This document shows positions 1 through 36,611 of a stretch of DNA of 36,611 nt, piece after piece. A model generated the notes under the pieces. It was not told the origin of the DNA, searched no databases, and saw only the letters and a list, made by a program, of their open reading frames with translations. The DNA comes from Candidatus Saccharimonadota bacterium (GTDB lineage Bacteria > Patescibacteriota > Saccharimonadia > Saccharimonadales > AQU-01): assembly GCA_018499905.2 (NCBI GenBank), contig JAHBAU020000019.1, forward strand, positions 1 to 36,611, written 5' to 3'. Made by a program: the position numbers and the translations under genes. The stretch's first letter is position 1, and the number at the start of each line of letters is the position of its first letter.

Positions 1-19
1 AGATGTGTATAAGAGACAG
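1..19. other. Tn5/Nextera mosaic-end adapter (artefact)
   Basis: The first 19 bases, AGATGTGTATAAGAGACAG, are exactly the transposase mosaic end used in tagmentation libraries. They are joined directly to the open reading frame of the response regulator, so they are untrimmed library sequence and not genome. The deduced C-terminal residues encoded here (from about residue 154 of the regulator onward) should be ignored. Confidence 0.96.
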
Positions 20-479
20 GCCCTGGAGGGGTTGGACTTACTGGAGGCGGTGTTGGATCGCTCGGCGGCGTCGGATCGACTGGAGGCGGTGCGGGTGTAG
101 CACTTGGTGAGTCACCTTCCAATACTTCGCGAGCGACTTTAGCGACATCTTCTAGGGTAACTTGCGATTTTACCAGATAGCGATCGGCGCCGAGCTGTGC
201 CGCTCTGGCCTTATCTTCTGCCTGACTGAGCGCGGTCATCATAATAACCTTAGTGCTCTTGGTTTCTGGGGTGCTGCGCAAGATATCGAGCATATCAAAA
301 CCGCTGATTTTGGGCATCATTACATCGGCAATGATAAGATCGGGCCGTTCTTTAACTGCCAGCGCCAGTGCTTCTTCGCCGTCTCGTGCCGAGACAATCT
401 CGTAGCCCTCTGCCAAGAGACGCGCTTCGTATATCTCTCGCAGATTGTTGTCGTCTTCGACTAACATTACCTTCGACAT
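1..479 (-). CDS. Response regulator, receiver domain, 3'-truncated
   Basis: Start ATG at 479; no stop before the contig edge (genuine sequence ends near base 20). The receiver domain covers residues 1-122: acidic pair E8-D9-D10, phospho-acceptor D52 in the strand DLIIADVMMPK, T82 (MMTA) and K104 (YLVK), so all canonical residues are present. From about residue 124 the chain becomes a Pro/Thr/Asp-rich tail with repeated DPTPP-like units and no DNA-binding domain before the edge. It lies 67 nt downstream of the histidine kinase on the same strand, which suggests a cognate pair. In many regulators an output domain follows the linker; whether one exists here cannot be seen. The receiver call is secure, the output unknown. 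Confidence 0.9.
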   Translation of the reverse strand, partial: MSKVMLVEDDNNLREIYEARLLAEGYEIVSARDGEEALALAVKERPDLIIADVMMPKISGFDMLDILRSTPETKSTKVIMMTALSQAEDKARAAQLGADRYLVKSQVTLEDVAKVAREVLEGDSPSATPAPPPVDPTPPSDPTPPPVSPTPPGPVSYTH

Positions 480-546
480 CTGTATTCCCTCGTTAATTAT
501 TGTTTAGCATTTAATCACATTGTATCACGGTATAAGCATAGACGTA

Positions 547-1806
547 TTAGAGGAGTGAGGCTGGTGAGCTGATATCCGGCAGCTTGGTGCTTGAGGCGGC
601 AATGGCCTGTAGCTCAGACGCTTTTTGATTGCTGATGCGAGGTAAGTTGATATAAAAGGTTGTGCCCTGGCCAGGGGTGCTTTCTACCCATATGCGACCG
701 CTGTAAATCTCGACAATTTTACGGCAAATGAAGAGCCCTAGTCCGGTGCCGCCGATGGTGCGGGTGGCAGAGTTATCCACTCGATAAAATTTTTGGAATA
801 GATGGGGTAAATCCGCCGCCGGGATGCCAGGGCCGGTATCGCGGATAAAGAACTGTACGACTTGCTCGTTGCCGGTCACACCAAGCGATATTTTGCCGGT
901 CTCGGTGTACTTAACGGCGTTGTCAAAGAGGTTGGTAATGACTTCCCGCAGTCGGTCTGGGTCAACATAGACATAATAAAACGGCTGGACCACCTTTGAG
1001 CTGCCGCCAGTGGCGTCGGCATGGCTGCTAATGCCCGAGATGTATTCAACTTGCAAGCCCTTCTTTTCAGCACTAAACCTGAGGTCGTCACTGAGCTGCT
1101 GGGTAAAGCTATTAAATTCCACGACAGCCGGGTGGTTGCTCAAGCGGCCGTCTTCAGCCTTGGCGCTGGTTAACAAATCCTGGAAGAGCTTGCCAAGGTG
1201 TTGCGTCGACGAGTGGGCCTTTTCTAGGTAGTCGCGTGCCTTCAGGTCAATGCTGGCAACTTTGTCGTTCATGGCGAGTGCCAAGTAGCCCTCGATGGCG
1301 GCTACCGGCGTACGCATCTCATGACTGGCGGTGCTGATAAATTCCGCGCGTTGCCGCTCCTCGCGACGCTGTTCGGCTACGTCGCTAAACACGCCGACAA
1401 CACCCATTGTGTGCTGGGAGTGCTCGTCAACTAGCGGTGAAACGATAATATTAATTGGCAGGCTGTCACCGGCCCTGGGAACCAAAATTGCAGCATTGTC
1501 ACGGGTGCTTTGACCTTGTGCCAAGGCCAAGGCAAATGGGTCCTTGGTCTGGTCGTAGGGTTGGTTCTTTTCATCCACTAGCCGAAAAACCAGCTTGTAG
1601 TCAACACCAGTAGCTTCATCGGCGTTCCAGCCAGTCATTTTGGCGGCGGCGGCATTGAGCAACTGGATTGTCTGACGTTCGTCAATTACCACAACGCCGG
1701 TTTCGATAGCGCTCAAGATAATATTGGACTTGAGTTGCTCTGTTTGGAGCATGGAAGTTAGCTCGCCTTTAGAGGCTTTACTGACGGCGCGCTTAAGCCA
1801 ATCCAT
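547..1806 (-). CDS. Soluble sensor histidine kinase (PAS-HisKA-HATPase)
   Basis: 419 aa from ATG 1806; an in-frame GTG at 1821 would add five residues, but the GGTGGGG purine stretch 9 nt before the ATG favours the shorter form. A PAS domain (about 20-145) is followed by the H-box FISTASHEMRTP with phospho-acceptor H162, the N-box NLFDNAVKY (N292, N296), G1 box DTGPG (323-327) and G2 box GTGLGL (353-358). No membrane segment is seen, so it should sense a cytoplasmic or diffusible cue through the PAS domain. It autophosphorylates and would pass phosphate to D52 of the regulator encoded just downstream. A TTGCAC-17-GATAAT promoter precedes it. Family assignment is firm; the signal is unknown. 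Confidence 0.95.
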   Translation of the reverse strand: MDWLKRAVSKASKGELTSMLQTEQLKSNIILSAIETGVVVIDERQTIQLLNAAAAKMTGWNADEATGVDYKLVFRLVDEKNQPYDQTKDPFALALAQGQSTRDNAAILVPRAGDSLPINIIVSPLVDEHSQHTMGVVGVFSDVAEQRREERQRAEFISTASHEMRTPVAAIEGYLALAMNDKVASIDLKARDYLEKAHSSTQHLGKLFQDLLTSAKAEDGRLSNHPAVVEFNSFTQQLSDDLRFSAEKKGLQVEYISGISSHADATGGSSKVVQPFYYVYVDPDRLREVITNLFDNAVKYTETGKISLGVTGNEQVVQFFIRDTGPGIPAADLPHLFQKFYRVDNSATRTIGGTGLGLFICRKIVEIYSGRIWVESTPGQGTTFYINLPRISNQKASELQAIAASSTKLPDISSPASLL

Positions 1807-1851
1807 TACAAACAACCCCACCGTTTATTTGATTGGTGCATATACTGTCTT

Positions 1852-1880
1852 ATTATCTGTGGTTTTTAGCATAAGTGCAA
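1852..1880 (-). promoter_or_regulatory. Promoter of the histidine kinase operon
   Basis: Read on the minus strand: TTGCAC (1880-1875), 17-nt spacer, GATAAT (1857-1852). Predicted transcription start near 1845 gives a leader of about 40 nt before ATG 1806, longer than for most genes in this window. Confidence 0.6.
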
Positions 1881-1899
1881 TCTTTTTCCCGGCTGACCC

Positions 1900-1928
1900 T
1901 TGTGGTTTTACCCCTGTTATGGTACGAT
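1900..1928 (+). promoter_or_regulatory. Promoter-like site upstream of the truncated tRNA-Glu copy
   Basis: TTGTGG (1900-1905), 17-nt spacer, TACGAT (1923-1928). It lies 23 nt before the 17-nt copy of the tRNA-Glu 5' end at 1952. This is where a tRNA promoter would be expected if the ancestral tRNA began at 1952 and was later separated from it by the 184-bp cassette. Confidence 0.4.
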
Positions 1929-1951
1929 TGCAAAGCTTTACGCCGCAAGAA

Positions 1952-2135
1952 GGCCCCATCTTCTAACGTGAAAACTGCCCGTGGCAGTTTGCAAGGTCGG
2001 AGCCCCCTGAGCAAATTATTGCCAGAGGCGAGACGGGGTCGACGAATCCGGCTTTGCCGGATATCGGTGACTAGGATCTTAACCGTTAGCGGTTAGAGTA
2101 CAAAGTTGCACATTAAAATAACAGATTGCGACCAT
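1952..2135 (+). repeat. tRNA-Glu 5' flanking cassette
   Basis: Starts with GGCCCCATCTTCTAACG (1952-1968), identical to the first 17 nt of tRNA-Glu at 2136-2152. Next come a perfect 8-bp hairpin (AAACTGCC/GGCAGTTT, 1972-1990), a 7-bp hairpin (ATCCGGC/GCCGGAT, 2046-2062) and TAACCGTTAG (2080-2089), the reverse complement of D-arm bases 2147-2156. The last also forms a hairpin of its own (TAACCG/CGGTTA). GAGGCG followed by GGGGTCG (2025-2041) recurs in the tRNA-Leu cassette at 24849-24860. No gene is seen here. Function unknown. Confidence 0.7.
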
Positions 2136-2210
2136 GGCCCCATCTTCTAACGGTTAGGAAATCGGGTTCTCATCCCGGAAATAGGGGTTCGATTCCCCTT
2201 GGGGTCACCA
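2136..2210 (+). tRNA. tRNA-Glu (anticodon CUC)
   Basis: 75 nt including an encoded CCA (2208-2210). Acceptor GGCCCCA (2136-2142) pairs with TGGGGTC (2200-2206), with one G-U. Anticodon stem TCGGG/CCCGG, loop TTCTCAT with CTC at 2169-2171 (reads GAG). T-arm AGGGG-TTCGATT-CCCCT. The D-arm is nearly self-complementary. Flanking cassettes on both sides copy parts of this gene. It supplies the substrate class of GltX, encoded at 17027-18484. Confidence 0.95.
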
Positions 2211-2249
2211 ATGAAAATAGCTCATGCCAAAGGTATGGGCTTTTTTCAT
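2211..2249 (+). terminator. Intrinsic terminator after tRNA-Glu
   Basis: GCTCATGCC (2220-2228) pairs with GGTATGGGC (2232-2240) around an AAA loop and is followed by six T. The flanks ATGAAAA and TTTTCAT extend the stem. If efficient, it would end the tRNA-Glu transcript before the rest of the 3' cassette. Confidence 0.75.
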
Positions 2250-2382
2250 TCTTGAAGCTTTGAGGGGAATCGAACGGGAAGCCAAAGTCTTGGCTTCCCC
2301 GCCCTTTAGCCCCGTAAGGGGTGACAACGACCAAAAGTAGATTTCTTTTGGTCGGTCAGGTCGATTCCCCTTAGGTTCACCA
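2211..2382 (+). repeat. tRNA-Glu 3' flanking cassette
   Basis: After the terminator come an inverted copy of the T-arm (AGGGGAATCGAAC, 2263-2275, exact reverse complement of 2187-2199), a perfect 10-bp hairpin GGGAAGCCAA/TTGGCTTCCC (2276-2299), a CCCC-GTAA-GGGG hairpin (2310-2321) and a perfect 9-bp hairpin GACCAAAAG/CTTTTGGTC (2329-2353). A direct copy of the last 24 nt of the tRNA including CCA closes it (2359-2382, 3 mismatches to 2187-2210). The inverted and direct copies can pair and close the whole unit. No reading frame is seen. The design matches the cassette after tRNA-Leu. Confidence 0.75.
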
Positions 2383-2476
2383 GTAGAAGATTACAGATAC
2401 AAAAGAGTTCGAACTTCCATTGCTTCGCACCTTTTTACTATTGACCTCTGTTAAGATGGGTTCGATTCTCCTGTGC
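2383..2476 (+). repeat. Degenerate tRNA T-arm-like fragments
   Basis: Two more T-arm-like strings follow the 3' cassette: GAGTTCGAACTTCC (2405-2418) and GGGTTCGATTCTCCT (2458-2472). The second resembles the tRNA-Glu T-arm and 3' strand. They may be decayed repeats of the cassette; no complete tRNA can be folded from them. Confidence 0.35.
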
Positions 2477-2482
2477 TATCAT
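2474..2482 (+). promoter_or_regulatory. Extended -10 promoter of the small hydrolase
   Basis: TGC-TATCAT is an extended -10 element ending 6 nt before ATG 2489, predicting a leaderless transcript. It lies within the T-arm-like fragment, so tRNA-derived sequence may supply part of the promoter. Confidence 0.45.
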
Positions 2483-2488
2483 AAAACC

Positions 2489-3043
2489 ATGACCAGAGTT
2501 GTGCTGTTGCATGGAAATGGGAATAGTCACGGGACTGACAACTGGTTTCCATATATCAAATCGGCACTCGAAGACCTAGGTGTGGAGTGTATCGCTCCTG
2601 ACTTGCCTGACAATGTACTGGCTCGAAAAAAGTACTGGTTTCCGTTTTTTACCGACACTCTCAAACTAAATTCTAATGACATCGTAATAGGACATTCATC
2701 TGGCGCGCTTGCGATATTAAAATATGCTGAAGACCATAAGATTGGTGCAAGTATTCTTGTAGGCGTCTACTATACTGACTTGGGTTATGAGGACGAGCGA
2801 ACGAGCGGGTATTTTGATACGGATTGGGCTTGGGAGAAGATAAAGGCTGACCAAGAATGGACGGCTATCTTTGCGTCTACTGACGACCCATATATACCAA
2901 TTACTGAGCCTCAATTCATTCGTGACAAGTTAGGCAGCGAATATTTTGAGTTTACCGATCAAGGGCACTTCGGCGGTGGAACGAATCCAAAGCTAGAATT
3001 CCCGGAATTGCTCACTTTTCTTAATAAGAAACTGAAAGCTTAG
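2489..3043 (+). CDS. RBBP9/YdeN-type small alpha/beta hydrolase
   Basis: 184 aa from ATG 2489. An upstream in-frame ATG at 2420 would translate tRNA-like sequence and is not credible. The chain opens with a strand and oxyanion loop (VVLLHGNG). It has the nucleophile elbow GHSSG with S70, acid D132 or D133 in STDDPYIP and H160 in DQGHFGGG, so a full Ser-Asp-His triad is present. Length fits RBBP9/YdeN serine hydrolases, whose physiological substrates are mostly unknown. No signal peptide, so cytoplasmic. The start sits 6 nt behind the TATCAT box. It stands alone after the tRNA-Glu repeat region. Confidence 0.85.
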   Translation: MTRVVLLHGNGNSHGTDNWFPYIKSALEDLGVECIAPDLPDNVLARKKYWFPFFTDTLKLNSNDIVIGHSSGALAILKYAEDHKIGASILVGVYYTDLGYEDERTSGYFDTDWAWEKIKADQEWTAIFASTDDPYIPITEPQFIRDKLGSEYFEFTDQGHFGGGTNPKLEFPELLTFLNKKLKA

Positions 3044-3187
3044 ACTTAGCCACTTCAGTCAAACTGCTAATTTCGTCAGTGACAGCATCATGAATCGAGG
3101 GCTCTTCGGTCACCACGAGAATACTCGCCCGAAAGTGACGGGCTATCAAAATATCGGGACAAAGAATAGAATGGAAAATAATAGCTT
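3044..3187 (-). pseudogene. Possible coding remnant (about 48 codons)
   Basis: On the minus strand an open frame without a plausible start encodes a protein-like stretch with segments such as ILVVTEEPSIHDAV and ends inside the 3' end of the hydrolase gene. A stop precedes it at about 3185 and no ATG is available. It may be the remnant of a longer gene or chance; the evidence is compositional only. Confidence 0.25.
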
Positions 3188-3227
3188 ATTCAGTTCCTAA
3201 AGCTGGAACTTTGATGGCAAGATCACT

Positions 3228-3488
3228 ATGAGCAAAAAAATGACGCAGCGAACGAAGAAAATCCTACGGCTTTGTCTTGTGTTTGGGATCGTGATGTACA
3301 TACTTGGATATACCCTTGGTGCGCGACCACAGTGTCCTGACAACTATTCGCAGGCTCAGGTCGATGAATCCGGTTGTATTGTTGGTGCGAGTATTGGGCC
3401 CCAGATCGACCGTCGATACTTTTTTGGCGTCGGCAATGTTGCTTTTGCTTTGGCAATATTTACCTTGCTAAGAAGTGAGAGCGACTAA
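3228..3488 (+). CDS. Small membrane protein, two helices and a Cys pair loop
   Basis: 86 aa. A basic N-terminus (KKMTQRTKK) is followed by a hydrophobic helix (about 12-31), an extracytoplasmic-looking loop with C36 and C50, and a second helix (about 66-81). The two cysteines flank a short acidic segment and could form a disulfide outside the membrane. No domain recognised with confidence. No clear Shine-Dalgarno sequence or adjacent -10 box is visible. Coding is likely because the frame has the right hydropathy and ends before the next promoter. Confidence 0.6.
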   Translation: MSKKMTQRTKKILRLCLVFGIVMYILGYTLGARPQCPDNYSQAQVDESGCIVGASIGPQIDRRYFFGVGNVAFALAIFTLLRSESD

Positions 3489-3591
3489 GTAGCGACTGAC
3501 CACTGTCAATAGGCGGCTTTTTTTGGTTCTGAAAGATAGTAAGACACAGAGCATCTCGATCAAAATAACGTTAAAATAGCCCAAAATATTG

Positions 3592-3597
3592 TATAAT
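3592..3597 (+). promoter_or_regulatory. -10 box of the DUF4173 gene (leaderless)
   Basis: Perfect TATAAT ending 6 nt before ATG 3604. The in-frame ATG at 3589 lies upstream of or within this box and cannot be on the transcript, which fixes the start at 3604. No strong -35 is seen. Confidence 0.7.
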
Positions 3598-3603
3598 GAT
3601 CTG

Positions 3604-5070
3604 ATGAGCAAAACTGGTGTTTCTGCCCCGCTCGCTCGACTGATTTTAGAACTTTCATTTATTCTGGCCGCTACGGTTGTGTATGTATTCTCCTGGAACA
3701 GACTCGGCATTCAGCTGCCATTGACTACTGTAGCTTTGTCGGCAACCATCGTCGTTTTAACCGGCCTGTCCAAGCGGCCGCTGTATCGGCGGACGGTGAT
3801 TTTTATGGGGTTGGCCATCACCATTTCCCTATTCTCGGCTTTTCGATTAGACAACATGATTAATGCGCTGAACTTATGGAGTGTCATGTTCCTAATGGCT
3901 TTTGCGGGCTTGAATCAGGTGATGCCTGGCAAACTATGGCTCAAAGAGTATTTCTTGAGGTCCTGGACCCTGCCCTTTAAGGGTGCGCAACAGTTCGGGG
4001 GTGTCTTGGCTGGCAGTAAGCTGACATTAAACAGGCACCTCAGCCGGTCCCAGCAAGGCATTTTGCGAGGACTATTGTTATCGATCCCTGTGCTGCTTGT
4101 TTTTGGCCTGCTCTTTGCTTCGGCCGACGCTGTCTTTAAGGATTTGTTTAGTGAGTTAACCAGCTTGAATACGCTATGGCGAACAGTTATCTCACCAAGA
4201 ATTATCCTGACGGCGCTGTTTACCATGGCGCTCTCTGGCATGCTGCTGTATGTCGTTAGTGGTGCTGATAAACCATCTGAAAAACGAACAGTCAAAAAGG
4301 CTTACAACACCGAGTTAACCGTCATGCTTGGCATGGTAAATGTCTTGTTCTTTACTTTTGTGATTATTCAGGCGGTGTATTTGTTTGGTGGGCATGACGT
4401 AGTCCTAAATAGCGACATTAGCTACGCCGAGTATGGCCGTAAGGGCTTTTTTGAGCTTGTCTGGGTGGCGATTGGGGTTTTTGGACTGGGCTTTGTATTT
4501 AAGGGTTGGAATTTGCTCAAGGCGCACAAACTTAACCTGGTACTACTCTATGTGCTTATCGCCCAGGTGGGCATTATTATCCTCTCGGCACTCAAGCGGC
4601 TATCGCTCTATGAGCAAACCTATGGCTTTAGTGAGCTGCGTGTGTACGCGCACATGTTTGTCTTTTTCATTATCATCGCGTTTGTTTTGCTGGTCCTTGC
4701 AATAGAACGCAAATGGCTAGACACAACCTTCCTGCACCGTTTGGTGCTGCTGGGCGTTGGCTATGTACTGCTAGTTAATGTGGTGAATGTCCCAGCGCTA
4801 GTGGCCCGCCAAAACCTGGCTAACCCGCCCCAAAACGGCCAAGTGGACTATAACTACATCATGAGCCTGTCACCCGATGCCCTGCCCTCGCAAATCGAGG
4901 TCTTAGAGCGGGTCAAAGACCAGGCCAACGTGGGGTACTATCGAAATTACCTGTGCAACAACCAAGGTCGCCGTTCAATCGACCAGAATCGGCACTGGTC
5001 GGAATATAGCTTTTCACAATCAAGCGCCCTAAGCATGTACCGCGACGCTGGCTGCCAGCCTTTATCGTAA
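3604..5070 (+). CDS. DUF4173-type polytopic membrane protein
   Basis: 488 aa from ATG 3604. About ten or more hydrophobic segments span residues 12-410, ending in a soluble tail of roughly 80 residues with C-terminal cysteines. The motif AEYGRKGFFELVWVA in the second half is typical of DUF4153/DUF4173 membrane proteins. Their biochemical role is not established. It is monocistronic and transcribed from its own TATAAT box. Location: cytoplasmic membrane. The family call is good; function unknown. Confidence 0.8.
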   Translation: MSKTGVSAPLARLILELSFILAATVVYVFSWNRLGIQLPLTTVALSATIVVLTGLSKRPLYRRTVIFMGLAITISLFSAFRLDNMINALNLWSVMFLMAFAGLNQVMPGKLWLKEYFLRSWTLPFKGAQQFGGVLAGSKLTLNRHLSRSQQGILRGLLLSIPVLLVFGLLFASADAVFKDLFSELTSLNTLWRTVISPRIILTALFTMALSGMLLYVVSGADKPSEKRTVKKAYNTELTVMLGMVNVLFFTFVIIQAVYLFGGHDVVLNSDISYAEYGRKGFFELVWVAIGVFGLGFVFKGWNLLKAHKLNLVLLYVLIAQVGIIILSALKRLSLYEQTYGFSELRVYAHMFVFFIIIAFVLLVLAIERKWLDTTFLHRLVLLGVGYVLLVNVVNVPALVARQNLANPPQNGQVDYNYIMSLSPDALPSQIEVLERVKDQANVGYYRNYLCNNQGRRSIDQNRHWSEYSFSQSSALSMYRDAGCQPLS

Positions 5071-5110
5071 ACTCTATGCGATAATTTGCTAAAACTACCA
5101 TTTATTGCTG

Positions 5111-5139
5111 TATAATCATGAGCCATACAATATAGGGAG
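5111..5139 (+). promoter_or_regulatory. Promoter and Shine-Dalgarno of the 5147 lipoprotein
   Basis: TATAAT (5111-5116) is followed by GGGAG (5135-5139), 7 nt before ATG 5147. This gene therefore has a real leader, unlike most neighbours. An upstream in-frame ATG at 5105 lies before the -10 box and is excluded. Confidence 0.6.
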
Positions 5140-5146
5140 ATATCAG

Positions 5147-5647
5147 ATGAAGAATCGTAGGCGAGCTGCTGTCGGGCTCAGGCTGGCGCTATCTATTGAA
5201 GCATTGGCGGGCTGTGGCATTGATTTTAGTACTGAACCAGAACAAGAAGTACCAAGTTTTATAGCTGCGAATCCCAAAGGGCCAATATTTGACTTAGCAC
5301 AATCCCGCGAGGAGCCGACCGTAGCTATAGACGAAGGAAACGGGATCATTACTGAGTATTACTACAGTACAGATGCCGGTGGCTACGCTAATACCTACGC
5401 TTCTGTATTTGACCCTCAAACAGAAATGACCGACTCCTTATTCTTGGGGCAAATGTTTTGTGAGGAGGGAGAGCTCCGAATGTACATTCCTTTTGACATG
5501 TCAGCAGTAACATTCGGGGGCTTTGATCAGGTTGAATTTGATCAATTATCTGCAGCTACCTGTGCTGACGGTACCTTTTCTGAAGCCGACCTGTCTGTGT
5601 GGATTGCGCCACCAAACGTAGATACTCAAGGTGATATCGACGCTTAA
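5147..5647 (+). CDS. Putative lipoprotein, unknown function
   Basis: 166 aa from ATG 5147. A basic N-terminus (MKNRRRAA) and a hydrophobic stretch lead to the lipobox LAGC, which predicts a lipid-anchored exported protein with the acylated cysteine at C25. The mature part is acidic, rich in Asp/Glu and aromatic residues, with no recognised domain. It contains two further cysteines (MFCEEGE and AATCADG) that could pair outside the cell. It precedes another orphan gene by 100 nt. Unknown function; export is likely. Confidence 0.7.
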   Translation: MKNRRRAAVGLRLALSIEALAGCGIDFSTEPEQEVPSFIAANPKGPIFDLAQSREEPTVAIDEGNGIITEYYYSTDAGGYANTYASVFDPQTEMTDSLFLGQMFCEEGELRMYIPFDMSAVTFGGFDQVEFDQLSAATCADGTFSEADLSVWIAPPNVDTQGDIDA

Positions 5648-5747
5648 TGGTTAGTTGCCCCAGTTTATGCCCTCCGCACAGTAGTCTAAAATGTATTGAT
5701 TACATCATTGCGCATAGATTTATGGCCTGCATGTAATAATGATTGCA

Positions 5748-7190
5748 ATGAGTGGTCCAGCTGCCGAGAGTTTTAGTGGATTCCCTGCCGGTTATGACGT
5801 AACGGTTGGTGGCATGGACCGCAGAATGCAAGAATTTTTGCTGACCTCTGTTGATGTCATCCTGAATGGTACGGAACATACACCTGGGCCAGTGTGGCAA
5901 GCACATTACTTGAACATGTTGGTCGTGACGGGCTTAGACGATCCGCACCAAGCTGCGCAGACGCTCGATCTTGAGATTAAAGTGCCAATTTCTCCTGAAG
6001 AATTTGATCGATTGCGAAGCCCGAGCTTCGAGCCTTTGCCACCAGAGATAACGGAATACGCTAATCAGACTGTCAGTTTACTGGAGACTGAACAGCTTGC
6101 TCCGGGCGTACTAGATATGCTTTTTGACGATGCGGAGCCATCATCGGAAGTCGCATACAGCCCAGTGCTAACTGCCCACGAAGTGAATTGCTACCATCAC
6201 AACATGGCACAGCTGGCTCGTGCTGATGTGATTGAAGGCGTGGCCTCTGCGCTTATGGACAGGCTTCAGCTAGAAAGATTTTTGGCTGAGCACGGTGTTG
6301 ACTTAGAGCCGCGCCAAAGACCCTTTAGAGCAAGTCAGATTGGTGCGGCGATTCGCTTTAAGGGCAATGATGATAGGAACTATGCACTGTTAGAAGATAA
6401 AGGCGTTAGCGGTGGGTCTGTATTTCACGGCAATTACACTTCACCACTATCTCGCCAGCACCTCACAACCATTGGCGACGATAGGACTGCGCGTGGATTT
6501 TACGGTGACCAAACCATACACGACCGCGAATTGTGGCAAGAAGTCGTGAGGCATGATATGGCTGTCGTTCAGGGGCTACTATACAGCGTCGTAGAGGTAA
6601 TTCGTGATGATCACGCCGAAGTTTTTGGTGATGAAAGTGGTGGACGGCAGCGAAGAGTTGGAGATGCGATAGTCGGGATTGAAAGACAAAGAGAGTATTT
6701 CGAAGGCTGGCAACAATTCCTACCACCCGGCTCGACACTACTATTTGCAAATCAAAAGCTAGATCGTGTTAACGGCAGAAGCTGGGATATCGAACAAGAA
6801 GTTAGGCTTGGGGTGGCGACAAAAGGTGCCGATACTTCTCGACCTAATACTATGGTCTTCTGGACCGATGAAAATCCTGAGGGTGATGTGCGAATGATAT
6901 ATAGATATCATCCGACTCACACCGGCCAGAATGAGTTTTCCCCACGTATTGGTGGAATCTATACTGGTGGTTTAGAAAATCACAAACCCGGTCAGCCACT
7001 TTCGGCAGGAACAGAAAGAGCTATGAGGAATAGCAGCCTTACCGATCAGGATGTCGCGGATGCAGTGGCCGGTAAACGCTGGGGTTTAGACCCTAATCCT
7101 TTTTCGCATGAGGATTTTTATGGAGCCATTGAATTTATCGGCCGGCTTGCAGAATTTGACTCGACCAAAACCATTAGTCCAGAAGACTAG
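5748..7190 (+). CDS. Orphan protein, 480 aa, unknown function
   Basis: Start chosen at ATG 5748; TGTAAT ends 10 nt upstream and the alternative ATG at 5739 lies only 1 nt behind that box. No signal peptide or membrane segment, so probably cytoplasmic. The chain is acidic with mixed alpha/beta composition. A His/Asn-rich spot (CYHHNMAQLARAD) and several Asp/Glu/Arg-rich helices follow in the middle. I recognise no catalytic motif or family. It follows the 5147 lipoprotein but has its own promoter. The long, clean frame with normal codon use supports a real gene. Confidence 0.7.
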   Translation: MSGPAAESFSGFPAGYDVTVGGMDRRMQEFLLTSVDVILNGTEHTPGPVWQAHYLNMLVVTGLDDPHQAAQTLDLEIKVPISPEEFDRLRSPSFEPLPPEITEYANQTVSLLETEQLAPGVLDMLFDDAEPSSEVAYSPVLTAHEVNCYHHNMAQLARADVIEGVASALMDRLQLERFLAEHGVDLEPRQRPFRASQIGAAIRFKGNDDRNYALLEDKGVSGGSVFHGNYTSPLSRQHLTTIGDDRTARGFYGDQTIHDRELWQEVVRHDMAVVQGLLYSVVEVIRDDHAEVFGDESGGRQRRVGDAIVGIERQREYFEGWQQFLPPGSTLLFANQKLDRVNGRSWDIEQEVRLGVATKGADTSRPNTMVFWTDENPEGDVRMIYRYHPTHTGQNEFSPRIGGIYTGGLENHKPGQPLSAGTERAMRNSSLTDQDVADAVAGKRWGLDPNPFSHEDFYGAIEFIGRLAEFDSTKTISPED

Positions 7191-7227
7191 TTCTCCTGCA
7201 GTTCGAGTAGAATTGTTGGATTCTTGA

Positions 7228-8172
7228 TCACTTTTCGACGATTGGGGTGATGGTGCTGCCAAAGACTCTAGAAATTTCTGCTGTGTAAGCTTCGATGTTG
7301 TCTTTGAAGAATGGGGCATACTGTTTCTGGATTTGAGCAATCGTGTAGTAGCCAACTGCCATCATCGCGCCGTAACCGGCACGCTCCGGGAGCGGAACAT
7401 ACAAGCGATCTTCGGGCTTGCCCCAGGTGGTGTTCTCTTCCCCAAAACTTATAAAGAGTTCTTTGCTGGGGGCAACGGTGGTGGCATGACGGACGTACTC
7501 ACTGGTTTCAATATCGCGGGCAATATTGCGGCCAAACAGCTCGATAAACTTCACGTTGAGCATGCGAATGATACCGGCAAACTGTGGTGGGACTATTAAA
7601 TAATACTTTTGATACTGTGAAAAATCTGGAAAGCCGAGCCCGGCGATAGTTTCTTGCAAAAATGTGGCAATGGCAGCCGGATCTTCACCGGTGCTGCCCA
7701 AAATCATGCCCATATATGTAGAGGTATTGTAGGTGTAAGGTTCGCGGTTTTTGGGATAGACAAACTGTTGAAAGTTACTATCTTGGCTGAATTTGGCGGC
7801 CGTTTCGTTATGTTCGGTATTGGTAATGAGTGCAACTTGCTTGCCCATTTCGCGGGCTTTGGCGGCAATAATTGGTGCATGCTTGGCGCCCGATGCCGAA
7901 ATAAGTACGACACCATCTATAGACGGTATGGCCTGTAGTTTGGCGGCAAAATCACTTTCACTGGCAAAGACCGCATCGCTGTCACGAAAAATAATTCGGC
8001 CGGTTGCTTCGGCGTTGCCCGAACCGACAACAAGCGGGTGTTTAAAAAGATTGGTATTGATATCGGGAACCGGTGATGACTGAAAGAGCTCAAGTGCTCC
8101 CATGACAACGGTGTCTAAATCTGGCAAACTAGCAAGGGTAAAAGAATTAAGCTGATCAATGTATGTGCCCAC
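7228..8172 (-). CDS. SIS-domain sugar-phosphate isomerase-like protein
   Basis: 314 aa from GTG 8172, preceded by AGGAG 8 nt upstream. Residues 45-135 show the SIS fold: strand and loop HPLVVGSGNAEATG, then VVLISASGAKHAP and a later strand QVALITNT. SIS domains bind phosphosugars in isomerases (PGI/PMI type) or regulators. A second half (about 150-314) resembles the second lobe of bifunctional phosphoglucose/phosphomannose isomerase-like proteins, but I cannot see the catalytic residues well enough to choose. Cytoplasmic. Divergent from the MutY-like gene with 44 nt between them. SIS assignment is good; exact substrate open. Confidence 0.75.
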   Translation of the reverse strand: MGTYIDQLNSFTLASLPDLDTVVMGALELFQSSPVPDINTNLFKHPLVVGSGNAEATGRIIFRDSDAVFASESDFAAKLQAIPSIDGVVLISASGAKHAPIIAAKAREMGKQVALITNTEHNETAAKFSQDSNFQQFVYPKNREPYTYNTSTYMGMILGSTGEDPAAIATFLQETIAGLGFPDFSQYQKYYLIVPPQFAGIIRMLNVKFIELFGRNIARDIETSEYVRHATTVAPSKELFISFGEENTTWGKPEDRLYVPLPERAGYGAMMAVGYYTIAQIQKQYAPFFKDNIEAYTAEISRVFGSTITPIVEK

Positions 8173-8201
8173 AGTGGCAACTCCTGGTTAGCTTCTAATG
8201 A

Positions 8202-8207
8202 GATAAT
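8202..8207 (+). promoter_or_regulatory. -10 box of the mutY-like gene (leaderless)
   Basis: GATAAT ends 9 nt before ATG 8217. It shares the 44-nt divergent region with the SIS gene, whose AGGAG lies on the opposite strand. Confidence 0.5.
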
Positions 8208-8216
8208 CATACCACT

Positions 8217-9035
8217 ATGTCGACACTTCTCCGCCCGCAACAGCGCGAAGCCTTTATTACTGAAGTGACTGCGTACTATCAGCAGCACGGTCGTTCAATG
8301 CCTTGGCGCGAGAATACTGACCCCTACTATGTGCTGGTATCCGAGATCATGCTCCAGCAGACCCAGGTCCACCGTGTTCGCCCAAAATTCGAGGCGTTTA
8401 TCGGACAGTTCCCGACAATCATGTCACTAGCTCAGAGCCCGCTTAGTGAGGTATTAAGGGCGTGGAGCGGTCTAGGCTATAACCGGCGAGCCAAGTTCCT
8501 GCACCAAGCGGCCAAAGAAATTGTTGCTATGCATGATGGTCGCATACCGCAGGATTTTGGGGCTCTGACTGACTTGCCCGGTATCGGTCCGAATACTGCC
8601 GGTGCCATCATGGTCTACGCCTTTAATCAGCCAGTTGTTTTTATTGAGACGAACGTTCGGTCGGTGTTTATGCATCACTTTTTTTCAGGCAAAGATAGAG
8701 TTGCCGATACCGAATTACGCCCTTTCATCGAGCAAACTATTGACCATAACAATCCCAGGGAGTGGTATTGGGCGCTGATGGACTACGGGTCGTATATAAA
8801 GAAGCGAGGACTCGGCAAGATCACCGCGAGCAAGCACTATGCCAAGCAGTCACAGTTTGAAGGTTCTGTTCGCCAGTTGCGCGGCCGAATTTTGAAGCAA
8901 TTGACTGATACTACGCTATCTTATGAAGAATTGGATGTGGGTTTAGCTGACGAAAGACTGCCTGTAGTTTTGCGGGCGTTAGTGAAGGAAGGGTTGATCG
9001 CAGAAAAAAGCGGCAGCTATTGTCTGGTAGACTAG
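8217..9035 (+). CDS. mutY: MutY-like HhH-GPD DNA glycosylase without Fe-S cluster
   Basis: 272 aa. N-terminal MPWRENTDPYYVLVSEIMLQQTQV carries the catalytic Glu of MutY (E43) and the LQQTQV motif. The helix-hairpin-helix LPGIGPNTAG lies at 120-129. MutY removes adenine opposite 8-oxoguanine. Two oddities are visible. The catalytic Asp expected next to the hairpin is replaced by Glu (FIETNV, E144). The four-cysteine [4Fe-4S] loop expected near 195-220 has no cysteine at all, and the NUDIX-like C-terminal domain is missing. It could be a MutY relative with changed specificity or a general HhH-GPD adenine/thymine glycosylase. It fits with the MTH1-like and XthA genes further on. Leaderless start. 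Confidence 0.8.
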   Translation: MSTLLRPQQREAFITEVTAYYQQHGRSMPWRENTDPYYVLVSEIMLQQTQVHRVRPKFEAFIGQFPTIMSLAQSPLSEVLRAWSGLGYNRRAKFLHQAAKEIVAMHDGRIPQDFGALTDLPGIGPNTAGAIMVYAFNQPVVFIETNVRSVFMHHFFSGKDRVADTELRPFIEQTIDHNNPREWYWALMDYGSYIKKRGLGKITASKHYAKQSQFEGSVRQLRGRILKQLTDTTLSYEELDVGLADERLPVVLRALVKEGLIAEKSGSYCLVD

Positions 9036-9051
9036 TGACCACCGGGTATAA

Positions 9052-9080
9052 TTGCTTAAGTTTACTTAATAGTATATAAT
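9052..9080 (+). promoter_or_regulatory. Promoter of the 9089 orphan (leaderless)
   Basis: TTGCTT (9052-9057), 17-nt spacer, TATAAT (9075-9080), then ATG 8 nt later at 9089. One of the best matches to a sigma-70-type promoter in the window, and a clear leaderless example. Confidence 0.75.
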
Positions 9081-9088
9081 ATACTTTC

Positions 9089-9709
9089 ATGGCACTAAAG
9101 TATCCTATGACAAATTATTTTGAAAAGCCCTTTGCGCTTGATGGCGTAGGGGCAGTAGCTGATTTTATTGAGCAACGAGGACTGGCTGTATATGAGGACT
9201 ACAGGACAGATGTATTGTGGCCTAGCCAGGGCATTGTTGAAGATGCTTATTATGCCGCCGGTCGCGTGATGTTATACCCCGACGAAACCGAACGTATTGT
9301 TTTTGCAGTTGGGGCTACTGCTGCCATTGATAGTCTGCGATACTCCAGTGCATATGATGATGAAATTGCTGCACGCGGCTTACGGGGTTTAATTGCAGAG
9401 CCCGATCTCTTTGCCCCAATAGATGATGCTACTCACCCAAAAGAGGGCGAACGAGTAGTCACTGAGCTGTATGCTATTGAAGCGGCACACCATCCTGAAC
9501 TCACTGACCTTGTCGGTAGTATAGAAACCGGCTTTAGCCCAACATTTGATGTGCTAACGCCTTGGGCTCCCGAAGATGTGAGATGGCAGCCCTCAATCGT
9601 GAACCGGGCGGCACGGCTAGGCGTTGGTTATGGTGCCGCCATGGCCCACAATGCATGGGAAGTAGCACTTGTAGACTACGCTGCTTTACCTGACGAACCA
9701 TCAACATAA
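9089..9709 (+). CDS. Orphan soluble protein, 206 aa
   Basis: Acidic, no signal peptide or membrane helix. The N-terminal half contains DFIEQRGLAVYEDYRTDVLWPSQ-like helical sequence; the C-terminal half is Ala-rich with WQPSIVNRAARLGVGYGAA. No known catalytic motif or family recognised. It is monocistronic with its own strong promoter. The next 98 nt (9710-9807) before the convergent glycosyltransferase hold nothing I can name. Confidence 0.6.
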   Translation: MALKYPMTNYFEKPFALDGVGAVADFIEQRGLAVYEDYRTDVLWPSQGIVEDAYYAAGRVMLYPDETERIVFAVGATAAIDSLRYSSAYDDEIAARGLRGLIAEPDLFAPIDDATHPKEGERVVTELYAIEAAHHPELTDLVGSIETGFSPTFDVLTPWAPEDVRWQPSIVNRAARLGVGYGAAMAHNAWEVALVDYAALPDEPST

Positions 9710-9807
9710 AGTCACGTTCTATAAATCAGTCGGCAGTAATGCGTCTGCTTGGGCCAATAAGTCTGCCATTGGCAAACAGTACCAAAGCATGTTCCGGTTG
9801 AAAACAT

Positions 9808-10734
9808 TTAGGCTGTCACTTCACCGCCGCCGCTGGCTGCTGAAGCCGGTTTAGCTGAGCGGTTGCCACTAAGGGTGTGATAGGTGTTGCGAATCAGTTT
9901 GTAAGGTTGACCTTGGTCAGAAAGGCCTAAATACAGTATTGCCCGTGCCGCGACATGTGCTTTGTCCTCAAGGGTCGGCTCCAGTGGTGATTCTGCCCAA
10001 ACTTGCCGCATGGCACGCCAATACCACAAAGCATTCTGGGGATTCCAGCCAGTTGTAATGGAATGTGGATGTTTACGGTAATAGACAGTTGGCTCATTGG
10101 TATTGTGCACCGTCGCTCCACCAAAAACCATACGTGCCATAAACAATAAATCATCACAATAACGGGGGGTTGGGTATGACAATCCGAGCTCACGCACCTT
10201 CTCTGGGTCAAACATTAAGGCTGGATTCCAAACAGGCACATGGCCACCCATAAGATTTCGGACGATTGTATCCTGGTCGTTCGTACGCTCAAGCGTACGG
10301 GTTGTGCGCGTGTCTTCATCTTGGAATTCCAACAATGCGCCGCCAGCCAATTGGGCGCCGTGGGTCTCCATCGCCTCTAACAGGTGCGCGCTCGTGCCAG
10401 GAATCGATATGTCATCCTGTTCACGAACGGACACAGCTCTAGGCAGGACATCTGCCTGCAGGGTTTCACCCAATAGTCGTGCGCGGTTACCGCCGACGCC
10501 CACATTGTGGGCATAAGGCATAACTGTAATGTGTGGATGATGAGCATAGTCTTCCAGGATCTCTAATGTATTGTCCGTGCTAGCATCATCCCCTAGCATC
10601 AGTCTAAAATCGGTGATGCCGCTGGCTTCCATGTCCGCCAGGACGGCATCAATTGCCGTGCCAACATACCGCTCGCCGTTATAGACGGGCATGTGTATAT
10701 GCAAGGTGTCTGGTTGGTGCAGATTAGTCGGCAT
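9808..10734 (-). CDS. Family 2 glycosyltransferase
   Basis: 308 aa from ATG 10734. TATACT (10749-10744) ends 9 nt before it, which rules out the upstream in-frame ATG at 10761. GT-A fold: N-terminal strand HIHMPVYNG, nucleotide-binding LGDDASTDNT (DD at 49-50) and the acidic metal site EQDD (105-108) where family 2 enzymes have DXD. No membrane segment is obvious, so it may act at the inner face of the membrane on a surface glycan or glycolipid. Donor and acceptor are not deducible. It is monocistronic, next to lipoprotein genes. Confidence 0.85.
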   Translation of the reverse strand: MPTNLHQPDTLHIHMPVYNGERYVGTAIDAVLADMEASGITDFRLMLGDDASTDNTLEILEDYAHHPHITVMPYAHNVGVGGNRARLLGETLQADVLPRAVSVREQDDISIPGTSAHLLEAMETHGAQLAGGALLEFQDEDTRTTRTLERTNDQDTIVRNLMGGHVPVWNPALMFDPEKVRELGLSYPTPRYCDDLLFMARMVFGGATVHNTNEPTVYYRKHPHSITTGWNPQNALWYWRAMRQVWAESPLEPTLEDKAHVAARAILYLGLSDQGQPYKLIRNTYHTLSGNRSAKPASAASGGGEVTA

Positions 10735-10789
10735 AACAGCGTGAGTATAACATTTCCACAAAATAATTTTTAAATATTAAAATCCATTA

Positions 10790-10810
10790 TATAATATATT
10801 TCAAAAGGAG
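10790..10810 (+). promoter_or_regulatory. Promoter and Shine-Dalgarno of the 10822 lipoprotein
   Basis: TATAAT (10790-10795) in a very AT-rich stretch, then AAGGAG (10805-10810), 11 nt before ATG 10822. This is a led transcript, as for the lipoprotein at 5147. Confidence 0.6.
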
Positions 10811-10821
10811 AAATTCGTAGA

Positions 10822-11343
10822 ATGAGGCAATCTGTCAGAGGAATGGCATTAGTTGGAAGTGTGCTTGCTGCTGAGGTTTTTCTCGGTGCGTGCGGCAATG
10901 ACCCTACAGAGATTACTACCCAAGAAATACATGCTGAGGCACAAGCGCAGGTAGACGCGGTTAGAGCAACTGTAGATGGCCCCATTAGTCTCTATGTAGA
11001 ACAGTTGGGTGAAGCATGTGTGCATGCACTGTTGACGGCTAGCAGACTGGATTATGCAGAGAATCGTGTGTATGACGCAGATTCTGATGATTTTACAAAA
11101 GAAAGCGGCGCAGTAGTAATATCTGAAGATTGCACGACTTCACGGACCAGAGATCTTGATAACCTATATGCAGACTTTTCTGGAACTGTCGGTATCCCAG
11201 TTGTTAGTGTGCTGGACGAAGCTGTGCTTGCAGATCTGCACATTAGTAATGCTGAATACAAAAACGTTCTAGCAAGTACGTATGCCGAGATTTTCCAGGG
11301 GTATAGCAACGACAGCGAGTATCGCGTCGTAGGCCTAGAGTAG
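10822..11343 (+). CDS. Putative lipoprotein, unknown function
   Basis: 173 aa. N-terminal MRQSVRGM, a hydrophobic core and lipobox LGAC with the lipidated cysteine at C24. The mature protein is acidic and mostly helical (EIHAEAQAQVDAVRATV), with two further cysteines (C67, C103) that could form a disulfide. No family recognised. It shares with the 5147 and 20409 genes an AT-rich promoter, a Shine-Dalgarno and a small exported product, so the three may be expressed under one regime. Export likely; function unknown. Confidence 0.7.
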   Translation: MRQSVRGMALVGSVLAAEVFLGACGNDPTEITTQEIHAEAQAQVDAVRATVDGPISLYVEQLGEACVHALLTASRLDYAENRVYDADSDDFTKESGAVVISEDCTTSRTRDLDNLYADFSGTVGIPVVSVLDEAVLADLHISNAEYKNVLASTYAEIFQGYSNDSEYRVVGLE

Positions 11344-11358
11344 TTGTGTGTCCGTTTG

Positions 11359-11769
11359 TTATTTTATCGCTTGAGCGATGGTGTAGCTGACGGCGCCAAC
11401 AGATGCGGTAAGGACGATGCCCCAGGCGATATCAACAAAGACGAGTGGCAGCGGCCAGTTTTTGAGGGTTGCCAGATTGGTCAGGTCATAGGTGGCGTAG
11501 GCGAGGCCGCCAAATAGCGCGCTGTTAATAAGTACCGTTCGCAGTGATCCCTTCTCTATTCCTGGGAGGACGGCAAAGTAGATAATGCCAAAAATGAATA
11601 ACAGATAAAAACTGACAGCCGCAATCCAATTCACGTTTTTGGTCAGCAGGTCACCCAGCTGGTCGGCGTAGAATTTCTTGGCAACCACTCCCAGCCAAAT
11701 CGTGTCTATGGCAAAGAACACCGGTACGGTGAGGAGATAGGTCTGGATGACTTGTGATAGCGAGAGCAT
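11359..11769 (-). CDS. DUF2177-family membrane protein
   Basis: 136 aa from ATG 11769. TATAAT (11782-11777) ends 7 nt upstream, and the ATG at 11778 overlaps that box, so the longer frame is excluded. Four hydrophobic segments, beginning LLTVPVFFAIDTIWLGVVAKKFY, plus the conserved LAYATYDLTNLATLKNWPL in the third helix identify DUF2177, an uncharacterised four-helix family. Located in the cytoplasmic membrane. Leaderless and monocistronic. Confidence 0.85.
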   Translation of the reverse strand: MLSLSQVIQTYLLTVPVFFAIDTIWLGVVAKKFYADQLGDLLTKNVNWIAAVSFYLLFIFGIIYFAVLPGIEKGSLRTVLINSALFGGLAYATYDLTNLATLKNWPLPLVFVDIAWGIVLTASVGAVSYTIAQAIK

Positions 11770-11843
11770 ACTGCTCATTATATAGCATGAGTAGTTTTCG
11801 GCTTCATGAATCACGGGCGATCGCCAAACTCTCGCACAGGCTA

Positions 11844-12371
11844 CTATGAAGTAGTACGTAAATGATCGTATGCCATCCCAATGATGCCTAAGTTGGCGTC
11901 AGCTGGTGTTGCCGTCACAGAGTTACCATGGTGAATAACAGGTGTTGGATCAGTGACGTAGATAGTGTAGTCCGGACTCATGCGTCGGACGGTGAGCTCC
12001 TCACAATGGAGCGAATCTCCCCCATGAGTGCTTGTCTGTATAACTTGATAAGTCACGTCTTCTCGCGGCGAAATGTAAGCTGTGGTGATTGTTCCGTCTG
12101 GAGTGGCCGTTTCATCGGCGATACCATGGAAGTATTTTTCCCCTTCTCCCAGGGCAGCTCCTGCCAATCTATAAAAAGTTCCGTGACGATTGCCAGGATA
12201 TTTGACTGTCGTTTCCTGGTCACGAAAAGTTTGCAACCATCTATCGATAACAGTTGCAAGCATTTTTGGGGCTAGACTAGGCGCAGAAGACACCAGTACT
12301 TGGCCTGATTGCTCCAGAAACACTGTCTGTGGTTCCATATCTAAAGGGGTTGCAAGATAACGTAATGCCAT
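11844..12371 (-). CDS. Orphan protein, 175 aa
   Basis: Start at ATG 12371, 10 nt after the TATTAT of a very good promoter (12382-12410). An in-frame ATG at 12383 overlaps the -10 box, and the frame upstream of it cannot be on the transcript. No membrane segment in this form. The middle is beta-rich (TTVKYPGNRHGTFYRLAG, GTITTAYISPRED), suggesting a small beta domain. No recognised family. It is followed upstream by another orphan on the same strand (12428-12973), but the internal promoter means they need not be co-transcribed. Confidence 0.55.
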   Translation of the reverse strand: MALRYLATPLDMEPQTVFLEQSGQVLVSSAPSLAPKMLATVIDRWLQTFRDQETTVKYPGNRHGTFYRLAGAALGEGEKYFHGIADETATPDGTITTAYISPREDVTYQVIQTSTHGGDSLHCEELTVRRMSPDYTIYVTDPTPVIHHGNSVTATPADANLGIIGMAYDHLRTTS

Positions 12372-12381
12372 AACGGCATAC

Positions 12382-12410
12382 ATAATACAACAAAACAATG
12401 ATAAAGTCAA
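12382..12410 (-). promoter_or_regulatory. Promoter of the 11844-12371 gene
   Basis: Minus strand: TTGACT (12410-12405), exact 17-nt spacer, TATTAT (12387-12382), then ATG 10 nt further. Near-consensus in both hexamers and spacing. Confidence 0.75.
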
Positions 12411-12427
12411 TAGCCGTAGCAGTTCCT

Positions 12428-12973
12428 TTATTGGTGAGAGCCACCAGGATTGTATGTCAAACTCAGGCTTGACCAGTCTGTTGGAGGTGGCGTTGGTTCT
12501 GGAGCGGGTGCTAGCTGCGCCCTTTGTGCTTCCAGGAACGCGTCAGCTAAGTCTCGACAGGTTTCGCCAAAGTTGAGTTGATGGGCACCGTGTAACAACG
12601 AGTCTAACACTGTCGCATGAACAAACACCCCGTTGGGATCGTTATCGGCGGCAATAATGACATGCCGTCCGGTGCTTGCGGGATGCTTATCGAGCGCCTG
12701 GCCGCGCGCAACGGCTGCGTGTATAACTCGCGTAACGACGCCATCATTAATGCCTCTGTCCTGCGCTATCGGCTCGATGTCACTGCGCCGAAAGTACCCC
12801 GGCGGCAATTGATTGGCCAAAGATTCGATCCTATCAGTAAGCACCGGTACTCTTACGACTTCGGCAGTCAGACCAAAAGCAACAGCTGTTTGTTGTATGA
12901 CCGTATCGAAATATTCGGGCGGGATCGTCATACCTTCCTGCCCTTCAAAAACAACAATTCGTCGTACGGCCAT
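12428..12973 (-). CDS. Orphan protein, 181 aa, winged-helix-like middle
   Basis: ATG 12973, preceded by a TATATA run ending about 6 nt upstream. The N-terminus has a short strand (RRIVVFEGQEG). Residues 50-95 (LPPGYFRRSDIEPIAQDRGI and following) look like a helix-turn-helix or winged-helix piece, and the last 25 residues are Pro-rich. No catalytic motif. The resemblance to a DNA-binding fold is weak and only by eye. It is not part of an obvious operon. Confidence 0.5.
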   Translation of the reverse strand: MAVRRIVVFEGQEGMTIPPEYFDTVIQQTAVAFGLTAEVVRVPVLTDRIESLANQLPPGYFRRSDIEPIAQDRGINDGVVTRVIHAAVARGQALDKHPASTGRHVIIAADNDPNGVFVHATVLDSLLHGAHQLNFGETCRDLADAFLEAQRAQLAPAPEPTPPPTDWSSLSLTYNPGGSHQ

Positions 12974-13017
12974 ACACTATATATAGCGCACGGTAACCAC
13001 TTGAATCAGTGATAAAT

Positions 13018-14310
13018 CTAACGCCGACCGCGGACAATTGGCAGGTCGGCCCAATCGCTGACGTAGTGCGGGCTGCGCAACTGCTGCTTGGGTTGCCAGC
13101 GCTTGGCTAGCTTTTCGGCGGCAAAGGTAATGGTGCCTCGGCCGTAGCGTCGGTTAATGGCGTCAAAGCTTTGCATCCGTTGGCCGCTTTTATGGTGAAA
13201 ATCCAAGCTAATATGCCCCAGCAAGTCGGTCTGAAGCTGCTGTTCATCAATGAAGTCAGATAGCCAGACGCCCGCCCGATGATACAAGTTAATGGGATTG
13301 TGCAACTTTCCCAGAGATTGGACAAGCGCGGCAGCCAGTGTGCCGCTATCGGCCGTTGGTTGCTCGAACACCACTTCGCTTGTCCAGGATTTGTAGCCTG
13401 GCTTGAATCTACTGGTTGTTAAAAATAGTGCGGCTCGGCGAGTGAGCTGACCGGATTTTCGCAGCTTAAAGGCCGCCTGGACAGCAAAGGAGGCTATGGC
13501 GGACTCAATGATATACAGGTCACTGACGTCTTCGCCGAAAGTGCGGGTGCGGGCAATACTTTTGGCCTTGCGGCCGATTTGTTCAAAGCTGTGGCAGCTG
13601 ATGCCGTTTAATTCGGCGATGAGCTGGCGGCCGCGAATGCCCATGAGTTGCTGAGCTAGCTGCGGGCTAAAGCGACGTAAATCTTCGGCGGTCTCGAGGC
13701 CATAGGTGCGTAGTTTGGGTGTCATGCGCCAACCGACGCCCCATACATCGCCAATCGGCAACTGCTGACGATACTGGCTAATAGCCGGTTCCGGCAGACC
13801 AATAAACGATAAAACGCCGCCCAGAGATTGGTCCTTTTTGGCACGCTCACTGGCTAACTTGGCCAGGGTTTTAGAAGTGGCAATACCAATAGATACCGGG
13901 ATGCCTACCTGCTCCCAAACGGTTTGCCGCACGGCTTTGCCCCAAGCTGTCAGATCGGCAATGGAGAGCTCGCTGAGGTCGAGAAAGCATTCGTCAATCG
14001 AGTAGATTTCGATACGAGGGGTAATATCGGTGAGAATCTGCACAATGCGCCGCGACATGTCGCCGTACAGTTCAAAGTTGGCGCTAAACTTTACGACTTT
14101 ATGTTCTTCAAAAACCTGTCGATATTTAAAAGCTGGAGCGCCCATGGGAATACCAAGCGCCTTGGCTTCATTGCTGCGGGCTACAGCGCAGCCATCGTTG
14201 CTGGACAAGACAACGACAGGCCTGCCCTCTAAATCGGGTCGGAACACTCGCTCGCAGCTGACAAAGAAGTTGTTACAGTCTATGAGTGCCAATATTCTAT
14301 TACTTTTCAT
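13018..14310 (-). CDS. umuC: Y-family translesion DNA polymerase UmuC
   Basis: 430 aa from ATG 14310; longer upstream in-frame starts overlap umuD and are rejected. Y-family palm: D11 in [12 protein letters not shown] (F16 at the steric-gate position), [15 protein letters not shown] fingers, and [10 protein letters not shown] with catalytic D106-E107. The C-terminus ([13 protein letters not shown]) is typical of UmuC/DUF4113, and the length fits. It would copy past lesions, normally as Pol V with processed UmuD. The umuD stop lies 11 nt inside the umuC start region, so the two are translationally coupled. Catalytic residues are intact, in contrast to UmuD. Confidence 0.93.
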
Positions 14311-14668
14311 TAGGCTGACTCCGAAAAAAGTGAATGGTGGAGCGTATGACGCCCCAGTGTGGCAAGTCGGGTGGCAGCTGCCCAAGATTACCAAATATAA
14401 ATGAGTCCCGATCCCACCAAATAATGAGATCATTTGGCCGCGGCAGCAGCGCGCGGTCAATAACCACCACGTCATTATCAAAAATCCCCTGCTCTTGCCA
14501 GGTATTTCCTCGAACGCGCATAAAAAAGGTCGAAGCTGGGTTTTTTATCAGCAGCTTACCAAGGTGCAGACTAGTGAGGCTGCTATCGGTTCCGGCATTC
14601 GGAAAGCCGGTGTGCTCACTAACGCCCTTGTCGCCTAGCTCATCAATCTGTTGATTATTCATCCACAT
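14300..14668 (-). CDS. umuD: UmuD-like protein with missing catalytic dyad
   Basis: 122 aa from ATG 14668, with AGGAG 9 nt upstream. Homology to UmuD is visible: a HTGFPNAG segment with an A25-G26 pair at the self-cleavage position, [19 protein letters not shown], then [21 protein letters not shown]. However, the nucleophile Ser of the GDSM motif is Thr (GNTW, T56). The general-base Lys expected in the following strand is absent ([10 protein letters not shown]), and the C-terminal region is about 20 residues shorter than in E. coli UmuD. It may act as an uncleavable Pol V partner, or be processed in trans. It lies directly upstream of umuC. Confidence 0.85.
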
Positions 14669-14777
14669 ATCTAAACACTCCTACAAACATATAAGGGTTA
14701 ATAAAAGAAATTGTTTGTAAGCAACCCGAGGGTTGCTGGAGCCATCCGCCAATTTGACAGAAGACAGTGTTTAGATA
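14668..14777. promoter_or_regulatory. Nested inverted repeats upstream of umuDC
   Basis: A perfect 12-bp inverted repeat, TATCTAAACACT (14668-14679) and AGTGTTTAGATA (14766-14777), brackets the umuD leader. Inside it lie an 8-bp pair TACAAACA (14682-14689) / TGTTTGTA (14712-14719) and a 7-bp hairpin GCAACCC/GGGTTGC (14721-14736). The proximal outer arm overlaps the umuD ATG. Candidate damage-response operator or mRNA structure that hides the start; no known LexA box is recognised. Confidence 0.55.
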
Positions 14778-14859
14778 AGCCTGTTAGTAAAAATCTGCTT
14801 AATAAAAGCAAAAGTACTAAACATGACTACAGCTATAATAGCACTTTCGTTCGCTGGCG

Positions 14860-16197
14860 CTAGGGGGTGAACGTCACGTCGCTGGCCGCGTCGACAATGG
14901 TGATCCAGGTTTGACCCGGATTAAGGGCTAAGACACCGCCAGTAGCGTTTTCAAACGAGAATTGGGCTTTGCGATCGGCTTTGCGCCAGACACCTTCAGT
15001 AACCGTGCCGTCCTGAAATACATACATCTTGCCGCTGCCGGTTGTGCCGTATTTGGTGTGTTGACCGTCACTGGCAATGCCACGGTCCATAACGAGCGCT
15101 ACAACTACTTTTGGCGCTAATTGTGAGCCAGATTTCTCATCTCGGTGTGGTGCGCCACCTTCGCTACGGGAGTAAAGGTTATTGGTGGCGTTGTAATCGT
15201 AGCGGACATTGTAGAGGGCGCTAGAAATGCCAAGGTTGACGACCTTCGCCGTTGGTGTGGCGGCCGGCTCTTCTTTTTTGCGGCTAAAGCCAGTAAAGGT
15301 ACTCGAGTTAAAGCCTTTCTTGGCATTGAGGGCGTCCATTTGGTCAAAATCGGTATAGAGGTTGTGCGGCGCAAAACGGTTGCTGACCCGGCGGTAGCTG
15401 CCACTGTTGGCAAACTGGTCAAGATCTTTTACGCCTAAGGATTTGATGTCAGCCAGAGCTTCGGGAGAGCCGCCGGCATGGGCGATTCCAGCATCGTATG
15501 GCATCAAAAAGTCTAAGTAATACGGCCGAACACTGCGTACCGGACCGACGTGAGCCGGTCGAGATTCAAGATATAAGGCTAGGAACCGGGTAATGCCACC
15601 TTCGGCAATGGCTTCATAGACGACTCCCGCATCGAGCAAGCCAGCTTGCGGACGGGCATCAGGGCTATTTTCGATCATAATCCCTGTTACCGGGCGTTTA
15701 TTAAGCTCAATGGCTATCTCGGCTCCAGTTAGGCGTGAGGGTTCAGTAGTTGGAGCGGGTGGCGGTTCTGGAGTGGGCTCAACCTTGGCTACCTCTGGCT
15801 CGACAGGTACAGCTCGGAAGTGTTTATACAGCGCAAAGGCACCATATCCACCCCCACCAATCAGGATAACAATGATTGCAATCAACAGAGCCCATTTTTT
15901 CTTGGTCATGTGACCGCGTTTGAAATAAAACAGGCGACGCTTTTTCTTGGGCGGCTTAGCTGGCATTTCTTCATGCTCATTCGGTGCCTGGTCATCAGGT
16001 GGCAGCGATTCCTCGACAGACGGCTCATCATGCTCGACGCGCTGTTCTAGGGGTTCAGACTGGTCATAATCTGGCGGGGCTTGTCGTGTCTGATTAAAAT
16101 CAGTCGATCGCAGCTTAGGTGTTTGGCTTGTTCCACGTTGACCGGGAACAATCTTGAGCTCAGACCGCTTCTTTGGCGGCCACGTAATATCATCCAT
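14860..16197 (-). CDS. DUF3048 (YerB-like) membrane-anchored protein
   Basis: 445 aa. ATG 16197 sits 7 nt behind TATACT (16210-16205). A charged, Pro-rich cytoplasmic region (1-95) ends in a basic stretch (PKKKRRLFYFKRGHMTKKK). One membrane helix follows (about 101-121), then a Pro/Glu linker and the DUF3048 domain (about 150-445) with RPVTGIMIENSPDARPQAGL and ARPAHVGPVRSVRPYY. The domain should lie outside the cell. In Firmicutes the relative YerB is a lipoprotein of unclear role; here the N-terminus is a type II anchor. Leaderless. Domain call firm, function unknown. Confidence 0.9.
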   Translation of the reverse strand: MDDITWPPKKRSELKIVPGQRGTSQTPKLRSTDFNQTRQAPPDYDQSEPLEQRVEHDEPSVEESLPPDDQAPNEHEEMPAKPPKKKRRLFYFKRGHMTKKKWALLIAIIVILIGGGGYGAFALYKHFRAVPVEPEVAKVEPTPEPPPAPTTEPSRLTGAEIAIELNKRPVTGIMIENSPDARPQAGLLDAGVVYEAIAEGGITRFLALYLESRPAHVGPVRSVRPYYLDFLMPYDAGIAHAGGSPEALADIKSLGVKDLDQFANSGSYRRVSNRFAPHNLYTDFDQMDALNAKKGFNSSTFTGFSRKKEEPAATPTAKVVNLGISSALYNVRYDYNATNNLYSRSEGGAPHRDEKSGSQLAPKVVVALVMDRGIASDGQHTKYGTTGSGKMYVFQDGTVTEGVWRKADRKAQFSFENATGGVLALNPGQTWITIVDAASDVTFTP

Positions 16198-16224
16198 GTC
16201 ATCTAGTATAGCAAACGCTTATGC

Positions 16225-17040
16225 TTACAAATTAACTCGACGTAAATATACTTTGAAAAGTTCAAAAGCCTGAAGAGTTCCCCGCCTTGATGCTAGGTGA
16301 TAATGGCCGGCCAGACGATCTTTAAATACATACAGTTTGTGCTGGTCAATATCTGGAAAAGCCCTACTGATTTCTTCTAGACTCACCAGCAGATCGTTCG
16401 CGCCAACACCAATAAAATAACTTTTAGGGAGTGATGAGGTGTGATCCGCAATTAGTGCAAACACATGCTTAAAGTTCTTCAGGTTTAACGCAGCATGTTT
16501 GGCATAAGCTAATCCGGCCCGGTGTTCTGTGAGCGGCCGTACAATGCCTTCTGCGGTATGTTTTTTTACAAATCGAGTGTAACGAGATTTGATGACATCC
16601 CGTTGCCCATTATTGACCACGCCAAAAAAGTTCAGTGGTGATAGCAAGATCACATCCTCGATAGATTCTAGCTGATGGCTCAGGTTGACGATTGGCAGCG
16701 TTGCACCGGAGTGTGCCAAAACAGTTACTTGTCGGTCCAGATGCTCGATGACGGCCCGAGTTACCTTTCGAGCAAAACGCTCGATGTCTGCGCCAGCGTT
16801 GATGGGAACAGAATGGTAATGAATATCATAGGTTATGACATCCCATGACAGCTCTTTTGCAATTTTTTGCGCCAGGGCCTTGCAGGCAAAGTTGCCCTCG
16901 CCTAATCCCCCAGCTATTACCAGGCATCCTTTAGATTCGTGCGCTTTGTAATGGTTTGTCTTAATCTGGAGCTGCTTGCCCCTGAAAGTTACGGGAATTT
17001 TGATCGACTGTTGGCTGACGCGCCTGCTAGGCTTTTTCAC
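16225..17040 (-). CDS. Alpha/beta hydrolase-like protein coupled to gltX
   Basis: 271 aa from GTG 17040, inside the last 14 nt of gltX, so translation is probably coupled. Strand CLVIAGGLGEGN, nucleophile elbow LAHSGAT with S111, acid D216 in GVGANDLLVS and H246/H248 in AGHYHLA form a plausible triad. The basic N-terminus is not a signal peptide. The elbow AHSG recurs in the 27985 protein. Substrate unknown. Nothing in the sequence links it functionally to glutamyl-tRNA. Confidence 0.75.
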   Translation of the reverse strand: MKKPSRRVSQQSIKIPVTFRGKQLQIKTNHYKAHESKGCLVIAGGLGEGNFACKALAQKIAKELSWDVITYDIHYHSVPINAGADIERFARKVTRAVIEHLDRQVTVLAHSGATLPIVNLSHQLESIEDVILLSPLNFFGVVNNGQRDVIKSRYTRFVKKHTAEGIVRPLTEHRAGLAYAKHAALNLKNFKHVFALIADHTSSLPKSYFIGVGANDLLVSLEEISRAFPDIDQHKLYVFKDRLAGHYHLASRRGTLQAFELFKVYLRRVNL

Positions 17041-18484
17041 TTAAGGTATCCAAAGATATGCTAAGCCGCTTGAGCGTCAAGTCTTTGCCTAAGATATGCA
17101 TGGTGTCAGCGAGGCCGGGTGAGGCGGGCGCCCAGGTGGTAGCGATTCGGATCAGGCTGAACAAGATGCCGGGCTTTTGACCAGTTGTTTCAAGTAGCTT
17201 GTTCAATCGATCGGCCAGATCTTCAGCGCTAAAATTACTGCCAGAAAGTGTTTCCTGCGCGGCTTCAAGCAGGGCGCGTTGTTCCTCACGAGATAGTTTG
17301 CTCAACTGTTTGTTGCCATCGATTAGCTCGAGATCTACCGGTAAATCAGTAAAGAAAAAGCGGGTCAGCTCCGGTAGCTCAGATAAATACTTGAGCCGTT
17401 CCTGAATAACACCGAGTACCTGCTTGCAGTAGTCGTCGTTTGCCGCTTTGGCTTCCTCGGGCCAATAATTGATGCCCACACCGTTGTCGAGTGTTCGGCC
17501 ATATAGCTCATCCAGTGTCATGGTGCGAATATGGGTACCATTCATCCAAAACAGCCGCTGTTCGTCAAAACTTGCACCGGCCCGCTGAATGCGGTCCAAT
17601 GAGAATTTGTCGATAAGCTCCTGGACACTAAAGATTTCTTGCTCGGTGCCGTCATTCCAGCCAAGCGAAGCCAAAAAATTGACCATGGTTTCTGGCAGGA
17701 TTCCTTGCTTGGCGTAATCCATTACATCTTTGGCGCCATCTCGTTTTGATAACTTTTTCTTGCCGCCGGGTGCCATGATCCACGGCAGTGTGGCGAACAC
17801 TGGCCACTTGATACCGAGTGCGTCATACAAGTTTAAAAAGCGCGGGACACTGGCCGTAAATTCCTGGCTGCGAATCACGTGAGTCACGCCCATCAGCTCA
17901 TCATCGACAATGTGGCAGAAGTTATAGGTTGGAAACCCATCACTCTTAATTAACACAAAATCATCAACAGCTTCGGCGCCAGCTGACAGGTCGCCCAGAA
18001 CTAGATCGTGCCAGCTGTAAGCTTTTGGATCAGATTTAAGCCGGAGAGGCTGTGTACCATCCCACGTCGGCGGATTGTCCGGTCGGTGATCTCTATACAA
18101 AAACGGCTTTTTGGCAGCTTGGGCAGCGGCCCGAAATTCATCCAGCTCTTCTTTGGAATACGGATCGGCGTAGGCCAGGCCTTTGTCGATGAGCTTTTGC
18201 GCCCATTCTTTATAGATGTCGAGTCGTTCGCTTTGGGTATATGGGGCATGTGGTCCACCAATATCTGGGCCTTCATGCCAATCAATTCCCAGCCATTTAA
18301 GGCTGGTGATAATATGCGCCACCGCACCTTCTACTTCTCTGGCCTGGTCGGTGTCTTCAATACGTAGAATAAATCGTCCCCCTTGCTTTTGGACGACTAG
18401 CCAATCAAATAGTGCGTTGCGCGCTCCGCCCACATGCATATAGCCTGTCGGACTGACTGCGAACCGTGTTACTGCTTCACTCAT
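17027..18484 (-). CDS. gltX: Glutamyl-tRNA synthetase
   Basis: 485 aa from ATG 18484. TATAAT (18497-18492) ends 7 nt before it and overlaps the alternative ATG at 18493, which is excluded. Class I synthetase: FAVSPTGYMHVGGARNALF carries the HIGH-type motif HVGG (17-20), and KKLSKRDG carries the KMSKS-type KLSKR (244-248). RIEDTDQAR is conserved in GluRS. It charges tRNA-Glu with glutamate in the cytosol; whether it also charges tRNA-Gln depends on GatCAB, not seen here. It heads a two-gene unit with the hydrolase and is divergent from the ABC exporter. Confidence 0.97.
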   Translation of the reverse strand: MSEAVTRFAVSPTGYMHVGGARNALFDWLVVQKQGGRFILRIEDTDQAREVEGAVAHIITSLKWLGIDWHEGPDIGGPHAPYTQSERLDIYKEWAQKLIDKGLAYADPYSKEELDEFRAAAQAAKKPFLYRDHRPDNPPTWDGTQPLRLKSDPKAYSWHDLVLGDLSAGAEAVDDFVLIKSDGFPTYNFCHIVDDELMGVTHVIRSQEFTASVPRFLNLYDALGIKWPVFATLPWIMAPGGKKKLSKRDGAKDVMDYAKQGILPETMVNFLASLGWNDGTEQEIFSVQELIDKFSLDRIQRAGASFDEQRLFWMNGTHIRTMTLDELYGRTLDNGVGINYWPEEAKAANDDYCKQVLGVIQERLKYLSELPELTRFFFTDLPVDLELIDGNKQLSKLSREEQRALLEAAQETLSGSNFSAEDLADRLNKLLETTGQKPGILFSLIRIATTWAPASPGLADTMHILGKDLTLKRLSISLDTLSEKA

Positions 18485-18543
18485 ACTAGGCATTATATAG
18501 GAAAATACTTACTTCTTACACGATCTGTTATTATTAAGACCAT

Positions 18544-20340
18544 ATGCGGGATCAAACGAACAGAGGTGTGCGCCCTCGGCTGGCGCGTGAAACGTTGCGG
18601 CTCTATGTCCGCGAATCTCTTAAGATGCCTGGCTTTCTTGCAGGCGCCTACATAACTTCGATCATCTACTCAATAGGCGTCGATGTATTAACACCGTTAT
18701 TCATTAGTCGTCTTATAGATGAGTTGATCAGAACACCAGTCGATCAAGGTGTCGTCAATCATTATTTCTGGTTAACCGTTATAGCGCTGTCCGCTAGTCA
18801 TTTGACAGTTGGACGACTTACCATGTTTCTTCGTAATCGGGTGCTCACTAAAACAGAAAGAAGTATTAATCTACTCATTTTTGACACTTATAGTAGACAA
18901 GAATATAGCTATTTCACCAATAATTTTGTCGGCTCTTTAGTTGCTAGGGCTCAGCGATTTACTCACGGCTTCAAAGACTTGCTCGATATCAGCATGTTTG
19001 CCCTGGTGGCATTGGCGGTACAGCTCATTGGACCCGTGGTTATTTTGGCGTTTAAAGCCCCATTACTCGCAGCCATTTTTATCGGGTCCTTCTTTGTGAC
19101 GCTACTCGTAACCATGTTGTCGAGCCGGGTTCGATCGCCAGCAATGCGCGTTTCAGCAGCGGCAGGTTCTGAAGTTACAGGATCAATCGCCGACTACCTA
19201 ACAAACAATCTTGCAGTGAAGGTCTTTGCGGCAGACATAAATGAAAGACAGCGCTTTTATGGGGTCGCTGAAAAGCGGCGGCAGAAATATCTGCACCAAG
19301 CAAACATATCTGAAATTATTCGGACGCTTCGTGCCGGAGTCAACGTTTCACTTCAGCTTGTGACACTTGCCGTACTCGTCTACCTGACGACACGAGGCAA
19401 GATCAGTGTCGGAACTGTTGTGTTGGTTCAGCTATATGTACTGCGTCTTGAGCAAAGTCTTTGGGACTTCAACCGAACGAGTGAACGTATTGAAGAAACT
19501 TTGGCTGATGCGGCCGAAATGACAGAAGTAATTATACGTGAGCCTCAAGTCAGCGATGTTGAGCAGCCAATTAACCTTAATGTTTCAAGTGGTGAAATAG
19601 CTTTTCGGTCGGTTGATTTTCGCTATCATGATGCTACCGAAGAGAACATCTTATTTCGTGATCTCTCCCTGGCAATTCCTGCTGGTCAAAAAGTTGGGCT
19701 AGTTGGGCCTAGCGGCGGCGGCAAGACAACGCTGACAAAGCTGTTACTCAGATTTATGGACATTCAGTCGGGAGCGATTACGATTGATGGCCAGGACATT
19801 ACACAAGCAAGGCAGAACGATGTGCGATCTAGCATTGCCTATGTGCCGCAAGAGCCTCTGCTCTTCCACCGCTCCATTAAAGAAAATATCGCCTATGGCG
19901 ACCCATCGGCCAGTGAAGCTGAGATTATCAAAGCGGCAAAATTGGCGCATGCTCATGACTTCATTGCAAAGCTGCCGCAAGGCTACGATACGTTGGTTGG
20001 TGAGCGTGGGGTCAAACTAAGTGGCGGTGAAAAACAGCGGGTGGCTATTGCCCGCGCGATGCTCAAAAAATCACCAATTGTGGTGTTAGATGAAGCTACC
20101 AGCGCTTTGGATTCCAAGAGCGAAAAGGCCATTGTCGTTGCACTGGATAATCTGATGGCCGGCCGCACCACCATTGTTATTGCCCACCGTTTAAGCACCA
20201 TACGCAAACTCGACCGCATTATGGTGCTCAAAGACGGCAAGATTGTTGAAGACGGCACGCATGCCAAGCTACTCAAAGAGAACGGCCTATATGCTGAGCT
20301 CTGGTCCCATCAATCAGGTGAATTCTTACCAGAAGAATAA
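18544..20340 (+). CDS. ABC exporter, fused permease-ATPase
   Basis: 598 aa half-transporter, expected to work as a dimer. Six membrane helices span about 30-320. The nucleotide-binding domain shows Walker A GPSGGGKTT (388-396), Q-loop Q436, signature LSGGE (492-496), Walker B IVVLDE (512-517, catalytic E517) and H-loop H548; all are intact. Organisation is that of MsbA/multidrug-type lipid or drug exporters; the substrate is not deducible. TATTAT (18529-18534) ends 9 nt before ATG 18544, so it is leaderless and its promoter is back-to-back with that of gltX. Confidence 0.93.
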   Translation: MRDQTNRGVRPRLARETLRLYVRESLKMPGFLAGAYITSIIYSIGVDVLTPLFISRLIDELIRTPVDQGVVNHYFWLTVIALSASHLTVGRLTMFLRNRVLTKTERSINLLIFDTYSRQEYSYFTNNFVGSLVARAQRFTHGFKDLLDISMFALVALAVQLIGPVVILAFKAPLLAAIFIGSFFVTLLVTMLSSRVRSPAMRVSAAAGSEVTGSIADYLTNNLAVKVFAADINERQRFYGVAEKRRQKYLHQANISEIIRTLRAGVNVSLQLVTLAVLVYLTTRGKISVGTVVLVQLYVLRLEQSLWDFNRTSERIEETLADAAEMTEVIIREPQVSDVEQPINLNVSSGEIAFRSVDFRYHDATEENILFRDLSLAIPAGQKVGLVGPSGGGKTTLTKLLLRFMDIQSGAITIDGQDITQARQNDVRSSIAYVPQEPLLFHRSIKENIAYGDPSASEAEIIKAAKLAHAHDFIAKLPQGYDTLVGERGVKLSGGEKQRVAIARAMLKKSPIVVLDEATSALDSKSEKAIVVALDNLMAGRTTIVIAHRLSTIRKLDRIMVLKDGKIVEDGTHAKLLKENGLYAELWSHQSGEFLPEE

Positions 20341-20350
20341 CCTAAAAAAT

Positions 20351-20379
20351 TTGACGCATAATCACATATATATTAATGT
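20351..20379 (+). promoter_or_regulatory. Promoter of the 20409 small exported protein
   Basis: TTGACG (20351-20356), 17-nt spacer, TAATGT (20374-20379), then GGAG (20400-20403) 5 nt before ATG 20409. A led transcript of about 23 nt. Confidence 0.5.
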
Positions 20380-20408
20380 AAACTAACTAATTTAATGTTG
20401 GAGAAAAT

Positions 20409-20726
20409 ATGAACTCTCTTGCGCGCAGTAACGAAGGTATTAGAGAACTCGCTATTTATGGAGGCTTATTACTTCTTGGATTAGTAGGTGTCAGGGGTTG
20501 TGCAGAAGCTGCGGAAGAACCACGAGATAAGGTGATCACTTTTGTTGAAGATGCCGGCTACAACGGAGCGGTCATTACCGATATCGACAAGGCGCCATTT
20601 ATATGGGGTTGTGGAGAGCGAGACACTGTCAAATATGAAATCAGTGCCGTGTCAGCAAATACGGGAAGAGATGTTAGTTTCGATGTATGCGACGGGTTAC
20701 TAAAAGGGATGACTATCCGAGACTAA
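20409..20726 (+). CDS. Small exported or membrane-anchored protein
   Basis: 105 aa. A hydrophobic segment (IYGGLLLLGLVGVRGC, about 16-31) near the N-terminus ends in a cysteine. The VRGC context is a poor lipobox (Arg at -2), so it may be a signal anchor and not a lipoprotein. The short mature part has two more cysteines (WGCGERD and FDVCDG) and mixed beta character. No family recognised. It has its own promoter and Shine-Dalgarno, as do the lipoproteins at 5147 and 10822. Confidence 0.6.
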   Translation: MNSLARSNEGIRELAIYGGLLLLGLVGVRGCAEAAEEPRDKVITFVEDAGYNGAVITDIDKAPFIWGCGERDTVKYEISAVSANTGRDVSFDVCDGLLKGMTIRD

Positions 20727-20763
20727 TCGGCGGCTGACTGGTTTTCTTTGGTTATTTTATCAC

Positions 20764-21738
20764 TTACATCGATGCGGCGATGTTGAGTAACTGGTCGGTG
20801 CTTAGCCCGGAATTGCTTTCAATCTGATACCAAATACCACCATCAACCCAAGTCGCATTACTACCGTTAAATATGTAGACAGTCTTACCTTTGGTTTGCT
20901 TGGTTTCATATCCGCCAGGTGCCGCCGCGGCAACAGTTTCTTTGAGTGCATCACTATTCCAGTTAGACGACTGTTGCGTAATGGAGAATTTACGTTCATC
21001 GCTATTCGAACTAAAACTGACTTTTACTTGCCCTGGAGCAAATTCAACCGGTCCTTTGATGGCAAAGCCAGATGGACGATAATCAGGTAATGATGCTTGG
21101 ATACCGGCTCGTGAGGCCGCCATGCGGAACTCAACGTTTGCACTGTTCTGCCATAGGAAAAATCCGCCAAGCACCATGGTCGTCATAATTGTGGCACTCA
21201 GCGCCATCGCCTTGGTCTTTTTTGAGTGCCGGCGAGTCTTGTGGTGCTTGGTCGCTTGTTGATGCGCCTTGGCTTCGTTTAGGGCTGAGGCAAAGAAATT
21301 AACTTCTGATTTAGGCGTCAGTGCTACGATTGGCGGGGCTGCATGGTGACTGATAGAGCTACCAGGCGCGGGGCGTACAGCTACAACCTCATGGCGGCTG
21401 ACAACGCCTGCGCGTGCAGAGCTGGCTGGGTTAAACCGTCTGATGAGATGGCTCTGCTCGGTACGCATAGCCACCTGCTCACGGCGTTGATGGGCATTTA
21501 ATGGACTAAGTGTGCTCTGAGGAGTGACGTGATGGTCTGTTGTCTTGGCCGGCAGATCAACCACAATCTTTGGTTTTTTGACGCTGCCACGCATTAAGGT
21601 CTTGGCTGTCTGTGTTCGGCTATGTACCGCGTGGGCGGTATGCCGATGTTCCTCATGGCGTTTTTGGTCGCCATCCCTCACTGCTTTACCAGTTCCGATG
21701 TCGTACACCTTGCCGTTCAGTCGTATTGTCTGTGACAT
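20764..21738 (-). CDS. Single-pass protein with a basic His-rich N-terminus
   Basis: 324 aa. The first 175 residues are basic and unusually rich in His, Lys, Arg and Gln (RHEEHRHTAHAVHSRTQT, HQQATKHHKTRRHSKKTK). A single membrane helix follows (about 177-196), then a roughly 125-residue outer domain with NSDALKETVAAAAPGGYETKQTKGKTVYIFNG. The outer part looks like a DUF4367-type domain, but that is a weak match by eye. Topology: large cytoplasmic basic region, outside C-terminus. It is divergent from the PEGA gene across a palindrome at 21785-21809. Confidence 0.65.
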   Translation of the reverse strand: MSQTIRLNGKVYDIGTGKAVRDGDQKRHEEHRHTAHAVHSRTQTAKTLMRGSVKKPKIVVDLPAKTTDHHVTPQSTLSPLNAHQRREQVAMRTEQSHLIRRFNPASSARAGVVSRHEVVAVRPAPGSSISHHAAPPIVALTPKSEVNFFASALNEAKAHQQATKHHKTRRHSKKTKAMALSATIMTTMVLGGFFLWQNSANVEFRMAASRAGIQASLPDYRPSGFAIKGPVEFAPGQVKVSFSSNSDERKFSITQQSSNWNSDALKETVAAAAPGGYETKQTKGKTVYIFNGSNATWVDGGIWYQIESNSGLSTDQLLNIAASM

Positions 21739-21784
21739 TTTTGTAAGTTTTTACTTTTTAGCTACTTGTGAATAACTCTATTGC

Positions 21785-21809
21785 ATTAGCATACTATGGT
21801 TATGCTAAT
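21785..21809. promoter_or_regulatory. 9-bp palindromic operator candidate
   Basis: ATTAGCATA (21785-21793), 7-nt spacer, TATGCTAAT (21801-21809): perfect 9-bp arms in the divergent region between the 20764 and 21880 genes. Size and position suit a dimeric regulator, but an RNA hairpin is also possible. Confidence 0.5.
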
Positions 21810-21879
21810 CTTGTAAAGGACTACGATCATAAAACAAAAAAGTACGCTACAATACAAACTGGCCTAAAAAGCCAAAAAT

Positions 21880-23352
21880 ATGGATTTCTTAGACCCTAAA
21901 CGCAGTAAATCGCATCAAATTCGCCTGCTTATCGGCTATTTCTTAGTCGCTATCGCAGTCGCTTTGGGTGCTTTAATTCTCCTTTTCCAAAGCTACGGTT
22001 ATGATATAGACCGCAAGAGCGGCAAGATTATTCAAAACGGGTTGGTGTTTGTATCATCGACCCCAGATAATGCCCAAATATACCTGAATGGCGAACTAAA
22101 CAAAGCGGCTACCGACACGAAGCTCACTATCCCTGCCGGGCAGTATATTGTGGAGCTGAAGAAAGACGGCTATCGGGATTGGCGGCGTTCGATAAGCTTG
22201 GAAGGCGGTAGTGTCGAACGACTCACCTACCCGTTGCTTATTCCTACTCAGCTGACAACTGCCGATGTGCAGCTATATGCAACAGCACCGTATTTTGCTA
22301 CCCAGAGTCCAGATCGCCGGTGGTTGTTGATATGGCCGACTGCTGCGCTTTCGGCTGTAGATATATTTGATACTACGGCAATTGATCAGGCGCCGGAATC
22401 CCTGGCGTTTGCGGCAGACTTGTTTACGCCCGCCGGTACGGCGCATAGTTTGGAGGTACTGGAGTGGTCCAAAAATAATCGTCATTTACTGATGAAGCAT
22501 ACCTACGACAATGCTAGTGAGTTTGTTCTTGTCGATCGTGAGGTGCCGAGCGAATCAATAAACCTAACCCGCCGGCTTGGCAATGCGGTTACTATGATGA
22601 GCCTGCGCGATAAAGAGTTTGACCAACTGTACATTCTGGAAAAAGCCAGCATGCGTCTCAGCATCTACAATCTCAACACCCAAGCTATCCAAGGACTACT
22701 CGAAAACGTAGTCGATTACCGTAGTCGTGGCCCCGACGTTATTCTGTATACTTCAGCCGACTCGGCTGCGACTACCCCAACAACCCTCTTTAAAATTTGG
22801 GATGGTACAGCCAACTTTACACTGCGTTCATTCCCGACCGAACCTAAATACCTTTTTGACTTAGCCAAGAATGACGGTGACTGGGTCGTGGCGCTTGGCC
22901 CGACCAGTGGCAGCCATATTTACATCTACAAAAATCCTGTCGAACAGCTAAAATCCAAAGACAAGCTGTTGGTGCCGCTATCGGTGCTCAAAATCGATAA
23001 ACCAACATCGCTGATCTTCTCTAGCAGCACTGCCTATATCATGGCCCAGAGTAACGATAAATTTGCTGTCTACGATTATGAAGCCGATCGAAGATTCTAC
23101 TATGATCTCAAAGCTGCATTTAGCGACACTTTACCTGCTAAATGGATGGACGAGGACAGATTATCTGTTAATGTTGATGCCAAAACTTATATATTTGACT
23201 TTGATGGGTCAAACCCACAGTCTCTGACGCCAACAATCGCCGGTTTTTCACCTTATTTTAATCGTGATTATAGTCGAGTGCTGAATATCGGGCCATCAGT
23301 AATAGTACCGGGTCGCTTTGCGCTCACCGAAACATCTTTGCGAACCCAGTAA
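21880..23352 (+). CDS. Membrane-anchored PEGA-domain protein
   Basis: 490 aa. N-terminal membrane helix (about 17-38), then a PEGA domain (about 54-110: GLVFVSSTPDNAQIYLNGE, then IPAGQYIVELKKDGYRDW). PEGA domains are small beta-rich surface modules. The rest (about 120-490) is a long run of beta strands with repeated segments of a propeller-like kind, including YDYEADRRFYYDLKAA. Most of the protein should lie outside the membrane. It ends 2 nt before the end of the convergent sortase gene. PEGA call good; propeller inferred. Confidence 0.85.
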   Translation: MDFLDPKRSKSHQIRLLIGYFLVAIAVALGALILLFQSYGYDIDRKSGKIIQNGLVFVSSTPDNAQIYLNGELNKAATDTKLTIPAGQYIVELKKDGYRDWRRSISLEGGSVERLTYPLLIPTQLTTADVQLYATAPYFATQSPDRRWLLIWPTAALSAVDIFDTTAIDQAPESLAFAADLFTPAGTAHSLEVLEWSKNNRHLLMKHTYDNASEFVLVDREVPSESINLTRRLGNAVTMMSLRDKEFDQLYILEKASMRLSIYNLNTQAIQGLLENVVDYRSRGPDVILYTSADSAATTPTTLFKIWDGTANFTLRSFPTEPKYLFDLAKNDGDWVVALGPTSGSHIYIYKNPVEQLKSKDKLLVPLSVLKIDKPTSLIFSSSTAYIMAQSNDKFAVYDYEADRRFYYDLKAAFSDTLPAKWMDEDRLSVNVDAKTYIFDFDGSNPQSLTPTIAGFSPYFNRDYSRVLNIGPSVIVPGRFALTETSLRTQ

Positions 23353-23354
23353 GC

Positions 23355-24584
23355 TTACAACCAGGAAGTTAGACGTTGCCAAAGTGATGGTGCGTTGCTT
23401 GGAATGACCGCAGGTACTTCTGCCACTGTTGGCTGGCTAGGTGCCACCGCCACATTGGCATTCGCGTCAGGACTAATTTGTTCGCCGATGACAACCAGCC
23501 GGTTGAGGGTGGTGCCGGGAGGATCACAGGTAATGAGCGTCGCAGTATCGGGCTTATCGGTCGGGCCTAACACCTCGATTGCTGTTGGTTTAACTATTCT
23601 TTTGTCATAGATTTTGTAGGCGTAGCGGGTACCATCTTTGGTGAGGTAAAAAAGATCGCCTGGTTCAAGACGGCTTAAGAGCACAAAGGCAAACTTATAT
23701 TTTCCTTCGTTAAAGATGTTGTTGCTGGAATGCCCAAACACAACCACATTACCCTCTTGGCCTGGCTGAGGCGTGTTATCGTAGTGCACTACACCGTCTT
23801 CTAGGGCATTTTGAATTGCTGATTCCTCGGTGGTGCCTAAATCATAGACGACCGGGATCTCGACGTTAATCTTTGGAATGATCACTTTTGGTATAGGATC
23901 AGAGACAGTTGTGGAATCACTGACGATAATTGGCGTCGATGAAACCGTTCGGCTGGGGGTTATAAACGGCGCGATAAACCGCTCGTTAAAAAAGCCCATC
24001 AGCATAATAACGATAACAATGCTGCCGACGCCCAAACCAAAAAGCAAAGACTTCACGTGCTGTGTAGCTTTTGGGCTGGGTCGTGTTTTAACCTTTTGCA
24101 GGAGCTGCTTGCGGATTTCGGCGACAGTTTTTAAATCTTCCAAGCGAGATTTTTTGGCTGGTACTGGCATGCTGGAAACGAACTTTTCTTCGTGATAATA
24201 GCCTGGCTGGATAATGGGTTGAGGTTCGGGCGCGACGGGCGTATGTATAAGTTTGGCTTTCGAGTCGTTTGCCGGGCGCTGGTTCTGATAAAACTCACGC
24301 CAGACTTCGTGTTTCTCTTGGTCGCTCAAAGCCTGGTAGTACTCGTGCCATGCTGTCTGGATCTCAGTGGCAGATTTACCTGACTGACTCAAATCGTAAA
24401 TATATTGCTGATGTTTAGAGCGATGTGTGCCTGCAGCTTGTGCTTCGGCTGATTCGCTGCCGGCATCAGGTTCCTGGGCGTATAAATTGGCCAATTTTTG
24501 GCGAATCAAATCGGCTGCAGCATTGTGCTCGCTCGTCTCATCGGGCGCGTTGTCTGACCCACCGGTTGCATTTTGAGGATTCAT
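23355..24584 (-). CDS. Sortase family transpeptidase
   Basis: 409 aa from ATG 24584, with TATACT (24601-24596) 11 nt upstream; the in-frame ATG at 24695 would cross tRNA-Leu and is excluded. A long charged N-terminal region (1-175) with helical DLIRQKLANLYAQE and an aromatic Trp/Tyr segment precedes one membrane helix (about 178-198). The sortase domain (230-370) has H285 (GNVVVFGHSS), C353 in TLITC and R362 in TTLNRLVVIGE, a complete catalytic triad. It would attach or polymerise surface proteins in a Gram-positive-type envelope. The long cytoplasmic part is unusual for sortases. No LPXTG substrate is seen in the window. Confidence 0.9.
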   Translation of the reverse strand: MNPQNATGGSDNAPDETSEHNAAADLIRQKLANLYAQEPDAGSESAEAQAAGTHRSKHQQYIYDLSQSGKSATEIQTAWHEYYQALSDQEKHEVWREFYQNQRPANDSKAKLIHTPVAPEPQPIIQPGYYHEEKFVSSMPVPAKKSRLEDLKTVAEIRKQLLQKVKTRPSPKATQHVKSLLFGLGVGSIVIVIMLMGFFNERFIAPFITPSRTVSSTPIIVSDSTTVSDPIPKVIIPKINVEIPVVYDLGTTEESAIQNALEDGVVHYDNTPQPGQEGNVVVFGHSSNNIFNEGKYKFAFVLLSRLEPGDLFYLTKDGTRYAYKIYDKRIVKPTAIEVLGPTDKPDTATLITCDPPGTTLNRLVVIGEQISPDANANVAVAPSQPTVAEVPAVIPSNAPSLWQRLTSWL

Positions 24585-24642
24585 AATCTGCCTTAAGTAT
24601 AGTACAATACACTCCGTTAAACCATCACCCAACAGGGGTAAC

Positions 24643-24729
24643 GCCGGGGTGGCGGAATTGGTAGACGCGCTGGACTCAAAATCCAGTGGTAGCAATATCG
24701 TGAGGGTTCAAGTCCCTCCCCCGGCACCA
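24643..24729 (+). tRNA. tRNA-Leu (anticodon CAA)
   Basis: 87 nt with encoded CCA (24727-24729). Acceptor GCCGGGG pairs with CCCCGGC; anticodon stem CTGGA/TCCAG, loop CTCAAAA with CAA at 24677-24679 (reads UUG). Long class II variable arm and T-loop TTCAAGT. It is divergent from the sortase gene, 58 nt from its start. A cassette copying its 3' end follows directly. Confidence 0.96.
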
Positions 24730-24916
24730 CATTAAATACCCGACCATTCCTGGTCGGTTATTTAATGAGGAGGGGAAGAAAGCCAACTGCTTGGCTTTCG
24801 TGGGACTTGAACGGCCGCAGCGATGTTTGCCGCTACTCGGCAAACCGCGAGGCGGGGTCGCGAGCGAAAAGCAAAGCTTTTCGACTTGTGACTCAAAAGT
24901 CCCTCCCCCGGCACCA
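24730..24916 (+). repeat. tRNA-Leu 3' flanking cassette
   Basis: Contains a long hairpin (ATTAAATA/TATTTAAT plus CCGACCA/TGGTCGG, 24731-24766) and a perfect 9-bp hairpin GAAAGCCAA/TTGGCTTTC (24778-24799). Next is GGGACTTGAAC (24802-24812), the exact reverse complement of T-arm bases 24706-24716, then hairpins GTTTGCCG/CGGCAAAC (24825-24845) and CGAAAAGC/GCTTTTCG (24865-24883). It ends in AAGTCCCTCCCCCGGCACCA (24897-24916), identical to the last 20 nt of the tRNA (24710-24729). The AAGCCAA-N4-TTGGCTT core is shared with the tRNA-Glu cassette. No credible gene. Function unknown. Confidence 0.8.
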
Positions 24917-24931
24917 TATGATCCAGATATG

Positions 24932-24957
24932 CTAGATTCTAAGAGTCTAGTTTTATC
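24932..24957 (+). terminator. Intrinsic terminator after the tRNA-Leu cassette
   Basis: CTAGATT/AGTCTAG stem (24932-24950, with a G-U) is followed by TTTTATCTTTT. The hairpin directly after the tRNA (24731-24766) has no T-run, so the tRNA-Leu transcript probably includes the whole cassette and stops here. Confidence 0.65.
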
Positions 24958-24986
24958 TTTTGTGTGATGTTTTGAGACAGACGCCA

Positions 24987-25015
24987 TTAACTTTGACCGA
25001 TTATGGAGCTATACT
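24987..25015 (+). promoter_or_regulatory. Promoter of the 2H phosphoesterase (leaderless)
   Basis: TTAACT (24987-24992), 17-nt spacer, TATACT (25010-25015), then ATG 8 nt later at 25024. An in-frame ATG at 25003 lies inside the promoter spacer and is excluded. Confidence 0.65.
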
Positions 25016-25023
25016 GTCTGAAT

Positions 25024-25590
25024 ATGGATTTTTCTGTGGTTAGTTACCTTGATAAAGTAACAAGTTTAAGAATACGAACACTACAGGAAGCGCTCTCTGA
25101 AATTACCGGTTCAAAGTCGGCCCTGGCCTCCTGGGAGCCGCATCTTACCCTGGGGGATGGTATTAGCATTGATGAAAAAGACCTTACTACTCTTTTAGAT
25201 TTGTGTGCACGTATTGCTAAAGTCGTGCAACCCTTTCAAATTCATCTTTCGGGGTTCGGTAGTGTTGAATCCCGGCTAAGTGGTGTTGGTGAAGTTTCTA
25301 CAAAGTATGCAATATGGGTAAATGTCGTTCCAGATCCTGGGCTATTGAGCGTCGTAAATGAATGGTCCAGAGCTTCTAGCAACTTTCGTAAGTGGTACCG
25401 AATGCCGGTGCCCTATCACCCACACGTAACACTTGCCTTTCGCGATCTCGACAAAGAAGGTTTTTATGGGGGGTTGAGATACCTTCAAGACAAAAAGTGT
25501 GACTTATTCACCGATATCACTAATTTCTCTATAGTCCAAAGACTTAAGAACACGGATGCTGAATATCGACGGTTTGAGCTTGGTTCATAA
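25024..25590 (+). CDS. 2H phosphoesterase / 2'-5' RNA ligase-like protein
   Basis: 188 aa. Two H-x-T-L motifs, PHLTL (H40) and PHVTLAF (H134), in symmetrical halves are the hallmark of the 2H phosphoesterase superfamily (LigT/ThpR, CPDase). These act on 2',3'-cyclic or 2'-5' phosphodiester RNA ends, among other substrates. Cytoplasmic, usual length. It is the first gene after the tRNA-Leu cassette, which is suggestive for an RNA-end enzyme but not proof of a link. Its 3' end overlaps the convergent 25585 gene by a few bases. Confidence 0.85.
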   Translation: MDFSVVSYLDKVTSLRIRTLQEALSEITGSKSALASWEPHLTLGDGISIDEKDLTTLLDLCARIAKVVQPFQIHLSGFGSVESRLSGVGEVSTKYAIWVNVVPDPGLLSVVNEWSRASSNFRKWYRMPVPYHPHVTLAFRDLDKEGFYGGLRYLQDKKCDLFTDITNFSIVQRLKNTDAEYRRFELGS

Positions 25591-26373
25591 CAAGCTGGTT
25601 GCAACAGCTTCCAAAGTTTTACTCGGGTTTTGTAGCCACCAAACAGCGGCTTTGGCAGCCGTGCTGACTCGCCAGGCTTCTTCCAGGTCACTTGGCGCGT
25701 CTGTAGTAATGATCTTTCCCTGATAAGCCAGCACGAAATGATCAAGGTGCTTCAGTAGCAGAGCCGTCTTGGTTTTGGTAGAAAAGTCGTGCAACGCTTG
25801 CGCTAATCGAATAAGGTCCATATCAAACGTTATGGCCACAGGCTGTTTCGTGTTTTTGAATAGTTTCTGCAGATCGGCCATGGTGAGCGCTAAAAGTGTA
25901 TTTTCGCGTTGCACTAAACCGTCGGCGAATCCCAAGCAATAGTCGACAGTATCTTTCCCTACTGTTACTTGTCCTGAGTATTTCCGCAAAAACGACTCTA
26001 AAACTATGGCCGTTTCGCTATTGCGGCCAAAATCACCCGCTAGTAGCACGCCATCTGCCCAGGCGGCATGATCGAGCCATTCGGCGAGGGCGCTCTTGGC
26101 AAAACTGCCGCTGGGTGTATTGGGTGCGTAATCAATCGTATCCAAGAGCTTGCCCACGACTCCCTTGACTGCCAGTGGTAATAGCACTCGCGTCAAGCCC
26201 ACCCCGCTGGCTAGGGCGGTCTGATAGGCTTCTGCAGGGGCAGCAAAGCCATGTGCATTACCACCGATAATTAAAATTTTACCGGCAAGCTGTCTATTCT
26301 CTGGGCGGCTCCAGAGCAGATCCGGAAAAAGCGGTGAATCTTTAGTCTGCTTGCGCCAAAATGGATGGTCCAT
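25585..26373 (-). CDS. YjeF C-terminal/NnrD-like protein, degenerate
   Basis: 262 aa from ATG 26373, 7 nt behind TATAGT (26386-26381). KILIIGGNAHGFAAPAEAYQ (from residue 32) and DGVLLAGDFGRN resemble the ribokinase-like NAD(P)H-hydrate dehydratase NnrD. That enzyme uses ADP or ATP to repair hydrated NADH. The GSGD-type motif that carries its catalytic Asp is not visible in the C-terminal half (APSDLEEAWRVSTAAKAA instead), so activity is doubtful. It could be a regulatory or repurposed member. Divergent from the 26432 orphan. Confidence 0.6.
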   Translation of the reverse strand: MDHPFWRKQTKDSPLFPDLLWSRPENRQLAGKILIIGGNAHGFAAPAEAYQTALASGVGLTRVLLPLAVKGVVGKLLDTIDYAPNTPSGSFAKSALAEWLDHAAWADGVLLAGDFGRNSETAIVLESFLRKYSGQVTVGKDTVDYCLGFADGLVQRENTLLALTMADLQKLFKNTKQPVAITFDMDLIRLAQALHDFSTKTKTALLLKHLDHFVLAYQGKIITTDAPSDLEEAWRVSTAAKAAVWWLQNPSKTLEAVATSLL

Positions 26374-26398
26374 AGCGCTAACTATACAATGCATTCAC

Positions 26399-26426
26399 TT
26401 GTTTGAAAAATATGGTAAAGTATATT
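26399..26426 (+). promoter_or_regulatory. Promoter of the 26432 orphan (leaderless)
   Basis: TTGTTT (26399-26404), 16-nt spacer, TATATT (26421-26426), ATG 5 nt later at 26432. The frame open upstream to 26351 is excluded by this placement. Confidence 0.5.
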
Positions 26427-26431
26427 CCAAG

Positions 26432-27055
26432 ATGATAACCGCCAAGCAAATTGCTCGGGAGTGGCTAAGTGGAGAAGATCTCTACCAGTGGCGCCGCGGT
26501 GACGACGGTAAGTTTCCAATAGAAGATGATGTAGCCAGGCTATATCACGGTCCAGAAGCCGGAGGCTGGGATGTGATGTTTGCAAATTGCTGGTCTGGGT
26601 TTGCGGCTTTTCGAGATGGGGGACAGCCAGCGCTCGCCTATCAAAAGCTCGGTAAACTCGCCGCCACCGCGCGAGCCTTTGAGGTGACCGTTAACGTTGC
26701 CGCTGCTCCAGAACTGCCACATGAGGCATTTGATGCTGCCAATCGCGGCTCATGGCTAACGTTGCTAACCGAGGGCAACGGTCATCGCCCGAACAATGAA
26801 TGGCGGCAGGCGGACTTTTCGTCTACGCAAGCTGGTGCGTTAATTGATGCCCTTCATTTGCCGCTGGAGCCAGACCAACCGCTTGAGCCAAAGCTATTTG
26901 AAGCCGCCGATGAGCTTAAGTTGGTGACCTTTGATATGCTGGTTGGCTATACCGAAACGATTAACCCTCAGCTCGTGCCGCGGCCAGGTGTTCCCAGCGG
27001 CGAAATCCTGCCGTGGATTGAATTGCGATTTATACCAACCGCTGATCATTCGTAA
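26432..27055 (+). CDS. Orphan soluble protein, 207 aa
   Basis: Begins MITAKQIAREWLSGEDLYQWRR-like helical sequence with many Trp and acidic residues (EAGGWDVMFANCWSGFAAF). The middle is Ala-rich; the C-terminus (PWIELRFIPT) has beta character. No signal peptide, membrane segment or known motif. Its stop overlaps the last codons of the convergent mazG-like gene. I do not recognise the family. Confidence 0.6.
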   Translation: MITAKQIAREWLSGEDLYQWRRGDDGKFPIEDDVARLYHGPEAGGWDVMFANCWSGFAAFRDGGQPALAYQKLGKLAATARAFEVTVNVAAAPELPHEAFDAANRGSWLTLLTEGNGHRPNNEWRQADFSSTQAGALIDALHLPLEPDQPLEPKLFEAADELKLVTFDMLVGYTETINPQLVPRPGVPSGEILPWIELRFIPTADHS

Positions 27056-27387
27056 GCCGTATACTTGTCGTGTTTGCCCTTAGCTTTGTCGACTGGATAT
27101 TTTGCTTCGTTCTTGGTCATTTTATGGTCAAAAGCTTCGGGCAGGTCTATCTTGAGGTAATGGCTGATAAGCAGCACCCAATACAGGACATCGACGAGTT
27201 CTTCGGCAACATCGGCTTTGTGTTCTTGTAAGTAGGTATCAATTTCGGATTGATTTTTCCACTGGAAATGTTCCAAAAGTTCAGCTGCCTCCAAAGACAG
27301 CGAGATAGCCAAGTCTTTGGGATTATGAAACTGCGACCAATCTCGCTCCTCGATAAATCGAATAACGCGCTGTAGCTCGGTGTCCAT
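27046..27387 (-). CDS. MazG-like nucleotide pyrophosphohydrolase
   Basis: 113 aa all-alpha NTP-PPase. The metal-binding motif ExxE...ExxD is present: E33/E36 in SLEAAELLEHFQW and E63/D66 in EELVDVLYW. Size and pattern match the dCTPase/RS21-C6 branch, which hydrolyses (d)NTPs, often modified ones, to the monophosphate and pyrophosphate. It is the last gene of the five-gene unit starting at xthA and lies 2 nt after the HD gene, so co-translation is likely. Confidence 0.9.
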   Translation of the reverse strand: MDTELQRVIRFIEERDWSQFHNPKDLAISLSLEAAELLEHFQWKNQSEIDTYLQEHKADVAEELVDVLYWVLLISHYLKIDLPEAFDHKMTKNEAKYPVDKAKGKHDKYTAYE

Positions 27388-27389
27388 GG

Positions 27390-27980
27390 TTATTTCTTCC
27401 AGTCACCTGATGCGCGACGATTTCGAGGAGATTTTGTGTGCCAATCGTGAGGGTTAGCAGAGCGGATTTCTGCCTGAAGTAATTTGGCCGATTTGGTATA
27501 TAGTTTTGTTTTGCCAACATGATCACGCATTTCTTGCCACTCCGATCGTATCTCATGACCTATAAGTGCCTGTTCGGCCAAGTCAAGATCAACGTCAATG
27601 TTATCTGCGTCTTTAACAATCTTTGATTCTATCGACTCTCTTTTCTCATATTCCTGGATGATGTCTATAAACTCTTGCTCGAGTGATGTGTCTTCAAGTA
27701 TGTCCTGAATGGCCATATCTTCGTTTCTCGTGACGTATTGGCGAGCAAGGTAATCGACATCACCAGTACGACTTTCGGCGACATCATGCACGAGTGCCAT
27801 CTTCATGATTTTTTCGATATCGCCTTTCTTCTCGCGTGCGGCAATCAAGAGTGCCAGCCAGATTACTCGGTAATGGTGTTCGGTGAGGCTTTGTACATTA
27901 AACATATGAAAACGGTGCCATTGCCTTGGTATAAAACGCATGGCTCCAACCTCAAATAAGAACTCAACATCCCTCTTCAT
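27390..27980 (-). CDS. HD-domain phosphohydrolase (YfbR-like)
   Basis: 196 aa. Metal site residues: H35/H36 in SLTEHHYRV, H65-D66 in ALVHDVAES with E69, and D126 in VKDADNID. This is the arrangement of YfbR/HDDC2 5'-deoxynucleotidases, which dephosphorylate dNMPs. The product pairs logically with MazG (dNTP to dNMP, then to nucleoside). The basic C-terminal 25 residues are not part of the usual domain. Gap to the downstream mazG-like gene is 2 nt, to the upstream hydrolase 4 nt. Confidence 0.85.
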   Translation of the reverse strand: MKRDVEFLFEVGAMRFIPRQWHRFHMFNVQSLTEHHYRVIWLALLIAAREKKGDIEKIMKMALVHDVAESRTGDVDYLARQYVTRNEDMAIQDILEDTSLEQEFIDIIQEYEKRESIESKIVKDADNIDVDLDLAEQALIGHEIRSEWQEMRDHVGKTKLYTKSAKLLQAEIRSANPHDWHTKSPRNRRASGDWKK

Positions 27981-27984
27981 GGCT

Positions 27985-28572
27985 TCATTTTAGCACGCTG
28001 TTAATAAGCTCAATGTATTTCTTTGGGTAGTGCCACATGTCGTCATGCTCTCCGGGAAATTCGTGAAATTCGTAATGTTGGGCTTGGGGTAAGATGTTGG
28101 CAATATCAGGAGAACAGAACGGATCATGCTTGTTACGAATGAGTGCTATCTTTTGGCCGTGACTTGGTTCTGGAAAACCTAAAATCTTATGAGATTTGTA
28201 CATACGCACCGTGCGTGGAGCGGTAGTTAAAAAATAACGGCCATTGTGACCAGTTTTGGCCGATAGGCGCTTCATGTTCTTCACTTCTTTATGATGCCCA
28301 TAGTCGCGCTTAATCTTTTGGATAAGACTTTTGGCAACATGTTTACCCGGCCAATATGGTGGGTCTACCAGAATAACAAGTTTGGCGTTATGCTTTTTGG
28401 GCACGAGCAAACAGCCGCCGGAATGGGCAATAAAAACATCTGCGCGCGACTTAAACCGAGTGTTAATGTAGCCGGCTTCCCGTAACTCACGACGCAAAAC
28501 TCGTCCGATAGCTCGGCCTTCAGCAAAGCCGTAGAGCGTATAGACTTTTGGTTTAGGCTGCCAGTCGCTCAT
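27985..28572 (-). CDS. Alpha/beta hydrolase-like protein in sanitation operon
   Basis: 195 aa. Short strand VYTLYGFAEG, nucleophile elbow FIAHSGG with S51, acid D150 in LIRNKHDPF and H176 in PGEHDDMW give a possible Ser-Asp-His triad. The cap is small and basic (Lys/His-rich). No signal peptide. Its start overlaps the Nudix gene by 20 nt, so it belongs to the xthA operon, where its role is not explained by family knowledge. The elbow resembles that of the 16225 protein. Confidence 0.7.
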   Translation of the reverse strand: MSDWQPKPKVYTLYGFAEGRAIGRVLRRELREAGYINTRFKSRADVFIAHSGGCLLVPKKHNAKLVILVDPPYWPGKHVAKSLIQKIKRDYGHHKEVKNMKRLSAKTGHNGRYFLTTAPRTVRMYKSHKILGFPEPSHGQKIALIRNKHDPFCSPDIANILPQAQHYEFHEFPGEHDDMWHYPKKYIELINSVLK

Positions 28573-29026
28573 GTCGCTCTAAGCTCATTTTTATAATCTG
28601 GTCATTTTTATCAAAAGTAAATTCTGCGGTAACGGCAAAATCATTAAGCAACATTGGCAGCCAATACATGTCATCCGGCCACATATCGGTGTATGGTACG
28701 GCACTATGCTTAAACCAGGCCGGCTTCATTTCTTCTGATTCTTTTGGCTCGCCATGCCATTTTCGACAAACAAAAACATGAACTTTCATTGGCTCTACGC
28801 CGTCATGTTCCGGAAAATGAAAGATATGAATCGCTTGCTTGGTAAACTGGAGCGGCGTCACCCCAATCTCTTCCTGGCACTCACGGCTCGCTGCAGCCTC
28901 AATGCTTTCACCTGGTTCTACCTTGCCACCTACGCCGTTCCAGCGCCCTTGTCCCCAGCCACGCTTCTTCATTGCTAGCAATACTTCACCTTCTCGCAGC
29001 AAAAAAAGAAGGGTCAGATCTTTCAT
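28553..29026 (-). CDS. MTH1-like Nudix hydrolase (oxidised purine dNTPs)
   Basis: 157 aa. Complete Nudix box: G34, E40, R48-E49, E52-E53, G55 (GGKVEPGESIEAAASRECQE and following). Beyond the box it closely resembles human MTH1/NUDT1: GQGRWNGVGGKV before it, then VHVFVCRKWHGEP, EEMKPAWF and YTDMWPDDMYWLPMLL. The WPDD pair corresponds to the two aspartates that read the oxidised purine base. Expected reaction: 8-oxo-dGTP or 2-OH-dATP to the monophosphate. The start overlaps the xthA stop by 4 nt (ATGA). Confidence 0.93.
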   Translation of the reverse strand: MKDLTLLFLLREGEVLLAMKKRGWGQGRWNGVGGKVEPGESIEAAASRECQEEIGVTPLQFTKQAIHIFHFPEHDGVEPMKVHVFVCRKWHGEPKESEEMKPAWFKHSAVPYTDMWPDDMYWLPMLLNDFAVTAEFTFDKNDQIIKMSLERHERLAA

Positions 29027-29820
29027 GCTTCAAGCTCGATACTTACCGGACAGTGGTCACTGCCCATGATGTCGGCATGGATGGTGGCGGCTTTGAGCCT
29101 CGGCTTTAGTGAGTCAGAAATTAAAAAATAATCGATACGCCAGCCGACATTGCGCGCCCTGGCATTGGCCCAATGGGTCCACCAGGTGTAGTGGCCGTTG
29201 CCTTTGGTAAATTCGCGAAAGGTATCAATAAAACCAGCGGCCAGCCAATTGTCAAAGCCGTTGCGCTCTTCTGTAGTAAAACCCTTTTTGCCGATGTTCG
29301 GTTTGGGATTAGCCAGATCATCTTCAGTGTGAGCGACGTTCATGTCGCCGTTGTAGATGACCGGCTTTTTCTGCTGCAAGTCGTTGCAGTACAGCATCAT
29401 GGCCTTGTCCCAATCTTGGCGGAGTGGAATGCGTGACAGATCGTCTTTAGCGTTGGGGGTGTAGCATGTCACTACGTAAAAATCATCGAACTCGGCGGCA
29501 ATCACCCTGCCCTCCTGGTTGGCATTGCCGTAGCCGTCGCTGTCTAAGCCTGCGGCCTTCACGAATTGCTCCGGGATGTCATTAATAATCGTGAGTGGCT
29601 TGATCTTTGTGAATATTGCTGTGCCGGAATAGCCTTTTTTGTTTTGTGAAGAATTCCAGTATTCTTCATACCCGGTCAGGTCAATTTCAGCCTGCCCTTG
29701 CTCGGCCTTAGTCTCTTGCAGGCAGAGAATGTCGGGCTGATGTTTGGCGATAAATTCCTGAATAGTCCCCTTTTTGACGACTGCGCGAATACCATTGACG
29801 TTCCATGAGTAGATTTTCAT
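29023..29820 (-). CDS. xthA: Exodeoxyribonuclease III (AP endonuclease)
   Basis: 265 aa. Exonuclease-endonuclease-phosphatase fold with N7 (SWNVNGIRA), E36 (CLQETKA), D159/N161 (NGDMNVAH) and D255-H256 (GSDHCPV): all catalytic residues present, usual length. It cuts at abasic sites, the product of glycosylases such as the MutY-like protein at 8217. TACACT (29832-29827) ends 6 nt before ATG 29820, so it is leaderless and heads the five-gene operon down to 27046. The promoter region is a dyad shared with pyrH. Confidence 0.96.
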   Translation of the reverse strand: MKIYSWNVNGIRAVVKKGTIQEFIAKHQPDILCLQETKAEQGQAEIDLTGYEEYWNSSQNKKGYSGTAIFTKIKPLTIINDIPEQFVKAAGLDSDGYGNANQEGRVIAAEFDDFYVVTCYTPNAKDDLSRIPLRQDWDKAMMLYCNDLQQKKPVIYNGDMNVAHTEDDLANPKPNIGKKGFTTEERNGFDNWLAAGFIDTFREFTKGNGHYTWWTHWANARARNVGWRIDYFLISDSLKPRLKAATIHADIMGSDHCPVSIELEA

Positions 29821-29825
29821 ACGAC

Positions 29826-29864
29826 TAGTGTAGCATTTCTGTCAGGCGATTTTCTGCTACACTA
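29826..29864. promoter_or_regulatory. Divergent dyad promoter of xthA and pyrH
   Basis: TAGTGTAGCA (29826-29835) and TGCTACACTA (29855-29864) form a perfect 10-bp inverted repeat. Each arm is an extended -10 (TGC-TACACT) pointing outwards, one to xthA (6 nt to ATG), one to pyrH (2 nt to ATG 29866, 8 nt to GTG 29872). The arms could also bind one regulator. Confidence 0.6.
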
Positions 29865-29865
29865 A

Positions 29866-30576
29866 ATGCCAGTGTATAAGCGCATTCTATTAAAACTTTC
29901 GGGCGAACAGCTGGCTGGCAAGCACGAGTCCGGCATTGACCCAGACATTGCGCATTATTTAGCTTATGAAATCAAAAGTGCGCTACAGACTGGTTGTCAG
30001 ATTGTAGTGGTTGTGGGTGGTGGGAATCTCGTGCGCGGCAGCCAAGCAGCCGGTCATGGCATTAGGCGAGTGACGGCCGATCAAATGGGTATGCTATCAG
30101 GCTTGATTAACGCCATGGCCTTGACAGATATTTTTGAATCGGAAGACTTGCCGACTCGTTGTTTGAGCATGGTGTTCGCTAATCAAGTTGCTGAACCATA
30201 TTCGTATCGCCTGGCCGAGAAGCATCTGCAAAACAAACGCGTGGTCGTGGTTGCGGGTGGTATTGCTCGTCCCTACTTTACACACGATACGGCTGGGGTG
30301 AGTATTGCATTGGAACTCGACTGTGAAGTTATGATTAAGGCCAGCAAGGTCGAAGGCGTCTACGACAAAGATCCCGAGCAATTTACAGATGCGAAGTTGC
30401 TGCAAACAGTTGGGTTTGATGAAGCACTCAGCAACACCGCAATTAAAGTCATGGACAAAGCTGCAATTGGCCTGGCTATGGAGCAGCACATGCCGCTCTT
30501 AGTTTTTGATGCATTTAAGCCTGGTAACCTCACCCGGCTGGTAAGTGGTGATACTATAGGAACCAAGATCAGCTAG
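29866..30576 (+). CDS. pyrH: UMP kinase
   Basis: 236 aa amino-acid-kinase fold. LLKLSGE phosphate loop near the start, VVVGGGNLVRG, RVTADQMGMLSGLINAMAL typical of PyrH, VVVVAGGIARPYFTHDTAG, and KASKVEGVYDKDP of the nucleotide site. It makes UDP from UMP, the entry to pyrimidine nucleotide and wall-precursor synthesis. The ATG is only 2 nt behind TACACT, so the GTG two codons later (29872) may be the actual leaderless start. It is monocistronic; its last bases overlap the convergent metallo-hydrolase. Confidence 0.96.
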   Translation: MPVYKRILLKLSGEQLAGKHESGIDPDIAHYLAYEIKSALQTGCQIVVVVGGGNLVRGSQAAGHGIRRVTADQMGMLSGLINAMALTDIFESEDLPTRCLSMVFANQVAEPYSYRLAEKHLQNKRVVVVAGGIARPYFTHDTAGVSIALELDCEVMIKASKVEGVYDKDPEQFTDAKLLQTVGFDEALSNTAIKVMDKAAIGLAMEQHMPLLVFDAFKPGNLTRLVSGDTIGTKIS

Positions 30577-31205
30577 ACTTCGAGCGACTCTCCAATAGCC
30601 AAATGTTTGTAATCGATGCCATATTTTTGGGCATGTATGCCGAGCCAACGATCTTGCGAGTCATTGCCAGCTTCACTACTCAAGAAATCATGAACGGCAA
30701 TGGCTATCTTGGGCTTACGATTTACCATATAGTCCATTTGATCACTTGTTTTTGACCAAGGCCCACTGGTTGGGACAGCCAGTACACTACAGGCAGGCAC
30801 ATCAGGGTGGTCTAGTGAGTCGCCGCCGTAGAACAAAGTGTCGTTAATCGATACACCAATATTTTCAAACATCGGATAGTCTGGGTGGATAGTGGCATGC
30901 ATTTCACCATAAAACTTTAAAGTAAATGGCTCTAACTTTATCTCATCTCCAGGATGACAAACAGTCGCTGCTTCAAGTTTTTCTTTTACTTGGGCTACAG
31001 AGAATATCTTCACTCCGGGATTGTTGGTAACAATGGCTTGAATTCGTTTTTCATCGAGATGATCAAAATGAACATGCGTGATAATAATCCCGACTACATT
31101 TGTCAGTTCTGGCAGCGACTGGCTAAACTCGCCAGGGTCAACAACGAGTCGATGTCCATCCTGTTCGACAACAAGACACGCATGCTCATATTTTGTGATT
31201 TTCAT
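30573..31205 (-). CDS. Metallo-beta-lactamase-fold hydrolase (UlaG/YycJ-like)
   Basis: 210 aa. H44-x-H46-x-D48-H49 in ITHVHFDHLD is the metal site; further ligands are likely His in EMHATIHPDY, Asp in YGGDSLDHPD and His in IAVHDF. The short form with N-terminal ITKYEHACLVVE resembles UlaG-type lactonase/metal-dependent hydrolases of wide function. No signal peptide. TATATT (31219-31214) lies 8 nt before ATG 31205. Family firm; substrate unknown. Confidence 0.88.
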   Translation of the reverse strand: MKITKYEHACLVVEQDGHRLVVDPGEFSQSLPELTNVVGIIITHVHFDHLDEKRIQAIVTNNPGVKIFSVAQVKEKLEAATVCHPGDEIKLEPFTLKFYGEMHATIHPDYPMFENIGVSINDTLFYGGDSLDHPDVPACSVLAVPTSGPWSKTSDQMDYMVNRKPKIAIAVHDFLSSEAGNDSQDRWLGIHAQKYGIDYKHLAIGESLEV

Positions 31206-31235
31206 ATATTAAAAATATAGCACTATTGGTAGCGA

Positions 31236-31820
31236 CTAACTATGGGCCGCAAAAGAAAATGAAATGAGGAACAAAGTAATGTAGGTGATCTCATACACAA
31301 ACATGTACTTGCGAAACCTGGGAATAAGCAATAGGCCGGCCATGACAAGTGAGGACAGTATAAAGACCCATAACATTGCTATGGCAATTGCTCCTAAGCC
31401 CAACCCTGTTAAAAGTAAAATTATACTGCTCGCCAGCATGCACACCCCAACCATACCTGCTGAAATGATATGAGTTATTAGTTGTTTCTGCCCTCTTGCT
31501 GGTACCCAGACAAATATCATTTCAAAAACAACGGCAACGGCAAGTACAGCGTAAAACATCTGAGGCATTTGGGTTTGAGGGCCTAGCCAAAGCCACAAAA
31601 ATGCGTAATACAATGGATACAAAATGCTCATGACAATCGAGAAAGATATATACAGTTGTTTATCTAATGCTAGAGTCTCACTGATTGTTTTGCCCAACGA
31701 ACCGTTAAGACCACGGGCTTTATGCAGAAGTCTAAAAATAATTGCAGCGAGTAAAGGTAGCACAAGCAGGTCAATGTACTGAACACCGTTTACCGGTTGA
31801 GATGGAATGAGATCTATCAT
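31236..31820 (-). CDS. Polytopic membrane protein behind tRNA-Ser
   Basis: 194 aa with five to six hydrophobic segments (from LLVLPLLAAIIFRLL at about 18 to ITYITLFLISFSF at the end). No domain recognised. The ATG lies 6 nt after the CCA end of tRNA-Ser on the same strand. No -10 box at the usual distance is visible within the tRNA, so the mRNA is probably made by read-through and freed by tRNA 3'-end processing, which would leave a nearly leaderless message. Confidence 0.65.
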   Translation of the reverse strand: MIDLIPSQPVNGVQYIDLLVLPLLAAIIFRLLHKARGLNGSLGKTISETLALDKQLYISFSIVMSILYPLYYAFLWLWLGPQTQMPQMFYAVLAVAVVFEMIFVWVPARGQKQLITHIISAGMVGVCMLASSIILLLTGLGLGAIAIAMLWVFILSSLVMAGLLLIPRFRKYMFVYEITYITLFLISFSFAAHS

Positions 31821-31826
31821 AAATTA

Positions 31827-31917
31827 TGGCGGAGAGAGAGGGATTCGAACCCTCGATGAGGTTGCCCCCATACCACCTTTCCAAGATGGCGCACTAGACC
31901 AACTATGCGATCTCTCC
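31827..31917 (-). tRNA. tRNA-Ser (anticodon GGA)
   Basis: 91 nt including encoded CCA (31829-31827). Acceptor GGAGAGA pairs with TCTCTCC, loop TTGGAAA with GGA at 31882-31880 (reads UCC/UCU). Long class II variable arm, T-loop TTCGAAT. Unlike tRNA-Glu and tRNA-Leu, neither flank carries a copy of its ends. A TACAAT box (31944-31939) precedes it. A membrane-protein gene follows directly. Confidence 0.95.
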
Positions 31918-32030
31918 AGTGCTGTTGAACAAAAACTATTGTATCAAACAAATAGCCTAGACTTTTTTACAACTTGGATTTCTTGAAATGCTTTGCCTAA
32001 AAATCGTAGACTACGTATAGGAACTTACAT

Positions 32031-32066
32031 AAGAGGTGCGTTACCTGCCAACAGGACGCACCTCTT
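32031..32066 (+). promoter_or_regulatory. Strong hairpin upstream of the MacB-like operon
   Basis: AAGAGGTGCGT (32031-32041) pairs perfectly with ACGCACCTCTT (32056-32066). After a 2-nt bulge, CCTG/CAGG continues the stem to a CCAA loop. No T-run follows on either strand, so it is not a simple terminator. It lies between tRNA-Ser and the GTG start at 32108, about 26 nt before the likely -10 (TAATAT), and may be a regulator site or a small RNA element. Confidence 0.5.
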
Positions 32067-32107
32067 CGTTACTAACCGTAAAAACATAAGGGTAATATAG
32101 AACAATC

Positions 32108-32986
32108 GTGGCGCTGCTCGAACTCAAAGAAATCAGTAAAATCTACGGCTTTGGTGATGCGACCACAATAGCACTTGATGAAGTTGACCTGTCGGTAGAC
32201 AAAGGCGAGTTTGTGGCGGTGATGGGTCCGAGTGGCTCTGGTAAGTCATCACTTATGAACATGATTGGCCTTTTGGACCGCCCGACCCATGGTACCTATC
32301 AGCTGGGCGGCCGTTCGGTCGCGCGGCTTAGACCCAATCAACGTGCCAAGGTGCGCCGTGACCGTGTAGGGTTTGTGTTCCAATCATTCAACTTACTGCC
32401 AAAAATAACCGCTCTTGAAAATGTTGCATTGCCGTTGATGTATAAAGGCGTCGGAACAACCCGGCGGCTCAAGCACGCATCGGCCATTTTGGGGCAAGTC
32501 GGGCTAGCCGACAAAGAATATTTTTTCCCCAAACAGCTAAGCGGTGGCCAAATGCAGCGAGTGGCAATTGCACGAGCGCTGGTGAACAATCCTGACATTA
32601 TTATTGCCGGCGAACCAACCGGTAACCTAGATAGCGAAAGTAGCCGTTTGGTCATGGAGTTGCTGGGCGAGATCCATGCTCTTGGTCACACAATTCTACT
32701 CGTGACTCATAATCCAGAGTTAACGCGCTATGTAACCCGCGTGGTGTATATGCACGATGGTCAGATTGTCTATGACGAACAGACGGCAATTGGTGAGGTG
32801 CCCAAACTAGCCCGCCGCGCTAGCTTGCTGCTGCAGCGACGAACTGCCGAAGATGACTACGCAGGCGTCTCAGCTTTGATGGGAATTGACAACGAAAAGC
32901 CCAAAAAGACCAAACGAACAAAGCGACGTACTGCTCGCCGCAAGCCCGTGCGAGCCCATAAGCAAGCCAGAAAGATTAAGCGATGA
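32108..32986 (+). CDS. MacB/LolD-type ABC transporter ATPase
   Basis: 292 aa from GTG 32108, about 9 nt behind TAATAT. Walker A GPSGSGKS (40-47), Q92, signature LSGGQ (144-148), catalytic E169 and H-loop H201 are present. The Walker B Asp normally found in ADEPTG is Gly here (AGEPTG, G168, codon 32609-32611), which should weaken Mg-ATP binding unless it is a base error. The last 40 residues form a very basic Lys/Arg tail (KKTKRTKRRTARRKP). It pairs with the overlapping permease gene (4 nt). Confidence 0.9.
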   Translation: MALLELKEISKIYGFGDATTIALDEVDLSVDKGEFVAVMGPSGSGKSSLMNMIGLLDRPTHGTYQLGGRSVARLRPNQRAKVRRDRVGFVFQSFNLLPKITALENVALPLMYKGVGTTRRLKHASAILGQVGLADKEYFFPKQLSGGQMQRVAIARALVNNPDIIIAGEPTGNLDSESSRLVMELLGEIHALGHTILLVTHNPELTRYVTRVVYMHDGQIVYDEQTAIGEVPKLARRASLLLQRRTAEDDYAGVSALMGIDNEKPKKTKRTKRRTARRKPVRAHKQARKIKR

Positions 32987-34212
32987 TGTGGCGAGACATT
33001 AAGCTCGCAATCCGTACTATGCGCAGTGCCAAGTGGCGCAGCCTGATGACAATGACAGGTATCATTCTGGGCATTGTATCGGTAGTAACGACGCTGAGCC
33101 TGGGTGAAGGCATAAAACGACAAGTATTAAAACAAGTAGCTTCACAAGGCAGTGATCTAATTACGGTTCGACCCGGGAACTTTTTGCAACGTAATCAGGA
33201 TGGTCAAATCTCTGGCATTAGTGGAGTTGAAAAGCTGCGCTTCCCCGCCGGTAGTTTAAGTGATCAAGACCTTGAACTTATAAATGGGGCTCCTGGTATT
33301 GGTGAGATTGCCCCAATTCTTTCGTTAGACAGTGGAGTAAGTTATGATGGCCAGGCCTATCAGGGTGGTACGCTGATTGCCACATCCAATAACTTTTTGG
33401 AAGTCATTGGCAAATCAATGGCGCACGGCACTTTCTTTGAAACGCGTGATAGGGATCGTCGGGTAGCGGTGATTGGCCGCACGGTCGCAGAAGAACTGTT
33501 TAAAGAAAATGTGCCAATTGGTCGCTCCATCGAGATTCGCGGTAAGGAATATGTCGTCAAAGGCGTGGTTGATGATTTCCCTGCTCCGCTGCTTGGCTTG
33601 ACGCCAGATTATAACCGGACAGTGTTTATTCCCTACAGCTTGGGACAGCAGCTTGATAGTGGCCGACTGTTAGCTATGGTGCTGGTTCGACCATCTGCCA
33701 GTTCTTCGAGTAGTGAACTGATTAAGACACTCAGCGACCGGTTGTTCCAGGCTCATGGTAATCAGGCCGATTTTACGGTGCTGGGTCAAGACGAAAACTT
33801 GCGAATCATTGATGTTATCGTTGACCTCTTTTCATCATTTATTGCCGGAGTGGCTGCGCTATCACTGTTAATCGGCGGTATCGGCATTATGAATATTATG
33901 ACAGTACTGGTTGGTGAACGGACCAGAGAAATTGGCATCAGAAAAGCCATCGGAGCGACCAATCGCCAGATTGCTAGTCAATTTTTTGCAGAAGCACTGC
34001 TGTTATCCCTTGTCGGCGGACTGCTGGGGATCGGACTTGCTGGTATCGTTAACTTGAGTCTCTTAGCCCTCACGCACTTGCAGCCAGTCATTACTTGGCA
34101 AATGCTGGCGCTAGCTGGTGGTGTCTCGCTAGGCATTGGCATTGTGTTTGGCTTGGCGCCAGCCATTCGGGCTGCCAGAAAAGATCCGATCGAATCACTA
34201 CGCTATGAATAG
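32983..34212 (+). CDS. MacB-like ABC permease (MacB_PCD-FtsX)
   Basis: 409 aa. Short cytoplasmic start with amphipathic MWRDIKLAIRTMRSAKWRS, first helix (about 20-42), a large extracytoplasmic MacB_PCD domain (about 45-275), then three helices of the FtsX domain with LIGGIGIMNIMTVLVGERTREIG-type sequence and IGATNRQI. This is the four-helix mechanotransmission type that works with periplasmic or surface substrates. With the 32108 ATPase it forms an exporter or lipoprotein/peptide-releasing complex; the substrate is unknown. The end overlaps the convergent Nramp-like gene by 15 nt. Confidence 0.92.
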   Translation: MMWRDIKLAIRTMRSAKWRSLMTMTGIILGIVSVVTTLSLGEGIKRQVLKQVASQGSDLITVRPGNFLQRNQDGQISGISGVEKLRFPAGSLSDQDLELINGAPGIGEIAPILSLDSGVSYDGQAYQGGTLIATSNNFLEVIGKSMAHGTFFETRDRDRRVAVIGRTVAEELFKENVPIGRSIEIRGKEYVVKGVVDDFPAPLLGLTPDYNRTVFIPYSLGQQLDSGRLLAMVLVRPSASSSSSELIKTLSDRLFQAHGNQADFTVLGQDENLRIIDVIVDLFSSFIAGVAALSLLIGGIGIMNIMTVLVGERTREIGIRKAIGATNRQIASQFFAEALLLSLVGGLLGIGLAGIVNLSLLALTHLQPVITWQMLALAGGVSLGIGIVFGLAPAIRAARKDPIESLRYE

Positions 34213-35580
34213 CGATACAATTGCTGCGGCACCGGACACACTCATGAGTGCCACAACTAGCCAGCCAATCACTGTTGTAAACCGATGATTCACCCACTCG
34301 CCCATAACTTTTTTGTTACTGCTAATTAGTACAATTGGTATGAGCACAAGCGGCGCCACAATGCCATTGAAAACCGCAGAGTATATCAAGGCTTTGATAG
34401 GGTCAAGGCCGATGAAATTAATTGATAAGCCAATCAGCATCGAAAAGATAATTGTGCCGTAAAAGGCGTGTGCCTGGTTGAGCTTGCTGTTTAGCCCGCC
34501 CTTCCAGCCAAAACTTTCGGCCAGTGCGTACGAGCTTGAGCCAGCTAAAACCGGTATGGCTAATAGCCCGGTGCCAATAATGCCGATAGCAAACAAGTAA
34601 TAGGTTGCTTCGCCGGCGAATGGCCGCAAAGCTTCAGCGGCTTGGGAGGCCGAAACAATCTCTGTTATGCCGTTTTTGTATAGCAACGCACCACAGGCGG
34701 CAATAATAAAGAACATAACAACATTAGACAGTAGCATGCCACTCCACACGTCTATCCGCATATTTTTGATAGCGGTTTTATCGGTGCCTTCCCTAGATGC
34801 AATTGAGACTTTACCGTCTGATATTTCCTGTTCAACTTCTTGTGATGTCTGCCAGAAGAACAAATACGGTGAAATGGTTGTACCAAGGATGGCACAGATT
34901 AACAGTATCTGGTCTTTGCCGAGCGATAACGAAGGCACGACGGCCCCGCGCATAATCTCACTCCAATTAAGACGCGCTAAAATTGCCGACGCAATATACG
35001 ACAGCAAGACAAGCGCCAGCCATTTTAAGTATTTGGCGTAGCGTTTATATGGTGTCAGGACTTGCAGCAGCAAACTAAATGCCGAAAAGCCAATGACAAT
35101 AGTGTAAAAGTTCCAGCCAGGCCATATGAGCTGAACGGCTTTGGCCATAGCCCCCAGGTCGGCACCGATATTAAAAGCGTTGGCGGCAAAGAGCAGCAAA
35201 CTCGAGGTATATAATAGTCGCTTTGAAAAATGTCGACGAATGTTCCCGGCTAATCCCCGGCCGGTGACCATGCCGATTCGGGCGCACATCTCCTGGACGA
35301 TGGCCATCAGCGGAAATGTAAAAGTCGCCAGCCACAATAACTGGAATCCATACTTGGCACCAGCTTGTGAATACGTCGCTATACCTGATGGATCGTCATC
35401 AGAAGCACCGGTAGTCAAACCAGGGCCCAATGTATTCCAATAGTCCTCGGCTCGCTTTACTGATTTTGTCACCTGCTCTGTCGGCAGTGTATTGACCATC
35501 TTTTCAGTCGCGACAATAGTCCGATCCATCATTTTGGCCGGTAATTCGACCGTTTTGGTGATGAAGTCCTTTTGAGCCAT
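34198..35580 (-). CDS. Nramp-family carrier with altered metal site
   Basis: 460 aa from ATG 35580. About eleven hydrophobic helices (from about residue 80) follow an N-terminal cytoplasmic region. The first-helix motif of metal Nramps, DPGN, reads DDDPSGIATYSQ (61-72), so Asn is Gly. The sixth-helix Met-containing motif reads TTISPYLFFWQ (from 234). Classical Nramps carry Mn/Fe with H+; substitutions of this kind occur in non-canonical subgroups, including Mg-type relatives. The ion is therefore uncertain. An extended -10 (TGC-TACACT, 35619-35611) gives a leader of about 24 nt. Confidence 0.85.
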   Translation of the reverse strand: MAQKDFITKTVELPAKMMDRTIVATEKMVNTLPTEQVTKSVKRAEDYWNTLGPGLTTGASDDDPSGIATYSQAGAKYGFQLLWLATFTFPLMAIVQEMCARIGMVTGRGLAGNIRRHFSKRLLYTSSLLLFAANAFNIGADLGAMAKAVQLIWPGWNFYTIVIGFSAFSLLLQVLTPYKRYAKYLKWLALVLLSYIASAILARLNWSEIMRGAVVPSLSLGKDQILLICAILGTTISPYLFFWQTSQEVEQEISDGKVSIASREGTDKTAIKNMRIDVWSGMLLSNVVMFFIIAACGALLYKNGITEIVSASQAAEALRPFAGEATYYLFAIGIIGTGLLAIPVLAGSSSYALAESFGWKGGLNSKLNQAHAFYGTIIFSMLIGLSINFIGLDPIKALIYSAVFNGIVAPLVLIPIVLISSNKKVMGEWVNHRFTTVIGWLVVALMSVSGAAAIVSLFIA

Positions 35581-35610
35581 GTTGTTTATGCTTTTAAGCC
35601 TTTGATTGCT

Positions 35611-35619
35611 AGTGTAGCA
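35611..35619 (-). promoter_or_regulatory. Extended -10 of the Nramp-like gene
   Basis: TGC-TACACT on the minus strand, the same string as in both arms of the xthA/pyrH dyad. Predicted start near 35604, leader of about 24 nt to ATG 35580. Confidence 0.5.
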
Positions 35620-35644
35620 CAGTTCTAGTAACCTATAGCTAAAC

Positions 35645-36142
35645 ATGATCTATATTTTGCTGCTTGTGGGTGTTGTGCTGTTGTTGTCGGCTTATGCTGG
35701 TATTTCGGGCGCGCCATGGGTGCCAGCCTTCCATAGGGATCTTCATAAGGTTTTAGATGATACTCAGCTACAGCCAGGCCAGCTATGTATCGAGCTTGGT
35801 TCGGGTGATGGTCGCTTATTGCAGGCAGCGGCCAAACGGGGAGCCCATGTGATTGGCTACGAAATTAACCCCCTGCTCTTTTTAATATGTTGGTTGCGAC
35901 TTATGCCTTACCGAAAACACTCAAAAATCTATTTAAAGAGTTTATGGGGAGCGGATTTAAGTAAAGCTGATGTCGTTTTGACCTTTTTAGTGCCTAGAAC
36001 TATGCCGAAGCTGTACAAAAAAGCAGTGAAAGAGATGAAGCCAGGCGCTCTGCTTGTCAGTTATATTTTCGCTGTTCCGGATGCCAAGCCCCTTATAAGC
36101 CGGCACCATTGGTTTGTCTACCGTATTAAAAAATCGCGTTAA
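35645..36142 (+). CDS. Membrane-tethered class I methyltransferase (FAM173-like)
   Basis: 165 aa. An N-terminal membrane helix (about 2-20) is followed by PWVPAF and a SAM-binding motif I, CIELGSGDGRLL (48-59), with E73 in GYEINPLL as the ribose-binding acid. TFLVPRTMPKLYKKAV and MKPGALLVSYIF follow the class I fold. The short tethered form resembles FAM173/ATPSC-KMT protein lysine methyltransferases, suggesting a membrane-protein substrate; this is inference. TATAGC lies 5 nt before ATG 35645. Its end overlaps the convergent ExoD gene by 17 nt. Confidence 0.8.
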   Translation: MIYILLLVGVVLLLSAYAGISGAPWVPAFHRDLHKVLDDTQLQPGQLCIELGSGDGRLLQAAAKRGAHVIGYEINPLLFLICWLRLMPYRKHSKIYLKSLWGADLSKADVVLTFLVPRTMPKLYKKAVKEMKPGALLVSYIFAVPDAKPLISRHHWFVYRIKKSR

Positions 36143-36611
36143 ATACCGCGCTGCCGATACCGACAACTAAAAATACACCCAAGCAGCCAACAATAGTTCC
36201 TAGAACCAGACCGAGAGCATCTTCTAAAATAAGGCCTAAAGAGATAAGCACTACGCCGAGTGCCGGTAAAGTATCCAGTCCTGAAAATGGTGGTGCAATA
36301 AAGGCAGTAACAGTAAAGGCAATGATGATCAATCCGAGCAACGGTAACGCAAGACGACTGGTCGTTACATTCGTCAAACGCGGTTTGGAATATCGCTCAA
36401 CAATTGCAATCTTTTTTACCAAGTACGGGATGCCTTTCTTGACAATTGTTTTGCTTAAAGGGCGCTTTTTCCATGAACTCGGCAGCCAGATACTGCGGCG
36501 GCCAACGACCATCTCGAGCGCCAATAAGGCTACGATAATTTCAAAAAAGTGACTAATTCCTCCGGTTGGTAATGGCATTGCCGGTAAAGCCATCAGCACA
36601 ACGAATATGAC
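36126..36611 (-). CDS. ExoD-like membrane protein, 5'-truncated
   Basis: The frame stays open to the contig edge, so the N-terminus is missing. Three or more hydrophobic stretches and the sequence VGRRSIWLPSSWKKRPL, typical of ExoD (exopolysaccharide synthesis, family of unknown biochemistry), identify it. In-frame GTG at 36599 and ATG at 36593 are near the edge, but homologues have more sequence before LALEMVVGRR, which favours truncation. Confidence 0.75.
   Translation of the reverse strand, partial: VIFVVLMALPAMPLPTGGISHFFEIIVALLALEMVVGRRSIWLPSSWKKRPLSKTIVKKGIPYLVKKIAIVERYSKPRLTNVTTSRLALPLLGLIIIAFTVTAFIAPPFSGLDTLPALGVVLISLGLILEDALGLVLGTIVGCLGVFLVVGIGSAVFNAIF

What the first reader, a model, noticed from the sequence alone, without database searches (positions are those of the whole stretch)
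24706..24916. tRNA-Leu carries a cassette of the same design
Seen: an 11-nt exact reverse complement of the T-arm (24802-24812), four perfect or near-perfect hairpins and an identical 20-nt copy of the tRNA 3' end (24897-24916), 187 bp from the original. A terminator follows at 24932-24957 but not directly after the tRNA, so the cassette is probably part of the tRNA transcript. Two unrelated tRNAs with the same arrangement argue against chance.
Basis: partly seen in the sequence, partly recalled or inferred. Interest (0 to 1): 0.87.

Follow-up and report, generated by a model that had tools for sequence, protein, structure and literature searches.

The report
Structured mobile repeats inside tRNA-gene copies
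Next to this bacterium's leucine-tRNA gene sits one copy of a previously undescribed family of tiny, gene-free, strongly folded repeats that in Saccharibacteria break into a spare partial copy of a neighbouring tRNA gene (nearly every tRNA type, and probably tmRNA), always reading in the tRNA's direction and leaving the real tRNA whole; how they move is unknown.

Summary
In detail: tRNA-Leu(CAA), a hairpin, a reverse complement of its T-arm, two more hairpins, then a 20-nt exact copy of the tRNA 3' end. It is one divergent member of a family. The family's core (about 85-115 nt) is a structured RNA or ssDNA: 28 of 30 base pairs show two-sided compensatory changes. It is absent from Rfam. 48 of 100 same-order genomes carry it (up to 36 copies); it is almost confined to Saccharibacteria. 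Of 214 distinct copies, 167 lie within 600 bp of a tRNA, 161 of them on the tRNA's strand, 5' (87) or 3' (74), at over 30 isoacceptors. The core interrupts a partial copy of the neighbouring tRNA (123/161 versus 8/161 with a non-cognate tRNA), usually in the T-loop, with a net loss of 2 nt. An inverted tRNA copy spans the site. Copies nest in other copies, occupancy differs between related genomes, and cores cluster by genome while flanks follow the local tRNA. I read it as a non-autonomous mobile element that spares its target gene. The mover is unknown. The inference that the cassette shares the tRNA transcript is not supported: a terminator-like hairpin follows the tRNA here and at 55 of 62 similar loci.

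The parts
24643..24729 (+). intact tRNA-Leu(CAA)
   Evidence: ARAGORN and Rfam RF00005
24740..24757 (+). terminator-like hairpin directly after the tRNA; its arms extend over about 24727-24770
24778..24799 (+). outer hairpin GAAAGCCAACTGCTTGGCTTTC of subfamily C; AGCCAACTGCTTGGCT also occurs at own tRNA-Glu(TTC), after a tRNA-Gly(CCC) in L034 and in L141
24802..24812 (+). inverted copy ('splint') of the T-loop/T-stem of tRNA-Leu
   Evidence: exact inverted repeat I3
24813..24892 (+). core: helix P3, GGGG linker, helix P4 (24857-24892) with an unpaired A at 24884, 8 nt before the core end
   Evidence: 85% identical over 118 nt to the cassette at tRNA-Glu(TTC) on C12; folds; independent model R2 finds 24705-24892, E 1.7e-4 with filters off
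24897..24916 (+). direct copy of the tRNA 3' end (T-loop 3' part, T-stem, acceptor strand, CCA)
   Evidence: exact 20-nt repeat, spacing 187
24931..24951 (+). second terminator-like hairpin, after the copied 3' end
1952..1968 (+). copy of the 5' end of tRNA-Glu(CTC), GGCCCCATCTTCTAACG, interrupted in the D-loop
1967..2071 (+). full type A core (P2, P3, P4) on the 5' side of tRNA-Glu(CTC)
   Evidence: R2 77 bits, E 2.8e-15
2077..2089 (+). inverted copy of the D-arm of tRNA-Glu, spanning the insertion point
2136..2210 (+). intact tRNA-Glu(CTC)
2264..2275 (+). inverted copy of the T-arm of tRNA-Glu (3'-side cassette, diverged core)
   Evidence: sequence; no R1 or R2 hit
2361..2382 (+). imperfect direct copy of the tRNA-Glu 3' end, TCGATTCCCCTTAGGTTCACCA
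   Evidence: sequence

Best explanation
The cassette is one copy of a family of non-autonomous mobile elements of Saccharibacteria with a small structured core (helices P2, P3, P4). SHOWN by sequence: (a) the core keeps a fold through many compensatory changes; (b) copies interrupt a partial copy of the neighbouring tRNA or other small-RNA gene, in the sense of that gene, after a G, with a net loss of 2 nt, mostly in the T-loop but also in D-loop, anticodon loop and other cores; (c) next to it lies an intact version of the RNA gene, because the segment from insertion point to gene end (plus terminator or promoter) is duplicated; (d) an inverted tRNA copy spans the insertion point and can pair with both flanks of the core; (e) cores resemble other cores of the same genome, flanks resemble the local tRNA, and occupancy differs between related genomes. 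INFERRED: the folded RNA or ssDNA is the form acted on; its arms pair with the target, which fixes orientation and the 2-nt rule; an unidentified protein supplied by the cell or another element does the chemistry; the fold-back repair that joins core, inverted copy and duplicated gene end is what keeps the tRNA alive. The window copy belongs to a divergent subfamily (C).
For: Covariation 28/30 pairs, score 0.645 versus at most 0.105 when slid. 161/167 same strand. Junction fit 123/161 versus 8/161 with a non-cognate tRNA, examples. Inverted copy with score >=10 spanning the junction in 43/50 3'-side loci (any position 44/50; shuffled inserts 2/50) and 19/56 5'-side loci (any 23/56; shuffled 1/56). 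Nested insertion into CGGG[GT]CGCC of other cores with the same rule in L316 and L323, similar in others. Exact 70-nt duplication of promoter plus tRNA 5' part around a core. Nearest-neighbour core in the same genome 42/136 versus shuffled mean 7.8, maximum 19; same isoacceptor in another genome 4, shuffled mean 2.4. Occupied and unoccupied tRNA-Pro(TGG) loci within one family. Tandem exact units. Patchy copy number 0-36.
Against: No moving enzyme identified: RVT_1 is absent from the own genome and most high-copy genomes, IS110 absent, Y1 transposases occur in 5/12 high-copy versus 2/11 zero-copy genomes and have their own flanking hairpins. No ORF-bearing version seen. No actual transposition or excision product observed. 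Many copies are degenerate. The inverted copy matches the intact tRNA better than the interrupted copy (41 versus 5 in 3'-side loci), so selection for cis pairing is not shown.
Confidence: 0.62

Rival explanations
1. The cassettes are functional small RNAs or cis elements kept for tRNA regulation or processing; similarity to the local tRNA reflects a need to pair with that tRNA.
For: Strong RNA-like covariation including a G-U pair kept in 68 of 87 sequences; same-strand bias; inverted copy complementary to the intact tRNA; cassettes at tRNA-Arg(TCT) in three families (L063, L082, L107).
Against: Position varies (5' or 3', T-, D- or anticodon loop, inside other cores); about half of related genomes lack a hit; occupancy differs between close relatives; terminator-like hairpin between tRNA and 3' cassette; cores cluster by genome, not by tRNA type.
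Confidence: 0.16
2. The core is a miniature intron (group II-like) that inserts into structured RNAs by reverse splicing: GTGAG-like start, GAC end, unpaired A about 8 nt before the end, inverted copy acting as an external exon-binding guide.
For: Starts GGTGAG/GGTGAA in 162/214 and ends GTGAC in 97/214; where the P4 fold has a single bulge it is an A, 7-9 nt from the end in 43 of 44; precise insertion in the sense strand.
Against: No RT or group II intron proteins in the own genome; no recognisable domain V and no Rfam intron match; net 2-nt loss instead of exact insertion; removing the core restores a recognisable tRNA in only 5/214; duplicated segment can include the promoter.
Confidence: 0.1
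3. Ordinary replication accidents: small inverted triplications at tRNA/terminator hairpins (tandem-inversion-duplication type); the core is a passenger.
For: Forward-inverted-forward order with turns at the terminator hairpin and at a short hairpin in the variable region. Inverted triplications by template switching are described (PMC4689423, PMC10766183; abstracts only).
Against: Explains neither a conserved, covarying core at unrelated loci nor the 2-nt rule nor nested insertions.
Confidence: 0.08
4. Remnants of tyrosine-recombinase integrative elements that use tRNA T-loops as attachment sites.
For: T-loop crossover and copied tRNA 3' end are typical of such elements (established knowledge); exact 20-nt 3'-end copy here.
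Against: No ORF between the repeats; insertion also in anticodon and D-loops, on the 5' side, and inside other cores; same element at over 30 isoacceptors; inverted tRNA copy is not expected.
Confidence: 0.04

Closest known systems
REP/BIME and other small palindromic repeats moved by RAYT (Y1) transposases
   Same: short, gene-free, folded, many copies between genes, mobilised in trans
   Different: sits inside copies of tRNA genes in one orientation with gene-end duplication; RAYT-like genes here are flanked by different hairpins and do not track copy number clearly
Group II introns and degenerate mini-introns
   Same: GUGAG-like start, GAC end, unpaired A about 8 nt from the end, sense-strand insertion
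   Different: no RT, no domain V, 2 nt lost, no restored exon in general
tRNA-targeting integrative elements (tyrosine recombinases)
   Same: T-loop as main site, tRNA 3' end duplicated, tRNA stays functional
   Different: under 200 bp, no genes, many sites and many tRNAs, inverted copy, nesting
Small inverted triplications / tandem inversion duplications
   Same: forward-inverted-forward order with hairpin turns
   Different: carry a conserved structured insert with a fixed insertion rule
IS110/IS1111 bridge or seek RNA
   Same: structured RNA with arms matching the target
   Different: no IS110 transposase; arms match one strand only on both sides

Membership tests
Any Rfam 15 family | covariance-model match | tested here: not met
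   only tRNA and tmRNA match in core loci, E-value scan up to 5
Group II intron | intron-encoded RT in the genome | tested here: not met
   RVT_1 absent in own genome and in G016, G068, G072, G076, G079, G084, G099
Group II intron | GUGYG start, AY end, bulged A 7-8 nt from the 3' end | tested here: inconclusive
   GTGAG or GTGAA start, often GAC end, unpaired A 7-9 nt from the end in most type A cores; not in type B
Group II intron | catalytic domain V | tested here: not met
   no Rfam intron hit; no such hairpin seen in the alignment
Spliced tRNA intron | removal restores a complete tRNA | tested here: not met
   5 of 214
REP/RAYT | repeats flank the transposase gene | tested here: not met
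   RAYT-like genes in L339 and L340 have other flanking inverted repeats; one core in 16 Y1 loci
IS110 bridge RNA | IS110 transposase present | tested here: not met
   1 of 23 genomes, a zero-copy one
Tyrosine-recombinase integrative element | integrase gene between attachment repeats | tested here: not met
   cassettes under 200 bp without room for a gene
Small non-autonomous mobile repeat (broad kind) | dispersed copies, nested copies, polymorphic occupancy, no own gene | tested here: met
Small non-autonomous mobile repeat (broad kind) | mobilising enzyme known | tested here: inconclusive
   three enzyme families searched, none tracks the element

The most novel reading that the evidence does not exclude
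A new class of mobile element whose folded RNA finds its target by pairing with tRNA genes and whose insertion mechanism is coupled to programmed duplication and inversion of the target, so that an essential RNA gene always survives; it may work with an unknown protein or at RNA level.
Probability: 0.3. Interest if true: 0.93.

Novelty: categorically new. Interest (0 to 1): 0.82.

Why it matters
tRNA genes are essential and common landing sites for mobile DNA. An element under 200 bp, with no genes, that lands in almost any tRNA in a fixed orientation and leaves the tRNA whole would be a new solution to that problem, in a group (Patescibacteria) whose mobile elements are little known. It also affects annotation: pseudo-tRNA fragments and inverted tRNA copies around tRNA genes in Saccharibacteria genomes are explained by it. 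The strict rule (after G, 2 nt lost, sense strand) makes the mechanism directly testable.

Tried and rejected
Rfam at gathering and E-value thresholds: nothing but tRNA, tmRNA, RNase P and sub-threshold chance matches. Viral contigs: 10 pattern hits, no covariance support. Reverse transcriptase, IS110 and Y1 transposase distribution: no match with copy number; Y1 genes carry their own hairpins. Intron hypothesis: removing the core rarely restores a tRNA. tRNA-Gly(GCC) of G020 is a complete tRNA interrupted by a core, but an intact gene exists elsewhere in that genome. Test that the inverted copy follows the interrupted copy rather than the tRNA: it follows the tRNA more (boundary ambiguity makes this weak). 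A resemblance of GGUGAR..GCAAGG to the RNase P J11/12-J12/11 module was seen by eye only and not tested. Literature searches found no description of this element; subscription papers and preprints are not covered.

Full report
OBSERVATION. The window is contig 13 of a 1.09-Mb, 48-contig genome. tRNA-Leu(CAA) lies at 24643-24729. The exact inverted T-arm (24802-24812) and the exact 20-nt copy of the 3' end (24897-24916) are real, and the stretch folds far better than shuffles (z -9.6). The Leu cassette is 85% identical over 118 nt to one next to tRNA-Glu(TTC) on another contig.

A FAMILY WITH A CONSERVED FOLD. A motif in the core (GAGRCGGGGTCG) led to further copies near tRNA-Glu(CTC), tRNA-Glu(TTC), tRNA-His, tRNA-Trp and tmRNA. 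A covariance model from seven own copies (R1) found 10 matches with E below 1e-4 in the own genome and matches in 48 of 100 genomes searched in the order. A 92-sequence alignment gave two-sided changes in 28 of 30 pairs, 95.7% of cells paired, and a covariation score of 0.645 against at most 0.105 when partners are slid; that alignment was fitted to the structure, so the counts lean towards it, but the seven-sequence MAFFT alignment, made without the structure, already gave 15 such pairs. One G-U pair is kept as G-U in 68 of 87 sequences. The consensus is GGUGAG [P2] GCAAGG [P3] GGGG [P4] GUGAC, with two main types: A (CCGGA..GAGGC in P3, longer P4) and B (P3 closed by GAAAC/GUUUC, short P4). 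In type A folds with a single P4 bulge the bulged base is nearly always an A 7-9 nt before the end. No Rfam family matches.

TAXON AND RANGE. Contigs hit in public genomes are mostly titled Candidatus Saccharibacteria. In 380 genomes drawn across the phylum, 12 had hits: 10 of the own order, one of the same class with a core upstream of a tRNA, and one fragment at a contig edge. Viral contigs gave no supported copy.

TARGET. Of 214 distinct copies, 167 had a tRNA within 600 bp, 161 of them on the same strand: 87 on the 5' side (median 62 bp) and 74 on the 3' side (median 77 bp), at over 30 isoacceptors. In the single-contig relative G036, 18 of 20 core hits lie by 13 of 34 tRNA genes; in the own genome 8 of 36 tRNA genes, plus tmRNA, have one (counted by hand from coordinates). 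Some copies sit next to another small-RNA-like gene without Rfam match.

INSERTION RULE. Flanks of the core match the neighbouring tRNA as two halves in 123/161 cases against 8/161 for a non-cognate tRNA. Typical: GGG[TT]CGAGTCC, TAACG[GT]TAGGAC, TAGAG[CA]CCGG, AGAG[CG]CGTCC, where the bracketed two bases are replaced by TGAG...GTGAC. The end point is ambiguous by a few bases because the core starts with GGT, but the net length change is constant in about 107 of 123. Copies nest in other copies (L316, L323 and, less cleanly, L320, L333, L335, L058) at CGGG[GT]CGCC.

ARRANGEMENT. 3'-side: intact tRNA, terminator-like hairpin (55/62, shuffled 0/62), inverted tRNA 3' half often starting with TGG (reverse complement of CCA), a short direct piece, core, direct 3' half, often CCA and again a terminator-like hairpin. 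5'-side: tRNA 5' part, core, a short direct piece, inverted piece, promoter-like stretch, intact tRNA; in L339 a 70-nt exact duplication includes promoter and tRNA 5' part. The inverted copy spans the junction with score >=10 in 43/50 3'-side and 19/56 5'-side loci. The two arrangements can be drawn as circular permutations of one junction; that is inference. Subfamily C (window Leu, own Glu-TTC, L141, and judging by its hairpin L034) has its hairpin outside the inverted T-arm. With filters off, model R2 fits the window Leu copy by using the tRNA T-arm itself as one strand of P2.

MOBILITY. Cores resemble cores of the same genome (42/136, shuffled mean 7.8, maximum 19), not cores at the same isoacceptor elsewhere (4, shuffled mean 2.4). 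tRNA-Pro(TGG) loci within one family have no detected core (G083, G058), 3' only (G068, G005), 5' only (G090, G095) or both (G076, G039, G099). Orthology there rests on tRNA identity; flanking gene order was not verified, and the distal core upstream of tRNA-Pro(GGG) in L102 belongs to the TGG array. Copy number runs from 0 to 36. I conclude mobile or recently mobile.

MECHANISM. Not settled. RT, IS110 and Y1 genes do not track the element. Sense-strand bias and the conserved fold favour action on RNA or on a folded strand; the promoter-containing duplication shows that DNA-level copying takes part. The inverted copy resembles the intact tRNA more than the interrupted copy, so I do not claim selection for pairing. 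Not an intron in general (5/214 restore a tRNA).

NOVELTY. It behaves like small non-autonomous mobile repeats but fails the defining tests of every specific family tested. I rate it categorically new with the caveat that finding an ordinary mover would lower this to a new variant.

Noticed in passing
L018 976-1371 (tmRNA) and L025 1501-1618: A type A core also follows the tmRNA gene of the window's genome, with a terminator-like hairpin and a T-arm-like inverted stretch in between.
   Followed up: partly
L048, L053, L055, L076, L098, L122 near their core hits: Cores also sit next to a recurrent RNA-like gene (GAGCC..AGGGGGTGGGCACC..GGCTC..ACACCCTTCAACCCACC), probably with a pseudoknot; it has no Rfam match at the gathering threshold.
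   Followed up: partly
L316 (G000 C42 about 15.7-15.9 kb): Two nested cores follow an unidentified stretch ending in CCCGACCA plus a terminator-like hairpin; no tRNA or Rfam family detected there.
   Followed up: partly
L117 642-729 (G020): An otherwise complete tRNA-Gly(GCC) with full acceptor and CCA is interrupted by a core in its T-loop, with no intact copy beside it; an intact tRNA-Gly(GCC) is elsewhere in that genome.
   Followed up: partly
L339 811-1491, L340 871-1479 (G079): RAYT-like Y1 transposase genes in Saccharibacteria, each flanked by its own inverted hairpin repeat, distinct from the core.
   Followed up: partly
core 5' half in all loci (GGUGAR..GCAAGG): By eye it resembles the tRNA T-loop-binding J11/12-J12/11 part of RNase P RNA; untested.
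   Followed up: no
L125, L127, L158, L202: Contigs titled Candidatus Parcubacteria 0813_bin17 have the same lengths and hits as genome G072 of the window's order, so the title is probably a misassignment.
   Followed up: no
window 2211-2382: The 3' cassette of tRNA-Glu(CTC) has the design but a core too diverged for the models; it may be a further subfamily.
   Followed up: no
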